Source of the DNA: Arthrobacter sp. StoSoilB22
GTDB lineage: Bacteria > Actinomycetota > Actinomycetes > Actinomycetales > Micrococcaceae
Direction: 5' to 3'
Length of the DNA stretch: 64,000 nt
Assembly: GCF_019977315.1 (NCBI RefSeq)
Contig: NZ_AP024652.1
Span: forward strand, 1,736,001-1,800,000
The notes under the pieces: model-generated
Told to the model about the DNA's origin: nothing
What the model saw: the letters and a program-made list of their open reading frames with translations, nothing else
The model's database searches: none
Position numbers and translations under genes: made by a program
Shown: positions 1 through 64,000 of the stretch, one piece after another
How the letters are laid out: each line of letters starts with the position of its first letter
Position numbering within the stretch: the stretch's first letter is position 1

Positions 1-172
1 TTTTACGCCCCAATTACGCTTTTTCCGAGCTGGTACTTGTACTTGCTCGGTCATGGGTCAATCATGGCAGAGACCCCCAATAGGTACAGGGGAAATGTGC
101 CTATACTTTCAGCGGTGGCCATCAGCACAGGCCGCCGTCGAGGTTCGTAAATGTCCCGATGAAAGGCCACCA

Positions 173-559
173 GTGAGCAATATTCCGGAAGAACTTTCCT
201 ACACCGCAGAACACGAATGGGTGACCGCTCCAGATGCCGACGGCGTTGTGCGCATCGGCATCACCGATTTCGCGCAGGACGCATTGGGCGACGTCGTCTA
301 CGCCCAGATGCCCGAGCCTGGCACGAAAATCACCGGCAATGAGGTTGTTGGCGAGGTGGAGTCCACCAAAAGCGTCAGTGACATCTACGCTCCGGTGACC
401 GGCGAAGTCACCAATCGAAATGACGCCCTGGACACTGATCCGGCGTTGATTAACTCCGACCCGTACGGCGAGGGATGGCTCATTGAAGTAAAGCTCGCAG
501 AAGCTGATGCAGTGGATTCCCTGCTCAGTGCATCGGAGTACGAACAACAGGTAGGCTAA
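173..559 (+). CDS. gcvH: Glycine cleavage system H protein
   Basis: Lipoyl carrier of the glycine cleavage complex. It shuttles the aminomethyl group between the P, T and L proteins in the cytoplasm. The 128-residue product has the family length. The lipoylation motif ESTKSVSDIYAP places the modified lysine near residue 66. The GTG at 173 was chosen because it follows a GAAAGG ribosome site and gives the usual short N-terminus before the conserved YTAEHEW segment; an ATG at 53 would add an unrelated 40-residue extension. It is followed by garA, ftsR, a DUF151 nuclease and a merR gene, the order seen in mycobacteria (Rv1826-Rv1830). No P or T protein gene is in the window. Confidence 0.95.
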   Translation: MSNIPEELSYTAEHEWVTAPDADGVVRIGITDFAQDALGDVVYAQMPEPGTKITGNEVVGEVESTKSVSDIYAPVTGEVTNRNDALDTDPALINSDPYGEGWLIEVKLAEADAVDSLLSASEYEQQVG

Positions 560-565
560 AGTTAT

Positions 566-616
566 CTGGCCCGTCAGGCTGCTTTCCATAAACCGGAAAG
601 CGGGACGGCGGGCCAG
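566..616 (+). other. Nested inverted repeat between gcvH and garA
   Basis: An outer stem CTGGCCCG/CGGGCCAG (566-573 with 609-616) encloses an inner stem GCTTTCC/GGAAAGC (581-587 with 595-601). Both arms are perfect. No T-run follows, so it is not a standard intrinsic terminator. It could attenuate or stabilise a gcvH-garA transcript. Confidence 0.4.
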
Positions 617-695
617 CAACCGATTTGCCCGGCGGTACCGGGAGGCGGAAGTGCCGGCAGGGTTTGGAACTGCCGGCGGATGAGGAGGAAATTCC

Positions 696-1172
696 ATGGT
701 TGGCGGCGAACAGAATGAAGCCAATGTCGGGAACGGCGCGGAGGAACAGCCGTCGTCGGAGACCACCTCGATCAGCATTACGCCTACGTGGGACGAGCCG
801 AGCATTGCGCCCAAGTTGGCACCTGAAGAGCGTGCGTCCGTAGACGCGCTTCCGCCGAACTCAGCCCTGCTCATAGCGCACAGCGGCCCCAATGCCGGTG
901 CTCGTTTCCTGTTGGATGCGGACACCACCACGGCGGGACGCCATCCGGATGCTGACATCTTCCTGGACGACGTCACGGTATCGCGCAAGCACGTTCAGTT
1001 CATTAGGTCTGAGTCCGGTTTCGAGCTGGTGGATATGGGAAGCCTGAACGGTACATACGTCAATCACGACCGCGTGGACCGCGTGCAGCTGAAGACCGGC
1101 AGCGAGGTACAGATCGGCAAGTTCCGGTTGACCTACTACCTGAGCCCTGTTCGCGCAGCAGGCCAAGTCTGA
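696..1172 (+). CDS. garA: FHA-domain metabolic regulator, GarA/OdhI type
   Basis: Small phospho-switch protein. In mycobacteria and corynebacteria GarA/OdhI binds and controls 2-oxoglutarate dehydrogenase and glutamate enzymes, and is switched by Ser/Thr kinases that phosphorylate an N-terminal ETTS motif. Here SSETTS lies at residues 20-25, with threonines at 23 and 24. A single FHA domain follows, at about residues 50-150, with GRHPDADIFLDD, SRKHV and GSLNGTYVN visible. The 158-residue length fits the family. The ATG at 696 follows an AGGAGGA site. Residues after ETTS (ISITPTWDEP) differ from the VFRADF seen in the mycobacterial and corynebacterial proteins. The location between gcvH and the merR gene supports the assignment. 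The kinase at 15560-17620 is a possible partner, by inference only. Confidence 0.9.
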   Translation: MVGGEQNEANVGNGAEEQPSSETTSISITPTWDEPSIAPKLAPEERASVDALPPNSALLIAHSGPNAGARFLLDADTTTAGRHPDADIFLDDVTVSRKHVQFIRSESGFELVDMGSLNGTYVNHDRVDRVQLKTGSEVQIGKFRLTYYLSPVRAAGQV

Positions 1173-1186
1173 CGGGGTATCTGCCT

Positions 1187-1909
1187 GTGGCTATGGCCCA
1201 GCAGGACCGTCGCGGACCGCAGGTCCTGAATATCGGGGAAGTCCTTGCCCAGCTGAGTGAAGACTTTCCCGGTATGACGGCGTCCAAGATCCGGTTCCTT
1301 GAGGAAAAGGGACTCATCAATCCCAAGAGGACTCCTGCCGGCTACCGTCAGTATGCAGACAGCGATGTTGAGAGACTCCGCTTCGTCCTGGCCCTTCAGC
1401 GTGATCAGTATCTGCCGCTGAAGGTCATCAAGGACTATCTCGACGCAATCGATCGCGGCGAGAGGCCGGAGAATCTCCCTCCCGGTGTCACAGTGTCGCC
1501 CCGGGTGGTCTCTGCGGAAATGGCAGCGGAAGTGCAGGGGCGCGCCCGTGCCCTCACTGAAGAGCAGCTGCGTGCCGAGTCGGGTGCAAGCGTGCCGATG
1601 CTCGAATCATTGCTGAGCTTCGGGTTGATCAGTCACGTGGGTGGCAAGTTTGACGAACACGCCCTCCAGGTGGCGCGAGCCTGTGTGCAATTGGAAGGCC
1701 ACGGACTGGAGCCCCGGCACCTCAGGCCCTTCCAAGCTGCCGCTGAGCGGGAGTTCGGCCTGGTGGAGAGGGCTGTTGCCCCCTTGACCTCTCGACGGGA
1801 TGCTGCGTCCCAGGCCCGGGCAGCTGAGGCTGCCCGGGAGATCAGTGATCTTTGCCTGACCCTGCACAGGGCCTTGGTGCACGACCGTATCTCACGGATG
1901 GACAGCTGA
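1187..1909 (+). CDS. ftsR: MerR-family regulator of cell division, FtsR type
   Basis: Transcription factor homologous to Rv1828 and to corynebacterial FtsR, which activates ftsZ. A winged helix-turn-helix occupies about residues 12-90 (ASKIRFLEEKGLI followed by GYRQY), the classic MerR layout. The C-terminal half is a helical domain without a cysteine metal-sensing motif. The start is GTG 1187, or ATG 1193 two codons later; the sequence does not clearly separate them. Its TGA overlaps the ATG of the next gene (TGATG), implying translational coupling. A dyad upstream of ftsZ (38785-38807) and another upstream of the next merR gene (2416-2438) are candidate targets. The family is certain; the target assignment is inferred from corynebacterial work. 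Confidence 0.88.
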   Translation: MAMAQQDRRGPQVLNIGEVLAQLSEDFPGMTASKIRFLEEKGLINPKRTPAGYRQYADSDVERLRFVLALQRDQYLPLKVIKDYLDAIDRGERPENLPPGVTVSPRVVSAEMAAEVQGRARALTEEQLRAESGASVPMLESLLSFGLISHVGGKFDEHALQVARACVQLEGHGLEPRHLRPFQAAAEREFGLVERAVAPLTSRRDAASQARAAEAAREISDLCLTLHRALVHDRISRMDS

Positions 1910-2412
1910 TGATCGAAGTCGAAATCGTCGGGGTCCGGATCGAGCTGCCTTCCAATCAGCCGTTGGTGCTGCTTCGGGAGATCAACGGAGAACGCCACGT
2001 TCCCATCTGGATTGGAACTCCTGAAGCCAGCGCCATCGCCCTGGCGCAGCAGGGCGTTGTCCCGCCCCGGCCCATGACCCACGATCTCCTGGTGGACGTT
2101 GTGGAGTCCTTGGGGCACTCCATCATCAGCGTGAACATTGTGGCCGTGGAGGACAACATCTTCTATGGGCAACTGCAGTTCGACGACGGCACGGTGGTCA
2201 GTTCGCGCGCTTCTGACGCGTTGGCCTTGGCGCTGCGTGCCAAGTGCCGCATCTGGTGCGCAGATGCTGTGATGGAGGAAGCCGGCGTTCGTATCACTGA
2301 ACACGATGAAGGCGAGGATTCGGAGCCGGATCCCGCGGTGGACGAAGAGCGCGAAATGCGCCGGTTCCGGGAGTTCCTGGACGACGTTGAACCGGAAGAT
2401 TTCGAAGGCTGA
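1909..2412 (+). CDS. Bifunctional nuclease family protein (DUF151)
   Basis: Cytoplasmic protein of 167 residues in the DUF151 bifunctional nuclease family, homologous to Rv1829. Members have been reported with DNase and RNase activity, but the role in actinobacteria is unsettled. The family core is visible from the N-terminus (MIEVEIVGVRIEL, PIWIGTPEASAIALA) through RASDALALALR. The C-terminal tail is acidic (EDSEPDPAVDEE). The start at ATG 1909 overlaps the ftsR stop by one base and keeps the family N-terminus; an upstream in-frame start would run into ftsR. It is co-transcribed with ftsR by position. Confidence 0.88.
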   Translation: MIEVEIVGVRIELPSNQPLVLLREINGERHVPIWIGTPEASAIALAQQGVVPPRPMTHDLLVDVVESLGHSIISVNIVAVEDNIFYGQLQFDDGTVVSSRASDALALALRAKCRIWCADAVMEEAGVRITEHDEGEDSEPDPAVDEEREMRRFREFLDDVEPEDFEG

Positions 2413-2415
2413 TCC

Positions 2416-2438
2416 ACCCTAAGCCTAAAGTTGAGGGT
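2416..2438. promoter_or_regulatory. 23-bp dyad, candidate MerR/FtsR operator
   Basis: On the minus strand this reads ACCCTCAAC-N5-GCTTAGGGT, an imperfect inverted repeat of 9+5+9 bases. It matches the dyad before ftsZ (38785-38807) at 18 of 23 positions with the same spacing. It lies just after the DUF151 stop and about 210 bp before the second merR gene. MerR-type regulators bind dyads of this size. The regulator is inferred. Confidence 0.5.
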
Positions 2439-2646
2439 GAAACTTTCGACACGACCGGATTTTGAGGCGAAGGTCTTTGACCTCGGCGCTCCACAGGCCT
2501 AACGTCGAAGTTATCAAGTTCCCGTTGCATACACTGCCTGCGCAAGTCACACTGGAAGGTGCGGACTTGCGGGAATTACACTGCTGCATTTCGCCGTTGT
2601 AACAGGTATGCACCGTCCCCAAGGGAACTGAGAACAAGGAGGTCAC

Positions 2647-3240
2647 GTGAGTCCGAAAGGCGAAGCAGGCGAGCTGAAGCAGTCCTCTGCCGGCATTGCT
2701 GCGCCCGCATCCGGCGCCCAGGGTCTGCTCTTCACCGAGGACCTTCCTGTGCTGGACGAGGACGCGGGCTATCGCGGTCCCACTGCCTGCAAAGCGGCAG
2801 GCATCACCTACCGTCAATTGGACTACTGGGCGCGTACGGGCTTGGTTGAGCCCGCTGTCCGCGGTGCTGCCGGCTCCGGTTCGCAGCGGCTCTACGGCTT
2901 CCGCGACATCCTGGTGCTCAAGGTGGTCAAGCGCCTCCTTGATACCGGCGTGTCACTCCAACAGATCCGCACCGCGGTCGAACACCTCCGCGAGCGGGGC
3001 GTTGAGGACCTCGCGCAAATAACGCTGATGAGCGACGGTGCCAGCGTGTACGAATGTACATCTGCTGATGAGGTCATCGACCTCGTCCAGGGCGGACAAG
3101 GCGTCTTCGGCATAGCGGTGGGACGTGTATGGCGGGAAGTAGAAGGAAGCCTGGCCGCGTTGCCCAGTGAGCACGCTGGTGAGCAGTCCTTTCCCGACGA
3201 CGAACTGGGCAAGCGTCGCGTCGCGCGGCGCATCAGCTAA
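2647..3240 (+). CDS. MerR-family transcriptional regulator (Rv1830-like)
   Basis: Second MerR-type regulator of the block, 197 residues. The DNA-binding domain spans roughly residues 43-120 (ITYRQLDYWARTGLVEP, then RLYGFRDILVLKVVKRLLDTGVSLQQIR). The C-terminal part carries no recognisable effector domain. GTG 2647 is preceded by a strong AAGGAGGT site. The 234-bp gap upstream contains the 23-bp dyad at 2416-2438, so autoregulation or control by FtsR is plausible. A strong terminator follows. The orthologous position in mycobacteria is Rv1830. Confidence 0.87.
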   Translation: MSPKGEAGELKQSSAGIAAPASGAQGLLFTEDLPVLDEDAGYRGPTACKAAGITYRQLDYWARTGLVEPAVRGAAGSGSQRLYGFRDILVLKVVKRLLDTGVSLQQIRTAVEHLRERGVEDLAQITLMSDGASVYECTSADEVIDLVQGGQGVFGIAVGRVWREVEGSLAALPSEHAGEQSFPDDELGKRRVARRIS

Positions 3241-3271
3241 CAGCTTGCCCGGGAATCAGAATTAGCGATCG

Positions 3272-3303
3272 AAGGCCTCGTCCCTGCAGGGACGAGGCCT
3301 TTT
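3272..3303 (+). terminator. Intrinsic terminator after the merR gene
   Basis: Perfect GGCCTCGTCCCTG palindrome ending in TTTT, flanked by AA on the other side. It sits between the convergent merR (+) and parA (-) genes and may work in both directions. Confidence 0.85.
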
Positions 3304-3358
3304 CGATGCTTAAACGTGCTTGGTGGCGGCGCCTCATGGTGGCGGCAAACGCTGCCGG

Positions 3359-4180
3359 CTAGCGCTGGCGACGGTCCCGCACTGCGGATTGATCGGCCAG
3401 GAGGTTTTCGAGCAAGCCATCGAAGAGCTTGGCTGCGTTCTTTGCCGAGTCCCCGGGCCAGTGATGAACGGAGTGCGCTGCACCCTGGATCTGCTGCCAG
3501 TTGGCTTGTTCCGGAATGTGGGGTGTCAGCAGCAGTTCGCCGAACATGGATTCCATTTCAGCCAAGCGGAAGGTGTGCTCCACGGAGCCGGTCCGAACCC
3601 GGTTCGCCACAATCCCTGCCGGGGCCAGGTTGGGAGCGAACTCCTGCCGGAAGAGCTGAATGGCGCGCATGGTACGCTCCGTGCCGGCAACTGAAAAAAG
3701 CCCAGGCTCGGCCACGAGGACTACCCGGTCGCTGGCGCTCCACGCCATGCGGGTCAGTCCGTTAAGGGAGGGCGGGCAGTCAATCAGGACGAGCTCGTAG
3801 TTGCTGGCACCTGCCAGCACCGCGGAAAGCCTGCGGAGATCGCGCCTGCCCAAATCCGGGCGGTCGTAGATACCTGTGAAGGCCGAACCGACTGCGACGT
3901 CCAAGGTGCCGTTGCTTGAGCCGTTGGAAACCCAGCTGCTACCGGCCACATTGCCCGGCAAGTTGGCTTTCCGGGGGCTTTTCAGCATCCGGCCAATGTC
4001 CAATTGTCCGCCTGGCTGAACGCCAAGTGCGGTGGTGGCATCGGCGTGCGGATCGAGATCCACCACCAATGTGGATATTCCTGCTGCGAGGGCCGCGGAC
4101 GCCAGACCGGTGGTTACGGACGTCTTTCCCACTCCACCCTTGAGGCTGCTGATGCTGACTACTTGCACTTGAAAACCCAA
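3359..4180 (-). CDS. ParA-family ATPase, orphan
   Basis: ParA/MinD-superfamily ATPase of 273 residues. The deviant Walker A motif KGGVGKT lies at residues 14-20 with the signature lysine 14. VVDLDPHADATTALG is the Walker A' region, and LVLIDCPPSLN is Walker B. Such proteins position DNA, plasmids or protein clusters. No parB or parS site is adjacent, so it is an orphan paralogue rather than the chromosomal parAB pair. The annotated start is a TTG (4180); a GTG four codons later would also retain the motif. It is divergent from pyc across a 291-bp gap and convergent with the upstream merR gene. The cargo is unknown. Confidence 0.85.
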   Translation of the reverse strand: MGFQVQVVSISSLKGGVGKTSVTTGLASAALAAGISTLVVDLDPHADATTALGVQPGGQLDIGRMLKSPRKANLPGNVAGSSWVSNGSSNGTLDVAVGSAFTGIYDRPDLGRRDLRRLSAVLAGASNYELVLIDCPPSLNGLTRMAWSASDRVVLVAEPGLFSVAGTERTMRAIQLFRQEFAPNLAPAGIVANRVRTGSVEHTFRLAEMESMFGELLLTPHIPEQANWQQIQGAAHSVHHWPGDSAKNAAKLFDGLLENLLADQSAVRDRRQR

Positions 4181-4379
4181 AACCTAACGCCGGTTGCCGT
4201 ATCGCGCTGATTCGCTCCGGAAGCGCCGGAGCCGGGGCTTGCCGAAGCCCCCTCAACATCATATGGTGCATCGCGTCTGATTCCCGCTTTCTACGCGCCC
4301 GACCGCCCAGGGATCAGGTTCGCCACTAGCACGCCGTCGGATCGCGCGCACGCATATACAGCCCACATGACGAATCCTT

Positions 4380-4405
4380 TGTGATGGTTGCCACAAAGAT
4401 TTGTG
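4380..4405. promoter_or_regulatory. CRP/GlxR-like palindrome upstream of pyc
   Basis: TGTGA-TGGTTG-CCACA (4380-4395) fits the 16-bp TGTGA-N6-TCACA consensus with one mismatch. It overlaps a second perfect palindrome, CACAAA-GA-TTTGTG (4392-4405). The pair lies about 70-90 bp before the pyc start, in the parA-pyc divergent region. The remaining 4181-4379 stretch shows no gene. Confidence 0.4.
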
Positions 4406-4471
4406 TTTGATGCTGGCGGCACTACACACTGTGACCACCGACCGATCCACCCGCAATGATGCAGGAGAAGT

Positions 4472-7400
4472 ATGTTTTCGAAAATTCTGGTGGCCAATCG
4501 CGGCGAAATCGCGATCAGGGCGTTTCGCGCTGGTTATGAACTGGGCGCCAAGACCGTAGCAGTCTTTCCGCATGAGGACCGTAACTCGATCCACCGGCAG
4601 AAGGCCGACGAAGCTTACCTGATCGGCGAGGTGGGTCATCCCGTCCGCGCCTACCTGGACGTAGAGGAGGTTGTCCGCGTCGCCAAAGAAGCCGGCGCTG
4701 ACGCCATTTACCCCGGCTACGGCTTCCTCTCCGAGAACCCGGACCTCGCCCGTGCTGCCAAGGCGGCAGGAATTACTTTTGTGGGTCCGCCGGCGGAGGT
4801 ACTGGAGCTGGCCGGTAACAAGGTTGCCGCTTTGGAGGCCGCCCGCAAGGCCGGCGTCCCTGTCCTAAAGTCGAGCAAGCCCTCCAAGGACCTGGACGAG
4901 CTCATCGCCGCAGCCGACGAGATCGGCTTCCCGATCTTCGCCAAGGCCGTCGCCGGCGGTGGCGGCCGCGGAATGCGGCGCGTGGAGACGCGCGAGGCTC
5001 TCCCCGAAGCTTTGCAGTCCGCCATGCGCGAAGCTGATGCGGCTTTTGGTGATCCCACCATGTTCCTTGAGCAGGCAGTCCTGCGTCCCCGCCACATTGA
5101 AGTGCAGATCCTGGCGGATGCTGAAGGCAACGTCATGCATCTCTTCGAGCGTGACTGTTCGCTACAGCGCCGCCACCAGAAAGTGGTGGAAATCGCGCCT
5201 GCACCCAACCTGGATGAGAACATCCGCCAGGCTCTGTACCGGGATGCTGTGGCCTTCGCCAAGGCCCTGAACTATGTCAACGCCGGAACCGTCGAGTTCC
5301 TCGTGGACACCGAAGGGGAGCGGGCCGGACAGCACGTCTTCATTGAAATGAACCCCCGCATCCAGGTTGAGCACACCGTCACTGAGGAAATCACCGATGT
5401 GGACCTCGTCCAGGCACAGATGCGCATCGCTTCAGGGGAAACCCTCGCGGACCTGGGGCTGAGCCAGGACTCGGTGTTCATCAAGGGTGCTGCGCTGCAG
5501 TGCCGTATCACCACCGAGGATCCCTCCAACGGCTTCCGCCCTGACGTTGGAAAGATCACCGGCTACCGTTCTGCCGGTGGCGCCGGGGTCAGGCTCGACG
5601 GCGGTACGGTCTACTCGGGTGCCGAGATCAGCCCGCACTTCGACTCCATGCTGGTGAAGCTGACCTGCCGTGGCCGTGACTATCCTGCAGCCGTAGCCCG
5701 CGCACGTCGTGGTTTGGCTGAGTTCCGTATCCGTGGTGTGTCCACCAACATCCCGTTCCTGCAGGCGGTTCTTGCGGACCCGGACTTCAACGCCGGAAAC
5801 GTGGCCACAGACTTCATCGACAAGCGCCCTGAGCTGCTCAAGTCACACATCTCTGCGGACCGCGGAACCAAGCTGCTGACGTGGCTTGCCGAGGTTACCG
5901 TGAACAAGCCAAACGGTGAACTCACGGTTCATTCGGACCCTGCCACCAAGCTGCCCGCGATCGATGGCCCGGTTCCCACCTCGGGTTCGCGCCAGAAGCT
6001 GATCGAACTGGGACCGGAGGGCTTCGCCAAGGCGCTGCGGGAGCAGCAGGCACTGGCCGTCACGGACACCACGTTCCGCGACGCCCACCAGTCACTGCTG
6101 GCAACACGTGTCCGTACCCGCGATCTCGTGGCAGCAGGCCCGGCAGTGACGGCGCTGATGCCTGAGCTGCTTTCCGTGGAGGCATGGGGCGGGGCAACTT
6201 ACGACGTCGCGCTCCGCTTCCTTGGTGAGGACCCGTGGGACCGTTTGGCTGCTTTGCGCAAGGCGTTGCCGAACACCTGTATCCAGATGCTGCTCCGCGG
6301 CCGCAACACTGTGGGCTACACCCCGTACCCGGAAGAAGTGACGGAGGCTTTCGTCAACGAGGCCGCCGCTACGGGCATCGACATCTTCCGCATCTTTGAC
6401 GCCCTCAACGACGTCAACCAGATGGCCCCCGCCATCCGGGCTGTGCGTGCCACCGGGACGGCCGTTGCCGAAGTTGCCCTGTGCTACACCGGCAACCTTC
6501 TGGACCCTAACGAGGACCTGTACACCCTCGACTACTACCTGGACCTGGCCCAGAAGATCGTCGACGCCGGTGCTCACATCCTGGCCATCAAGGACATGGC
6601 GGGCCTCCTGCGTCCGGCCGCTGCCGCGAAGTTGGTGTCGGCGCTCCGTGAGCGCTTCGACCTCCCCGTGCACCTGCACACGCACGACACCGCAGGTGGG
6701 CAGCTGGCCACCTTGCTGGCAGCTGTTGACGCCGGTGTGGACGCCGTTGACGTGGCCGCGGCTTCCCTGGCCGGCACCACCAGCCAGCCCGCGGCGTCTG
6801 CCTTGGTTGCTGCCTTGGCCAATACGCCCCGCGATACCGGGCTGAGCCTGGCCAACGTTGGCGCGCTCGAGCCCTACTGGGAAGCTGTGCGCCGCGTCTA
6901 CGCCCCCTTCGAATCCGGTCTTCCGGGTCCCACAGGACGCGTTTACCAGCACGAAATCCCCGGCGGCCAGCTCTCCAACCTTCGCCAACAGGCTATCGCC
7001 CTGGGTCTCGGTGAGCAGTTTGAGGCCATCGAGGACATGTACACGGCGGCTGACCGCATCCTTGGCCGCTTGGTGAAGGTCACGCCGTCCTCCAAGGTGG
7101 TGGGCGATCTCGCGTTGCACCTCGTCGGACTCAACGCCGATCCCGCGGATTTCAACGAGAACCCGCAGAACTACGACATCCCGGATTCTGTCATTGGGTT
7201 CCTCTCCGGCGAACTCGGTGATCCTCCCGGCGGCTGGCCCGAGCCGTTCCGCACCAAGGCCCTTCAAGGCCGCAGCGTCAAGGTGCGCGACGTCGAGATC
7301 AGTGCCGAGGACAGTGCAGCGCTGAAGGGCGACTCCAAGACACGACAGCACACGCTGAACCGTTTGCTCTTCGCTGGACCCACCAAGGACTACCTCAAGA

Positions 7401-7867
7401 GCGTGGACACCTACGGGAACATCTCCGTGCTGGATACCCGTGACTACCTGTACGGTCTCCAGCAGGGCGTAGAGCACGTCATCGAGTTGGAGAAGGGCGT
7501 TCGCCTCATTGCCCAGCTTGAGGCTGTCTCGGAAGCTGACGAGAAGGGCATGCGCACCGTGATGTGCACGCTCAACGGGCAGTCCCGTCCGGTGGTTGTG
7601 CGTGACCGTTCAGTGGTCAGCAATGTCAAGGCAGCTGAGAAGGCGGATCCGGCACAGCCTGGTCAGGTTGCCGCCCCGTTTGCCGGCGCAGTTACCGTCA
7701 CCGTCAAGGTGGGCGATGCCGTCAACGTCGGCGATACCGTTGCCACCATTGAAGCCATGAAGATGGAAGCTTCCATCACGGCGCCGGTTGCCGGCACGGT
7801 CTCGCGCCTTGCCATCTCCTCGGTAGAGCAGGTCCAGGGTGGGGACTTGCTGCTGGTGATCGGCTAG
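4472..7867 (+). CDS. pyc: Pyruvate carboxylase
   Basis: Biotin-dependent anaplerotic enzyme making oxaloacetate from pyruvate, bicarbonate and ATP. At 1131 residues it is the usual single-chain form. The biotin carboxylase domain (about 1-460) begins KILVANRGEIAIRAFRA and contains a GGGGRGMR nucleotide loop and EMNPRIQVEHTVTE. The carboxyltransferase domain (about 530-830) has DTTFRDAHQSLLATR and LHTHDTAGGQLATLLAA. The tail is the biotinyl carrier, with AMKM placing biotin on Lys1097. ATG 4472 follows an AGGAGAAG ribosome site. It is monocistronic, closed by a strong palindromic terminator. A CRP/GlxR-like site upstream suggests carbon control. Confidence 0.97.
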   Translation: MFSKILVANRGEIAIRAFRAGYELGAKTVAVFPHEDRNSIHRQKADEAYLIGEVGHPVRAYLDVEEVVRVAKEAGADAIYPGYGFLSENPDLARAAKAAGITFVGPPAEVLELAGNKVAALEAARKAGVPVLKSSKPSKDLDELIAAADEIGFPIFAKAVAGGGGRGMRRVETREALPEALQSAMREADAAFGDPTMFLEQAVLRPRHIEVQILADAEGNVMHLFERDCSLQRRHQKVVEIAPAPNLDENIRQALYRDAVAFAKALNYVNAGTVEFLVDTEGERAGQHVFIEMNPRIQVEHTVTEEITDVDLVQAQMRIASGETLADLGLSQDSVFIKGAALQCRITTEDPSNGFRPDVGKITGYRSAGGAGVRLDGGTVYSGAEISPHFDSMLVKLTCRGRDYPAAVARARRGLAEFRIRGVSTNIPFLQAVLADPDFNAGNVATDFIDKRPELLKSHISADRGTKLLTWLAEVTVNKPNGELTVHSDPATKLPAIDGPVPTSGSRQKLIELGPEGFAKALREQQALAVTDTTFRDAHQSLLATRVRTRDLVAAGPAVTALMPELLSVEAWGGATYDVALRFLGEDPWDRLAALRKALPNTCIQMLLRGRNTVGYTPYPEEVTEAFVNEAAATGIDIFRIFDALNDVNQMAPAIRAVRATGTAVAEVALCYTGNLLDPNEDLYTLDYYLDLAQKIVDAGAHILAIKDMAGLLRPAAAAKLVSALRERFDLPVHLHTHDTAGGQLATLLAAVDAGVDAVDVAAASLAGTTSQPAASALVAALANTPRDTGLSLANVGALEPYWEAVRRVYAPFESGLPGPTGRVYQHEIPGGQLSNLRQQAIALGLGEQFEAIEDMYTAADRILGRLVKVTPSSKVVGDLALHLVGLNADPADFNENPQNYDIPDSVIGFLSGELGDPPGGWPEPFRTKALQGRSVKVRDVEISAEDSAALKGDSKTRQHTLNRLLFAGPTKDYLKSVDTYGNISVLDTRDYLYGLQQGVEHVIELEKGVRLIAQLEAVSEADEKGMRTVMCTLNGQSRPVVVRDRSVVSNVKAAEKADPAQPGQVAAPFAGAVTVTVKVGDAVNVGDTVATIEAMKMEASITAPVAGTVSRLAISSVEQVQGGDLLLVIG

Positions 7868-7878
7868 CAATCAGCACC

Positions 7879-7917
7879 AAAAAGTACCCCGTCCGGAATC
7901 CGGACGGGGTACTTTTT
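7879..7917. terminator. Bidirectional terminator between pyc and acyl-CoA ligase
   Basis: Long near-perfect palindrome AAAAAGTACCCCGTCCGG/CCGGACGGGGTACTTTTTT. It has an A-run on one side and a T-run on the other, so it serves the two convergent genes. Confidence 0.9.
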
Positions 7918-7932
7918 TGTGATTCGTTGTGG

Positions 7933-9744
7933 CTACGAAGCGCGGGGCGCTGTGTACATTTCCTCAATGACGGCGTCGAAGTCCTTCATGACCTGCGCAC
8001 GCTTGACCTTGAGGGACGGCGTCAGGTGCCCTGAGGCTTCAGTGAAGTCCGCCGGGACGATCCTGAAGGACTTGATGGCCTCGGCCTGGGAAACGGACTG
8101 GTTGGCCTTGCTGATGAGCTCCTGGACTGCGGCCTTCACTACTGCGTGGTCAGTGGCTTCTGCAAGAGTGGTGCTTGCGGGCAGTCCGTGACGGTCCAGC
8201 CAGCCCGGGAGCGCTTCCTCATCCAGAGTGACCAAGGCACCGATGAACGGTCGGTTGTCGCCCACCACCAGAACCTGGGAAACCAAAGCATCCGCGCGGA
8301 TCTGATCTTCCAGCAGGGCAGGAACCACGTTCTTCCCGCTGGCGGTAACTATGATTTCCTTCTTGCGGCCAGTGATCTTGAGGAAGCCGTTGTTGTCCAG
8401 TTCTCCAATGTCACCGGTACGGAACCAGCCGTCGGTGAACGTTTCGGCCGTCAGGTCTTCGCGGTTGTAGTAGCCCCGCATGACGCAAACGCCCTTGGCA
8501 AGGATTTCGCCGTCGTCGGCAATCTTCACGGAGTTGCCCGGCAACGGGGCGCCGACGGTGCCGATCCTGATCATGGACGGCGTGTTCACCGAGATCGGGG
8601 CGGTGGTCTCCGTCAGGCCGTAGCCCTCAAGGATCTGCAGGCCGATGCCTTGGAAGAAGTGGCCCAGGCGTTCACCCAACGGGCCGCCGCCGGAGACGGC
8701 GTGCGCGACATTGCCGCCCATGGCGGCGCGGAGCTTCCCGTAGACGAGTTTGTCGAAGACGGCATGCTTGAGCTTCAGCCCAAGACCCAGCGAACCGGCT
8801 TCGCGTGCCTTGGAGTAGGCGATTGCCGTATCCACTGCGCGGTGGAAGATGGCACCCTTGCCGCCGTCCTCCGCCTTGGTCAGTGCCGAGTTGTACACCT
8901 TCTCAAAGACCCTGGGTACAGCCAGGATGAACGTCGGCTGGAAGCTCTGCAGGTCAGCCAGCAGATTCTTGATGTCCGGGGTATGTGCCACCTGGACGCC
9001 GCCGGCCACAGCCAGCACGGAAATAAAACGGGCGAAGACGTGGGCGAGGGGGAGGAACATGATGGTCTTGCCGGACTCGTTGATGATCTCAGGCAAGGAT
9101 GCGCGGGCGTTCTCGGACAGTTCCACAAAGTTGCCGTGCGTCAACTCGCAGCCTTTGGGCCTGCCCGTTGTGCCGGAGGTGTAGATGATCGTTGCGAGAT
9201 CCTTGAGGCCGGCCGATGAACGGCGGGACTCGAGTTCGTCGTCGGGGACGCCGGCGCCTGCAGCGCGTAGCGCGTCGAGTCCGGCGCCTTCAAGCTGCCA
9301 GACATTGGCCACGGACGTAATGTCCTCCGCGGCAACAGCCTGGCGGATGATGTCCTCGTGGTGGGCCGCTTCGCCGAAGGCGGCAACAGCCCCGGAGTCG
9401 CCGAGGTTCCATGCCACCTGTGAGGGAGAGGACGTTTCGTAGATCGGAACGGAAACAGCTCCGGCAAACCAAATGGCGAAGTCCACAAGGGACCACTCGT
9501 AGCGCGTACGGGACATGATGCCCACACGGTCGCCCACAGCAACGCCGCTGGCGATGAGTCCCTTTGCCAGAGCCCTGACGTCTGCAAGGAAGTCCTTGGC
9601 ACGGATGTCCTGCCACTTTCCATCCTTATCCAGCTTGGAGAAAAGGGCAGGGTTGGACGCTTTCGCTGCCTCGCGGATCACGAAGTCCGTGATGTTGGTT
9701 TCCGGGGCAATATTCACGAGGGGAGGAACACTTATTTCACGCAC
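7933..9744 (-). CDS. Long-chain fatty acid-CoA ligase (FadD15-like)
   Basis: AMP-forming ligase that activates fatty acids to acyl-CoA in the cytoplasm or at the membrane. The product has about 603 residues. The signature motifs are IIYTSGTTGRPKG (ATP loop), EGYGLTETTAP, WFRTGDIGELDNNGFLKITGRKKEI and a C-terminal SLKVKR with the catalytic lysine region. The start was set at GTG 9744 because AAAGGAG lies just upstream; a start at 9765 would lie upstream of that site. It closely resembles mycobacterial FadD15-type ligases. It is divergent from the ROK kinase gene, and a palindrome at 9828-9839 sits upstream, possibly for a TetR-type fatty-acid regulator. Confidence 0.92.
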   Translation of the reverse strand: MREISVPPLVNIAPETNITDFVIREAAKASNPALFSKLDKDGKWQDIRAKDFLADVRALAKGLIASGVAVGDRVGIMSRTRYEWSLVDFAIWFAGAVSVPIYETSSPSQVAWNLGDSGAVAAFGEAAHHEDIIRQAVAAEDITSVANVWQLEGAGLDALRAAGAGVPDDELESRRSSAGLKDLATIIYTSGTTGRPKGCELTHGNFVELSENARASLPEIINESGKTIMFLPLAHVFARFISVLAVAGGVQVAHTPDIKNLLADLQSFQPTFILAVPRVFEKVYNSALTKAEDGGKGAIFHRAVDTAIAYSKAREAGSLGLGLKLKHAVFDKLVYGKLRAAMGGNVAHAVSGGGPLGERLGHFFQGIGLQILEGYGLTETTAPISVNTPSMIRIGTVGAPLPGNSVKIADDGEILAKGVCVMRGYYNREDLTAETFTDGWFRTGDIGELDNNGFLKITGRKKEIIVTASGKNVVPALLEDQIRADALVSQVLVVGDNRPFIGALVTLDEEALPGWLDRHGLPASTTLAEATDHAVVKAAVQELISKANQSVSQAEAIKSFRIVPADFTEASGHLTPSLKVKRAQVMKDFDAVIEEMYTAPRAS

Positions 9745-9827
9745 GGTAGCTCCTTTGATATCCACGGGCCACGAGGGGCTGCTTTCACTCTAGTATGCCC
9801 GCTCGCGGTGGTGTGTTCTATTTCACC

Positions 9828-9839
9828 TACTGGCGAGTA
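9828..9839. promoter_or_regulatory. Short palindrome upstream of acyl-CoA ligase
   Basis: TACTGGCGAGTA is a 12-bp imperfect palindrome (arms TACT/AGTA, core GGCG). It lies 83 bp before the ligase start and just upstream of a minus-strand -10-like CATACT at 9792-9797. TetR-type regulators of lipid genes use sites of this shape. The assignment is tentative. Confidence 0.3.
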
Positions 9840-9919
9840 ACTTTACGGATCGGCAGTCATTTCAAGCAAATGGGAGCCTTCTGGGCCGAGGAATGCGAAT
9901 GCGGCCATGCCCTGCGGAA

Positions 9920-9925
9920 TAGGAT
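9920..9925 (+). promoter_or_regulatory. -10 element, leaderless ROK kinase transcript
   Basis: TAGGAT lies exactly six bases before ATG 9932, so transcription should begin at the start codon. No convincing -35 match and no ribosome site are seen. Confidence 0.5.
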
Positions 9926-9931
9926 GATGGG

Positions 9932-10990
9932 ATGCCCGCACTACGGTCCACTTCCCTGGTCAGACCCAAGCCCCCGGCCTCGGCATGGAGGGATGCGCCC
10001 TGGGCCGCCCGCCGGAGCCATTTAGGTCGCCGTGGCCTGGCGATCGGGATTGACATCGGCGGCACGAAAGTGGCCGCGGGCGTCGTGGATGCCGAGGGTC
10101 GGGTCCTCGCCGAGGCCCGCAGGTCCACGCCCGGCGCGGACCCCCGTGCAGTCGAGCGGACCATCGTGGAACTTGTAGAAGAACTCAGCGCAGGCCACCG
10201 GATCGCCACGGTGGGAATCGGCGCCGCCGGTTGGATGGACCTCGACGGCGGCACGGTGCTGTTCAGCCCGCATCTCGCCTGGCGTAACGAGCCCCTGAGG
10301 GACAGCCTCCAGAAATTGTTGAGGCGTCCGGTCCTGCTGACCAACGACGCCGACGCCGCCGCGTGGGCGGAATGGCGGTTTGGTGCAGGTCAGGGCGAAA
10401 GTCGCCTGGTGTGCATCACCTTGGGCACGGGCATCGGCGGAGCCATGGTCATGGATGGCCGCGTGGAACGGGGGCGCTACGGCGTGGCCGGGGAATTCGG
10501 GCACCAGATCATTTTCCCGGGGGGACACCGCTGCGAATGCGGCAACCGCGGATGCTGGGAACAGTACGCCTCCGGAAACGCCCTGGGGCGGGAAGCCAGG
10601 CAACTGGTGCGAACCAACTCCCCGGCAGGTTGCGCGCTCTTGGAAAAGGCGGGCGGCACCGCAGAAAACCTGTCCGGGGCGGCCGTGACCGCGCTGGCGC
10701 TGGAGGGTGATGCCACCTCGCGTGAGCTCATTGCCGACCAAGGCGAATGGCTGGGTTTGGGGTTGGCCAACCTCGCCGCAGCGCTGGACCCCGGAATGTT
10801 CGTCATCGGCGGCGGGCTCTGCGATGCGGGGGAGTTGCTCGCAGGGCCGGCCAGGGAATCGTTCGCTAAAAACCTGACCGGGCGGGGTTTCCGGCCCATG
10901 GCCAGGATAGAGCTGGCGGCACTCGGTCCGCGCGCCGGCATGATCGGTGCGGCAGACCTTTCCCGGGTCAGCGGCCGGGCGCGGAGCTAG
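9932..10990 (+). CDS. ROK-family sugar kinase (probable glucokinase)
   Basis: Phosphorylates a sugar, probably glucose, with ATP. The 352-residue protein has the N-terminal phosphate loop [17 protein letters not shown] (after a 36-residue extension), NDADAAAWAEWRFGAG, the sugar-binding GEFGHQI and the ROK zinc motif CECGNRGCWEQYASG. The ATG at 9932 is supported by a -10 element six bases upstream; the N-terminal extension is otherwise unusual and arginine-rich. It is a different paralogue from the polyphosphate glucokinase at 52926-53744. It is convergent with the next gene, with a 3-bp gap. Substrate specificity cannot be fixed from sequence, and an N-acetylhexosamine kinase is an alternative. 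Confidence 0.85.
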   Translation: MPALRSTSLVRPKPPASAWRDAPWAARRSHLGRRGLAIGIDIGGTKVAAGVVDAEGRVLAEARRSTPGADPRAVERTIVELVEELSAGHRIATVGIGAAGWMDLDGGTVLFSPHLAWRNEPLRDSLQKLLRRPVLLTNDADAAAWAEWRFGAGQGESRLVCITLGTGIGGAMVMDGRVERGRYGVAGEFGHQIIFPGGHRCECGNRGCWEQYASGNALGREARQLVRTNSPAGCALLEKAGGTAENLSGAAVTALALEGDATSRELIADQGEWLGLGLANLAAALDPGMFVIGGGLCDAGELLAGPARESFAKNLTGRGFRPMARIELAALGPRAGMIGAADLSRVSGRARS

Positions 10991-10993
10991 CAA

Positions 10994-11548
10994 CTAGAGG
11001 CGGGCGCCGTCGTCGTCCTCATTCTTCTCCTGCGGAAGCCGCGTAATCAGGTAAATCACCGATGCCACAAAAACTGCCACGATGCCCAAAGTGGCCGTCA
11101 GCGGGGCAGACCTCCAGAACATGGCAGTGAAGAGCAGCGCGAGCGGCCCGCCCACAGCACCAACCCACGCCAGCATGACCAGTGGCTCAGTTCCCGCCAG
11201 GCTTGGGGGCTCTTCGGGAACGAACGTATGGTCCTCGTCCTCCACCTCGAAGTCCCGGGGCCCGGGCGGTCTGCCGGGTGCCTCGGCGTCTGTGCGCGCC
11301 GCTGCCGGATCGGGTATCGGTTGCTGCGCCGGGGTGGAGAGGCCCAGCGGATCGAAGTCCTTGAAAGACTTCCCGTGCCCTGGCATTAACTGCCGGGGAT
11401 CTGCGTCCGGGATCCCGTAGCTGTCCGCGGGAGGTGCCCCTGCCGGGCCGGACTCTGTGGCCTCCAACCGGGCCACCAGATCCTGCCACACGGCGTCGTC
11501 GTCCTTATTGGCGCTTTGATCAGCGGAATTGGGGTCAGGCCTGTTCAT
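10994..11548 (-). CDS. Conserved actinobacterial membrane protein, unknown function
   Basis: I do not recognise a function. The 184-residue protein has a long hydrophilic N-terminal half rich in Pro, Asp and Ala (residues 1-115), including FVPEEPPSLAG. Two transmembrane helices follow near the C-terminus (about 122-145 and 150-172), ending in a charged tail EKNEDDDGARL. The gene overlaps the end of the upstream alpha/beta hydrolase gene by 14 bp, so it is the last gene of a three-gene minus-strand operon (hydrolase, hydrolase, this gene). The context suggests an envelope or lipid-related role, but nothing in the protein proves it. Confidence 0.75.
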   Translation of the reverse strand: MNRPDPNSADQSANKDDDAVWQDLVARLEATESGPAGAPPADSYGIPDADPRQLMPGHGKSFKDFDPLGLSTPAQQPIPDPAAARTDAEAPGRPPGPRDFEVEDEDHTFVPEEPPSLAGTEPLVMLAWVGAVGGPLALLFTAMFWRSAPLTATLGIVAVFVASVIYLITRLPQEKNEDDDGARL

Positions 11549-12338
11549 GGGTTGTGTCCTTTTCGGAGAAAAGCCCGGGACCTGCCAAGGCCGCTACGGT
11601 CTTTTGCATGAACTCGACAGACCCGGCAAAAATTTCCGGCGCATCATTATCAAGGGTGGCCACATGGCGGCTGTTATGGAGGTAGCTGACGTCCACTGGT
11701 GCCTGAACCCGGGAACGGAGGAGTTCCAGGCTCGCGTTCGAAATCACGTTGTCCACCGTTGACTTATAGACCAGGACGGGTGAGCTGATGCGGGGCAGGA
11801 TGGCCGCCGTATCTTTGTACATCTTCTTGAGCTGATGCGCGGCCGCGACTGGTGTTCTGGTGTAGGCGCCCTCGTCCTGATCCGGTTTGAGGATGTCGTT
11901 GGCGATCGCCGGAGTGGTTTTCACCACGTACTTGAGCGCGGCTACGATCACAGCCCGGGGATCGTCCAGGACCAGCCCGGGGTTCACCACCACCGTCCCT
12001 GCGACAGGACGGGTGGCCGCGATCCGCAATGCCAAAGTTCCACCCATGGACAGTCCCGCAGAGAAAACGTAGTCGCACTCGGAAGCCAGCTCGAGATAAG
12101 CATCGTCCACGGCACGATGCCACTCCCGCCATGAGCGGGTGGCCATATCCTGCCACGACGTGCCGTGCCCGGGCAGCAAAGGCAGCCTCACGGCATAGCC
12201 AGCCTCAGCAAGGTGTTGGGCCCACGGCCTGACGCTGTGGGGGCTCCCCGTGAACCCGTGGGACAGGACTACGCCAACGCGCGGCCCAACCCCATTCCAG
12301 CTGCTATGGAACGGCGAGAAATCCGGGAGCATTTTCAT
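11535..12338 (-). CDS. Alpha/beta hydrolase (carboxylesterase/monoacylglycerol lipase-like)
   Basis: Serine hydrolase of 267 residues. HGFTGSPHSVRPWAQHLAEAG forms the oxyanion region, LLPGHGTSWQDMA follows, and the nucleophile elbow is GLSMGG. The likely catalytic His is in HNSRHVATLD near the C-terminus. The family includes bacterial carboxylesterase Est30 and monoacylglycerol lipases. Its ATG overlaps the upstream hydrolase stop by four bases (ATGA), giving translational coupling. The two proteins are clearly paralogous throughout, so this is a tandem duplication. The neighbouring acyltransferase suggests action on short or lipid esters; the substrate is unknown. Confidence 0.88.
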   Translation of the reverse strand: MKMLPDFSPFHSSWNGVGPRVGVVLSHGFTGSPHSVRPWAQHLAEAGYAVRLPLLPGHGTSWQDMATRSWREWHRAVDDAYLELASECDYVFSAGLSMGGTLALRIAATRPVAGTVVVNPGLVLDDPRAVIVAALKYVVKTTPAIANDILKPDQDEGAYTRTPVAAAHQLKKMYKDTAAILPRISSPVLVYKSTVDNVISNASLELLRSRVQAPVDVSYLHNSRHVATLDNDAPEIFAGSVEFMQKTVAALAGPGLFSEKDTTHEQA

Positions 12339-13132
12339 GATGACTCTGAGGCTACTCTGTCACCGGCGTGCTGACGGAAAAAGTGGGCCGATTCTTCAAA
12401 AATGGTGGGTGCGTCAACATCCAAGGTGGCCACATGCCCGCTGTGGGGGAGGGTGACTACTCTCAGGCGCGAGGATGAAATGTACTTGCTGATGGTGGCC
12501 ACTGAACTGGGCGGGATGACGCCATCTACCGAGGATTTGAACACCAGGGCGGGGGCCTCAACATGGGGCAAACCCCGGGTGGCCGCGCGGAAAAGCTTCT
12601 TGAGTTCATGCACCGACTGCAGTGATGTCTTGGAATAGTCGCCGGTTTCAGCGGTGGCCGGTGCTGGTGAGTCCTCCTCTATGGGAGTGGTGGTCCTCAT
12701 GACGTACTTGAGGGCGCCCACGTACTTCACCCTGCGGTCATAAAAGCTGAGGCCCGGGTTGACCAGAACCAGCCCGGAAACATCGTGCAGTGAGGCTACC
12801 CGAAGGGCAAGTGCGCCTCCCATGGACAGCCCTGCCACAAAACAGCTCTCCGTCTTGGAGGCGAGGTCCACATAGCTCTGCTCGAAGGTCCGGTACCAGT
12901 CCTGCCAACGCGTGGTGGCCAGGTCCTGCCAACTGGTTCCGTGGCCGGGGAGCAGAGGCACGGAAACAGCAAATCCCTGGGAGGCCAAGTACTCAGCCCA
13001 AGGGAGCATGCTGAGCGGGCTTCCTGTGAATCCATGGCAAATCGCCACGCCTGTGGAGGCATTGGGTCCATGCCCCTCATGGTGGAATGCGAGCGGCGCA
13101 GCGGGTAGAGAGCGTTCCGTCATGTGTCCCAT
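12335..13132 (-). CDS. Alpha/beta hydrolase, paralogue of the next gene
   Basis: Serine hydrolase of about 265 residues. It has HGFTGSPLSMLPWAEYLASQG, LLPGHGTSWQDLATTRWQDW, the nucleophile motif GLSMGG and a C-terminal LPHSGHVATLD histidine motif. ATG 13132 is preceded by GGAGAA at good spacing; ATG 13123 three codons later is an alternative. The open frame extends much further upstream, but that part is antisense to the plsC-like gene and has no hydrolase similarity, so it was excluded. It is first in a minus-strand operon with a second hydrolase and a membrane protein, and divergent from the acyltransferase. Confidence 0.88.
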   Translation of the reverse strand: MGHMTERSLPAAPLAFHHEGHGPNASTGVAICHGFTGSPLSMLPWAEYLASQGFAVSVPLLPGHGTSWQDLATTRWQDWYRTFEQSYVDLASKTESCFVAGLSMGGALALRVASLHDVSGLVLVNPGLSFYDRRVKYVGALKYVMRTTTPIEEDSPAPATAETGDYSKTSLQSVHELKKLFRAATRGLPHVEAPALVFKSSVDGVIPPSSVATISKYISSSRLRVVTLPHSGHVATLDVDAPTIFEESAHFFRQHAGDRVASESS

Positions 13133-13234
13133 CGTGTCACTTCTCCGGACATTTCTCACTGGAGTAGGGTTGCTGTTGAGTGCCGGCCGGATTGCCCGGA
13201 TGCATGCCAACCATTCGGCCGTGAGAGGACAAAC

Positions 13235-14026
13235 GTGTTCTATTGGGTCATGAAGAGGATCTTTCTTGGTCCCATCCTCAAGCTCCTGTTCCGTCCCTGG
13301 GTCAAGGGACTGGACAACGTTCCTGAAAGCGGCGCCGCCATCCTGGCGTCCAACCACTTGTCCTTCTCGGATTCCATCTTCCTGCCCCTGATGGTTCACC
13401 GCCCTGTGATCTTCCTGGCCAAGTCCGAGTACTTCACGGGAAAAGGGCTCAAAGGCCGGCTCACTGCGCTGTTTTTCCGTCTGAGCAACCAATTGCCCAT
13501 GGACCGTTCGGGAGGCGCGGCCTCGGAAATGTCGCTGCAAGCCGGCAAGGACGTCCTGAACTCCGGGGGCCTGCTGGGGATTTATCCGGAAGGCACACGC
13601 AGCCCGGACGCCAGGCTTTACCGTGGGAAAGTGGGCGTAGCCAAGCTGGCCCTGCAGACACGCGTACCTGTGGTGCCGGTGGCCATGATCGGCACGGAGA
13701 AGGTCCAGCCCATCGGTAAACGTCTCCCGAACATCCGCCGGATCGGGCTCATTTTTGGGCAGCCCTTGGATTTCAGCCGTTATTACGGCATGGAGGATGA
13801 CCGCCTGATCCAGAGGGCCGTGACCGATGAGATCATGTACGAATTGATGCGGCTCTCCGGGCAGGAGTACGTGGACGAGTACGCAGCAGTTGTTAAGGCC
13901 CAGCTGGCCGGTAAGGGCCCCGAACCGGTCCACAAGATTGAGGTTGCAGAAGAGGCTGCCGCGGACATTGCCGAAAACATCGATGTTCCCCGCAGCGACG
14001 GGACCGGATCAACGCCGGGACTGTGA
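13235..14026 (+). CDS. 1-acyl-sn-glycerol-3-phosphate acyltransferase family protein
   Basis: PlsC-type acyltransferase that transfers an acyl chain to lysophosphatidate or a related acceptor at the membrane. The 263-residue product has the catalytic HX4D box NHLSFSD (His41, Asp46), the substrate motif YPEGTRSPD and a downstream VVPVAMIGTE. The hydrophobic N-terminus suggests membrane association. GTG 13235 was chosen because GAGAGG sits six bases upstream and it starts just before the conserved FLGPILKLLFRP segment; the ORF could extend to 13124, but that would overlap the divergent hydrolase start. It resembles mycobacterial Rv2182c, which is also near aroG and pknL. The exact acceptor is unknown. 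Confidence 0.88.
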   Translation: MFYWVMKRIFLGPILKLLFRPWVKGLDNVPESGAAILASNHLSFSDSIFLPLMVHRPVIFLAKSEYFTGKGLKGRLTALFFRLSNQLPMDRSGGAASEMSLQAGKDVLNSGGLLGIYPEGTRSPDARLYRGKVGVAKLALQTRVPVVPVAMIGTEKVQPIGKRLPNIRRIGLIFGQPLDFSRYYGMEDDRLIQRAVTDEIMYELMRLSGQEYVDEYAAVVKAQLAGKGPEPVHKIEVAEEAAADIAENIDVPRSDGTGSTPGL

Positions 14027-14080
14027 CGCATGCGGCGGCATCGGTTACGTCTGCAGTCCCGCAACCTTGCTGCGGGCTAC

Positions 14081-14086
14081 TACTCT
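14081..14086 (+). promoter_or_regulatory. -10 element, leaderless aroG transcript
   Basis: TACTCT lies six bases before GTG 14093. A small hairpin CCCGCA/TGCGGG (14058-14076) lies just upstream. No -35 consensus is visible. Confidence 0.5.
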
Positions 14087-14092
14087 TGAAGG

Positions 14093-15496
14093 GTGACTGA
14101 GCTAACCGCGAACACCGCACCCTCCGCAGCAGATCCCCTCGCCAGCACCGCCCAAAGCGGGGCGGCAAACTACCCCGGGCTTGACGCCTGGCGGGACCTG
14201 CCGATTTCCCAGCAGCCCACGTGGTCGAACACTGACGTCTTCAAGGCTTCCGTCAAGGAACTCTCCGCAGTGCCGCCCTTGGTCTTCGCCGGTGAAGTGG
14301 ACGTTCTGAGGGAGCGCTTGGCCGCTGCTGCCCAGGGCAAGGCTTTCCTCCTGCAGGGTGGCGACTGTGCTGAGACTTTTGAGGCTGCAACTGCAGACAA
14401 AATCAGTGCCAGGGTCAAGACGATTCTCCAGATGGCAGTTGTCCTCACGTACGGCGCTGCCATGCCCGTGATCAAGATGGGGCGGATGGCCGGACAGTTC
14501 GCGAAGCCCCGCTCCTCCAATGACGAGACCCGCGACGGCGTAACGCTTCCCGCTTACCGTGGGGACATCGTCAACGGCTATGATTTCACCCCCGAATCCC
14601 GTGCTCACGACGCTGGCAGGATGCTTCAGGCGTACCACACGTCCGCTTCCACACTGAACCTGATCCGGGCCTTCACCCAGGGCGGTTTCGCTGATCTTCG
14701 CCTCGTTCACCAGTGGAACAAGGGGTTCACCGAGAACCCGGCACATGCACGCTACGAATCGTTGGCGCGGGACATCGACCGTGCCATCAGCTTCATGGAC
14801 TCCTGTGGCGCCGACTTCGAAGCACTGAAGCGCGTTGAGTTCTTTGCCAGCCACGAAGCATTGCTGCTCGACTATGAGCGCGCACTGACACGCATCGATT
14901 CGCGGACCGGACTGCCTTATGACACTTCCGCGCACTTCCTGTGGATCGGCGAGAGGACCCGCGAACTGGACCACGCCCACGTGGACTTCCTGTCCCGGGT
15001 GCGCAACCCCATTGGTGTCAAGCTTGGCCCCACCACCAGCGGTGATGACGCCCTGCGCCTGATTGACAAACTGGATCCCAACCGCGAACCCGGCCGTCTA
15101 ACGTTCATCACCCGGATGGGCGCGGGCAACATCCGCGAGAAGCTGCCAGCCGTCGTCGAACGCGTCACTGCATCCGGCGCGCAGGTGCTGTGGGTGACTG
15201 ACCCGATGCACGGCAATACGGTCACCTCGCCGAACGGTTACAAGACGCGCAACTTCGATGACGTCATTGATGAGGTGCGCGGCTTCTTCGAGGTCCACCA
15301 GGCCCTGGGAACGGTCCCCGGCGGACTCCACGTTGAAATGACCGGCGATGACGTTGCTGAGTGCCTGGGTGGTGCTGATCCTATCGACCAGGACGCTTTC
15401 CTGGACCGCTATGAGTCGGTGTGCGATCCTCGCCTGAACCACATGCAGTCCCTTGAGATGGCCTTCCTCGTAGCCGGAGCCCTCTCCAAGAAGTAG
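14093..15496 (+). CDS. aroG: 3-deoxy-7-phosphoheptulonate synthase, class II
   Basis: First enzyme of the shikimate pathway, condensing phosphoenolpyruvate with erythrose 4-phosphate. The 467-residue sequence is typical of the plant-like class II enzymes of actinobacteria: LLQGGDCAETF, KMGRMAGQFAKPRS, LPAYRGDIVNG, TSAHFLWIGERTR, ITRMGAGNIREKLP and DPMHGNT are all present. The start is GTG 14093, supported by a -10 hexamer exactly six bases upstream and no separate ribosome site. A terminator follows. In mycobacteria the same gene sits next to pknL and an Rv2175c-like gene, as here. Confidence 0.96.
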   Translation: MTELTANTAPSAADPLASTAQSGAANYPGLDAWRDLPISQQPTWSNTDVFKASVKELSAVPPLVFAGEVDVLRERLAAAAQGKAFLLQGGDCAETFEAATADKISARVKTILQMAVVLTYGAAMPVIKMGRMAGQFAKPRSSNDETRDGVTLPAYRGDIVNGYDFTPESRAHDAGRMLQAYHTSASTLNLIRAFTQGGFADLRLVHQWNKGFTENPAHARYESLARDIDRAISFMDSCGADFEALKRVEFFASHEALLLDYERALTRIDSRTGLPYDTSAHFLWIGERTRELDHAHVDFLSRVRNPIGVKLGPTTSGDDALRLIDKLDPNREPGRLTFITRMGAGNIREKLPAVVERVTASGAQVLWVTDPMHGNTVTSPNGYKTRNFDDVIDEVRGFFEVHQALGTVPGGLHVEMTGDDVAECLGGADPIDQDAFLDRYESVCDPRLNHMQSLEMAFLVAGALSKK

Positions 15497-15506
15497 GGAT
15501 GTAACA

Positions 15507-15544
15507 AAGGCGCGGTCCGGATTATCCGGGCCGCGCCTTTTGTT
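15507..15544. terminator. Intrinsic terminator between aroG and the kinase gene
   Basis: AAAGGCGCGG...CCGCGCCTTTT hairpin with a CCGGA/TCCGG inner stem. A T-run follows on the plus strand and an A-run precedes it, so it probably serves both convergent genes. Confidence 0.85.
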
Positions 15545-15559
15545 TATGGCTGGAAGCTA

Positions 15560-17620
15560 TCAGACGACTGTCAGCGTCACCACGGAGTCTTCCGGTACCT
15601 CGGTGTTGACGGGATTCTGGTCCCGGACGGTGCCAAAGAACCCACCGAGGACTTTGTTGACCTCAACCTTGAAACCGAGTTTCTTCAATTCCTTTTCAGC
15701 TTCAGCGGCCTGCTTTCCGATGAAACTGGGGACCTTGACCAACTTGGGCCCCTTGGACACGGTGAGCGTCACGGCTTCGCCCCGGATGAGGGTACCGTTG
15801 GCCGGCACCTGGGAGACCACCGCGCCCTTCGGGACCGCCTTGTCATTGACCGTCTCAGGGGCGATGACTGCTTTTAGGCCAGCGTCCTGAAGAGCCTTGA
15901 CTGCTGCATCCTGCGCCAGCCCGCGCACGTCGGGCACGGGGATGGGCTGGGGCCCCTTGGAGACCGTCAGGGCCACCGGGGTGCCATGCCTGACTTCCGT
16001 GCCCTTGACCGGGTCCTGGGAAAGCACGACGCCGGCGGGCACTTTCTCATCGAAAGTCTCCGTGACGTTGCCGAGAGCCATCTCGGCAGCATTCAGCGCA
16101 TTCTTGGCCTCGTCCAGAGTGCCACCGGTCAGATCGGGCAAGGGGAAAAGCTGGGCACCTTTGGAAACGAACAACGTGATGGGCTGAAATTTCCGCACTT
16201 CGGCACCGGATTCGGGTTCGGTCCCCACCGCAAGGCCGGCAAGGATATCGTCGTCGAAAACGTCCTGCGGTTCCGATTGGAATCCGGCAGTGCGGAGAAG
16301 CTGCTGGGCTTCGGCAACGGTTTTGTTCTTGACATCCGGTATGGTCCCCGGCGATCCGGGTCCCATACCGAAAAACCATCCGGCCGATGCCGCCAGCGTC
16401 GCGAGGATGACAATCACGATGGTCCAGATGATGCCACGGCGCCGGGGGTTGCCCTCGCGCAGGGGCCGGCTCGGTGTTGCTGCGGCCCTGGCGCGGTCCT
16501 TGCTCTCCTGCCGTTCGAGTCGCTTCAGCTCCCGCTTGCCCGGTTGGCGCGCGTCCATCTGGTTCCCGGGAGCAACGACGGCGCTTGGCCTGCCGGGACC
16601 ACCCGCAGCCATAACGGTGGTGGGGTTGCTTTGCTGGGAAATGAATTCCGTGGGCGACACAGTGGCGGCTAACGCTTCTGTGGGGTTGCTTCCCGAACTG
16701 CCAGGTTGAATGGTTGCCGCAGCGGCTGCGGGGGAGCCTGGCGGCCGGAAGGCTGTTTGCCTGCGGTCCAGTTCCTCGTCCGACAAGGTGGTGCGGATGT
16801 GGCGGAGCTCCGTCAGCAGCGCAGCGCCATCCACCGGCCTGTTCTCCGCATCAACGGAGGTACACCACTGCACCAGCTCATCAAGGTCCTCTGCAAGGCC
16901 CGGAGCAGCATCCGAGGGGCGTCCCACCACCGCATTGACGTGCTGGTAGGCGACCTGAATGGGGGAGTCTCCCACATAGGGCTGTTTGCCCGTCAACATC
17001 TCATACAGCATGATGCCGGCCGAGTAGATGTCGCTTCTGGCATCTGCGGGCTGGCCGAGCACAAGTTCGGGGGCCAAGTAGGCCACTGTTCCGATGAGGG
17101 CGCCGGTGCTGGTATTGGCGGAGATGGCCCTGGCCAGGCCAAAGTCTCCCACTTTGATGCGTCCGTCGCCTGCAATGAGAACGTTTTCCGGCTTGACGTC
17201 GCGATGGATGAGCCCTGAGCGGTGCGCGGCTGCAAGGCCTTCGATCACAGGATCGATCAATGCCAGGGCAAGGCGCGGCGGCAATGGGCCTTGTTCGCCA
17301 AGGGTGTCGCGGAGGGTGTGTCCCTTGACGTACTCCATCACCAGGTAGGCAATATGGCCGTCCTCGCCTTGGTCGAGCACGCCGACGATGTGCGGGTGCG
17401 AGAGGCTCGCGGCCGCCTTGGCTTCGCGGCTTAGTCGCTCCAGGAACGTGGGGTCATTGGCCAGATGCGGGTGCAGGACTTTGAGGGCCACGTCGCGCTC
17501 CAAGCGCTGGTCCGTGGCCAGGTAGACAGTGGACATTCCGCCCCTCGCCAGGCGGGAACGGACAGTGTATCGGCCGTCCACAGTGGTCCCGATGAGGTGG
17601 TCCTGCATTGGTTCTTGCAC
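15560..17620 (-). CDS. PASTA-domain Ser/Thr protein kinase at the pknL position
   Basis: Membrane sensor kinase of about 686 residues. The kinase domain covers roughly residues 18-280, with the glycine loop RLARGGMSTVYLA, ATP lysine DVALKV (near residue 47), catalytic HRDVKPEN, DFG in VGDFGLARA and APE in YLAPEL. A juxtamembrane Pro/Ala-rich and basic linker precedes one transmembrane helix (GIIWTIVIVILATLAASAGWF). Four extracellular PASTA repeats follow, each with a P-D/S-x-x-G motif, presumably binding muropeptides. A -10 hexamer TAGGAT (17627-17632) is six bases from GTG 17620, so that start is preferred over ATG 17623, one codon upstream. Adjacent genes (LysM enzyme, Rv2175c-like, aroG) match the mycobacterial pknL locus, but pknL itself lacks PASTA domains. 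Confidence 0.92.
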   Translation of the reverse strand: MQEPMQDHLIGTTVDGRYTVRSRLARGGMSTVYLATDQRLERDVALKVLHPHLANDPTFLERLSREAKAAASLSHPHIVGVLDQGEDGHIAYLVMEYVKGHTLRDTLGEQGPLPPRLALALIDPVIEGLAAAHRSGLIHRDVKPENVLIAGDGRIKVGDFGLARAISANTSTGALIGTVAYLAPELVLGQPADARSDIYSAGIMLYEMLTGKQPYVGDSPIQVAYQHVNAVVGRPSDAAPGLAEDLDELVQWCTSVDAENRPVDGAALLTELRHIRTTLSDEELDRRQTAFRPPGSPAAAAATIQPGSSGSNPTEALAATVSPTEFISQQSNPTTVMAAGGPGRPSAVVAPGNQMDARQPGKRELKRLERQESKDRARAAATPSRPLREGNPRRRGIIWTIVIVILATLAASAGWFFGMGPGSPGTIPDVKNKTVAEAQQLLRTAGFQSEPQDVFDDDILAGLAVGTEPESGAEVRKFQPITLFVSKGAQLFPLPDLTGGTLDEAKNALNAAEMALGNVTETFDEKVPAGVVLSQDPVKGTEVRHGTPVALTVSKGPQPIPVPDVRGLAQDAAVKALQDAGLKAVIAPETVNDKAVPKGAVVSQVPANGTLIRGEAVTLTVSKGPKLVKVPSFIGKQAAEAEKELKKLGFKVEVNKVLGGFFGTVRDQNPVNTEVPEDSVVTLTVV

Positions 17621-17626
17621 CATACG

Positions 17627-17632
17627 ATCCTA
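17627..17632 (-). promoter_or_regulatory. -10 element, leaderless kinase transcript
   Basis: TAGGAT on the minus strand, six bases from GTG 17620. It allows the kinase gene to be transcribed separately from the upstream LysM gene. Confidence 0.5.
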
Positions 17633-17642
17633 AACGAGGCAG

Positions 17643-17681
17643 GGAAGGGGCCCGAATCCACAAGGGATGCGGGCCCCTTCC
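17643..17681 (-). terminator. Hairpin between the LysM gene and the kinase gene
   Basis: Perfect 11-bp stem GGAAGGGGCCC/GGGCCCCTTCC with a 17-base loop. No T-run follows, so termination strength is uncertain. Confidence 0.5.
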
Positions 17682-17698
17682 AAGGTGCAGCTGACGGT

Positions 17699-19036
17699 CT
17701 AGCCGAAAGTGCGCTGGCGTGCCTTGATCGACTCGACGTAGCGCTTGGTGTCGTCGTACATGCCGTATTTGCTGACTGAATACTGGCCCTGGTAGTACCC
17801 GGCGATTGCCGTGTCCAGGTCCTTGCTGGTGGCAATGAGCGTCCGAATGATCGCCACACCTGCGGTGGCATTGTCGTAAGGGTCCAGAAGGTTGAGCTTG
17901 CGGCCCACCAGATCCGAAGCCCACTGCCCGGAGGAGGGGATAACCTGCATGGTGCCGATGGCATTTGCGGGGGACACGGCGCGCTGGTCAAAGCCGGACT
18001 CCTGTTCGGCGAAGGCCAAAGCCAGGGACGGGCTCACACCCATGCGCCGTGCGGTGTCGGCAACGATGCTCTTCATCTCAGCGCGGCTGGGCACCGGCGA
18101 AGCATTCAGTAGTGCCTTGTTCTCGTTTGCTGAGCTGACTACTGCCGGCGGGTAGGTGAAACCCAGGAACGTGCTGGGTACCAGCGGCTTGGTCTCTCCC
18201 GCAGGCTGCAGGCCGGCGCCCGGGATGGTGAGCTTTTGGCCCGGGTAAATAACGGTGGTGGCCGTTACGTTGTTATTGGCGGCCATCAATGCAGCCAGGG
18301 TAACCCCGTGGCGGGAAGCGATGGAACTGAGGGTGTCGCCTGCCTTGATGGTGTAGGAACCTGTACCGGCCAGCGGGGCGGGAGCAGGCGCAGGAGCTGC
18401 CGGTGCTGATGGCGCCGATCCTCCACTGACCTTGATTTTCTGGCCGGGATAGATGATGGAGCTTCCGTTCAGCCCGTTCCAGCTGAAGATGCTGGACAGG
18501 GGAACGTTGTGCTTGGCTGCTATGGCACCCAAGGTGTCTCCGGGGACCACGGTGTAGACGGTGGCGGTGGTGGGGGCGCTGGGTGCACTCGGGGCAGAAG
18601 GGGCCGGCCGCGTCGGTGCTGCCGGGGCGGTGCCAGTGAGCTTGATGGTCTGTCCCGGGTAGATCAGCGTGGTGGCAGAAAGCTTGTTCAGCTGAAGAAC
18701 GGCCGTGGTGTCCAGGTTGAAGCGGCGCGCGATGGCGCTGATGGTATCGCCGCGGACAATCGTGTAGGTGTCCGGTACGGACGGGGCCATGGGGCGCAGG
18801 GCGGCCGGAAGGGTGGCCGCCACCGCATTGGCAGGAATGACTGTGCCCACGTTGACTGCTTGAGCCTTCATGGCGGCGGCAAGCGTTGCCGGGATCTTTC
18901 GTGGTTGCGGCGCCGGTGTGGCCATGGACGGTTGGGCCAGGGCAAGTGAGGACAAAACCACGGCGGGAAGTGCAGCCGTGGTTGCCGCGATAACCGGCAT
19001 GCTCATGGTTCGTTTCGGCGAACGGGGCGTCGTCAT
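17699..19036 (-). CDS. Secreted LysM and lytic transglycosylase protein
   Basis: Exported cell wall enzyme of about 445 residues. A signal peptide (VIAATTAALPAVVLSSLALAQPSMA) is followed by three LysM repeats, each YT(I/V)xxGDTxxxIA...IYPGQ(T/K)(I/L). They are joined by Ala/Pro linkers, so it should bind peptidoglycan. The C-terminal half is a transglycosylase SLT domain with the catalytic Glu in AFAEQESGFDQRAVSPANAIGTMQVIP. ATG 19036 was chosen over 19051 because GAGGA lies eight bases upstream; both give the same signal peptide. It lies upstream of the PASTA kinase on the same strand. The 19037-19291 divergent region has several GTAACA/ATAACA words but no recognised operator. Confidence 0.9.
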   Translation of the reverse strand: MTTPRSPKRTMSMPVIAATTAALPAVVLSSLALAQPSMATPAPQPRKIPATLAAAMKAQAVNVGTVIPANAVAATLPAALRPMAPSVPDTYTIVRGDTISAIARRFNLDTTAVLQLNKLSATTLIYPGQTIKLTGTAPAAPTRPAPSAPSAPSAPTTATVYTVVPGDTLGAIAAKHNVPLSSIFSWNGLNGSSIIYPGQKIKVSGGSAPSAPAAPAPAPAPLAGTGSYTIKAGDTLSSIASRHGVTLAALMAANNNVTATTVIYPGQKLTIPGAGLQPAGETKPLVPSTFLGFTYPPAVVSSANENKALLNASPVPSRAEMKSIVADTARRMGVSPSLALAFAEQESGFDQRAVSPANAIGTMQVIPSSGQWASDLVGRKLNLLDPYDNATAGVAIIRTLIATSKDLDTAIAGYYQGQYSVSKYGMYDDTKRYVESIKARQRTFG

Positions 19037-19291
19037 GGAATGTGTCCTCATCTCAAACAGCGGGGGATTGTTACTGCTGTTGTCAGTGTTACCAACGTGG
19101 CTGATGTTATCAATGATGCAAATGTGATCAGTGTGAATCTCTCATACTTAGTCGATCAGCACAACAATTCCTGTCAAACCGAACAAACAGCCACAATTCA
19201 CGCAGATGAACGGCCCCTGTAAAGCGTCGGCACGCCATCGTCGTCGAACGTCAGCTAGGCGCGGGGCGGGGCGGCGTGGCAACCTTATTCC

Positions 19292-19645
19292 GTGAGTAAT
19301 GTAGAAAGCCTTGTTTCCGACTGGCTGCCGCTGCCGGATGTCGCCGAATTATTGGAAGTTTCCATCACCAAAGTCCACGGACTTCTGGATGAGCGTGCGC
19401 TGGTCGCCATCAGGCGGGGAGAGCGGAACATCCGCTCCATCCCGGCCCTTTTTGTCCAGGACGGGCATGTTGTAGACAGCTTGAAGGGGACCGTTGCGGT
19501 TCTGAGCGACGCCGGCTACAACGACGAAGAATTGATTATCTGGCTTTTCACCCCGGATGAGTCATTGCGGGGGCGTCCCATTGACGCCCTGCGCGAGGGG
19601 CGTAAGACAGAGATCAGGCGTCGCGCCCAGTCTTTGGCCTGGTAA
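19292..19645 (+). CDS. Rv2175c-family DNA-binding protein
   Basis: Small (117 aa) regulator with an N-terminal helix-turn-helix (WLPLPDVAELLEVSITKVHGLLDERALVAIRRGERNIRSIPALFV) and a C-terminal DUF with LIIWLFTPDESLRGRPIDALREGR. The mycobacterial homologue Rv2175c binds DNA and is a substrate of PknL, and here too it is near the kinase gene. The sequence shows an N-terminal MSNVESLVSDW without the mycobacterial phospho-site tail being obvious. GTG 19292 has no clear ribosome site. It is divergent from the LysM gene. Target genes are unknown. Confidence 0.87.
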   Translation: MSNVESLVSDWLPLPDVAELLEVSITKVHGLLDERALVAIRRGERNIRSIPALFVQDGHVVDSLKGTVAVLSDAGYNDEELIIWLFTPDESLRGRPIDALREGRKTEIRRRAQSLAW

Positions 19646-19661
19646 CGCCTTCGACTTTCCA

Positions 19662-19728
19662 ACCGGCCTCCTCACGAGGAGGCCGGTCAAAATGCCGACG
19701 ACGGCGGTGACTCTCACCGCCGTCGTCG
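19662..19728. terminator. Two consecutive hairpins between convergent genes
   Basis: ACCGGCCTCCTC-AC-GAGGAGGCCGGT (19662-19687) is followed after eight bases by a perfect 15-bp stem CGACGACGGCGGTGA/TCACCGCCGTCGTCG (19696-19728). Neither has a strong T-run. Position suggests termination for the Rv2175c-like and polyprenyl synthase genes. Confidence 0.6.
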
Positions 19729-19824
19729 TCGCATGTGTTTAGGCCCCTCCATTCGTTGGGGGCGCTTCACAAGTGCTTTGAATTCGGACCGTCCAAGGTA
19801 TCCGCGTCGGGCAAGGGTTCCGCG

Positions 19825-20919
19825 TCAGGCCGCACGGCTGACAGCTGCTTCGGCCAGCTGGCGCAATGCCACCAGCGGCAGTTCCTCAAGGGGCAGGCGT
19901 TCAAGAGCTTCGAAGGCTCTATCGCTTAGCTCGCCGATCAACGCTTCCGTGGCTTCCAAAGCACCGCATTGGACCATGATGCGCCGAATCTCAGCTACTT
20001 CGTCCTCCATCAGGAGAGGGTTGCCGAGCATGCGGTCAAGGTAATCTGCCTCGGCGCGGGGTGCCTGGTTGATGGCAAACCCAACCAACACGGTCCTTTT
20101 GCCTTCCCGGAGATCGTCCCCGGCGGGCTTGCCGGTAGTTTCGGGATCTCCAAAGACACCCAGGACGTCATCGCGCATTTGGAATGCTTCGCCCAAGGGC
20201 AAGGAGAACTCCGAATACCCTGTCATCAGGCTGGCCGGTGCGCCGGCAAGTGCACCGCCCAACGCCAACGGGTGCTCAGTTGAGTATTTGGCGGACTTGT
20301 ACCGAATGATGGATTGTGCCCGCGCCACAGATCCCGCCCGGTCACGCACGGGGCCGGCCACTTCCTCCAGGATGTCCAGGTACTGACCTGCCATCACTTC
20401 AGCCCGCATCACGTTGAAGATCCGGCGTGCAGGGCTTCCAGCTGCTGCCCGGGGGCCGATTTCCGTGAAGGATTCCTCGCTGAAGGAAAGGCAGAGGTCC
20501 CCGGTCAGGATGGCAGCCGCATCTCCAAACCGCCCGCTGTCCAGCGCCCACCCATTGACTTCATGGAGCTGGCTGAACCGTTTGTGCACGCTGGGACCGC
20601 CGCGGCGGGTGTCGGACCGGTCAATGATGTCGTCGTGGATCAGGGCGGCCGCCTGGAAGAGTTCCAAGGCGCACCCGGCGGTGACAATGTCCTGGTTGTC
20701 GGAAGCGCCTCCGGCGCCCCTCCAACCCCAGTAGCACATCAGTGCCCGGAGGCGTTTGCCGCCGGTAACGAGGGCCGAAATGGATCCGATGAGTGGTTCG
20801 GCGTCCGGAGAAACCGACGCCATGAGTTCCTGTTGGGAGGACAGGAACCCGTTCAACCTGCCGGCGACACCGCCAATGAACTGTGCCTGCTCCGAGCTGA
20901 CAAGTGAAGCGGCCGTCAC
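19825..20919 (-). CDS. Polyprenyl diphosphate synthase (IdsA-like)
   Basis: Trans-prenyltransferase elongating allylic diphosphates with isopentenyl diphosphate; GGPP or a longer chain is likely. The 364-residue protein has the first aspartate-rich motif in LIHDDIIDRSDTRRGGPSVH and a second in FQMRDDVLGVFGD, where the usual final Asp of DDxxD is replaced by Gly. The GTG start overlaps the upstream lipoprotein stop by four bases (GTGA), so translation is coupled. In mycobacteria idsA2 (Rv2173) lies near pknL in the same way. Product chain length cannot be predicted reliably. Confidence 0.9.
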   Translation of the reverse strand: MTAASLVSSEQAQFIGGVAGRLNGFLSSQQELMASVSPDAEPLIGSISALVTGGKRLRALMCYWGWRGAGGASDNQDIVTAGCALELFQAAALIHDDIIDRSDTRRGGPSVHKRFSQLHEVNGWALDSGRFGDAAAILTGDLCLSFSEESFTEIGPRAAAGSPARRIFNVMRAEVMAGQYLDILEEVAGPVRDRAGSVARAQSIIRYKSAKYSTEHPLALGGALAGAPASLMTGYSEFSLPLGEAFQMRDDVLGVFGDPETTGKPAGDDLREGKRTVLVGFAINQAPRAEADYLDRMLGNPLLMEDEVAEIRRIMVQCGALEATEALIGELSDRAFEALERLPLEELPLVALRQLAEAAVSRAA

Positions 20920-21494
20920 TTGACGGACCCGGCCGCCACGTTCGCACCGATAGTGAACGTTGAAACGCCTTCTTTTTGCCTCACCGAGACATTCACCGTT
21001 TCGCCGTCACCACGAATGAAATCCAAGGACGTGACGTTCCCAACAGCGGACGGCCCCGGGACAAGTTTGAAGCCCTGAGCTTCCATGGAGGTCTTGTAGT
21101 AGTCCACAACACCCTCGGGTGGGGCCTTGACCGTTCCAACCAGAGCCACGGTGGCTACTGCCTCGCTCTTATCCACGCTGCTTGAACGAATGGAAGTGTT
21201 GGGCATGACCGGAATAAGTTGCGCAGGAAAACCAGGAACCAGCGCATTTACCGTTGCTGTGGTGTCCGGTGCCGGCGCGGGCGATTCGGTGAACGTCGTA
21301 GTTTCAGGTGAGGCTGTGGACCCCGAAACGGACGGGGATGGTGTTGACGTCGCCTGGGTGGATGCCGAAGCGGCACCAGATGTGGACGGCGCTGCCGTAC
21401 CGCCGGGCGATGGTGTGCATGCTGACGCCGCCAAAGCGACACTGACTGCGAGCAGGGCAAACCCTCGCGATTGAGGAGTTCCAAAGAGCTTCAC
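20916..21494 (-). CDS. Predicted lipoprotein, unknown function
   Basis: Exported protein of 192 residues. A signal peptide with lipobox-like ALAASAC predicts lipid modification of the cysteine near residue 26. A Ser/Thr/Pro-rich linker (about 27-80) precedes a small folded domain (PAQLIPVMPNTSIRSSSVDKSEAVATVALVGTVKAPPEGVVDYYKTSMEAQGFK). This domain resembles the short C-terminal domains of actinobacterial envelope proteins. AAGGAT precedes ATG 21494. It is translationally coupled to the polyprenyl synthase downstream, which hints at a role linked to isoprenoid or envelope lipids. I do not recognise a named family. Confidence 0.8.
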   Translation of the reverse strand: MKLFGTPQSRGFALLAVSVALAASACTPSPGGTAAPSTSGAASASTQATSTPSPSVSGSTASPETTTFTESPAPAPDTTATVNALVPGFPAQLIPVMPNTSIRSSSVDKSEAVATVALVGTVKAPPEGVVDYYKTSMEAQGFKLVPGPSAVGNVTSLDFIRGDGETVNVSVRQKEGVSTFTIGANVAAGSVK

Positions 21495-21566
21495 AGGGTA
21501 TCCTTCCTGGGGCTGAGCCGGACTGTGCCTCCAGTTTAGTCAGTGGCCGGGCATAGTATTGCCGAT

Positions 21567-22829
21567 GTGAGGCAGGAAGCATTCGGTGGCGCTCAAAGCG
21601 CCGGTAGCAAGCCCGCCCGCAGCGCCGGAGATGCCCTGCGGGAAATGCGGCGAACCAGCATACTTCACGTGGATATGGACGCCTTCTTTGTCTCCGTCGA
21701 ACTGCGTAGCCGTCCGGAGCTTCGAGGCAAGCCTGTCATCGTAGGATTCCCCGCGGAACGATCGGTAGTACTTTCCGCTTCCTATGAAGCCCGTGCCACG
21801 GGCGTGAAGTCGGCCATGCCGATGTCCATCGCCATGAGGCGGTGTCCTTCTGCGGTGATCATCAACCCCCGGCACAAGGAGTATTACGAGGTCTCAGCCC
21901 GGCTCATGGAGATCTTCGCTTCCATCACAGACCTTGTGGAGCCGCTGAGTGTAGACGAGGCATTTCTGGATGTGAGCGGGGCAATTCGTCGCCTTGGGTC
22001 ACCGATGGACATCGGCCACCTCATCCGCCGCAGGGTCCAGTCCGAACTTGGCATCACGGCATCCGTAGGAATCGCCAGCACCAAGTTCGTTGCCAAGATC
22101 GCATCAACGAGGTGCAAACCTGACGGCATCCTCCAGATCGATGCCGAGGATTCCATCCGTTATCTGCATAGTCTTCCTGTCGGCGCATTGTGGGGTGTTG
22201 GAGGAAAGACGGCCGAAGTGTTGTCGCGTCTGGGCATCCGCACGGTGGCCGATGTCGCCGCAACCCCGCTGGCGTCGCTCAGAAAAGTTCTGGGAGCCAG
22301 CGGTGAGCACGTTCACCGCTTGTCCATGGGTATTGACCCGCGCCCGGTAACTCCAACCAGGCTTGAGAAGAGCATCGGAGCGGAGGAGACGTTCTCCGTG
22401 GATACGTCAGAAGAGGCCTTGCTGCACAGGGAATTGCTGCGCCTGTCGCACCGCACTGCCATTCGGCTGAGGAGCTCAGGCATGCTGGCCAGGACCGTGG
22501 CGCTGAAGCTTCGCTACGCGGACTTCTCAACGGTCACACGCAGCCGCACCATGCAGACCCCCGTGGACAGCGCCCAACTGATCTACCAAGTGGCCGTGCA
22601 ACTCCTTGAATCCTTGGGCACCCGGTCCATGAGCGTTCGATTGGTAGGGGTGCGTGCCGAGCAATTGGAGCCGGCAGGTCAGACGTCTCTGCAGTTAAGC
22701 CTTGATCGACGGGATGACAACTGGCGGGCGGCCGAACAGGCATTGGACCGTGTCTCCGAGCGTTTCGGGTCCAAAACCCTTCTTCCGGCCCGGTTACTGG
22801 AACCCGGCAAGCCCGCAACGGACACCTGA
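21567..22829 (+). CDS. dinB: DNA polymerase IV (Y family)
   Basis: Error-prone translesion polymerase. Palm motifs LHVDMDAFFVSVELR and SVDEAFLDVSG carry the catalytic carboxylates. SVGIASTKFVAKIAS and the thumb helix-hairpin-helix (LWGVGGKTAEVLSRLGI) follow, and the little-finger domain ends the protein. GTG 21567 is suggested by a TAGTAT hexamer seven bases upstream; GTG 21543 and ATG 21645 are alternatives, the latter giving the shortest N-terminus just before the catalytic motif. The C-terminus shows no obvious beta-clamp motif. It is divergent from the lipoprotein gene. The 22830-23069 gap downstream holds only the leader of the DUF3040 gene. Confidence 0.92.
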   Translation: MRQEAFGGAQSAGSKPARSAGDALREMRRTSILHVDMDAFFVSVELRSRPELRGKPVIVGFPAERSVVLSASYEARATGVKSAMPMSIAMRRCPSAVIINPRHKEYYEVSARLMEIFASITDLVEPLSVDEAFLDVSGAIRRLGSPMDIGHLIRRRVQSELGITASVGIASTKFVAKIASTRCKPDGILQIDAEDSIRYLHSLPVGALWGVGGKTAEVLSRLGIRTVADVAATPLASLRKVLGASGEHVHRLSMGIDPRPVTPTRLEKSIGAEETFSVDTSEEALLHRELLRLSHRTAIRLRSSGMLARTVALKLRYADFSTVTRSRTMQTPVDSAQLIYQVAVQLLESLGTRSMSVRLVGVRAEQLEPAGQTSLQLSLDRRDDNWRAAEQALDRVSERFGSKTLLPARLLEPGKPATDT

Positions 22830-23069
22830 GGAACGAAGGGGTTTTGCGGCAGGACTCCGGGCGTCTTTCAGAACGGCGTCCGACAAACTATCCTATTTAT
22901 TACAGAGATTTAGATCGTCTGGACAAACTGTTTCCTGAACAGTCGGCCCCGAGATGCCCGCTGAACCAAGAGGGGATTTTCGGGGAACGATTTTCTTGGT
23001 CCGATCGTTATGGAAACAGACGCACAGGAAGCGTTATGTCCAGACGCTGGCTGACTAAAGGAGGTCGCG

Positions 23070-23438
23070 ATGCCCCTCTCGGAGCACGAACAGAAGCTGC
23101 TTGAGCAACTTGAAAAGCAACTTCATGAGGACGATCCGAAGTTTGCCAACACCATGGGGTCGGATCCCATCCGCAGCTGGTCTACCCGGCATGTGATCAT
23201 AGGTGTGCTTGGTGCCATTGCCGGTATCCTGCTCCTGCTTGTTGGAGTATCACTGCAGGCGATACCTGTGGGTGTCCTCGGCTTCGTTGTCATGGGTGCT
23301 GGCGTCTATTTCGCTACGTTGCGTGGCGCGGCCTTCGGCAAAGCCAGCAAAGGGAAGCCCGGTAAGAGCAAACCAAAGAGCTCGTTCATGAGCAGCCTGG
23401 AAGAGCGATGGGACGAACGGCGTCGCGACGACAACTGA
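23070..23438 (+). CDS. DUF3040 membrane protein
   Basis: Actinobacterial family of small envelope proteins, homologous to mycobacterial Rv2169c. The 122 residues begin MPLSEHEQKLLEQLEKQLHEDDPKFA, the family signature. Two transmembrane helices follow (about 46-66 and 69-88), then a basic tail rich in Lys and Arg. A very strong AAAGGAGG site precedes ATG 23070. A terminator follows. The function of the family is not established. Its place shortly upstream of mraZ is conserved in many actinobacteria. Confidence 0.9.
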   Translation: MPLSEHEQKLLEQLEKQLHEDDPKFANTMGSDPIRSWSTRHVIIGVLGAIAGILLLLVGVSLQAIPVGVLGFVVMGAGVYFATLRGAAFGKASKGKPGKSKPKSSFMSSLEERWDERRRDDN

Positions 23439-23518
23439 CAGTCCGCTTCGAATCGGCGTTAGGCTGCCACGGCCTTTCCTGAGTCAGCCTTGTCCCTAAG
23501 GTGCCAGGGGACATAACG

Positions 23519-23542
23519 AAAGACCCGCGCTGCGGGTCTTTT
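23519..23542 (+). terminator. Intrinsic terminator after the DUF3040 gene
   Basis: AAAGACCCGC-GC-TGCGGGTCTTTT, a perfect short hairpin with a T-run. A weaker stem TGTCCC/GGGGACA lies just before it (23491-23513). Confidence 0.85.
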
Positions 23543-23796
23543 CGCGTTTAAGGCTAAAGATCCTTCAGCCAGGAAATGCCAGTCCGTTTCCCCATCCACG
23601 GACGTTCCAAGGCTCGCTCCACATTCCACCCTTTTCTCCACATTGCTCCCCGTGCCTCCGATCAGTGCCGTATTTGCCGGTTTTCGTGTGCGAAATTCGG
23701 AAGCGGGGCCCGGGCGACTCTCTGCCTCCGCATGGTTCCTCCACTTTCCGCCACCACCCGGAAAACCGCGTGAGTTCAGGGCGGAAGAATCTCAAA

Positions 23797-23878
23797 GTGG
23801 TGGAGAAACGCTCCCTGGTGCGTTGACTGTGGGGCGTTGTGGAGTAAAGTGGAGAGCATAAGAGGGTAGTGGCAGTGT
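23797..23878 (+). promoter_or_regulatory. MraZ-type GTGGNG repeat operator and dcw promoter region
   Basis: Three direct repeats, GTGGGGCGTT, GTGGAGTAAA and GTGGAGAGCA, occupy 23829-23858 with an exact 10-bp period. Similar GTGG words lie at 23797 and 23869. MraZ is known to bind tandem TGG-rich repeats of one helical turn before its own gene, so this is very likely its operator. The gene-free stretch 23439-23919 otherwise holds the terminator at 23519 and a minus-strand GTGGAG cluster near 23612-23646. Confidence 0.7.
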
Positions 23879-23919
23879 TGGGCATGTGCGGGCACCTTGA
23901 TTGAGGGGCGGTGGGGCCA

Positions 23920-24351
23920 GTGTTTCTGGGTACTCACTCGCCGCGTCTCGATGAAAAGGGTCGAATCATCCTTCCAGCCAAGTTCCGCGAGGAGCTTGCC
24001 GATGGACTGGTTCTCACCAGGGGCCAGGAACGTTGCATCTACGTCTTCAGCCAGAAAGAATTCGAGCGCATTCACGAGTCGATGCGGGAGGCACCACTGT
24101 CTTCCAAACAGGCGCGTGACTACATTCGGGTTTTCCTGTCTGGAGCCTCTGATGAGGTACCTGACAAGCAGGGGCGCGTGACGATTCCGCCGGCGCTCCG
24201 GGCTTACGCAGGGCTTGGTCGGGAGCTGGCGGTCATTGGAGCCGGTACCCGGGCCGAGATCTGGGACGCCGAAGCTTGGAATGAATACCTCAACGAGAAG
24301 GAAGCAGCCTTCTCGGAAACGGATGACGAGAATCTGCCCGGGTTCATCTGA
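23920..24351 (+). CDS. mraZ: Transcriptional regulator MraZ
   Basis: First gene of the division and cell wall cluster and its regulator, a ring-forming protein with two SpoVT/AbrB-like repeats. At 143 residues it fits the family. Repeat motifs [20 protein letters not shown] and [18 protein letters not shown] each carry the conserved D-x-x-GR core. GTG 23920 gives the standard [15 protein letters not shown] start; GTG 23911 upstream would add three residues. The 10-bp-spaced GTGGNG repeats just upstream are its probable binding site. A 168-bp gap separates it from rsmH. Confidence 0.95.
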
Positions 24352-24519
24352 CCCCGGTTGGATGAAGCCGCAGTCCAGCTTCTTGAATGGGATCTCCAGC
24401 CGCCCATCGAACTGTCTTCCTGGCTCAACTTCCCCTGAGCCAGGCCGGCGGCCGATAGGCGCGGATGGGGATCCGATTCAAGAAACAGCATGTAAGCGAT
24501 TGAGGAAAGAGGAGGCAGC

Positions 24520-25518
24520 GTGGAAGAGCAGGACGCGGCAAAGCCCACATCGGAGCGCCACGTGCCCGTCCTGAAAGACCGCTGCATCAACCTGCTCGCT
24601 CCCGGATTTGAAGCTGCCAGAAAACGCGGTGATACCCCCGTGGCCATCGATGCCACCTTGGGTATGGGCGGACACTCGGAGGCAATGCTGCAGCGTTTCC
24701 CGGATCTCCACCTCGTGGGCATCGACCGTGACGAGGAAGCCTTGGCTCTGGCCGGTGCCCGATTGGAACCCTTCTCCGACAGGACCGACCTCGTCCACGC
24801 GGTCTACGACGAGATCGAGGACGTCCTTCTGGACCTCGGCATAGCAGAAGTCCACGGCATTCTGATGGACCTCGGGGTCTCCTCATTGCAGCTCGATGAG
24901 CGTGAGCGGGGCTTCGCCTACTCGTACGACGCACCCTTGGATATGCGGATGGATACCAGCCGCGGGCAAACAGCGGCTGATGTAGTCAACAACTACAGTG
25001 AAGACGAATTGGTGCGCATCATCCGCAAATGGGGCGAAGAGAAGTTCGCCGGGCGGATAGCCAACAGGATCGTCAATGCCCGCACGGACAAACCTTTTGC
25101 AACCACGGGGGAGCTCGTAGAGCAGATCCGCAGCGTTGTCCCTGCTGCAGCCGCCAAAAGTGGCGGACACCCCGCCAAGCGCACCTTTCAGGCTTTGCGG
25201 ATTGAGGTCAACGAAGAACTCGATGTCCTGGAACGGGCAGTTCCGGCAGCTGTGTCCGCGACTGCCATGGGGGGTCGGATCGTGGTGATGTCTTACCACT
25301 CGCTGGAGGACAAGATCGTGAAGTCAGTCTTCCAGTCTGGTTCCAAATCATCTGCGCCACTCGGTTTCCCGGTGGAGCTTGAAGAACATAAACCCGAACT
25401 TAGGACCATCACCAAGGGCACGGAAGTGCCTACGGCAGCTGAAATCGCTGAAAATCCCCGTGCGGCGTCTGCCCGGCTGAGGGCAGTGGAGCGTATCAAA
25501 CCGAGGAGAGACGCATGA
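24520..25518 (+). CDS. rsmH: 16S rRNA (cytosine(1402)-N(4))-methyltransferase
   Basis: Methylates the exocyclic amine of C1402 in 16S rRNA using S-adenosylmethionine. The 332 residues contain the SAM loop [56 protein letters not shown] and [14 protein letters not shown] 24520 follows AGAGGAGG. Its stop overlaps the ftsL start by four bases, so it begins the tightly packed part of the dcw operon. Confidence 0.96.
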
Positions 25519-26183
25519 GCAACGCCGCAGCGAAGATTTTGCCCTCCACATTGGGTAGCCCTGCCGGCAGCCTTTCCGCGCCGTCGGAAAAGGCCGAAAC
25601 CGGTCGCAAAGCCCGCACGCCCTTGTCGGTGGTACGCAGTGCCCCGGGCAAGCGGAGGACGCCGTTCGTCGTCCTTTGCTTTGTGGCGATGGCGGCCGCA
25701 CTCCTGACGGTTCTGGTGTTGAACATCTCCGTGTCCACGGCGCAGTACCAATTGGTGCAGCTGAAAGCCGAAGCTGCAACGCTGAACAAGGAAAACCAGG
25801 ACCTGACACAGAAGAAGCAGAACTACGAAGCTCCGCAGAACCTGGCTGCGAAGGCAGCAGAATTGGGAATGGTTGCTTCCACGGTCAAGGGTCAGATCGA
25901 TCTGAACACAATGGCAGTGACCGGCAAGGCATCACCGGCGGTCAAGGGAGACAACCCCGGTGCCCTGCTTGCAGCCCCGGCCGTTGAGGGGTTGATTGAT
26001 GTGGTTCCGTCGGTGACAACCAAAGACCCCTTGGAAAGCCGCACTACGGAAGCAGCTCCGGTGGCTCCGGCAGCAACGCCGTCCACCCCGGCAGCACCCA
26101 CCGCGTCCCCTGCCGCTGCCCCGCCTGTTGAACTCCACGGGGGATCGGTACCGGCACCCCGGCAGAAGGCACCAGGGCAGTAG
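25515..26183 (+). CDS. ftsL: FtsL-like cell division protein
   Basis: Bitopic division protein expected to form the FtsQ-FtsL-FtsB-type complex that activates FtsW/FtsI. The 222 residues comprise a cytoplasmic tail (1-50), one transmembrane helix ([21 protein letters not shown]), and a short coiled coil ([42 protein letters not shown]). The long low-complexity Pro/Ala/Thr tail is about 100 residues, making it longer than typical FtsL. Sequence identity in this family is low, so the call rests on topology and position between rsmH and ftsI. It overlaps rsmH by ATGA. Confidence 0.85.
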
Positions 26184-26225
26184 ATCGTCAGACCACCGAA
26201 GCAGGGCCAGCAGCAAGGAATCAAC

Positions 26226-28022
26226 GTGGCAAAGAACCCCGGCACATCGACAAAAACGAAGACGCCGGCGGCAAGAAAGCGGTTGCGCGTTGGCCTTGGC
26301 ATCATGCTGACCCTGCTGCTGGTGGTGGGCGGCAAGCTTTTCATGGTCCAGGGCCTGGACATGGGCGGCATGGCTGAAGCCGCCTTGGCGAGCCGCCTGA
26401 CTCCGCAGGTACTCCCTGCCGAGCGGGGACAGATCGTGGACGCAAACGGCACAGTGCTGGCCAGTAGTGTGATCCGGTACAACATCGTGGTGGACCAGAC
26501 GGTCAACACCGGGACAGAAACCTTCCATCGCTTCAATGAGAAGACCGAGAAGCTGGACGAGATCACCCGAGATCAAGGGATTGCCGACCTCGCCGGGCTT
26601 CTGGGGGCAGACGAAAGCACCATCCGCACGTCACTGACCGGAGACAAGAAGTACTTCATGGTGGCAAAGGACGTGAAGCCGGAGCTGGAAGACCGGATCT
26701 CGAAGCTCTATATCCCCGGACTCAGCGCGGAAGGCGTCAGCAAGCGCGTTTATCCCAACGGCAGCGTCGCCGGAGGTGTGGTCGGTTTCCTCAAGGATGG
26801 AACCAGCGGCCAGGCTGGTATAGAGCAAACGCAGGACGAGATTCTTCGTGGTGTTGAAGGTAAACGTGTCTTTGAAATAGGTGCTGACGGACTCAGGATT
26901 CCGGTGGCGACAGATGAACTCACTCCGGCCGTCGATGGCAGCGACGTCAAACTGACCATCAACACTGATATCCAGTACTTTGCCCAGCAGGCCATCCAGA
27001 GCCAAGTCAACAAGATGAACGCCGAGTGGGGTTCCATCATTGTGATCGACACCAAAACGGGCAATCTCATTGCCTTGGCCGATACCAACGCGCCGGACCC
27101 CAACGACCCCGGGAAAGTCGATGCCAAGGATCGCGGCGTCAGGTCCGTAACAGCCGCCTATGAGCCCGGTTCCGTGCAGAAGATGATGACCGCCGCGGCC
27201 GTGATCGAGGAGGGGAAGTCATTTCCCCTGGACCACTTCACCATCCCTTCGGCCTACACCATTGACGGGCAGACGTTCACCGATGCTTTTGAGCACGGCA
27301 CTGAAGAGCGCACCCTTGCCGGAATCCTGGGGTGGTCCATGAACACCGGAACGGTGATGGCGGGTAGCCGGCTCACCAAGGAACAACGGTACGACTGGCT
27401 GAAGAAATTCGGTATTGGAGAGCAAACGGATATTGGGCTTCCAGCGGAAGCTACCGGCATACTGGCCAAGCCCGAGCAGTGGGATGACCGCCAGCAGTAC
27501 ACGGTGCTTTTCGGTCAAGGCGTTTCCCAGTCGACACTCCAGACAGTGCGTGCTTTCCAGAGTATTGCCAATGATGGCGTGATGCTGCAGCCCAGGCTTA
27601 TTGACAGCTACATCACTCCGGAGGGTGAGGAACAGAAAGTTCCCGCGAAGGACTCACGCCAGGTGGTTTCCAAGGAAACTGCCCAGCAGGTCCGGGACAT
27701 CCTGGAAAGCGCCGTGACCGAGGGGCAGATCAAGGATGCAGCCATCGACGGTTATAGGGTGGGGGCCAAGACGGGAACGTCCCAGGCGCCCCGCGAGGAT
27801 GGGCTGCCCGGCTTTGACGGTTTCACGGCCTCCATGGTGGGCATGGCCCCCATGGATGACCCGAGGTTCATCGTGGAAGTCGTCCTCCAACGGCCCAAAG
27901 GAAACATCTATGGCGTCACTAATGGGCCGGTGTTCCGGTCCGTGATGTCCCAGGTCCTCCGGACCTACAACGTGGCCCCGTCCACCGGGACGCCCGCGCG
28001 GTTGCCGCAGTTCGTCAAGTAA
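26226..28022 (+). CDS. ftsI: Septal peptidoglycan transpeptidase (class B PBP, FtsI)
   Basis: Crosslinks septal peptidoglycan outside the membrane. The 598-residue protein has a short cytoplasmic stretch, one N-terminal transmembrane helix (about 21-42), a pedestal domain and a transpeptidase domain. Catalytic motifs are S316-V-Q-K319, S371-M-N373 and K515-T-G517. GTG 26226 was used; there is no strong ribosome site. No C-terminal PASTA domain is present. It lies between ftsL and murE, the standard dcw order. Confidence 0.96.
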   Translation: MAKNPGTSTKTKTPAARKRLRVGLGIMLTLLLVVGGKLFMVQGLDMGGMAEAALASRLTPQVLPAERGQIVDANGTVLASSVIRYNIVVDQTVNTGTETFHRFNEKTEKLDEITRDQGIADLAGLLGADESTIRTSLTGDKKYFMVAKDVKPELEDRISKLYIPGLSAEGVSKRVYPNGSVAGGVVGFLKDGTSGQAGIEQTQDEILRGVEGKRVFEIGADGLRIPVATDELTPAVDGSDVKLTINTDIQYFAQQAIQSQVNKMNAEWGSIIVIDTKTGNLIALADTNAPDPNDPGKVDAKDRGVRSVTAAYEPGSVQKMMTAAAVIEEGKSFPLDHFTIPSAYTIDGQTFTDAFEHGTEERTLAGILGWSMNTGTVMAGSRLTKEQRYDWLKKFGIGEQTDIGLPAEATGILAKPEQWDDRQQYTVLFGQGVSQSTLQTVRAFQSIANDGVMLQPRLIDSYITPEGEEQKVPAKDSRQVVSKETAQQVRDILESAVTEGQIKDAAIDGYRVGAKTGTSQAPREDGLPGFDGFTASMVGMAPMDDPRFIVEVVLQRPKGNIYGVTNGPVFRSVMSQVLRTYNVAPSTGTPARLPQFVK

Positions 28023-28124
28023 GCTTCTTGGGCGTCTGTTTCGGCTAAATATCGATCCACCACCAACGGCCTGGGCGCCGCCGGCCCCAAGCCGGTCGTT
28101 CCACGAGCACCAACGGAGAACCAC

Positions 28125-29771
28125 GTGTCAGAGCACCATGAGGCAGCTACCAGCGCCACGACCCCGGACGCCGGCCAGAGCGGCTTTCGCCCCGCATCCG
28201 TGGCTGCAGTGCCGTTGGCCACCATCGCGGAAACACTCGGTGTTGCCGTTCCTGACGCCAGCCAGGACAGGGGAGTGACGGGCATTTCCCTCAACTCGCG
28301 GGCTGTCGAAGCCGGCGACCTCTATATGGCCCTGCCCGGAGCCTCCCGCCATGGTGCGGACTTCGTTCCGCAGGCTATTGACGCAGGTGCGGTTGCCGTC
28401 GTGACGGACGACGCCGGAGCGCGCCAGCTGGCGCTTGCAGGTGACCAGCCCGTACCGGTACTTATTGTCGCCGAGCCGCGTACCGCCGTCGGACGCCTGG
28501 CCGCCTTGATCTATCGCAGCCAGCCGGCGGATGGCGGGTTCCCGACTCTGTACGGGGTTACGGGTACCAACGGAAAGACCACCACCACCTATTTCATCAA
28601 TTCCTTGCTGAGCGCCTTGAAGAAGAAGCCCGGCCTGATCGGGACCATCGAGATCCTTGCGGGCGGGGCGGCGATCCCCAGCCTCCTCACGACCCCGGAG
28701 TCCACGGATGTCCATGCGTTGCTGGCTCTGATGCGCGAACGGGGCTTGGACGCGGCATCCATGGAAGTTTCATCCCACGCGATCTCCTTCCGCCGGGTGG
28801 ACGGAGTGATGTTCGACGTTGCCGGCTTCACCAATCTCACCCAGGACCATCTGGACCTTCATGGCAGCATGGACGAATACTTCCGAACCAAGGCGGAACT
28901 CTTCACTGCCGGAAGGGCCAGGCGCGCGGTGGTCACAGTGGACGATCACTGGGGCCGCAAGCTGGCCGATTCAGCCGACATCCCGGTAACCACCCTCGCA
29001 ACCAAGCCCCCCGTTGAGGGCAGCGCCGACGCCGACTGGAGCGTTGGGTCCATCACGGCGCGGGGGCTGGGGTCGGAATTTGAGCTCAGGCACGTCGACG
29101 GCCGAACCCTTCACGTCCACACCGGCCTGCCGGGAGACTTCAATGTGGCCAATGCAGCCCTGGCTACGATCATGGTCCTGGCATCCGGCGTCGACGAAAA
29201 GACGCTCCAGACTGCCTTGGATGCGCATGACCCCTTCACTGTTGCGGTCCCCGGACGCATGCAGCTCGTTTCAGCAGAGCCTGCCTCGGTTGTTGATTTT
29301 GCCCACAATCCGGACGCTCTGTCCCGTGCCCTGGAAGCCGTTCGTTCTCCGAAAGAGGGATCGCGGGTCATCGTGGTCTTCGGTGCAACGGGCCAGCGCG
29401 ACCAAGGCAAGCGGCCCACCATGGGCGCAATCGCTGCCCGCCTGGCCGACGTCGTGATCATCAGCGATGACGATCCCCACGACGAAGACGCAGCAGCCAT
29501 CCGGGCCGAGGTCCTCCAGGGCGCCTACGCTGCACGGGACTCCGAGGACCTGAGTAGCGAAATCATCGAGTCTTATCCAAGGGATGCCGCCATCAGACTG
29601 GCCGTCAACGTGGCCACCAAAGACGACACCATCCTCATCGCCGGGCGTGGCCACGAGGTGTGGCAGGAGGTCAAGGGCGTGAATCTTGCCTTGGACGACA
29701 GGGTGGAGTTGCGGGCCGCCTTGACATCCAAGGGATTCAGCGTTTCAACGGACCAGCGGATAGAGTCCTAA
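28125..29771 (+). CDS. murE: UDP-MurNAc-tripeptide synthetase, probably L-lysine-adding
   Basis: ATP-dependent Mur ligase adding the third residue of the stem peptide. The 548 residues contain the ATP loop [34 protein letters not shown] and the central/C-terminal VVDFAHNPDALSRAL. Where diaminopimelate enzymes have DNPR, this protein has DDPH (449-452) followed by DED, so lysine is the likely substrate. That fits the A3-alpha lysine wall of Arthrobacter. GTG 28125 has a GGAGAACC site upstream. The N-terminus is extended by about 30 residues. murF starts six bases after the stop. Confidence 0.94.
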   Translation: MSEHHEAATSATTPDAGQSGFRPASVAAVPLATIAETLGVAVPDASQDRGVTGISLNSRAVEAGDLYMALPGASRHGADFVPQAIDAGAVAVVTDDAGARQLALAGDQPVPVLIVAEPRTAVGRLAALIYRSQPADGGFPTLYGVTGTNGKTTTTYFINSLLSALKKKPGLIGTIEILAGGAAIPSLLTTPESTDVHALLALMRERGLDAASMEVSSHAISFRRVDGVMFDVAGFTNLTQDHLDLHGSMDEYFRTKAELFTAGRARRAVVTVDDHWGRKLADSADIPVTTLATKPPVEGSADADWSVGSITARGLGSEFELRHVDGRTLHVHTGLPGDFNVANAALATIMVLASGVDEKTLQTALDAHDPFTVAVPGRMQLVSAEPASVVDFAHNPDALSRALEAVRSPKEGSRVIVVFGATGQRDQGKRPTMGAIAARLADVVIISDDDPHDEDAAAIRAEVLQGAYAARDSEDLSSEIIESYPRDAAIRLAVNVATKDDTILIAGRGHEVWQEVKGVNLALDDRVELRAALTSKGFSVSTDQRIES

Positions 29772-29777
29772 ACCGAG

Positions 29778-31268
29778 ATGATTGCACTTACTGCGGCGGA
29801 GATCGCCGACATCACCCATGGCCGATTGACCGGAGATCCGGACATCGTCCCCACCTCCGTCGTCACTGATTCCCGGGAAGCGACGCCCGGATCGTTGTAT
29901 GTGGCCAAACCCGGCGAGCACGCTGATGGGCATGACTTCGTCGATGCCGCATTCGAACGCGGTGCCGTCCTGGTTCTCGCCGAACGTGAAGTGACCGACG
30001 CCGACGGCCGCCCTTATCCCGCCGTCGTGGTTAACGACGCTGTGGTGGCCATGGGCGAGCTGGCAGCGGAATCTGTCAGCCGCATCCGCGCTGAGCGTAA
30101 GAGCCTCGGCGAGGACTTCACCGTCATAGGGATCACCGGTTCTGCGGGCAAAACCACCACCAAGGACCTCCTTGCCGGTGTATTGTCCACCGCCGGTGCC
30201 ACGGTGGCGCCGCAAGGCTCCTACAACGGCGAGGTAGGTGTGCCGCTGACGGTCTTTGCCGCGGACGCCGGAACCCGCTTCCTGGTGATCGAGATGGGCG
30301 CTACCGGCCTGGGCCACATCAAGTACCTGGCCGAGATGGTCAAGCCGGACATCGGTGTGGTTCTGGTGGTTGGCACGGCCCACGCCGGTGAATTCGGAGG
30401 CGTTGAGAACATCGCCAAGACCAAGGGCGAATTGGTGGAAGCACTGGGGGAGCGCGGCACGGCTGTGATCAACCTCGATGATGGCCGCGTCTCTGCCATG
30501 CGCACCCGGACCAAGGCCAAAGTGTTGGGCTTCACGGCCTCGCCGGCCACCACTGAAGAAGTGGAAGCGCGCAACGTTGTGGTCAATGAGCAAGGCTTTC
30601 CTGATTTTGATTTGGTGCTGCCCGACGGCGGCCCGGCCGTTGAGGTGCGAAGCCGCCTGATCGGTGGTCACCATGTCACCAATCTGTTGGCAGCAGCCGC
30701 CGCCGCGTTCGCCGCAGGCATCCCGGCCGCTGACATCGCATCCTCGCTCAGCTCCCAGTCCGCAGCCAGCCGCTGGCGGATGGAACGGACTGAACGTGAA
30801 GACGGCGTCACCATCATCAACGATGCTTATAACGCCAACCCCGAATCGATGCGGGCTGCCCTGCGCACGCTGGCGGATCTGGGACAAGGCAGAAGGACGT
30901 GGGCAGTTCTGGGAGCCATGCTCGAGCTGGGCGAGGACTCCATCCGTGAACACACTGCAGTGGGCACCCAAGTGGTCCGCCTGAACATTTCCAGGCTGGT
31001 GGTGGTGGGCCGTGAAGCCCGTGCGCTCTACGTCTCCGCCATCCAGGAAGGCTCCTGGGGTGACGAATGTTCCTTCACCGAGACAGTGGAAGAAGCCTAC
31101 GAGCTCCTTCAAAATGAGCTGGAGCCCGGCGACCTGGTGCTCTTCAAGTCCTCCAACGGTGTGGGCCTTCGGCATTTGGGTGATCGGATAGCATTACCTC
31201 CACGGGCCGAGCCCACCGGAGACAACGCGGATGAAGCTGCCGCAAGCGAAGGGAACGAGCTGCTGTGA
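29778..31268 (+). CDS. murF: UDP-MurNAc-tripeptide:D-Ala-D-Ala ligase
   Basis: Adds D-Ala-D-Ala to the UDP-MurNAc-tripeptide, completing the pentapeptide. The 496-residue protein has the MurF ATP loop [42 protein letters not shown] and [16 protein letters not shown]. Its stop overlaps the GTG of mraY by four bases, so the two are translationally coupled. It sits between murE and mraY as in other dcw clusters. Confidence 0.96.
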
Positions 31269-32374
31269 TTGCACTTTTGATCGGCGCTGGCGTCGCCCTT
31301 CTGGTGGCCCTGATCGGGACGCCCCTGTTTATCAAGTTCCTTGTGGCCAAGAGCTACGGACAATTCATCCGGGACGACGGACCGACGTCCCACCACACCA
31401 AGCGCGGCACGCCCACCATGGGCGGAACCGTAGTGGTGGCCGCGGTACTGATCAGTTACTTCGTGACACACCTGATCATGTGGATCATGAATCCGGCCTC
31501 CGCCGGCCCCTCGGCATCTGGACTGCTGCTGCTGTTCCTCATGGTGGGTATGGGTTTTGTTGGCTTCCTAGATGACTTCATCAAGATTTCCAACAAGCGC
31601 AGCCTTGGCCTGAACGCACGCGCCAAATTGATCCTGCAGGCAGCTGTGGGCATCATCTTTGCGGTGTTGGTCCTTCAGTTCCCCAACGAGGACGGCCTGC
31701 GGCCCGCATCCACGCAAATTTCCCTGGTGCGCGACATTCCGTGGCTGGACCTCGCGTTCGGCGGGACAGTAGTGGGCGCCATCCTGTTTGTGCTCTGGTC
31801 CAACTTGATCATCACCGCAGCTACCAACGGCGTTAACCTGACCGACGGCCTGGACGGCCTGGCTGCCGGAGCGTCCATCATGGTCTTCGGCGCTTACACC
31901 ATCATGGGAATTTGGCAGAACAACCAGGCCTGCGGCTCACCACGGGAAGCCGGCAGCGGTTGCTATCAGGTCCGGGACCCCATGGACCTCGCCCTGTTGG
32001 CCGCGATTCTGAGTGCCGCCTTGGTGGGATTCCTGTGGTGGAATACCTCACCTGCCAAGATCTTCATGGGTGACACAGGTTCCTTGGCCATTGGTGGTGC
32101 CGTTGCGGCGTTCGCTATCCTCTCACGCACCGAACTCCTGCTTGCGTTCATTGGCGGGCTCTTTGTACTCATTACCTTGTCCGTCATCATCCAAGTGGGC
32201 TTCTTCAAGCTGAGCGGCGGGAAACGCGTCTTCAAGATGGCTCCGCTGCAACACCACTTTGAATTGAAGGGCTGGGCAGAAGTTACGGTGGTGGTCCGGT
32301 TCTGGATTCTCGCCGGGCTCTTTGTGGCTGCGGGCCTTGGAATTTTCTACGCTGAATGGGTGGTGCTGCTGTGA
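31265..32374 (+). CDS. mraY: Phospho-N-acetylmuramoyl-pentapeptide transferase
   Basis: Integral membrane enzyme that transfers phospho-MurNAc-pentapeptide to undecaprenyl phosphate, giving lipid I. The 369 residues have about ten transmembrane helices. The catalytic motifs are [33 protein letters not shown] and [10 protein letters not shown]. The GTG start overlaps the murF stop (GTGA), and its own TGA overlaps the murD GTG start in the same way. Confidence 0.97.
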
Positions 32375-33945
32375 ACGAAAGCCCGGAAACTCTGTCATCG
32401 AACGCTGAGAGGCTCAGCACACTGACCAGCTGGGATGCCGACTGGTCAGGTCTGCGCGTTGTGGTGACAGGTATAGGTGTCTCCGGCTTCGCTGCAGCCG
32501 ACACACTCATCGAACTCGGCGCAAAAGTTGTTGTGGTTGACGCAGCCACCAGCGCCAAGGCCAAGGCCCAGGCCGACACCCTCAAGATCGTGGGCGCGGT
32601 TGACGTGCTGTTGGGGGAGGAAGCCGTGACGGCTCTCCCGTTGATCGACGGAAGTTTGCCGGACCTCGTGGTCACGTCGCCAGGATGGCGCCCGGATCAG
32701 GCCCTGCTTGCCGCGGCCAAGCGCAAGCACATCCAAGTCTGGGGCGACGTCGAACTCGCTTGGAGGCTGAGGGAGCGGGCAGGGCGCAAGACCGCGGACT
32801 GGCTGACGATTACCGGTACCAACGGCAAGACCACCACGGTTGGCATGGCCGAATCCATGCTGCAGGCGGCCGGGCTCAAAGCAATCGCCGTGGGAAACGT
32901 CGGCACCCCTATTCTTGACGCACTCCGGGATCCGGTGGACTACGATGCTTTCGCTGTTGAGCTCTCCAGCTTCCAGCTGCATTGGAGCCACTCGTTGTCT
33001 CCTGTAGCGAGCGTCTGCCTGAACGTTGCCGAGGACCATGTTGATTGGCATGGATCCTACGCCTCCTACCTCGCGGACAAAGCCAAGGTGTACGAGAACA
33101 CCCAAAAGGCGGCGATCTACAACGCCGAACAGATTGAAACTGAACGTATGGTGGAAAACGCCGACGTCGTTGAGGGATGCCGGGCCATCGGTTTCACCAC
33201 CAACACGCCGGCCATCAGCATGGTGGGCGTGGTGGATGGCCTCCTTGTTGACCGGGCCTTTATTGCCGAACGCAAAGACTCTGCCGCGGAACTTGCCTCA
33301 ATGTCCGATCTTGGCCCGGTGGCACCCCGCCACATGGTGGCCAATGCCCTTGCGGCGGCGGCCCTGGTGCGGGCCTACGGAGTTGATGCCGCATCCGTGA
33401 AACAAGGCATCCTCAATTACCTGCCAGGTGCCCACCGCATCCAGTTGGTGGCGAACCACAAAGACGTCTTGTGGATCAACGACTCCAAAGCAACCAACCC
33501 GCACGCAGCCTCCGCGGCACTCTCGGCTTTCCAGAAGGTTGTATGGATTGCCGGCGGGTTGTCCAAGGGCGTCAACTACGACGACCTCGTCAAAGAGCAC
33601 GCGCCCAGGCTCAAAGCCGTAGTCCTTATCGGAACTGATACTGAGGCACTGGAGGGTGCCCTCCAGCGACACGCACCCGATGTCCCCGTTATCACGCCAT
33701 CCAGGAGCGACACTGAAGGAGTGCAGACCGCAGCCGGAGACGCCGCTTCGCCCATTTATGGTGAGACCGTCATGGCCCGGGCCGTAGCATCGGCGGCCGG
33801 AGTGGCAACGCCCGGCGATACTGTGCTGATGGCACCGGCGGCTGCATCCATGGATCAGTTCTCTTCCTACGCTCACCGTGGCGACGCTTTCGTCCTGGCA
33901 GTTCGCGAGCTTGTGGAAGGGCAGGCACCGACCACCGAGGAGTAA
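32371..33945 (+). CDS. murD: UDP-MurNAc-alanine:D-glutamate ligase
   Basis: Adds D-glutamate to UDP-MurNAc-L-alanine in the cytoplasm. The start was set at GTG 32371, overlapping the mraY stop by four bases, rather than an in-frame upstream codon at 32356. The 524-residue protein has the Rossmann motif [16 protein letters not shown], the ATP loop [29 protein letters not shown] and [12 protein letters not shown]. The N-terminal 30 residues are non-conserved. ftsW starts three bases after the stop. Confidence 0.95.
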
Positions 33946-33947
33946 CA

Positions 33948-35249
33948 ATGGTCAGCACGCCCACCCGCACCCGCGGCAAAGAACCCCGGGACGGGAAGCC
34001 CAAGCCGGCATCAGGTGACGGCAGCCGCCCCTCAGGGCTCCGCGGACACCTGCGTGGCTTTTGGGAGAGCCTTGAAGGAAAGAGCAAGGCACCTAACAGC
34101 TCCACCTACTATCTGATTCTCGGCTGTGCCCTCGCGTTGACGGCGATCGGGATCATGATGGTGTTGTCCGCGTCAAGCGTTGAAGCCATTTCCGAGGGCA
34201 AGTCGCCGTATGCTGATGCCCTCAAACAGGCGCTCTTCGGTGTGGTTGGACTCATCGCCATGTACGTCATTTCGCGGACCAACGTGAACTGGATGAAGAA
34301 ACTCTCCTGGTGGGCGCTGGGGGCCGTCATTGTGCTCCTTGCCTTGGTCCAGGTCATGGGCAACACCGTCAACGGCAACAAGAACTGGATCGACATTGGA
34401 GGTATCACCCTCCAGCCCTCGGAGATGGCCAAGCTAATCCTCTGCGTGTGGATTGCTGCCGTTCTGGCGCGGAAGCAGAAACTCCTTAACCGTTGGATGC
34501 ACGTCATCATTCCGGTGGTTCCCGGTGCAGGACTCGTCATTGCCTTGGTGATGTTGGGCAACGACCTCGGAACTGTGATCGTCATCGCGGCCATTACCGC
34601 TGCCGGGCTGTATTTCGCCGGCGTTCCCGGCCGCATGCTGGCCATTGCCGGCGCGGTTGGCGCCCTAGGCGCCGTCCTGGGGACCATCAGCAGCCAAAAC
34701 CGGATCTGCCGGATCACCTCGTGGTTGGGAACAGCCTCCACGCAGTGCACCGAGCAGTTTGACTTCGATTTCCAGTCAACCAATGGCATGTACGGCCTCG
34801 CACAGGGGAGCTGGACCGGATTGGGCCTTGGCCAAAGCCGGCAGAAGTACAACTGGCTGCCGGAGGCGCACAACGACTTCATCTTTGCCATTATTGGCGA
34901 GGAGCTGGGACTTGTTGGAACCATCGTGGTCCTGGTCCTGTTCGCCATCCTGGGTATCGCCATCTTCCGTGTAGTCGTGAGGCAGACCGACCCGTTCCAA
35001 CGCACGCTGGCTGGTGGAATCATGGTGTGGCTGCTCGGCCAGGCGAGCATGAATATGGCGGTGGTGACCCAACTTCTTCCTGTGGTGGGGGTGCCCCTTC
35101 CGTTCATCTCCTATGGTGGCTCCGCGCTGATCATGTCCCTCTGCGGTGTGGGCGTAGTGTTGTCTTTGGCCCGCGGCCAATTGCCGGCGCAGCAGCGTTC
35201 AGGATTCTTCCCGCGCCTCATGTCCAAGACTGCACGAAAGCGTACCTAG
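33948..35249 (+). CDS. ftsW: Septal peptidoglycan glycosyltransferase FtsW
   Basis: SEDS-family membrane polymerase that makes septal glycan from lipid II together with FtsI. The 433-residue protein has about ten transmembrane helices and a basic, disordered N-terminal tail (about 1-50). Family motifs include NGNKNWIDIGGITLQPSEMAKL and, near the end, PLPFISYGGSALIMSL. The ATG at 33948 is three bases after murD. It lies between murD and murG, the standard order. Confidence 0.96.
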   Translation: MVSTPTRTRGKEPRDGKPKPASGDGSRPSGLRGHLRGFWESLEGKSKAPNSSTYYLILGCALALTAIGIMMVLSASSVEAISEGKSPYADALKQALFGVVGLIAMYVISRTNVNWMKKLSWWALGAVIVLLALVQVMGNTVNGNKNWIDIGGITLQPSEMAKLILCVWIAAVLARKQKLLNRWMHVIIPVVPGAGLVIALVMLGNDLGTVIVIAAITAAGLYFAGVPGRMLAIAGAVGALGAVLGTISSQNRICRITSWLGTASTQCTEQFDFDFQSTNGMYGLAQGSWTGLGLGQSRQKYNWLPEAHNDFIFAIIGEELGLVGTIVVLVLFAILGIAIFRVVVRQTDPFQRTLAGGIMVWLLGQASMNMAVVTQLLPVVGVPLPFISYGGSALIMSLCGVGVVLSLARGQLPAQQRSGFFPRLMSKTARKRT

Positions 35250-35255
35250 CACTTC

Positions 35256-36374
35256 ATGACTTTTGACTCCGCAAACGCGCCCAAGCCGTTGTCCGTCGTC
35301 CTTGCCGGCGGCGGGACAGCCGGTCACGTCAGCCCGCTGTTGGCGATTGCCGACGCCATCAAGGACAAACGTCCGGAGGCCGCCATCATGGCTGTAGGGA
35401 CGCCGTCGGGCATGGAAACCCGTCTCGTCCCGGCGGCCGGGTACCAGCTCGCAACCATCGACCGTGTTCCCTTTCCGCGGCGGCCGTCAGCGGACCTCCT
35501 GAAGCTGCCCGCCCGCTTGAGCGGCGCGGTCCGGCAGGCCCGGCACATTTTGGAGGCCTCCGGCGCGGATGTTCTGGTGGGTGTGGGCGGGTACGTCTGC
35601 ACGCCCATGTACCTTGCTGCACGCAAACTCCGGATCCCCATCGTCATCCACGAGGCCAACATGAAGGCCGGCCTGGCTAATCGCGTCGGCGCCCGGTTCA
35701 GCAAGCATGTTGCCGTGGCATTTGCCGGGACGCGCTTGAGGGGGGCCCGCCACGTGGGAATGCCCATGCGCCGGGCTATCTCGCAAGTGGACAGGGCTGT
35801 TGCGGCGCCTGCGGCAAAGGCCGCGCTGGGGCTTGATGCCCACCGTCCGGCCTTGATCGTCACAGGCGGCTCCTCAGGGGCGTTGAGCATCAATCGTGCC
35901 ATCACCGCAGCTCTCCCCGCACTGGCCGCTGCCGGTATTCAGACCCTCCACATCACGGGCAAAGGCAAAGCCGTCAAGGATGACGACGGCGGACTCCTCG
36001 CCGCCGACGGCTACAGGCAGGTTGAGTACGTGGACGGCATGGAGAACGTCTACGCCGCTGCCGACGTCATTCTGGCCCGTGCCGGTGCCGGCACCGTCAG
36101 CGAGGTAGCGGCTGTGGGAGTCCCCGCAGTGTTCGTGCCCTTGCCCATCGGGAACGGAGAGCAGGCGCTGAACGCCGCCCCCTTGGTTGCCGCAGGCGGT
36201 GCACTGATGATCGATGACAAGGATCTCAGCCCGGAGTGGCTCCGGACCGAACTGATTCCGCTGCTGACAAACCGCAGCAAACTCAATGACATGGCTCGGA
36301 AATCCGAAGCACTTGGTATCAGAAACGCCGATCAGCGGATGGCTGATCTTGTCTTGGAAGCGGTATCCGCATGA
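35256..36374 (+). CDS. murG: UDP-GlcNAc:lipid I GlcNAc transferase
   Basis: Peripheral membrane glycosyltransferase that converts lipid I to lipid II. The 372-residue protein starts with the nucleotide/phosphate loop [17 protein letters not shown], followed by [40 protein letters not shown] and the UDP-binding [19 protein letters not shown]. It begins six bases after ftsW and its stop overlaps the murC start by four bases. Confidence 0.97.
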
Positions 36375-37741
36375 CCACCAGCATCGCCCGGCTCGAGTCC
36401 CTCGGACGCGTCCACTTCATTGGAATCGGCGGAGTGGGAATGTCCGCCGTCGCGCGCATTATGGTGGCGCGGGGCATCCCCGTCAGCGGCAGCGATGTCA
36501 AAGACCTGCCCGTGATGCGTGACCTCGCCGTGGCAGGTGCGCGTATTGCGGTCGGCTACGACGCCGGAAACCTGGGCGATGCCCAGACGGTCGTGGCTGG
36601 TTCAGCCATCCGGGACGACAACCCGGAGTTGGTGGCGGCGCGTCAGACCGGGTTGCCCGTGCTTCACCGTTCGGAAGCTTTGGCCGCCACCATGGCCGGG
36701 CACCGGGTTGTCACCGTGGCAGGTACCCACGGCAAATCCACTACTACGTCGATGGTTGCGGTACTCCTCAAGGAAGCCGGTCTGGATCCCTCCTTCGCGA
36801 TCGGCGCGAACGTGCCGGCACTGGGCGTCAACGCAGCCCACGGTGAATCCGATATTTTCGTGGCAGAGGCCGATGAGTCGGATGGGTCATTCCTCAACTA
36901 CCGTCCGTTGATTGCGGTGGTTACCAATGTCGAAGCGGATCACTTGGATCACTACGGAACACCGGAGGCCGTCTTCGCGTCCTTTGATGAGTTCGCCGCG
37001 CTCCTGCCTTCCAACGGCGTCCTGCTGGCATGCGCCGACGACGCCGGTGCCCTGGCCTTGGCGGAACGGACAGCCTCAAAGGGGATAACGCGCGTCCTGA
37101 CGTACGGAACATCATCTGCTGCCGATGTCCGGCTTCATGACGGCGGTCCGGGCGATGTATCCGTTGCCCTGGGCGGAGCCGTCCATGGCCTTGAACTGCA
37201 AGTGCCGGGACGGCACAACGCCCTGAACGCCGCAGCGGCGTTCGCAGTCGCCGTCGAACTCGGCGTGGAACCGGGCGCTGCCGCGGCTGCGCTGGGCCAC
37301 TTTACCGGTGCTTCACGTCGCTTTGAGTTCAAAGGCCAGGGCAGGGGAGTGCGGGTCTATGACGACTACGCCCACCATCCCACCGAGGTCCGCGCAGCAT
37401 TATCGGCAGCGCGCTCAGTGGCAGCCGGCAAGAAGGTGCACGTCCTTTTCCAGCCGCACCTGTTTTCGCGGACCCGTGAGTTCGCCACGGAGTTCGCCGC
37501 TGCTTTGGACATGGCGGACACCGCATTGATTTTGGACATCTATCCTGCCCGCGAAGATCCCATCCCGGGGGTCACGAGCACGCTGATCACCGATCACTTG
37601 GTGAACGGCCGGCTCGTTTCAGCCGGTGAGGCCGTGGACGCCGTGGTGGACGCTGCAAGCGACGGCGACGTGGTCCTGACGGTCGGGGCCGGAGACGTCA
37701 CTGCCTACGGGCCTGCCATCGTGGCGGCATTGGATGGCTAA
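36371..37741 (+). CDS. murC: UDP-MurNAc:L-alanine ligase
   Basis: First Mur ligase; adds L-alanine to UDP-MurNAc. The 456-residue protein has [15 protein letters not shown], the ATP loop [24 protein letters not shown] and [14 protein letters not shown]. It overlaps murG by ATGA, and its last eight bases overlap the ftsQ start. Within the dcw cluster it is followed directly by ftsQ; no murB or ddl lies between, as usual in actinobacteria. Confidence 0.97.
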
Positions 37742-38651
37742 CACCCGGAAACCCACCTTCAAACCGGCCACGGAGCCGCGCCCCGGCAAGGCGGAGAGGT
37801 CCGGAGGTGACCCAATGGAGGTCATCAGTGCACAACGATCTGTTGACACTGACCTCAAGGCCCCGGTGGCGTCGGGTCGCCCCTCGAAGCCTGGCGGTGC
37901 CGCGAAGGCCGGCAAGGCGCCAGGGACTGACAACGTCATTGCTTTTCCTGAGCCCAGGAACCGACGTCAGCGGAGACTGGTGCTCTGGACGCTCTCGATG
38001 GTGGCTTTGGTGGTCGGATCCTTGATCGCAGGGGCCATCTTTTCTCCCGTGTTGGCAGTGCGCACCATAACCGTGGACGGAACATCGCTTGTGACGCCGG
38101 ATGCGGTGCAAAAGGCGCTGTCAGGCTTGGAAGGCAAGCCGTTGCCGCAAGTCAGCGAACAGGAGATCAACGAGCTCCTGAAACCACTTGTCCAGGTCCG
38201 TTCGGCAACCATGGAAGCACGGCCGCCGTCCGAGTTGCTGGTGCACGTGGACGAGCGCGTTCCTGTGGCACTGCTCAAGCAGGGTGACAGCTACGTGATG
38301 GTGGATGTAGATGGCGTTCAACTCGGAGCGACGCAGGATTTGGCCGCCGTAGCCCTGCCGTTGATCGACGCTGGCGTGGGCACCACCAACACGGAGTTGT
38401 TCAAGGCGATTGCCGCTGTTCTGGACACCCTGCCCACGGACATCCTTGCCAGGATGTCTACCGCCTCTGCAGCCTCGCCCGACGCCGTTGAGCTGAAACT
38501 GGTGGACGGAAAGACGGTAGTCTGGGGCAATGCCGAGGACAGGGAACTGAAGGCCAAGGCACTCGAGGCGTTGCTGAGGATGCCGGCGGACCCAAAGGTC
38601 CCGGTCAGTATCTACGACGTCAGTGTTCCCCGGCATCCATTCACAAAATAG
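37734..38651 (+). CDS. ftsQ: Cell division protein FtsQ
   Basis: Bitopic divisome protein linking cytoplasmic and periplasmic-side parts. The 305-residue protein has a long, disordered N-terminal tail (about 1-80), one transmembrane helix (LVLWTLSMVALVVGSLIAGAIF), a POTRA domain (VRTITVDGTSLVTPDAVQKALSG) and the FtsQ beta domain. ATG 37734 overlaps the murC stop by eight bases. The 217-bp region after it contains the ftsZ promoter. Confidence 0.94.
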   Translation: MANTRKPTFKPATEPRPGKAERSGGDPMEVISAQRSVDTDLKAPVASGRPSKPGGAAKAGKAPGTDNVIAFPEPRNRRQRRLVLWTLSMVALVVGSLIAGAIFSPVLAVRTITVDGTSLVTPDAVQKALSGLEGKPLPQVSEQEINELLKPLVQVRSATMEARPPSELLVHVDERVPVALLKQGDSYVMVDVDGVQLGATQDLAAVALPLIDAGVGTTNTELFKAIAAVLDTLPTDILARMSTASAASPDAVELKLVDGKTVVWGNAEDRELKAKALEALLRMPADPKVPVSIYDVSVPRHPFTK

Positions 38652-38770
38652 GCAGTATCGAGAACGTAACCTGCGGGCCGGCGGTGGCCTTATTTCACGG
38701 CAATCACACGACACGCGCAAGCGGAGATTGCATGTGGGAACCAGAGGAAATACCGTCGCAGTAGAGTTAC

Positions 38771-38807
38771 TTGACATAACTATAACCTTCAACTAGAGGG
38801 TTAAGGT
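38771..38807 (+). promoter_or_regulatory. ftsZ promoter region with 23-bp dyad
   Basis: TTGACA (38771-38776) is followed after eight bases by ACCTTCAAC-TAGAG-GGTTAAGGT (38785-38807), an inverted repeat with 7 of 9 arm positions paired. It shares 18 of 23 positions with the dyad at 2416-2438. Corynebacterial FtsR activates ftsZ directly, so this is a plausible FtsR site. It lies about 60 bp before GTG 38869. A -10 hexamer is not clear; TAGAGG at 17-bp spacing lies inside the dyad. Confidence 0.55.
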
Positions 38808-38868
38808 CCAAGGATTCAAGTTGGACTCGATCAGTTTCGCTATAGGACACAAGCAAGGGGCACGAAAC

Positions 38869-40089
38869 GTGGCAGCACCGCAGAATTACTTGGCCGTCAT
38901 CAAGGTCGTCGGCATCGGCGGCGGTGGCGTGAACGCAGTCAACCGTATGATCGAGGTCGGCCTTCGGGGCGTCGAGTTCATCGCCATCAACACCGACGCG
39001 CAGGCGCTGCTCATGAGCGACGCCGACGTCAAGCTCGACGTCGGACGTGAGCTCACCCGTGGCTTGGGTGCAGGAGCGAACCCGGAGGTCGGAAAGCAGG
39101 CAGCAGAAGACCACGCCGACGAGATCGAAGAAGTTCTCCGCGGTGCTGACATGGTCTTCGTCACGGCAGGCGAGGGCGGTGGCACCGGTACCGGTGGTGC
39201 TCCCGTGGTCGCGCGCATCGCCCGCTCCCTCGGTGCGCTGACCATCGGCGTCGTGACCCGACCCTTCACCTTCGAAGGCCGGCGCCGTGCAGGCTCTGCC
39301 GAGGCTGGAATTGACGCCCTCCGCGACGAAGTCGACACCCTGATTGTGATCCCGAACGATCGCCTTCTGTCCATCAGCGACCGCAATGTCTCCGTCCTGG
39401 ACGCCTTCCGCTCTGCGGACCAGGTACTCCTGTCCGGTGTCCAAGGCATCACTGACCTCATTACCACTCCCGGCCTGATCAACCTTGACTTTGCTGACGT
39501 CAAGTCAGTCATGCAGGGCGCGGGGTCTGCCCTCATGGGCATCGGTTCCGCCCGTGGTGAAGACCGAGCCGTCAAGGCTGCGGAACTGGCCATCGCCTCG
39601 CCGCTCCTGGAGGCCTCCATTGACGGCGCCCACGGTGTCCTGCTGTCCATTCAGGGCGGCTCCGATCTGGGCCTGTTCGAAATCAATGAAGCCGCGCGCC
39701 TGGTGCAGGAAGTGGCCCACCCTGAAGCGAACATCATCTTTGGTGCCGTCATTGACGACGCCTTGGGAGATGAGGCTCGCGTGACAGTCATCGCAGCGGG
39801 CTTCGACGACGTCAAAGCAACCTCGCCTTCCATGGATCAGTCCCGTCCGGCCCAGAACCCGGTGCCTTCGGAAAGGCCTGCTGCTCCGAGCAGTGCGCCG
39901 TCCAACGCTGCAGCCCCGCAGCACGCCACGGCAGGTATCGGTGCTGCAGGCCTGAGCAACTGGGGCCAGCAGCGTCCGTCGGCCTTGCCTGCGGACTCCG
40001 GCTTTGACGTCGACCTCCCTGCAGTTGTTGAACCCGACCTTTCGGGCAGCCGCTCCGATGATCTCGACGTTCCTGACTTCCTGAAGTAA
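38869..40089 (+). CDS. ftsZ: Cell division protein FtsZ
   Basis: Tubulin-like GTPase that forms the division ring at midcell. The 406-residue protein has the core [16 protein letters not shown], the tubulin signature [10 protein letters not shown] at residues 101-110 and the T7 loop [12 protein letters not shown] variable linker rich in Pro, Ala and Ser is followed by a C-terminal peptide [10 protein letters not shown] that binds SepF and other partners. GTG 38869 was chosen because it gives the conserved [14 protein letters not shown] start after an AAGGGG site; a TTG at 38821 would add 16 residues. It has its own promoter and a candidate FtsR dyad. Confidence 0.97.
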
Positions 40090-40116
40090 GCCGCGGTTCG
40101 AAAGAGTCAGTACCAG

Positions 40117-40884
40117 GTGTTTTGGTGGCGAAATGAAGTACGACCCGGCGTTTCTGTAGCCTTCACGGATACAGGCGCCGGGAACCTGGCTCTCCACGTA
40201 CAGGACGACCCCACGGAAGTGATGGTTCGTCGTGCCCGGGTGGAACACACTCTCGGCTTGCGCCCGGACGGTTCGCGTACGTGCCAGTTCCAGTACATGA
40301 ACCAGGTCCATGGAAATCATGTGGAGTTCATTGCAGCTCATGGACCTGGACCAACCGCTGATGCCATGGTCTCCGCTGCCCCTGTACCGTCTGGACAGCA
40401 TGCAGTCTCCCACCCGCCTGCAATCCCCGGGCGATCAGCACAGCCTTTGGCCGTGATGGTGGCCGATTGTGTCCCGGTTCTGCTGGTTGGTAGCGACTCC
40501 AACAACAGCCCCGTTCTGGCCGCTGCCCATGCCGGGCGTCCCGGGGTCGCTTCAGCCGTGGTGCCCGCTACTGTCGCTGAAATGCGGCGTCGGGGAGCTG
40601 TTGATATCAGCGCTTGGCTCGGACCGTCCATTTGTGGCTCGTGTTACGAGGTCCCCGAACAGCTGCGTGCCGAGGTGGCAGAAAAAATACCTGAAGCGTG
40701 GTCCTCCACATCGTGGGGTACACCTGCCCTTGACCTTCCGGCGGGTGTACGCGCGCAGTTGCACTCACTGGATGTCCCCGTGGAGTACTCGGGGGAATGC
40801 ACCCGTGAAAACGACTCCCTTTTCTCTTACCGGCGGGACTCCCGGACCGGTCGATTTGCAGGTTTGGTGTGGACGCATGACTAG
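40117..40884 (+). CDS. pgeF: Purine nucleoside phosphorylase / polyphenol oxidase family protein (YfiH)
   Basis: Multi-copper-oxidase-like fold enzyme, also described as peptidoglycan editing factor. The 255 residues have the metal/active-site motifs NQVHGN, VADCVPVLL and AAHAGRPG, with the conserved His and Cys. It lies between ftsZ and yggS, where this gene sits in most actinobacteria and firmicutes. GTG 40117 was used. It ends with an eight-base overlap into yggS. Confidence 0.92.
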   Translation: MFWWRNEVRPGVSVAFTDTGAGNLALHVQDDPTEVMVRRARVEHTLGLRPDGSRTCQFQYMNQVHGNHVEFIAAHGPGPTADAMVSAAPVPSGQHAVSHPPAIPGRSAQPLAVMVADCVPVLLVGSDSNNSPVLAAAHAGRPGVASAVVPATVAEMRRRGAVDISAWLGPSICGSCYEVPEQLRAEVAEKIPEAWSSTSWGTPALDLPAGVRAQLHSLDVPVEYSGECTRENDSLFSYRRDSRTGRFAGLVWTHD

Positions 40885-41635
40885 CCTCAAAGACGGCAAC
40901 CAACAACGGGAAGAATCATCAAGTGATCCCCGCACGGCTGAGCTGTCGGCCCGGCTGGAGGTGGTGCGGCAGCGGATTGACGTCGCTACCCGCACTGCAG
41001 GACGGCTTGACCTGCCGCGGTTGGTGGTGGTGACTAAATTCCATCCGGCGGCCGATGTTCGCCGCCTGGTGACACTTGGTGTCGAGGATGTCGGCGAGAA
41101 CCGCGACCAGGAAGCGGCCTCCAAGACTGCTGAACTCTCCGGGATTGACGTCCGATGGCATTTCATCGGCCAGCTTCAGAGCAATAAGGCAAAGTCGGTG
41201 GTCAAGTATGCTGCCTCGGTCCAGTCTGTTGACCGCGTGCAGCTGGTTGATGCTCTGGCCAAGGCCGTCGCCAGGGAGAAGGATGCCACGGGGCGCAGCG
41301 ATCTTGACTGTTTCATCCAAGTCAGCCTGGATGACGACGCCGGCGCACACCGGGGCGGCGCCACGCCCTCCGATGTTGAGATGCTCGCGGAAAGAATCGA
41401 GCTGGCGGACGGTCTGGTGTTGTCCGGACTGATGGCCGTGGCGCCTTTGGGGGCTGATCCGAATGTGGCCTTCGAGCGACTCGCGGGGATTTCCAAAGCG
41501 CTCCGCGCAGTGCATCCGGCCGCAACAGGTATATCCGCCGGCATGAGTCAGGACTTGGAAGCCGCCGTGAAGTTCGGAGCGACACACCTGAGAATTGGCT
41601 CCGATATTCTCGGTTCCCGTCCGGCCGTGGGGTAG
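40877..41635 (+). CDS. YggS/PLPBP-family pyridoxal phosphate homeostasis protein
   Basis: PLP-binding TIM-barrel protein without known enzyme activity, important for vitamin B6 and amino acid balance. The start was placed at ATG 40877, overlapping the pgeF stop; the open frame upstream is antisense or out-of-frame to pgeF. The 252-residue product has the PLP lysine in LVVVTKFHPAADVRRLV, GENRDQEA, WHFIGQLQSNK and SAGMSQDLEAAVKFGATHLRIGSDILGSR. It precedes sepF. Confidence 0.93.
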   Translation: MTSLKDGNQQREESSSDPRTAELSARLEVVRQRIDVATRTAGRLDLPRLVVVTKFHPAADVRRLVTLGVEDVGENRDQEAASKTAELSGIDVRWHFIGQLQSNKAKSVVKYAASVQSVDRVQLVDALAKAVAREKDATGRSDLDCFIQVSLDDDAGAHRGGATPSDVEMLAERIELADGLVLSGLMAVAPLGADPNVAFERLAGISKALRAVHPAATGISAGMSQDLEAAVKFGATHLRIGSDILGSRPAVG

Positions 41636-41643
41636 CGTCAAAG

Positions 41644-41672
41644 TATTGGAATGACGGGCCGGGGTTCCAATA
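41644..41672. other. Inverted repeat upstream of sepF
   Basis: Perfect 8-bp arms TATTGGAA/TTCCAATA with a 13-base loop, 49 bp before the sepF start. No T-run follows, so it is more likely an operator or RNA structure than a terminator. Confidence 0.35.
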
Positions 41673-41720
41673 TGTCAAGTCATGGCGGCCCGCCTACTGC
41701 AGAAACGATAGGAGTGCACC

Positions 41721-42257
41721 ATGGCTGGCGCTCTGCGCAAGACAATGATCTATCTTGGGCTCGCCGACGGCGATGAACACTACGAATCTGAGCAGTCCGT
41801 CGCCACGCAGCACGATGAAGAACGCCCCCAGGCACAGGAACGGGAAGAGCGCCGTGCGCCCGCTCCCGTCCGGGAAGTTGTCCGTGAAATGCCCACTGTA
41901 GATGCCGAAGAGGAATACCGCGCACCCGTGACACCCATCAAGCGTGCGGCATCCAGCCGCGAAGATGCCTCGGGCCTGAGGCAGATCACCACCGTCCATC
42001 CTCGTTCGTACAACGACGCAAAGGTCATTGGCGAGAGCTTCCGGGATGGCATTCCGGTCATCATGAATGTCACTGACATGGGTGAGTCCGATGCCAAGCG
42101 GCTTGTGGACTTTTCCGCCGGCCTCGTCTTCGGCTTGCACGGCAGCATCGAGCGGGTGACCAACAAGGTCTTCCTGTTGTCGCCGTCGTACGTTGAGGTC
42201 ATCGGGGACGACAAAAAGGCCAGCGAGACGCAGGCCAGCTTCTTCAACCAGAGCTGA
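41721..42257 (+). CDS. sepF: Cell division protein SepF
   Basis: Membrane-anchoring partner of FtsZ that substitutes for FtsA in actinobacteria. The 178 residues begin with the membrane-binding amphipathic segment [20 protein letters not shown] variable acidic/arginine linker follows, then the conserved SepF core (about 85-170: [32 protein letters not shown]). The ATG at 41721 follows an AGGAG site. It lies downstream of ftsZ and before yggT and divIVA, completing the divisome set. No ftsA is present. Confidence 0.95.
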
Positions 42258-42270
42258 CAACAGTCTTTTG

Positions 42271-42304
42271 CAGATGCCAGGCGGGTCAACCCGCCTGGCA
42301 TCTG
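42271..42304 (+). terminator. Hairpin after sepF
   Basis: Long 16-bp stem CAGATGCCAGGCGGGT/ACCCGCCTGGCATCTG with a tiny loop. The downstream sequence is TGTTGC rather than a T-run, so it may be a partial terminator or an RNA-stabilising structure. Confidence 0.55.
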
Positions 42305-42363
42305 TGTTGCAATAGTAGGGACCGATCGGCATTCCGGAACAAGTGGGAGATCTGAGCTAACTC

Positions 42364-42651
42364 GTGGGCATTGTTTTCGGCCTTATCTATATTGTGTTGT
42401 TGCTGTTCTTCATCGCCCTGATCATCCGACTCATCTTCGAATGGGTCCAGATGTTCGCCCGCCAGTGGCGGCCCAGGGGTGTGGCGTTGGTTACAGCTCA
42501 TGTGGTCTACTCCGTCACTGATCCTCCCCTTAGCAGGCTCAGGAAGCTGATCCCGCCCCTCCAACTTGGCGGAATCTCCTTGGATCTTGGGTTCTTGATC
42601 CTGATTATTGCCGTCAGCATAGCCATGGCAGTGACCAACAGCCTGGCGTAG
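42364..42651 (+). CDS. YggT-family membrane protein
   Basis: Small membrane protein (95 aa) of the YggT family, found near sepF and divIVA in many bacteria and associated with division or osmotic stress. Two hydrophobic helices (about 2-31 and 72-94) flank a short loop with VVYSVTDPPLSRLRKLIPPLQLGGISLDLG, the family signature. GTG 42364 was used. It lies between sepF and divIVA. Confidence 0.9.
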   Translation: MGIVFGLIYIVLLLFFIALIIRLIFEWVQMFARQWRPRGVALVTAHVVYSVTDPPLSRLRKLIPPLQLGGISLDLGFLILIIAVSIAMAVTNSLA

Positions 42652-42736
42652 TTGCTCCGCGGAACCCGGGCCACCGATGGTCCATAGGCCGCAAATTCTC
42701 CAAATCAACACGATGGTGTTGAATTGGAGGAACAAG

Positions 42737-42790
42737 ATGATATTTAGGTACCGTAGTTTTGAACGGCCGGAAGGCCTACTGACTAACTAG
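42737..42790 (+). CDS. Possible 17-residue upstream ORF before divIVA
   Basis: A short open frame, MIFRYRSFERPEGLLTN then TAG, follows a GGAGG site at a seven-base spacing. It ends 17 bp before the divIVA ATG. It might be a leader peptide controlling divIVA. The same region can instead be read as promoter sequence: GGAAC at 42729-42733 with CGT 18 bases downstream resembles an ECF sigma site. Nothing proves translation. Confidence 0.3.
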   Translation: MIFRYRSFERPEGLLTN

Positions 42791-42807
42791 ACCAACGAGG
42801 TGACCAG

Positions 42808-43506
42808 ATGGCTTTGACGCCAGAAGACGTTGTCAACAAGCGCTTTCAGCCGACCAAGTTCCGCGAAGGCTACGACCAGGACGAGGTTGACGACTTCCTC
42901 GACGAGATCGTGGTGGAACTTCGCCGCTTGAACCAGGAAAACGACGAACTTCGCAAGAAGCTCGGCGAGGCCGGTTCGGCCGTTCCCGCTGCAACTGCTG
43001 CGGCTCCGGTCGTCGAGAAGGTTCCGGCCCCGGTCAAGGTTGACAAGGAAGCTGAGGCGAAGGCGGAAGCCGAAGCCAAGGCCGCAGAAGATGCCAAGAA
43101 GAAGGAAGCCGAGAAGGCAGCAGCCGCTGCTGCAGCTCCGAAGGCACCTGCTGCAAGCAATGGCGTCACCACGTCCGCTGAGTCCGCTGCAGGTCTGCTG
43201 GCCATGGCGCAGCAGATGCACGACAAGCACGTTTCCGACGGTGCGCAGCAGAAGGAAAAGATCATTGCCGAGGCTCAGATCGAGGCTTCCAGCCTCGTCA
43301 ACGACGCCCAGGAGAAGTCCCGCAAGATCCTTGGTGCCCTTGAGCAGCAGCGCTCCGTTCTTGAGCGTAAGGTTGAGCAGCTCCGTGGTTTCGAGCGCGA
43401 CTACCGTTCACGCCTGAAGGCTTACATCGAAGGTCAGCTCCGCGACCTTGACGCCCGTGGTTCCGTCGCTGCCCCTGAGGTTGGCGAAGCAACCGCTGAC
43501 GTTTAG
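42808..43506 (+). CDS. divIVA: DivIVA / Wag31 polar growth protein
   Basis: Coiled-coil protein that marks cell poles and directs polar wall growth in actinobacteria. The 232 residues begin with the lipid-binding domain MALTPEDVVNKRFQPTKFREGYDQDEVDDFLDEIV, then a coiled coil. An Ala/Lys/Glu-rich low-complexity linker (about 65-130) follows, then a second coiled coil (QQMHDKHVSDGAQQKEKIIAEAQIEASSLV onward). The ATG at 42808 follows CGAGG. A terminator follows. In mycobacteria the orthologue Wag31 is phosphorylated by PASTA kinases. Confidence 0.96.
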   Translation: MALTPEDVVNKRFQPTKFREGYDQDEVDDFLDEIVVELRRLNQENDELRKKLGEAGSAVPAATAAAPVVEKVPAPVKVDKEAEAKAEAEAKAAEDAKKKEAEKAAAAAAAPKAPAASNGVTTSAESAAGLLAMAQQMHDKHVSDGAQQKEKIIAEAQIEASSLVNDAQEKSRKILGALEQQRSVLERKVEQLRGFERDYRSRLKAYIEGQLRDLDARGSVAAPEVGEATADV

Positions 43507-43516
43507 CAAGTATTCT

Positions 43517-43555
43517 GAAAGCCGGTGGCTGAGGACTCCTCGGCCGCCGGCTTTC
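43517..43555 (+). terminator. Terminator after divIVA
   Basis: GAAAGCCGG...CCGGCTTTC stem with an inner TGAG/CTCG helix, ending in a T-rich CTTTCTC. It marks the end of the dcw-sepF-divIVA stretch. Confidence 0.7.
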
Positions 43556-43604
43556 TCTGTTAAGAGACCGACAGCAGCCCGCACGCTTCCCGAATGAAAG
43601 CACT

Positions 43605-44213
43605 ATGACCGACGACTTCACCGCTGAGGCCACACAGCCGACGCCTGCCGGACGCCGTAAGTGGCGTCCTGCCATGCTCTGGCTTTTTGCCGGCTTCGCC
43701 GTGTTCGCCTACGTTTTTGACCAACTCACCAAACTTTGGGTCACCAGCACCATGACGGAGGGTGAGCGCATTCCGGTGCTGCCTCCGCTGCTGCACTGGT
43801 ACTACATCCGCAACTCCGGGGCGGCATTTTCCATCGGCGAGAATGTGACGTGGGTTTTCACGATCGTCATGGCTGTGGTCTCTGTGGCGATTCTCTTTCA
43901 GCTGCGAAAGGTGGGCTCGGTCTGGTGGGCGCTATCCCTGGGACTGCTCTTTGGCGGTGCCCTCGGCAACCTGACCGACCGCTTGTTCCGCGAGCCGTCT
44001 TTCGCCATGGGACATGTGGTGGATTTCATTCAGCTGCCGAACTTCGCCATCTTCAACATCGCAGACTCGGCGGTGGTGTCCGGCGTCGTCATTATCTGCC
44101 TCCTGACCTTGCGGGGGGTTGGCATGGACGGAACCCGTCATGTGGCAGCGCCAAAGCCGGCCAAAGATGCCAAATCCGCCGGCGGCACCAACGGGGAGCC
44201 CGCTGGTGAGTAA
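43605..44213 (+). CDS. lspA: Prolipoprotein signal peptidase
   Basis: Aspartic membrane protease that removes the signal peptide of lipoproteins. The 202-residue protein has four transmembrane helices. The family motifs [24 protein letters not shown] and [19 protein letters not shown] include the two catalytic aspartates (in LTDR and IADS). A charged tail lies at both ends. It overlaps the next gene by eight bases and lies just after divIVA, as in many actinobacteria. The lipoprotein at 20916-21494 is a possible substrate. Confidence 0.96.
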
Positions 44214-45132
44214 ATCCATAGTGGTTCCCGAGGAGCTGGCCGGGGCGCGAGTTGATGCCGGACTGGCACAGCTTCTGGACATTTCCCGCTCTGCTGCCGC
44301 GCTGCTGATTTCAGAAGGAAACGTCACCAGCGGCGGAGTTGCGCTGGGTAAATCGGCGAAGCTCGTTGCCGGTACATTGCTTGATGTCACGGTTCCCGAG
44401 CGGCCGGATCCCCTGGAAGTCGTGGAGGAAGTTGTGGAAGGCCTGAAGATCCTGTTGGACGACGACGAATTCGTTGTCATCGACAAACCGGTGGGGGTCG
44501 CAGCCCACCCTTCACCAGGCTGGGTGGGCCCCACAGTAGTGGGAGGCCTTGCCGGAGCAGGTTACAGGATTTCTACGTCGGGAGCGCCCGAGCGTGCGGG
44601 GATTGTTCACCGGCTGGATGTGGGGACATCCGGTGTCATGGTGGTGGCTAAGACCGAGAACGCTTACACGGTGCTGAAGAAGGCCTTCAAGGAACGCACC
44701 GTGGACAAGGTGTATCACGCAGTTGTTCAGGGACTGCCCGATCCTCTTCAGGGGACCATTGACGCCCCCATCGGACGGCATCCCGGCCACGACTGGCGGT
44801 TCGCCGTCATCGAGGACGGCCGACCCTCAGTGACCCACTATGAGGTCCTGGAAGCTTTTGGTAAGGCGACCCTGGTGGAAGTGCATCTGGAAACGGGGCG
44901 CACCCACCAGATCCGCGTCCACTTCTCAGCGCTGCGGCATCCTTGTGCCGGCGACCTCACCTACGGAGCGGACCCCCGCCTGGCTGCCACCCTTGGTCTC
45001 ACCCGTCAGTGGCTGCACGCCCGTCAACTTGGATTTACCCATCCCCGCTCCGGCGATTGGGTGGAAGTCAGCAGCGAATATCCGGCGGACCTCCAGTACG
45101 CTCTGGATCTGCTGGCCACTGGCTCCGCATAG
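44206..45132 (+). CDS. RluA-family pseudouridine synthase (RluD-like)
   Basis: Isomerises uridines in rRNA to pseudouridine. The 308-residue protein has an N-terminal S4 RNA-binding domain (about 12-75, [26 protein letters not shown]). The catalytic domain carries the Asp in [15 protein letters not shown], and [19 protein letters not shown] follows. GTG 44206 was chosen because it overlaps the lspA stop by eight bases; the frame continues upstream but there only overlaps lspA. RluD-like activity on 23S rRNA is likely, but the exact sites are unknown. Confidence 0.93.
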
Positions 45133-45177
45133 ACGGATTTCACTGCCCGGGTCCGATTTCTGTATGACACGGGACGG

Positions 45178-45183
45178 TAGACT
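45178..45183 (+). promoter_or_regulatory. -10 element, leaderless dnaE transcript
   Basis: TAGACT lies six bases before GTG 45190, the second of two adjacent in-frame GTG codons. This suggests transcription begins at that codon. Confidence 0.45.
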
Positions 45184-45186
45184 GTC

Positions 45187-48100
45187 GTGGTGACTTCCAG
45201 CAATGATTCGTTTGTCCACCTGCACACCCACACTGAGTACTCCATGCTGGATGGAGCTGCCCGGCTCGGTGAGCTTTTCGATGAAACCGAACGGCTGGGC
45301 ATGCCGGCCCTGGCCACGACTGACCACGGATATTTGTTCGGGGCGTTCGACTTCTGGCGCAAAGCCACAGACAAGGGCATCAAGCCGATCATCGGCGTCG
45401 AAGCCTATGTAACACCCGGCACCGCCCGCGGGGACAAGGAGCGTGTGCGCTGGGGCGACGAAAGCCAGCGTAAGGACGATGTCTCCGGCGGTGGCTCGTA
45501 CACCCATATGACGCTGCTGAGCTACAACAACGTGGGCATGAGGAACCTCTTCAGGGCTTCTTCGATTGCTTCCCTGGACTCTGTCTTTGGTAAGTGGCCG
45601 CGGCTGGACCGGGAACTGCTCAACACCTACTCCGAAGGCCTGATCGCCACCACCGGATGCCCGTCCGGAGAGGTCCAGACCAAGTTGCGCCTGGGGCAGT
45701 ACCGCGAAGCCGTGGAGGCTGCAGCAGAGTTCCGCGACATCTTCGGAGCGGAGAACTATTTCTGCGAACTGATGGACCACGGGCTGGACATTGAACGGCG
45801 CGTCACCGGCGACCTCCTGCGCTTGGCCAAGGAACTCAACCTGCCACTGGTGGCCACCAATGACCTCCATTACACCCATGAGCACGATGCCAAGGCCCAT
45901 GAAGCGTTGCTGGCGATTCAGTCCGGTTCCACGCTCCTGGAACCGACGTACGATAACGGCGGTTCCCGCTTTGCGTTCTCCGGTAGTGGCTATTACCTGA
46001 AATCTCCGCAGGAAATGCGGGAATTGTTCCGCGATCACCCTGAAGCCTGCGACAACACGCTGCTCATCGCCGAGCGTTGCGAAGTTTCCTTCAACACCGG
46101 CGCCAACTACATGCCGCGCTTCCCTTGTCCTCCCGGTGAAGACGAGACCTCCTGGTTGGTCAAGGAAGTGGACGCCGGTCTGAAGTACCGCTATCCCCAG
46201 GGCATTCCGGACAAGGTCCGCAAGCAAGCTGACTATGAGCTCGGTGTCATCACCTCCATGGGATTCCCCGGGTACTTCCTGGTGGTTGCCGACTTCATCA
46301 ACTGGGCCAAGAACAATGGCATCCGGGTAGGTCCCGGCCGTGGTTCCGGTGCAGGATCCATGGTGGCCTACGCCATGCGCATCACCGACCTCGACCCGCT
46401 GCAGCACGGCCTGATCTTTGAACGCTTCCTCAACCCGGACCGCGTTTCCATGCCTGACTTCGACGTCGACTTCGATGATCGCCGCCGCTCCGAGGTGATC
46501 GACTACGTCACCAAGAAGTACGGCGACGAGCGCGTGGCCATGATCGTCACGTACGGAACCATCAAGACCAAGCAGGCGCTCAAGGACTCTTCCCGTGTGC
46601 TCGGCTATCCGTTCAGCATGGGCGAGACACTCACCAAGGCCCTTCCGCCTGCCGTCATGGCCAAGGACATTCCGCTGGCCGACATCCAGAACCCGGAGTC
46701 CAAGCGCTACAGCGAGGCAGGGGACTTCCGCCAGCTGATCGCTACCGATCCCGAGGCCGCCAAGGTCTTCGAGACCGCGCTGGGCATCGAGGGCCTGAAA
46801 CGCCAGTGGGGTGTTCACGCCGCCGGCGTCATCATGTCCTCGGACCCCATCATCGACGTCATCCCCATCATGCGCCGTTTCCAGGACGGCCAGGTCATCA
46901 CCCAGTTCGACTATCCGACCTCCGAGGGCCTCGGACTGATCAAGATGGACTTCCTGGGCCTGAGGAACCTGACGATCATTTCCGATGCCCTGGAAAACAT
47001 CAAGATGAACCGCGGCGTTGACCTGGACCTGGAAAACCTGGAACTCGATGACGCTCCGTCCTACGAGCTCCTGGCCCGCGGTGACACCCTTGGTGTGTTC
47101 CAGCTCGACGGTGGACCCATGCGGTCCCTGCTCAAGCTGATGAAGCCTGACAACTTCGAAGATATCTCCGCAGTCCTTGCGCTGTACCGGCCTGGTCCCA
47201 TGGGTGCCAACGCCCACACCGACTATGCTCTGCGCAAGAACGGGATTCAGGAAGTAATCCCCATCCACCCGGAACTGGAAGAACCGCTCAAGGAAATCCT
47301 GGGTGGAACCTTTGGCCTGATCGTGTACCAGGAACAGGTCATGGCTGTGGCGCAGAAGCTGGCCGGCTACTCTCTCGGCCAAGCAGACATCCTCCGTCGT
47401 GCCATGGGCAAGAAGAAGAAGTCCGAGCTGGACAAGCAGTTCGCCGGCTTCTCCCAAGGTATGCAGGACAACGGCTACTCCATGGCCGCTGTCAAGACGC
47501 TCTGGGACATTCTGCTCCCGTTCTCCGACTACGCCTTCAACAAGGCCCACTCGGCCGCGTACGGCGTGATCTCCTACTGGACGGCCTACCTGAAGGCGCA
47601 CTACGCGCCGGAGTACATGGCGGCACTTCTGACGTCGGTGGGTGATGACAAGGACAAATCCGCCATCTACCTCAACGAGTGTCGTCGAATGGGCATCACG
47701 GTCCTGCCGCCGGATGTCAACGAATCATCGCTGAACTTCACCCCTGTGGGCACGGACATCCGCTTCGGTATGGGCGCCATTCGCAACGTGGGTGTCAACG
47801 TGGTGGATGCCATGGTGGCCGCCCGCACTTCCGAAGGAAAGTACACGTCCTTCAAGGACTTCCTCCTGAAGGTGCCGGCCGTGGTGTGCAACAAGCGCAC
47901 CATCGAATCGCTGATCAAAGCCGGGGCCTTCGACTCGCTCGGCCATCACCGGCGGGCTCTGGCGATGATCCATGAAGAAGCCATAGATTCCGTGATCACG
48001 CTCAAGCGCAATGAGGCCATTGGCCAGTTCGATCTTTTCGCCGGCTTTGAAGACCAGGAGCCCGAGGCGTCGCTGACAACGGAAATCCCGGATCTGCCCG

Positions 48101-48747
48101 AGTGGGAAAAGAAGGACAAGCTGTCCTTCGAACGGGACATGCTGGGCCTTTATGTCTCAGACCATCCCCTGCAGGGATTGGAGGGCGTCCTCAGCCAGCA
48201 CGCGGAACAGTCCATCACCTCGATCATCGCTGAGGACGGACCGCACGACGGCGCCATTGTCACCATTGCGGGCATGATCACCTCGCTGAGCCGCAGGATC
48301 GCCAAGGCCAGCGGAAACGCGTACGCCCGGGCAGAGATCGAGGACCTCGGCGCTTCCATGGAGGTCATGTTCTTCGGCCAGGTGTACGGGCCCATTGCCT
48401 CGGTCCTGGCCGAGGACTTGATTGTTGTTGTCAAGGGACGGTTGCAGCGCCGCGATGACGGTGCGGTCACCCTGAATTGCATGGAGCTTTCCGTCCCGGA
48501 CCTCAGCGAAAGCGTGAACGGTCCGGTGGTTATCACCATTCCTACGTTCAAGGCCACCGAAGCAGTTGTGACAGACCTGCGGGATGTGCTGCGCACTCAC
48601 CGCGGAAACTCGGAAGTCCGTCTCAAACTGATGGGCGATACGAAGGTGGAGGTTATGGGCTTGCCGGTCCATATGAGGGTTAACCCCAGCCCATCACTGT
48701 TCGGGGACCTCAAGGTGCTGCTGGGTCCGGCCTGCCTGGACAACTGA
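45187..48747 (+). CDS. dnaE: DNA polymerase III alpha subunit
   Basis: Main replicative polymerase. The 1186-residue protein has an N-terminal PHP domain (FVHLHTHTEYSMLDGAARLGEL). The catalytic palm includes GPGRGSGAGSMVAYAMRITDLDPL and PDFDVDFDD. A helix-hairpin-helix region and an OB-fold (IVTIAGMITSLSRRIAKASGNAYARAEIEDLG) follow. Two adjacent start codons are possible: GTG 45187 and GTG 45190. The latter lies exactly six bases from a TAGACT hexamer, favouring a leaderless start there. The stop lies within a tandem 17-bp repeat. It is convergent with the flavin reductase gene. Confidence 0.97.
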   Translation: MVTSSNDSFVHLHTHTEYSMLDGAARLGELFDETERLGMPALATTDHGYLFGAFDFWRKATDKGIKPIIGVEAYVTPGTARGDKERVRWGDESQRKDDVSGGGSYTHMTLLSYNNVGMRNLFRASSIASLDSVFGKWPRLDRELLNTYSEGLIATTGCPSGEVQTKLRLGQYREAVEAAAEFRDIFGAENYFCELMDHGLDIERRVTGDLLRLAKELNLPLVATNDLHYTHEHDAKAHEALLAIQSGSTLLEPTYDNGGSRFAFSGSGYYLKSPQEMRELFRDHPEACDNTLLIAERCEVSFNTGANYMPRFPCPPGEDETSWLVKEVDAGLKYRYPQGIPDKVRKQADYELGVITSMGFPGYFLVVADFINWAKNNGIRVGPGRGSGAGSMVAYAMRITDLDPLQHGLIFERFLNPDRVSMPDFDVDFDDRRRSEVIDYVTKKYGDERVAMIVTYGTIKTKQALKDSSRVLGYPFSMGETLTKALPPAVMAKDIPLADIQNPESKRYSEAGDFRQLIATDPEAAKVFETALGIEGLKRQWGVHAAGVIMSSDPIIDVIPIMRRFQDGQVITQFDYPTSEGLGLIKMDFLGLRNLTIISDALENIKMNRGVDLDLENLELDDAPSYELLARGDTLGVFQLDGGPMRSLLKLMKPDNFEDISAVLALYRPGPMGANAHTDYALRKNGIQEVIPIHPELEEPLKEILGGTFGLIVYQEQVMAVAQKLAGYSLGQADILRRAMGKKKKSELDKQFAGFSQGMQDNGYSMAAVKTLWDILLPFSDYAFNKAHSAAYGVISYWTAYLKAHYAPEYMAALLTSVGDDKDKSAIYLNECRRMGITVLPPDVNESSLNFTPVGTDIRFGMGAIRNVGVNVVDAMVAARTSEGKYTSFKDFLLKVPAVVCNKRTIESLIKAGAFDSLGHHRRALAMIHEEAIDSVITLKRNEAIGQFDLFAGFEDQEPEASLTTEIPDLPEWEKKDKLSFERDMLGLYVSDHPLQGLEGVLSQHAEQSITSIIAEDGPHDGAIVTIAGMITSLSRRIAKASGNAYARAEIEDLGASMEVMFFGQVYGPIASVLAEDLIVVVKGRLQRRDDGAVTLNCMELSVPDLSESVNGPVVITIPTFKATEAVVTDLRDVLRTHRGNSEVRLKLMGDTKVEVMGLPVHMRVNPSPSLFGDLKVLLGPACLDN

Positions 48748-48789
48748 TACACCTGCGCAACTGATACACCTGGATAACTGATACAGAGG
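48741..48789 (+). repeat. Tandem 17-bp repeat spanning the dnaE stop
   Basis: CAACTGATACACCTGCG and CAACTGATACACCTGGA are direct repeats, followed by a decayed third copy (TAACTGATACAGAGG). The dnaE stop codon lies in the first copy. Confidence 0.75.
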
Positions 48790-48826
48790 TCCTGGCAAGG
48801 CTGGCCGCCGCAGGAATCCTCAGCCC

Positions 48827-49327
48827 TTAGATTTCGTAGTCGAGCGGGGCGGGCTTGCTGTAGGCGCCGCCGTGGTAGAGCAGGGGAGTGCCGTCCTGGC
48901 CCACTTGCCCATCAACCACCTCCACCACCACTACTGCGTTGTTCTCGAAGGACAGGCGCATTTGGATTCTGCCCACGAGCCAGCCGCTGACGTCCTTGAG
49001 AATGGGGACGTCGTGGGGGCCCGGCTCCCAGTGGTCGCCGTCGAACCGATCGCGGGTCCGAGCGAAGCGATTGGCGAGGGCTTGGTTTTCCAGCCCCAAC
49101 ATGTGAACTCCGATGTACTCCGCGTTGGCCACAGCCGGCCAGGAACTGGAGCTTCTGGCCATATTGAAGGTGAAGCGGGGCGGTTCGGCTGACAGGGAGG
49201 CCACGGACGTGGCAGTGAATCCAAACGGGCTTCCGTTCAGGTTCGCCGTGATGATTGCCACTCCGGCGGCATGCCGACGGAACATTTCCCGGAAGGTCTG
49301 ATCGTAGCCGGATGGTTCGCTGGACAC
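48827..49327 (-). CDS. Flavin reductase family protein (FMN-binding)
   Basis: Probable NAD(P)H:flavin oxidoreductase or the reductase of a two-component monooxygenase. The 166-residue product has the family core FREMFRRHAAGVAIITANLNGSPFGFTATSVASLSAEPPRFTFNMARSSSSW, a flavin-binding SV/TSVAS region, and YHGGAYS near the end. GTG 49327 was chosen since GGAGAA lies eight bases upstream; the open frame extends 45 codons further without family similarity. It is convergent with dnaE. Its partner monooxygenase is not in the window, so the substrate is unknown. Confidence 0.87.
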   Translation of the reverse strand: MSSEPSGYDQTFREMFRRHAAGVAIITANLNGSPFGFTATSVASLSAEPPRFTFNMARSSSSWPAVANAEYIGVHMLGLENQALANRFARTRDRFDGDHWEPGPHDVPILKDVSGWLVGRIQMRLSFENNAVVVVEVVDGQVGQDGTPLLYHGGAYSKPAPLDYEI

Positions 49328-49441
49328 GTGGGTGTTCTCCTGGGCTGTGGCGGTGGTACTTCTCACCTTCAGGGTATTCCTCCCATCCGGCGAGCCCCAC
49401 ATTTTGTTGGGTAGGCGTGAGCCTTTGTTAAGGTGAGTTGC

Positions 49442-49975
49442 ATGACCGAGCCCACCGCGCACGTCCCACCCGTTTCAGAACCGTTGCCCGCCACGAAACC
49501 CCGGCGGCCGAAGGATGTGCTGTGGCTGGTACTTCCGGCTGCTTTGGGCGTGGTGGCCGGGGTGGTCTGGTGGCTGTTGGCTCCGGGCGGGTTGAACCTG
49601 GTCTCGGGCAATCCGGATCTGGCCAATGCGGCCAATCCTGATTCCTGGCTTCCACGAGACTTGGTCCTCGGAGCCCTGATGTTGCTGGCAGGCTGCCTCA
49701 CCGGCGTCATGCTTGACGGGAAGCTGCAGGGGGAGGGTTCGGGCAGACGCTTGACCTTTGCCCTTGTTGGCGGTGCTTTAGGGGCTCTTATCGCCTGGTT
49801 GGTCGGGCTACTGACGGGCCAGCTACTGGGTCCGGCCCCGGATCCGGCACTTGGCTCCGGGTTTGGTTTCACGCTTCGCTCCTATGCTGTGCTGGTCCTG
49901 TGGCCTGCTGCCATTGCCTTCATCACGTTCGTCCTGGCCCTGTTCGGGGTTCTGTCAAAGAAGCCCGTAAAATAG
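49442..49975 (+). CDS. Conserved four-helix membrane protein, unknown function
   Basis: I do not recognise a function. The 177-residue product starts at ATG 49442, after AAGGTGAG; an upstream in-frame codon at 49433 is possible. A Pro-rich cytoplasmic N-terminus is followed by four transmembrane helices (about 28-50, 75-97, 108-132 and 148-172). The loop [28 protein letters not shown] lies between the first two. The gene ends four bases before hisD, but a -10 element for hisD lies across its end, so hisD can be expressed independently. Confidence 0.8.
49968..49973 (+). promoter_or_regulatory. -10 element, leaderless hisD transcript
   Basis: TAAAAT overlaps the last codons of the upstream gene and lies six bases before GTG 49980. 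No ribosome site precedes that codon. Confidence 0.5.
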
Positions 49976-49979
49976 CCGG

Positions 49980-51353
49980 GTGACCACTTCTCCGGATACT
50001 TCCGCCCCTTCCACTGACGCCCTTGCCTTTCGGAGCATCGATTTCCGGGGCCGCCACCTCTCCCTGGCGGAGCTGCGTGCAGCGGTTCCCAGGGCGCAGC
50101 ATCAGACCATGGCGGATGCGGAGCAGAAGGTCCTAAACATCATTTCCGATGTCCGAAGCCGTGGCTTTGCCGCCTTGGGTGAACTGGCCAGGAAATTCGA
50201 CGGTGTGGAACAGTCCCACCCGCGGGTCCCGGCAGAGGCGCTCTCCAAGGCCCTGAACGAACTTGATCCGAAGGTTCGGGCCGCCTTGGAAGAATCCATC
50301 AACCGTGCACGGCAGTTTGCTGACCAGCAGCGCCCTGCCAACGTTGACGTTCAGCTTGGCGACGGCGCTGTTGTCAGCCAGAACTGGATTCCGGTGGGGC
50401 GCGTAGGGCTGTACGTTCCCGGCGGACTGGCCCCTCTGGCGTCATCGGTGATCATGAACGTGGTCCCCGCGGTTGCGGCGGGCGTCGAGTCCATTGCATT
50501 GGCATCCCCGCCGCAGAAAGACTTCGACGGACTTCCGCACCCCACCATCCTGGCCGCCGCGAAGCTCCTGGGCATCGATGAGGTGTACGCCATCGGTGGT
50601 GCACAGGCAATTGTTTCGTTTGCTTACGGCGTTCCGGGTACCGGAGGCGAGTTGCCCATTGAACCCGTTGACGTGGTCACTGGACCCGGCAACATCTTTG
50701 TGGCCACAGCCAAGCGGCTCGTGAAGGGCGTGGTGGGCATTGACTCGGAGGCCGGAACTACCGAGATCGCCATCCTCGCCGACTCCACTGCGCAGGCCCC
50801 CTTGGTGGCCGCTGATCTCATTAGCCAGGCCGAGCATGATCCCAAAGCAGCTTCCGTCCTGGTGACGGACTCCCCGGAGCTGGCCGACGCCGTCGTGCGT
50901 GAACTGGCCCGGCAAGCCTCTGCAACCAAGCACAGTTCCCGGGTCCTCGAGGCGTTGTCCGGACCGCAGTCCGGTGTGGTGCTGGTGGACGATCTTGAGC
51001 AGGGGATCGCAGTCTGCAACGCGTACGCCGCTGAGCACCTGGAAATCATGACGGCAGATGCGGCGGCAGTCGCATCGCGGATCCGTAACGCGGGGGCGAT
51101 CTTCGTGGGCGACTTCAGCCCGGTAAGCCTGGGGGACTATTGCGCCGGTTCCAATCACGTACTGCCCACCAGCGGGACGGCGGCTTTCTCATCAGGACTC
51201 AATGTCACGACGTTCCTCCGTGCAGTTCAGGTCATCAATTATGACCGCGCCGCACTGGAGCAGGTCAGCGGACATATTGTGAGCTTGTCAGGTGCCGAAG
51301 ACCTTCCCGGCCACGGAGACGCCGTCCGGATCCGCTTCACTGAGGGGTCGTAA
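49980..51353 (+). CDS. hisD: Histidinol dehydrogenase
   Basis: Last step of histidine biosynthesis, oxidising L-histidinol to histidine with NAD in two steps and a zinc ion. The 457-residue protein has [71 protein letters not shown] and [13 protein letters not shown] with the expected metal and catalytic His residues. GTG 49980 was chosen on the -10 spacing. No other his genes are in the window. Two tandem 10-bp repeats follow the stop at 51360-51379. Confidence 0.96.
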
Positions 51354-51359
51354 GCAGTC

Positions 51360-51379
51360 TGAGAAGTCCTGAGAAGTCC
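51360..51379 (+). repeat. Tandem 10-bp repeat after hisD
   Basis: TGAGAAGTCC occurs twice in a row, starting at 51360 and 51370, just before the putative NrdR boxes. No function is apparent. Confidence 0.6.
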
Positions 51380-51398
51380 TGACCAGCACCTAACTGAC

Positions 51399-51434
51399 CA
51401 CTACATATATGGGTACCCCGTACTACATGTAGTA
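51399..51434 (+). promoter_or_regulatory. Putative NrdR boxes upstream of nrdR
   Basis: Two AT-rich palindromes lie in this stretch. One is centred on CATATATG (51404-51411), and the other is the perfect 14-bp TACTACATGTAGTA (51421-51434). Their centres are 20 bp apart, about two helical turns. NrdR binds paired palindromes of this kind, so autoregulation is likely. The remaining 51354-51562 stretch shows no gene. Confidence 0.5.
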
Positions 51435-51562
51435 GTTACACGCTTGTCATTACGGTGGGGCGGCCCGTAAACTGGTGCCGGAAGAGAATCTTCCGGCACT
51501 TTTGCGTATCCGGCGTCCTGCCGTTTCCGAGTCCGTGCCGGAGCTGTCAGGGGAGGCCCAGC

Positions 51563-52063
51563 GTGTATTGTCCGTTCTGCCGGAATCCCGACTCCCGCGT
51601 CGTTGACAGCCGCATGGCTGACGATGGCTCCGCTATTCGCCGCCGCCGCCAATGCCCTGAGTGCGGACGCCGCTTCACCACTGTGGAGACCACCAGCTTG
51701 TCCGTCATCAAGCGGTCCGGCGTTGGCGAACCATTCAGCCGGATCAAGGTCATCAGCGGAGTCCGCAAAGCATGCCAAGGGCGTCCGGTCACTGAAGACG
51801 ATCTGGCGATGCTGGCTCAGGAAGTCGAGGAAAATATTCGTTCCTCGGGCGCGGCGGAGATCGATGCCCATGAGGTGGGCTTGGCGATTCTGGGCCCGCT
51901 GCGGAAGCTGGATGAAGTGGCGTACCTTCGTTTCGCGAGCGTCTATCAGGCGTTCGAGTCCTTGGAAGACTTTGAGTCGGCCATCTCGCTGCTGCGCCAT
52001 GAGGCAGACGAAGCCAAGGCAGGCGCCAAAGAAGCCACGGGTTCGGAAAAGAGCCCGCTCTAA
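51563..52063 (+). CDS. nrdR: Transcriptional repressor of ribonucleotide reductase genes
   Basis: Nucleotide-sensing repressor of nrd genes. The 166-residue protein has a zinc ribbon with C3, C6, C31 and C34 ([26 protein letters not shown]). An ATP-cone domain follows ([29 protein letters not shown]). GTG 51563 was chosen because GGGAGG lies upstream and it starts at the zinc ribbon; the open frame continues upstream to 51455. It has its own putative NrdR boxes. No ribonucleotide reductase genes are in the window. Confidence 0.96.
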
Positions 52064-52065
52064 CT

Positions 52066-52105
52066 CCGGTGGCGGCAGCGGAGGGGAAGCCGCAGCCGCC
52101 ACCGG
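52066..52105. terminator. Hairpin between convergent nrdR and SDR genes
   Basis: Perfect 11-bp stem CCGGTGGCGGC/GCCGCCACCGG with an 18-base loop. It lacks a T-run, but its location suggests a termination or transcript-end role. Confidence 0.5.
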
Positions 52106-52138
52106 CACCAATCCGGGCCGGGCTGTCCCGGTCAGGCG

Positions 52139-52918
52139 CTAGCGTCCGCCAGATACGGGGAGCACAGCACCTGTAATGTAGCCAGCCCCATCCGACATCA
52201 GCCACATGACGGCCGCAGCCACCTCTTCCGGTTCGGCTCCGCGACCCATGGGAATGGTTGGGTTGAGCCTTTCCACCCGGTCCGGCATTCCGGCCGCTGC
52301 GTGGAGCCCGGTGTTCGTGCTGCCGGGGGCAACGGCGTTGACACGGATGCCCTGCTTGGCCACTTCTGCTGCCAGACCCACCGTCAGGACGTCAACGGCG
52401 CCCTTGGTGGCCGCGTAGTGGACCCAGGTCCCCGGTGAACCGGCTTTGGTGGCGGTGGACGAGATATTGATGATGGATCCGCCACTGCCGCCGTTGTGCG
52501 TTGTGAGCCTCCGGACTGCTTCCTGGCACATGAACATCATTCCGGAGATATTCACATCAACAACGCGCTGCACTACTGCTGCAGGGACGTCAGCCAGTGG
52601 ACCAATCAGGTTGCCGGTGATGGCAGCGTTGTTGACGACGGCGGTGAGCGCACCGAAGCTGCCGGCGACGTCGAACAAACGCCCGACGTCGGCGGGCTGG
52701 CTGATATCGGCCTGCACGCTGACTGCCTTGCCGCCTTGAGCCAGGATGTCGTTGACCACTGACTCTGCGCCTTCGCTGTCTGCAGAGTAATTAATCACTA
52801 CGAGGTAGCCGACGGCCGCCGCGGCCCGGGCCACGGCGGCACCGATCCCGCGGCTGGCGCCAGTGACAATCGCCACTCCGCGTTCGGTGGGCCGGGCAGC
52901 CGGCAGCTGTTCTGCCAC
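52139..52918 (-). CDS. Short-chain dehydrogenase/reductase
   Basis: NAD(P)-dependent SDR oxidoreductase of about 259 residues. The cofactor motif is VTGASRGIGAAVA, NNAAITG follows, and the active site is the Ser of INISSTATKAG with the YAATK Tyr-Lys pair. SGMMFMCQEAVRRL and the C-terminal GYITGAVLPVSGGR complete the family. GTG 52918 was chosen as it lies eight bases after the polyphosphate glucokinase stop; an ATG at 52969 would overlap that gene. It resembles 3-oxoacyl-ACP reductase and glucose dehydrogenase-like enzymes. The substrate is not determinable. Confidence 0.88.
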   Translation of the reverse strand: MAEQLPAARPTERGVAIVTGASRGIGAAVARAAAAVGYLVVINYSADSEGAESVVNDILAQGGKAVSVQADISQPADVGRLFDVAGSFGALTAVVNNAAITGNLIGPLADVPAAVVQRVVDVNISGMMFMCQEAVRRLTTHNGGSGGSIINISSTATKAGSPGTWVHYAATKGAVDVLTVGLAAEVAKQGIRVNAVAPGSTNTGLHAAAGMPDRVERLNPTIPMGRGAEPEEVAAAVMWLMSDGAGYITGAVLPVSGGR

Positions 52919-52925
52919 GCTGGAA

Positions 52926-53744
52926 CTACTTTGCGAGTTTGTGGTGCAAGGCGACTTCGAGCGCAGCACCCACGATCCCGGCGTCGTTCTTCAACTTTGC
53001 CGTGACGATTTTGGTCCGCAGGTCAAGATGCGGGAAGTACTCGTCGGAGCGCTTGGAAATGCCTCCGCCCACAATGAAGAGTTCGGGGGAGAAAAGGAAC
53101 TCAACGTGCTGAAGGTAGCGGTTGAGAAGGACCCCGTATTCGTCCCAGCTGAGCCCATCGCGTTCCCGTGCCACGGCGGATGCCTTGGTCTCGGCGTCGT
53201 GTCCGTCAACCTCCAGGTGGCCGAGCTCGGCATTGGGGACCAACTGTCCGTTGAAGATGAAGGCCGATCCGATGCCGGTGCCCAGCGTGATCACCAGGAC
53301 TGTGCCGTCCACGCCCTCGCCGGCTCCGTAGCGGGCTTCGGCGAGGCCCGCTGCGTCGGCATCATTGATGACCTCTACGGGGCGGCCGAGGCGCTTGGTG
53401 AACGTGGCATCGATGTCGGTGCTGAGCCAGGTCTTGTCCACGTTGGCCGCAGAGTTGACCACTCCGTGCTGGATGATGCCGGGGAAAGTGACACCCACCG
53501 GTGAGTCGGCCGCAGGAGCGTCGGGGCGGCTGGAGAGTTCCTCGACGATGTGGGCGACAACCTCGGCCACGGCCTCCGGAGTGGCGGGCTGCGGAGTGGG
53601 AACGCGGAAGCGGTCGCCAATCAGTTTGCCCTTCTTCAGGTCGACAATGCCGCCCTTGATGCCGGTGCCGCCGATGTCGATACCGATCAAAGGGGCGTTC
53701 TTGTGGTTCTTCTCATCCTTCTTGGACAATGCATTTCCGATCAT
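52926..53744 (-). CDS. ppgK: Polyphosphate glucokinase
   Basis: Phosphorylates glucose using inorganic polyphosphate or ATP. The 272-residue ROK-fold protein has the phosphate loop [21 protein letters not shown], the sugar-binding [29 protein letters not shown] and [13 protein letters not shown]. It lacks the ROK zinc CGxxGC motif, as expected for actinobacterial PPGKs. ATG 53744 has no strong ribosome site; TTG downstream is an alternative. It shares a minus-strand run with map upstream and the SDR downstream. A second ROK kinase lies at 9932-10990. Confidence 0.92.
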
Positions 53745-53800
53745 GGCAGGAGGGGATGGGCATGGCGCAGCCGCCCGGGCTGCGGGACCTTCCGGAGAGC

Positions 53801-54679
53801 TTAGGGAAGGGTAAGGATTTCCGCGCCGGTCTCGGTGACCAGCAGGGTGTGTTCGAACTGGGCTGTGCGTTTGTGGTCCTTGGTGACGACCGTCCAGTCA
53901 TCGGCCCACATCTCCCAGTCGATGGTGCCGAGGGTCAGCATGGGTTCGATGGTGAAAACCATGCCCGCCTCGATCACGGTGTTGTACGCCGGGGCTGCGT
54001 CGTAATGCGGAATGATGAGGCCTGTGTGAAAGGCCTCGCCCACGCCGTGGCCGGTGAAATCCCGCACTACGCCGTAGCCGAAGCGTTTGGCGTAGGACTG
54101 GATAGCTCGGCCGATTACGTTGATTTCGCGGCCTGGGGCCACGGCCTTGATGGCCCGGTTGAGCGACTCCTGCGTGCGCTCAACCAGCAAACGGCATTCT
54201 TCGTCCACGTCGCCAACCAGGAAAGTGTAATTGGTATCCCCATGCACTCCGTTGATGAAGGCTGTGATGTCAATATTCAGGATGTCGCCATCCTGGAGCA
54301 CGGTCGAGTCGGGGATTCCGTGGCAAATGACCTCGTTGAGGGAGGAACACAGAGATTTGGGAAACCCACGGTAACCGAGCGTGGAGGGGTAGGCATGGTG
54401 ATCCAGAAGGAACTCATGCCCTATTTGGTCCAGCTGGTCTGTGGTGACGCCGGGCTGGATGTGCTTGCCCACCTCGACGATTGCTTGCGCGGCAATCTTC
54501 CCCGCAATCCGGATCTTCTCTATGGTCTCCGGGGACTTCACCTCGGATCCGGTGAACTTGGCTGGCGCCTTCTTGCCTACATACTCCGGCCTGGGAATCG
54601 ACGCCGGCACGGGTCGTTCAGGGCTGATGGTTCCCGGGGTGAGGGCGCCGATGGGTGCAGTCGAGGCAAGAGAAGGCAT
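53801..54679 (-). CDS. map: Methionine aminopeptidase, type I with N-terminal extension
   Basis: Removes the initiator methionine from nascent proteins. The 292-residue protein has an N-terminal Pro-rich extension (about 1-45, [15 protein letters not shown]) like mycobacterial MapB. The catalytic domain carries metal ligands in [38 protein letters not shown] and [13 protein letters not shown] 54679 is preferred to 54703 because a TATGAT hexamer lies exactly six bases upstream on the minus strand. It is divergent from the small SPOR-like gene. Confidence 0.95.
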
Positions 54680-54685
54680 AGATTG

Positions 54686-54691
54686 ATCATA
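54686..54691 (-). promoter_or_regulatory. -10 element, leaderless map transcript
   Basis: TATGAT on the minus strand, six bases before ATG 54679. It argues against the longer reading frame starting at 54703. Confidence 0.5.
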
Positions 54692-54787
54692 TAAGGCACA
54701 CAAGAGACGTAAGTAACAAAGCGTGGCTGGGTTCCTGTGACCCCGCCAACGTTACGCGTCCAATAGCCCCTGGATCGAGGAGGAGAC

Positions 54788-54952
54788 GTGACGGAGTACT
54801 GGTACAACGTCAAGACGCACGAGATCGAAGAAGACGCTATGTCTGATTGGTCCCAGCTGATTGGCCCCTACAAAACCAGGGAAGAAGCTGAGCACGCCTT
54901 GGAGAAGGTTAAAGCCCGCAACGACGCCTGGGACGCCCAGGACGACGATTAG
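54788..54952 (+). CDS. Small SPOR-like protein
   Basis: A 54-residue protein, starting VTEYWYNVKTHEIEEDAMSDW. It has the layout of the short SPOR-like proteins of actinobacteria: an aromatic-rich start, IGPYKTREEAEHAL in the middle and a coiled acidic tail. GTG 54788 follows a strong AGGAGGAGA site. The TAG lies three bases from the convergent panB stop. SPOR domains elsewhere bind denuded peptidoglycan, but this protein has no signal peptide or membrane helix, so it is probably cytoplasmic. Its role is not known. Confidence 0.75.
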   Translation: MTEYWYNVKTHEIEEDAMSDWSQLIGPYKTREEAEHALEKVKARNDAWDAQDDD

Positions 54953-54955
54953 CGG

Positions 54956-55861
54956 TTAGAAGGAGTGCTCCGGTCCGGGGAACTGTCCGGATCGGACATC
55001 CTCCGCGTAGGCGACCGCGGCATCGCTCAATGTGGTGCGAAGATCTGCGTATTGCTTGACGAACTTTGCCATCTTGCCACCCCGCAAACCTGCCATGTCC
55101 TGCCACACAAGGACCTGCCCGGTGGTGCTCTTGCCGGCGCCGATACCGACGGTGGGCACCCGCAGGGCTGCATCCACAACGGCTGCAGTCTCGGCAGGCA
55201 CCATTTCCATCAGGACACTGAAGGCGCCAGCGTCCTGCAGGGCGATGGCGTCGTCCACGAGCCGCTGGGCGTCATCGCCACGGCCCTGGACGCGGTATCC
55301 CCCTAGGGAATGTTCACTTTGGGGAGTGAAGCCGATGTGGGCCATGACGGGAATTCCTGCCTGGACCATGGCCTTGACGGTTTCGGCGTAGTAAGCGGTT
55401 CCTTCAATTTTGACGGCGTGTGCCAGTCCTTCCTTGAGGAACCGGACGCCGGTGGCAACCGCCTGGGCCGGGGACACTTCGTAGCTGCCGAAGGGCAGGT
55501 CAGCCACCACCAGCGCCCGCTTGGCCGCCCTGGCTACAGCCCGCGTCAAGGGCAGGAGCTCCTCCACAGTGACGGGAAGGCTCGTCTCATTGCCGAACAC
55601 GTTGTTCGAAGCGGAGTCGCCCACCAGGAGGACTTCAATCCCGGCCTGGTCAAAAATCTCGGCGGTGTACTGCTCATATGCCGTCAGCATGGCGAAGTGC
55701 TCGCCGTTGTCCTTGGCTTGCTGAAGGTGGTGGATCCGGACTCTGCCGATGGGCTTCCTGCCCGCCGCCGACGGCACGTCGGCGGCCGCTGCAGGCCCCG
55801 TGCCGTAAGGTGCGGGAACTTCGGCGGGCGTGGTGGACTCAGGAAGGTTGCTCGGGGCCAT
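54956..55861 (-). CDS. panB: 3-methyl-2-oxobutanoate hydroxymethyltransferase
   Basis: First committed step of pantothenate biosynthesis: adds a hydroxymethyl group to ketoisovalerate using methylene-tetrahydrofolate. The 301-residue protein has [44 protein letters not shown], the metal aspartates in VGDS and [17 protein letters not shown] and [19 protein letters not shown]. An N-terminal Pro/Ala-rich extension precedes the core. The ATG at 55861 lies six bases from a TAGGCT hexamer, so the transcript is probably leaderless. It is divergent from glnA2. Confidence 0.95.
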
Positions 55862-55867
55862 GGATAG

Positions 55868-55873
55868 AGCCTA
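55868..55873 (-). promoter_or_regulatory. -10 element, leaderless panB transcript
   Basis: TAGGCT on the minus strand, six bases before ATG 55861. The nearby plus-strand words GTCAC and GTTAC (55911-55936) recall a GlnR site but with wrong spacing. Confidence 0.45.
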
Positions 55874-56051
55874 AGCGGTGCCGACGGCGGCTGCCAGCAG
55901 TGTGCCCGGCGTCACCTTTTGTAAACGCTGTGTTACGCGCAGCTACTGCTGCGGCATTAGCACGGAACTGTTAGTAGAGTGAAGGCTGAGCTGCCGTGGC
56001 TTCTACTCCTTGAAACCAGCGGCATGGACACTGAATCGGAAAAGAGGCCCT

Positions 56052-57392
56052 ATGGACCGCCAGCAAGAGTTCGTTCTGCGGACAATCGAAGAGCGTGACG
56101 TGCGCTTCGTACGCTTGTGGTTCACCGACGTCGTGGGTTCGCTCAAATCGGTGGCGCTTGCGCCGGCTGAGGTTGAGGGCGCCTTTGAAGAAGGCCTGGG
56201 TTTTGACGGTTCCGCCATTGAAGGCCTGGCCCGCGTGTTCGAGTCCGACATGCTCGCCCAGCCGGACCCGTCCACCTTCCAGATCCTGCCGTGGCGTGGA
56301 GAGACGGAACAGACGTCGCGCATGTTCTGTGACGTCCTTACCCCCGATGGCGAGCCGTCCGCCGCGGACCCCCGCAACGTCCTGAAGAGGACCCTTGCGA
56401 AGGCCGCTGACATGGGCTTTACCTGCTACACCCACCCCGAGATTGAGTTCTACTTGTTGAAGTCAAAGGACCTGGGCCCGGACAGCGCTCCAGTTCCCGT
56501 GGACGAGGGCGGCTACTTTGACCACGTGCCGGGTGGCGTAGCACAGGACTTCCGCCGCACCGCAGTCACCATGCTCGAATCCGTCGGCATCTCGGTGGAG
56601 TTCAGCCACCACGAGGCCGGGCCGGGCCAGAACGAGATCGACCTCCGCTATGCGGACGCGCTTCAGACCGCGGATAACATCATGACGTTCCGGACGGTCA
56701 TCAAGGAAGTGGCCCTTCAGCAGGGTACGTACGCCACCTTCATGCCCAAGCCGTTCACGGACCACCCCGGTTCAGGCATGCACACCCACTTCTCGCTCTT
56801 CGAGGGCGACACCAACGCGTTCTTCGAAGCCGGTGCCGAGTTCCAGCTCTCAAAGACCGCACGCCAGTTCATCGCCGGAATCCTCAAGCACGCTCCTGAA
56901 TTCACGGCTGTCACCAATCAGTTCGTCAATTCCTACAAGCGCCTCTGGGGCGGCGGCGAAGCCCCGAGCTACCTGAGCTGGGGCCACAACAATCGCTCGG
57001 CATTGGTGCGCGTTCCGCTGTACAAGCCGGGCAAGGGCCAGTCGGCACGCATCGAGTACCGGGGGATCGATAGCGCAACCAACCCCTACTTGGCCTACGC
57101 CGTGCTGCTGGGTGCCGGTTTGAAAGGCATCGAGGAAGGCTACGAACTTCCAGCGGCAGCCGAAGACGATGTGTGGTCCTTGACCACCGCGGAACGCAGG
57201 GCCATGGGACATGCGCCGTTGCCGGCCAGCCTCCATGACGCCATCCGGGCCATGGAGGAATCCGAGTTGGTGGCCGAGATCCTGGGGGAGCAGGTGTTCG
57301 AACACTTCCTGCGCAACAAGCGTGCAGAATGGCAGGACTACCGCCTCCAAGTCACGCCGTACGAGTTGCAGCGCAACCTCGGCATCCTCTAG
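56052..57392 (+). CDS. glnA2: Glutamine synthetase, GlnA2 type
   Basis: Type I glutamine synthetase paralogue of 446 residues. Beta-grasp residues FVRLWFTDVVGSLKSVALAPAEVEGAFEEGLGFDGSAIEG and catalytic segments FMPKPFTDHPGSGMHTHFSL and RIEYRGIDSATNPYLAYAV are present. ATG 56052 follows AAAGAGG and gives the conserved MDRQQEFVLRTIEERDVRFVR start; the frame extends upstream without similarity. It matches mycobacterial GlnA2 (Rv2222c), which is next to glnE as here. It may act on glutamine or another amine rather than as the main assimilation enzyme. Confidence 0.93.
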   Translation: MDRQQEFVLRTIEERDVRFVRLWFTDVVGSLKSVALAPAEVEGAFEEGLGFDGSAIEGLARVFESDMLAQPDPSTFQILPWRGETEQTSRMFCDVLTPDGEPSAADPRNVLKRTLAKAADMGFTCYTHPEIEFYLLKSKDLGPDSAPVPVDEGGYFDHVPGGVAQDFRRTAVTMLESVGISVEFSHHEAGPGQNEIDLRYADALQTADNIMTFRTVIKEVALQQGTYATFMPKPFTDHPGSGMHTHFSLFEGDTNAFFEAGAEFQLSKTARQFIAGILKHAPEFTAVTNQFVNSYKRLWGGGEAPSYLSWGHNNRSALVRVPLYKPGKGQSARIEYRGIDSATNPYLAYAVLLGAGLKGIEEGYELPAAAEDDVWSLTTAERRAMGHAPLPASLHDAIRAMEESELVAEILGEQVFEHFLRNKRAEWQDYRLQVTPYELQRNLGIL

Positions 57393-57401
57393 GCCGGGCC
57401 A

Positions 57402-60400
57402 ATGAGCCTAGCGCGTCGGCTCATTTCAGCCGGATTCAGTGACCTGGAAAAAGGCGAACGGTTTCTCGCTGCCCCGGAACTTGACGGAATAGATGAGGAT
57501 GCCCTGTTCGCCGGGCTCTCTCTGTCAGCAAGCCCGGATACTGCACTCCAATCACTGGTCCGGCTCATCGAGAAGAATCCGGAGCTCAGGAAGCTTGCCG
57601 CGGCTGACCAGGACACCAGCGAGCCCATGTATCGGCTCCTGGGTGCCTCGGAGGCTCTGGGGGAGTTTCTCATGCGGCGGCCGGAGCATTTGGATGTGTT
57701 CAATGTCCGGGTCAGTCCGGAACCGGTGCAGGCCTCCCATGAAGAGCTCCGGGCAGGGCTGCTGCGTTCCGTGAAAGCCGAGCCCGGCGCACAGCGCCCG
57801 GTGGCCGGAATGACCGGGCTGCCAGCCTACGCGGCCCTACGGAGTGCGTACCGCCGTGGTCTGACTGAGCTGGCCATCAAGGACATCTGCGCTGCATCGC
57901 CAACAGACTTCATGCCATCGGTCGGGGCGGAGCTGGCCGATCTTGCCGGGGCGGCCATCGAAGCTGCCCTCGCGGTGTCCCGGGCCGAAGCTGCGGCACA
58001 GTTCACCGCGGCCGAGATCGCTGACGTCGGGCTTGCTGTCATTGGCATGGGCAAATGCGGCGCCCGGGAGCTGAACTACATATCCGACGTCGATGTCATC
58101 TACGTCATTGAATCAGCGGAGTTGGACGACGCCCGCGCGTCCACCATCGGTACTGCCCTTGCCTCCGGCATTTCCAGGGCCATCTCTTCCTCAGCGCCGG
58201 AACCGGGGCTGTGGGAAGTCGATGCCAATCTTCGTCCGGAAGGGAAATCCGGCCCGTTGGTGCGGACTCTGCCCTCGCACTTGAGCTACTACGCACGGTG
58301 GGCCGAAAGCTGGGAGTTCCAAGCACTGCTCAAGGCAAGGACCATTGCCGGTGATAGAGAGCTGGGGCAGCGCTATGAGAAGGCCGTAGAGCCCCTTGTC
58401 TGGGCATCCGCGGGCCGGGAAGGTTTTGTGGAGTCGGTCCAGGCAATGCGCCGAAGGGTGACCGACTATATCCCGGCAGCCGAGGAGCAGCGTCAGATCA
58501 AGCTGGGGCGCGGCGGCCTCCGGGACGTTGAATTCACGGTTCAGCTGCTGCAGTTGGTGCACGGGAAGTCTGACGAGTCCCTTCGTCGCAGGGACACCAC
58601 TTCTGCCATCGCCGCTCTGTCTGCCGGGGGTTACATAGGCCGCGCTGACGCCGCGGCTTTTGACAACGCATACCGCTACCTGCGCCTGCTGGAGCATAGA
58701 ATCCAGCTCTTCCAGCTGCGTCGGACCCACCTCATGCCTGTGTCCGAGGACGCCCAGCGATTCCTGGCCAAGGCCGTCCTGGGTCCGTTCGCCCTGGAGC
58801 GGCCGCATCCGGACCAGCTGATGGCCACGTGGCAAAAGACCAAGAAGGCCGTCCGCGAACTCCATGAACGAATTTTTTACAGGCCGTTGCTCAACACAGC
58901 GGCAAAGCTGAGCAGCGAAGACGCGAAGCTCAGCCCGGAGGCTGCCCAAGGCCGTCTTGCCGCACTTGGCTATGCGGACCCCCAGGGTGCCATGCGGCAT
59001 ATTGAAGCACTTACCGCGGGTGTCAGCCGACGCGCTGCGCTGCAGAGGCAGCTCTTGCCGATCCTCTTGGGATGGCTTGCCGAAGGTGTAGACCCCGACG
59101 CCGGACTGCTCGCTTTCCGCAGGGTTAGTGAAGCCCTCGGCACAACCCACTGGTACTTGGGGCTGCTCCGCGATTCCCAAGCGGCCGCCGAGCGGCTTTG
59201 CCAGGTGCTGGCCAATTCCCGGCTGATTTCGGACTTATTGGAAGTATCTCCGGAGTCCGTTGCCTGGCTGGGCAGCGACAAAGAACTGGCACCAATTCCT
59301 TTTGAAGCCCAGTGGCAGGAAATCCGGTCCAAGCTCTCCCGCCATGCGGATCCCGAGAGCGCTATGAGGCTGATCAGGCTGATCCGACGTCGCGAGATCC
59401 TGCGTACCGCGATCGCCGATAGCGCCGGATTGCTCGATCAGGATGCCGTGGGCTTGGCCTTGTCCGAAACTGATCGGGCTGCGGTTCTTGGTGCATTGCA
59501 TGTAGCGGAGTCCGTCGTCGCGGCGACGGGTCCGCTGAAAACTGACGTCCTGGTGGTGGCGATGGGGCGGCAGGGTGGCCGGGAGATCGGCTACGGCTCG
59601 GACGCTGACGTCATCTACGTTCACCGTGCCCGTGCCGGATTCTCCGATGCCGAGGCTCAGGAGCAAGCGGCCACCATAGTTGCCAAGGTTTCCAGCTTCC
59701 TCACCCAGCCGCTGAAGCCCGCGATCATGGCCGAACGGGTGCTCATGGTGGACGCAGATCTCCGTCCGGAGGGCAAGAACGGCGCTATGGTGCGGTCCTT
59801 GGAGTCGTATGCGGAGTACTACCGGCGGTGGTCCCTTATCTGGGAGGCGCAAGCCCTCCTGCGGGCCCGCCCGATGGCAGGCTCGGACGAGCTTGCCACT
59901 GACTTCTTACGCCTCATTGATCCCATACGGTACCCCGAGCACCTTGCGGAGCAGGACGTCCGTGAGATCCGCCGTGTCAAGGCCAGGGTGGAGTCCGAGC
60001 GTTTGCCCCGTGGCGCTGATCCCGCACGGCACGTCAAGCTTGGCCGTGGCGGCTTGAGCGATGTTGAATGGCTGGTTCAGCTGATTCAGCTCCAGCACGC
60101 CGGAGAGCACCCGGCGCTGCGAACATCGTCAACCCTGGACGCATTGGCTGCTGCGGAACAGTTGGAGTTCATTGCTGAGGAGGATGCCGCGCTCCTGCGG
60201 GAGGCGTGGCGACTCGCCAGCCGCATCCGCTCCGCCAACGTCATTGTGACGGGCCGGGCCTCGGATCTCCTGCCGTCATCACGGAAGGACCTGGAGGCAG
60301 TGGCGCGCTGGTGTGGCTATGAACCAGGGAACGCGGGTCACTTCGAGGAGGATTATCTGCGGCTTAGTCGCCGGGCCCGGGGTGTCTTCGAAAAAGAGTT

Positions 60401-60413
60401 CTACGGCAACTGA
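57402..60413 (+). CDS. glnE: Bifunctional glutamine synthetase adenylyltransferase/deadenylase
   Basis: Controls glutamine synthetase by adding or removing AMP on a conserved tyrosine. The 1003-residue protein has two nucleotidyltransferase halves joined by a linker. The N-terminal deadenylase half contains VIGMGKCGARELNYISDVDVIYV and LRDVEFTVQLLQLVHG. The C-terminal adenylase half contains VVAMGRQGGREIGYGSDADVIYVH and SDVEWLVQLIQLQH. ATG 57402 is nine bases after the glnA2 stop, so they probably form an operon. A likely target is GlnA1 at 61832-63256, whose Tyr402 is in the adenylylation loop. Confidence 0.96.
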   Translation: MSLARRLISAGFSDLEKGERFLAAPELDGIDEDALFAGLSLSASPDTALQSLVRLIEKNPELRKLAAADQDTSEPMYRLLGASEALGEFLMRRPEHLDVFNVRVSPEPVQASHEELRAGLLRSVKAEPGAQRPVAGMTGLPAYAALRSAYRRGLTELAIKDICAASPTDFMPSVGAELADLAGAAIEAALAVSRAEAAAQFTAAEIADVGLAVIGMGKCGARELNYISDVDVIYVIESAELDDARASTIGTALASGISRAISSSAPEPGLWEVDANLRPEGKSGPLVRTLPSHLSYYARWAESWEFQALLKARTIAGDRELGQRYEKAVEPLVWASAGREGFVESVQAMRRRVTDYIPAAEEQRQIKLGRGGLRDVEFTVQLLQLVHGKSDESLRRRDTTSAIAALSAGGYIGRADAAAFDNAYRYLRLLEHRIQLFQLRRTHLMPVSEDAQRFLAKAVLGPFALERPHPDQLMATWQKTKKAVRELHERIFYRPLLNTAAKLSSEDAKLSPEAAQGRLAALGYADPQGAMRHIEALTAGVSRRAALQRQLLPILLGWLAEGVDPDAGLLAFRRVSEALGTTHWYLGLLRDSQAAAERLCQVLANSRLISDLLEVSPESVAWLGSDKELAPIPFEAQWQEIRSKLSRHADPESAMRLIRLIRRREILRTAIADSAGLLDQDAVGLALSETDRAAVLGALHVAESVVAATGPLKTDVLVVAMGRQGGREIGYGSDADVIYVHRARAGFSDAEAQEQAATIVAKVSSFLTQPLKPAIMAERVLMVDADLRPEGKNGAMVRSLESYAEYYRRWSLIWEAQALLRARPMAGSDELATDFLRLIDPIRYPEHLAEQDVREIRRVKARVESERLPRGADPARHVKLGRGGLSDVEWLVQLIQLQHAGEHPALRTSSTLDALAAAEQLEFIAEEDAALLREAWRLASRIRSANVIVTGRASDLLPSSRKDLEAVARWCGYEPGNAGHFEEDYLRLSRRARGVFEKEFYGN

Positions 60414-60432
60414 AGGATGAGAAATCCAGTTA

Positions 60433-61002
60433 ATGCTTGAAGGCGAACCAGAGGACGATTTTTTGATACACGCTGATCCTCACGAGCGTATGGACGTTTG
60501 GTTGATTCCCCTCAAAATGCTCGACGACGACGCCCGCGCCATTCAGCTTGGCGCGGTCGCGGAGTTGGCGGTGGAACCGGGCCAGCGGGAGTTCGTTGGA
60601 GATCCACTGCGCATGATGCTGATCTCCTTGGAAGAAGAATCCCGTTTCCCGTACGTCATTGAGGCCGGGGGAGCCGCTGTTGGTGTGCTGACCCTCCAGA
60701 CCGGAGCTGCCACGCTCGCAGGCTGGCCCGATGACGAGTCGGTGTGGTTGCTGCGGGGATTCCTCATCGACACGAAAAGCCAGGGGCGCGGACTCGGTAC
60801 TTCGGCTGCGCGGGCCGCTGCGGAGCAGGCGCGCAAACTGACCTCGAGGCTGGGTGGCGGACAGGCCGGCGTCGTGCTGTCCGTCAACGAGCGCAACGGC
60901 GCGGGGCTGGCCGCTTATGCGAAGGCCGGGTTCGTGGACTCTGGACGTTATCTGGGCGGTAGTGCCGGACCGCAGCGGACCATGTACAAAGCCTTCGCGT
61001 GA
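60433..61002 (+). CDS. GNAT-family N-acetyltransferase
   Basis: Acetyl-CoA-dependent acetyltransferase of 189 residues. The CoA-binding signature is in LLRGFLIDTKSQGRGLGTSAARAAAEQAR, and a C-terminal NERNGAGLAAYAKAGFVDSGRYLGG completes the GNAT fold. GGATGAG lies upstream of ATG 60433; ATG 60490 is a later alternative. It lies 19 bp after glnE and may be co-transcribed, though a function in nitrogen control is only inferred from position. The substrate is unknown. Confidence 0.85.
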   Translation: MLEGEPEDDFLIHADPHERMDVWLIPLKMLDDDARAIQLGAVAELAVEPGQREFVGDPLRMMLISLEEESRFPYVIEAGGAAVGVLTLQTGAATLAGWPDDESVWLLRGFLIDTKSQGRGLGTSAARAAAEQARKLTSRLGGGQAGVVLSVNERNGAGLAAYAKAGFVDSGRYLGGSAGPQRTMYKAFA

Positions 61003-61034
61003 TCAGGGGTCCAGCACCCTCCTTCTATATCGAA

Positions 61035-61078
61035 GTCAACTAAGGTTGACGATCGCCATTTCGTCAATTATGGTTGAC
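61035..61078 (+). promoter_or_regulatory. Promoter with twin palindromes before the small HTH gene
   Basis: GTCAAC-TAAG-GTTGAC (61035-61050) is a perfect palindrome; GTCAA-TTATGG-TTGAC (61063-61078) is a close copy 28 bp downstream. They overlap the -35 TTGACG (61046-61051) and the -10 TATGGT (61069-61074), which are 17 bp apart. This is the layout of an autorepressor. Confidence 0.6.
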
Positions 61079-61081
61079 GGC

Positions 61082-61297
61082 ATGGAGGTGGACCGAATGA
61101 AAACCCTGGTGGGATCAATGGATGGGATGGGCCCGGCTGAGGCTCTTTACGCTGTTGCGGAGTTGCAAAAGGAAGTGGGTCGCAGGGAGGCTTCGCTGGT
61201 GCGGGCCGCCCGGCACTCGGGCTTGTCCTGGGAAGCGATCGCACTTTGCCTGGGCGTCAGTAAGCAGGCCGTGCACAAGAAGTACGGAAAGCAGTAG
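61082..61297 (+). CDS. Small HTH regulator, probable autorepressor
   Basis: A 71-residue protein with a C-terminal helix-turn-helix (LVRAARHSGLSWEAIALCLGVSKQAVHKKYGKQ). This motif also ends some ClpC-like or stress regulators in actinobacteria. The N-terminal half (GMGPAEALYAVAELQKEVGRREASL) is a likely dimerisation helix. ATG 61082 lies seven bases from a -10 TATGGT and is favoured as a leaderless start; ATG 61097 has a GGAGGT site and is an alternative. Twin palindromes overlap its promoter, so it probably controls itself. The reading frame also continues upstream into the acetyltransferase gene, but that part is not coding. Other targets are unknown. Confidence 0.7.
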   Translation: MEVDRMKTLVGSMDGMGPAEALYAVAELQKEVGRREASLVRAARHSGLSWEAIALCLGVSKQAVHKKYGKQ

Positions 61298-61400
61298 TCG
61301 GCCGGTTTTCCGGTGGAGCCCGATGACGTGCGCTGGCCCCAAAAGCTAAGTGTCCTTATAGACTTCTTATGTATCTGATCTCAACGCATAGGGGAAGTAC

Positions 61401-61751
61401 ATGGAATACAACGGAAATCCGTCCGAGAAGGCCATTCCTGCCGGAGAGCTGGACCGGCGTCACGTGGGCCATTCTGTGAGCTTTCAGCCCAATGACTTCA
61501 CCGTCGTCTTCGGCACGATTGCGGGCATCGCCAGGACCGAAGCACTTGTGTACCTGTCCCTCGACGGAGTTGCCGGCGGTACCCATCTGAAGGACGAATA
61601 CGATCTTCCCATCGATAAGAACGTGTACCTTCAGTTGGACCCGTTAGGTAGCGCCGAGAAGGGCCTTTCAGAGGCAGCCTCGTTCGTCAAGGACAAGCTT
61701 GACGAGATCACCAGGAACATCAAGGAGCGGGATCAGGGCAAGTCTGAATAA
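61401..61751 (+). CDS. Hypothetical protein
   Basis: I do not recognise a function. The 116-residue protein is soluble by sequence. It has a conserved-looking N-terminal half (RHVGHSVSFQPNDFTVVFGTIAGIARTEALVYLSLDG) that looks like a small beta barrel. A linker (DLPIDKNVYLQLDPLG) and a C-terminal amphipathic helix (SEAASFVKDKLDEITRNIKERDQ) follow. ATG 61401 follows AGGGGAAG. A strong terminator follows, so the gene ends its transcript. It lies next to the HTH gene and before glnA1 on the opposite strand. Confidence 0.75.
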   Translation: MEYNGNPSEKAIPAGELDRRHVGHSVSFQPNDFTVVFGTIAGIARTEALVYLSLDGVAGGTHLKDEYDLPIDKNVYLQLDPLGSAEKGLSEAASFVKDKLDEITRNIKERDQGKSE

Positions 61752-61762
61752 GCCGTTAAAGC

Positions 61763-61805
61763 AAAGGCCAGCGCCAGTCCTTCCGGACTGACGCTGGCCT
61801 TTTTG
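61763..61805. terminator. Terminator between hypothetical gene and glnA1
   Basis: AAAGGCCAGCG...CGCTGGCCTTTTT hairpin with an inner CAGTCC/GGACTG stem. The T-run is on the plus strand and the A-run on the other, so it probably serves both convergent genes. Confidence 0.88.
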
Positions 61806-61831
61806 CTGGTTACAGCGAGTGCACGTAAATG

Positions 61832-63256
61832 CTAGACGCCGTAGTAGAGCTCGAACTCGTAGGGGTTCGGGCGCAGTGACAGCGGGCGGATCTCATTCTC
61901 GTACTTGTAGTCGATCCAAGTATCGATCAGGTCCTGGGTGAAGACGCCGCCGGCCTGGAGGAACTCGTTGTCCTCGCGCAGGGCCTCAAGGGCTTCTTCC
62001 AGGGTGCCCGGAGCCTTGGGGATGTCCTTGGCTTCTTCGGCCGGGAGCTCGTAGAGGTCCTTGTCGATGGGAGCCGGGGGTTCAATGCGGTTACGGATGC
62101 CGTCAATGCCGGCCATCAGCTGGGCAGCGAACGCCAGGTACGGGTTGGAGGAGGGATCCGGAGCGCGGAACTCGATGCGCTTGGCCTTCGGGTTGGTGCC
62201 CGTGATGGGGATACGGATACCGGCGGAGCGGTTGCCCTGCGAGTAAACCATGTTCACGGGAGCTTCGAAGCCCTTGACCAGGCGGCGGTAGGAGTTGACC
62301 GTCGGGTTGGTGAAAGCCAGGACAGCGGAAGAGTGCTTCAGTAGGCCGCCGATGTACCAGCGAGCCGTGTCCGAGAGGCCTGCGTAACCCTTTTCGTCGT
62401 AGAACAGCGGATCGCCGTTGCTCCACAGCGACTGGTGACAGTGCATGCCCGAGCCGTTGTCACCGAAGACAGGCTTCGGCATGAAGGTGACCGACTTGCC
62501 CCAGGCATCGGCAGTGTTCTTGATGATGTACTTGAACTTCTGCAGGTCATCAGCAGCTGCGGTCAGCGTGGTGAACTTGTAGTTGATCTCAGCCTGGCCG
62601 GCGGATCCAACTTCGTGATGGGAGCGCTCAACCTCAAGGCCGGCCTTGTCCAACTCGATGCACATGGCGTCGCGAAGGTCGGCCTGCTTGTCAGTGGGGG
62701 AGACCGGGAAGTAGCCGCCTTTGACGGGGGTCTTGTAACCGAGGTTTCCGCCCTCTTCCTTACGTCCGGTGTTCCAGTGTGCTTCTTCGGAGTCGATCTT
62801 GTAGAAGCTGCCCTGCGGGGAGGACTGGTACTGGATGTTGTCGAAGACGAAGAATTCGGCCTCAGGAGCGAAGAACGCGGTGTCGGCGATGCCGGTGGAG
62901 GCCAGGTAGGCTTCAGCCTTCTCAGCCACGCCGCGGGGGTCGCGGTGGTATGGGTCACCCGTGCGGGGGTTGACGATGGAGAAGTTCAGCGCGAGCGTCT
63001 TCTCGATGCGGAAGGTGTCGATGAAAGCCGAGGTCACATCCGGGATGAGCTGCATGTCGGACTCGGCGATGCCCTGGAAGCCGCGGATGGAAGATCCGTC
63101 GAAGAGCTGGCCGTGGACGAAGAAATCGAGGTCGACGCTCTTGGCCGGCACGTTGAAGTGCTGCTGGACACCAGGGAGGTCGGTGAAGCGGATATCGACG
63201 AATTTGACGTCTTCGTCTTTGATGAACTTGAGGACTTCGTCCGCAGTCTTGAACAT
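61832..63256 (-). CDS. glnA1: Glutamine synthetase type I
   Basis: Main ammonium-assimilating enzyme, making glutamine from glutamate, ammonia and ATP as a dodecamer. The 474-residue protein has [66 protein letters not shown] and [33 protein letters not shown]. Tyr402 (in [11 protein letters not shown]) is the adenylylation site targeted by GlnE. The ATG at 63256 has a strong AAGGAG site. The upstream 63257-63567 gap contains a GlnR-type operator. It is divergent from the RDD gene. Confidence 0.97.
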
Positions 63257-63387
63257 CTATGCTCCTTATGCATATCAAGTAACAGGCCCGGAAGGCCGCG
63301 TGGTGCAGCCCATTCCAAGGGTCCGGAGACACAAAAAGTTCCCCGTGCCATGGTGGCTGGCAACTCATACCACCATAGGGAGATGGG

Positions 63388-63425
63388 ATTTCCCGGGGGT
63401 GTCAGTATTGTTTCCGGCAGGTTAC
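63388..63425 (-). promoter_or_regulatory. GlnR-type nitrogen operator before glnA1
   Basis: On the minus strand the order is GTAAC-N6-GAAAC-N6-GACAC-N6-GAAAT. It fits the actinobacterial GlnR consensus GTNAC-N6-GAAAC twice with all six-base spacers; the second pair has one mismatch per element. It lies about 130-170 bp before the glnA1 start. The 311-bp intergenic stretch holds no gene. Confidence 0.65.
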
Positions 63426-63555
63426 AGAATCATCTGTTGTGTAAACGGTAGTCGGCTGTCCTGTGTCCGGTCCATCCGGGTCCGGCAGGCGAACACCCCG
63501 GGCATTGCGTACCGATCAGGGCTCCCTTGGGTCGGTCGCCAGTCATGCCAGCCGT

Positions 63556-63561
63556 TAGGCT
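63556..63561 (+). promoter_or_regulatory. -10 element, leaderless RDD gene transcript
   Basis: TAGGCT lies six bases before GTG 63568. No ribosome site precedes it. Confidence 0.45.
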
Positions 63562-63567
63562 TGGAGT

Positions 63568-64000
63568 GTGGTAGATCGAAAAGACATTGGCTCATGGTTG
63601 AGCGGTCCGGACACGTCCGGAATCTCCAAATATCCCGGTGAACGGCTTGGCTTGCCAGAGTCCGGTCCCGGCTCCATGGCGCGGGCAGGACGCCGCATCC
63701 TGGGAATCGTGGTGGACTGGGCGATCGCACTGGTGATCAGCAACTTTGCCTTCGGCGGTGATGCGTGGGCAACCTTGGCCATCTTCGCCGCGGAGCAGAT
63801 CCTCCTGATCGGAACGCTGGGGTACAGCATCGGTCACAGAATCGCCGGGATCCACGTGGTCCGACTGGGCGGCGGTCCTGCTGGACCTTTGGCCGCCGTG
63901 GTGCGCACCCTCCTTCTGTGTCTTGTCATCCCCGCAGCGGTGTTCGACCCCGATCATCGCGGGCTGCACGACAAGGCGATGAACACGATCCTCATCAGGA
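63568..64000 (+). CDS. RDD-family membrane protein, partial
   Basis: The gene runs off the right edge of the window, so the C-terminus is missing. The visible 144 residues begin VVDRKDIGSWLSGPDTSG. They include RAGRRILGIVVDWAIALVISNFAF, the R-x-x-x-D signature of the RDD family within the first transmembrane helix. A second hydrophobic segment follows, then GYSIGHRIAGIHVVRLGGGP, and DHRGLHDKAMNTI near the edge. RDD proteins are membrane proteins of mostly unknown function, some linked to sodium/proton antiport. In mycobacteria an RDD gene (Rv2219A) lies beside glnA1, as here. Confidence 0.85.
   Translation, partial: MVDRKDIGSWLSGPDTSGISKYPGERLGLPESGPGSMARAGRRILGIVVDWAIALVISNFAFGGDAWATLAIFAAEQILLIGTLGYSIGHRIAGIHVVRLGGGPAGPLAAVVRTLLLCLVIPAAVFDPDHRGLHDKAMNTILIR

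Follow-up and report, generated by a model that had tools for sequence, protein, structure and literature searches.

Two similar dyads, one upstream of ftsZ and the other upstream of the resR/mcdR orthologue, lie in the window (the whole 64,000-nucleotide stretch of Arthrobacter sp. StoSoilB22 DNA analysed here), and we consider it very probable that both are operators of FtsR, a MerR-family regulator encoded in the same window (Table 1). The ftsZ operator is already known in kind, and the same operator at resR/mcdR appears to be the new part. Judged from sequence comparison, the recurrence of this operator at resR/mcdR across many actinobacteria, next to a WhiA/WhiB-type box, seems to be a link in division control that has gone unreported; a report joining FtsR to resR was not found in the open-licence literature. 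How actinobacteria regulate their division is poorly understood, and mutations in resR matter in tuberculosis treatment.

The minus strand at 2416–2438, upstream of resR (the second merR gene), reads ACCCTCAACTTTAGGCTTAGGGT, and the plus strand at 38785–38807, upstream of ftsZ, reads ACCTTCAACTAGAGGGTTAAGGT. Direct reading of both sites confirmed the original prediction that the merR dyad, given there as ACCCTCAAC-N5-GCTTAGGGT, is identical to the ftsZ dyad at 18 of 23 positions when read on the minus strand, with equal arm spacing, and that a TTGACA at 38771–38776 ends eight bases ahead of the ftsZ copy. The 23-bp dyad exists as described, but the element that contains it is longer at both loci (38778–38808 and 2415–2445), spanning 31 bp and made up of four half-sites spaced by about 6 bp (consensus AACTnTAAnCCTCnAcTTGAGGGTGAGGGTT). 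Because of this half-site spacing, the element has three dyad centres 3 bp apart. Column symmetry across 28 families was highest at 38793 and had smaller maxima 3 bp away in both directions: 38790, the register of the published Corynebacterium glutamicum repeat, and 38796, the centre of the dyad originally described. That dyad is one of three overlapping registers, and the best class-wide centre is 38793, not 38796.

Table 1. Features of the ftsR–resR block and the ftsZ promoter, in window coordinates
Feature	Position	Strand	Basis
garA-like FHA protein, first gene of the ftsR block	696–1172	+	Pfam FHA
ftsR	1187–1909	+	NCBIfam NF050798 FtsR equivalog, 277.7 bits (cut-off 150); C-terminal half matches Rv1828, PDB 5ydc
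bfn, bifunctional nuclease domain protein between ftsR and resR	1909–2412	+	Pfam PF02577
Predicted FtsR-type operator upstream of resR/mcdR	2415–2445	+	29.0 bits, own family excluded from matrix
CGACACG, WhiA/WhiB(2)-type box	2447–2453	+	Sequence; motif as in PMC9040748 and PMC4850268
Candidate resR −35, TTGACC	2477–2482	+	Consensus match only; conserved across the genus
Candidate resR −10, TAACGT, 17-bp spacer	2500–2505	+	Consensus match only; conserved across the genus
ResR/McdR-like palindrome AATTACACTGCTGCATTT, 2 mismatches to AATnACAnnnnTGTnATT	2574–2591	+	McdR motif from PMC9040748
resR/mcdR orthologue (second merR gene)	2647–3240	+	Pfam MerR_1; gene order
Candidate ftsZ −35, TTGACA	38771–38776	+	TTGACATAACT conserved across the class
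Predicted FtsR operator upstream of ftsZ	38778–38808	+	40.1 bits, own family excluded; 28-family conservation; absent without ftsR
ftsZ	38869–40089	+	NCBIfam TIGR00065

The likeness of the two sites is far above chance. A 31-bp matrix built from the ftsZ promoters of other families only, with the window's own family left out, scored the ftsZ site at 40.1 bits and the merR site at 29.0 bits in the 64-kb window, against 6.3 bits for the next separate site. The ftsZ promoters were collected from 74 genomes sampled across the class, and the gapless element TTGACATAACTnTAA..CTC..TTGAGGGTGAGGGTT recurs at ftsZ in most of them, so that the enrichment upstream of ftsZ orthologues on which the original prediction hinged proved strong and extended over 28 families. 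The two window sites also ranked best in the complete 4.55-Mb genome (24.9 and 21.1 bits, then 14.2) under model R1, whose 43 sequences include both of them. Searching with the consensus first proposed gave 2 matches against 0.10 expected, a circular comparison in that this consensus was derived from the same two sites, and a whole-genome pattern count allowing 3 mismatches was uninformative (85 matches versus 59 in the reversed control).

Several observations point to FtsR as the protein that reads this element. At ftsZ, C. glutamicum FtsR (Cg1631) recognises AACCCTAAAGTAAAGGTTGAGGGTA, as found in vivo by ChAP-Seq and in vitro by EMSA, and activates the gene; ftsZ is also the reported top ChIP target of Rv1828, and similar motifs have been given for other actinobacterial ftsZ promoters (PMC6683498). 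Among all 25-mers on both strands of the window, the merR site was the best match to the FtsR site of C. glutamicum (18/25) as well as to the one proposed for M. tuberculosis (19/25), and the ftsZ site matched the 25-bp C. glutamicum inverted repeat at 15 positions. The element was also lost together with ftsR. In one family (f29), all 13 genomes with ftsR have the ftsZ operator within 2 mismatches, and none of the remaining 16 of the 29 genomes, which lack ftsR, has it within 3 mismatches. These 16 form a clade (G066, G090, G110, G119 and 12 more genomes) and probably represent one evolutionary loss, not sixteen. The element was likewise found nowhere in either of two ftsR-less genomes from other families (G027 and G029). 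There were two exceptions: G195 has the operator and no ftsR was found in its 30 contigs, perhaps owing to an assembly gap, and G026 encodes a divergent FtsR and the operator was not found there. Because the element matches the published motif, is conserved and is lost with ftsR, the proposal that an FtsR operator connects ftsZ to the second merR gene is supported, and these comparisons strongly support FtsR as the probable reader. The co-loss of ftsR and its ftsZ operator also speaks, independently, for FtsR as the protein that mainly reads the ftsZ promoter in actinobacteria. As a separate observation, the ftsR-less genome G119 (L134/L206) retains TTGACATAACG about 235 bp before ftsZ with the dyad gone, as if the operator had decayed.

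The original prediction had also allowed for an Rv1830-like MerR protein as the binder, in which case the dyad would be the operator of ResR/McdR, the second MerR protein, regulating both itself and ftsZ. The dyad does sit upstream of resR, and several division genes go down when mycobacteria overexpress McdR (PMC9040748). However, the tested McdR motif, AATnACAnnnnTGTnATT, differs from the dyad (PMC9040748), and a ResR-like palindrome stands separately in the same promoter region, at 2574–2591. Moreover, the 16 ftsR-less f29 genomes have no ftsZ operator, and the four of them that we examined all keep resR, together with garA and bfn. We rejected Rv1830/ResR as the binder of the dyad on the motif difference and the co-loss of the operator with ftsR, and regard this reading as highly improbable. 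Another possible reader is a different DNA-binding protein, for example one that acts on the nucleoid or in segregation, with its gene lost alongside ftsR; the repeated hexamer half-sites permit such readings, and the genus also has a site before parA-scpA. Against this, the C. glutamicum sequence, which is closely similar, is bound by FtsR both in vivo and in vitro (PMC6683498), and a location in the garA–ftsR and resR promoters is in keeping with autoregulation and regulation and not with a structural role, leaving another reader extremely unlikely.

The FtsR-type operator at resR extends well beyond Arthrobacter. With leave-family-out matrices, sites of at least 10 bits were present upstream of resR in 27 of 74 genomes, representing 17 families, compared with 0.09 genomes expected from dinucleotide shuffles and with 1 of 71 in neighbouring coding DNA. 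When the zones around the gene block were compared at a threshold of at least 8 bits, sites occurred in 28 of 71 resR promoters and in 20 of 68 promoters of the garA–ftsR operon (11 families; L067–L137), in 1 of 68 cases inside ftsR, and in none of 66 garA–ftsR gaps or 66 ftsR–bfn junctions. Among 80 named loci, 47 carry the resR site, including those of Arthrobacter, Paenarthrobacter, Nocardioides, Cellulomonas and Bowdeniella. Of the named relatives of the window genome, Arthrobacter sp. 18067 (98% identical ResR) and Paenarthrobacter sp. CM16 (97%) are the nearest. Within the genus, the resR site of many species is weaker, at about 10–25 bits. The site was not found in four sampled genomes of family f19, presumably the family holding Mycobacterium, although the GACAC box is kept there. 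The resR promoter of mycobacteria thus seems to be without the FtsR arm, and since these genomes have no FtsR site at resR, the link may have gone unseen in that family. Similarly, the nine peaks in the C. glutamicum FtsR ChAP-Seq table include none at the resR orthologue (PMC6683498); together with the f19 genomes, this indicates that the resR link is not universal.

At the resR promoter, the operator is followed in order by CGACACG, TTGACC and TAACGT, which places it upstream of the likely −35. WhiA/WhiB recognise GACAC in Streptomyces (PMC4850268), and in mycobacteria WhiB2 activates mcdR through cGACACGc (PMC9040748). The CGACACG at 2447–2453 fits this pattern, in which co-regulated genes have GACAC close to their promoters, and is a predicted site of this type. 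Of the 47 named loci with the operator, 44 have a GACAC/GTGTC box no more than 50 bp downstream, 8 have one in the 56 bp upstream, and 25 have a spacing of exactly 2 bp between operator and GACAC. This arrangement bears on the possibility that FtsR has its operator at ftsZ alone and that the resR dyad is a chance or relic match. The weaker resR site in several sister species and the lack of a peak at the resR orthologue among the nine C. glutamicum peaks both speak for that reading. On the other side stand the score of the resR site (29.0 bits, where the next separate window site reaches 6.3), its presence in the resR promoters of 17 families where 0.09 genomes were expected, and the fixed 2-bp spacing in 25 of 47 named loci, and we judge a chance or relic origin to be very unlikely.

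Further downstream, the palindrome at 2574–2591 is a candidate site for autoregulation by ResR, judged by its resemblance to the McdR motif. ResR-like palindromes with at most 3 mismatches were present in 35 of the 80 named loci, compared with about 1.7 expected from mononucleotide shuffles. Elsewhere in the window, AGTTACACGCTTGTCATT at 51434–51451 has one mismatch to the McdR motif and lies before a gene resembling nrdR, adjoining ACTACATATA/ACTACATGTAGT repeats that are perhaps NrdR boxes.

The gene order garA–ftsR–bfn–merR was found in 65 of 73 loci. It had been suggested that the ftsR–merR block would form a small regulon with the dcw cluster, and this held in part: resR carries a site, but garA–ftsR–bfn in this genome does not, the operator having been sought before garA without success (best upstream score −15.6 bits). 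In the 11 families with sites at the garA–ftsR promoter, their position suggests possible autoregulation by FtsR. We also found a third site in this genome, a 31-bp FtsR-type element before parA-scpA, about 10.3 kb upstream of the window (G000:C1:1725646-1725674; L223, L238). This element, with a GTGTC box downstream, is present in the window genome and in 12 relatives of the genus and was not found in 20 genomes of other families, so the claim is made at the level of the genus only.

We propose that an FtsR dimer would bind the 31-bp element, or possibly two dimers, because there are four half-sites. At ftsZ, FtsR bound directly after the −35 would activate transcription, by analogy with C. 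glutamicum. In MerR-type promoters the site lies between −35 and −10 in a spacer of 19–20 bp; the candidate ftsZ −10 sequences are GAGGGT, 19 bp after TTGACA, and TAAGGT, 25 bp after it. Spacer remodelling of this kind does not fit at resR, because the site is upstream of the likely −35 (TTGACC, 2477). There, FtsR would most likely be an upstream activator acting together with WhiA/WhiB ahead of the TTGACC-17-TAACGT promoter, although both the activation of resR and the cooperation with WhiA/WhiB are guessed from the layout. FtsR could in this way set the levels of both FtsZ and ResR/McdR, the latter of which controls whiB2 in mycobacteria. The full model, in which FtsR would directly control resR/mcdR through a composite FtsR–WhiA/WhiB operator in many actinobacterial families, with FtsR acting on ftsZ, FtsR and WhiA/WhiB on ResR, ResR on whiB2, FtsR on itself in some families, and parA-scpA joined in this genus, seems to us evenly poised between right and wrong. 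If FtsR does drive resR beside WhiA/WhiB, three separately studied division regulators would be one circuit.

Three known systems resemble the arrangement described here. The FtsR operator at ftsZ (Cg1631 in C. glutamicum and Rv1828 in M. tuberculosis; PMC6683498) has in common with it the regulator, as an NCBIfam equivalog, and the promoter; here, by contrast, the element is resolved to 31 bp and has three dyad centres that overlap, and there is a second conserved target, resR, besides garA–ftsR (other families) and parA-scpA (this genus). The McdR–WhiB2 feedback loop of mycobacteria (PMC9040748) shares with it the orthologous resR/mcdR promoter, the WhiB2-activated cGACACGc box and a candidate McdR palindrome; it differs in that an FtsR element stands just upstream of the box here and was not found in the sampled, presumed Mycobacterium genomes. 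Finally, the Streptomyces promoters co-regulated by WhiA and WhiB, which include that of ftsZ (PMC4850268), likewise have a GACAC box upstream of a promoter in the division network, whereas in our case the gene is a different one and an FtsR element accompanies the box.
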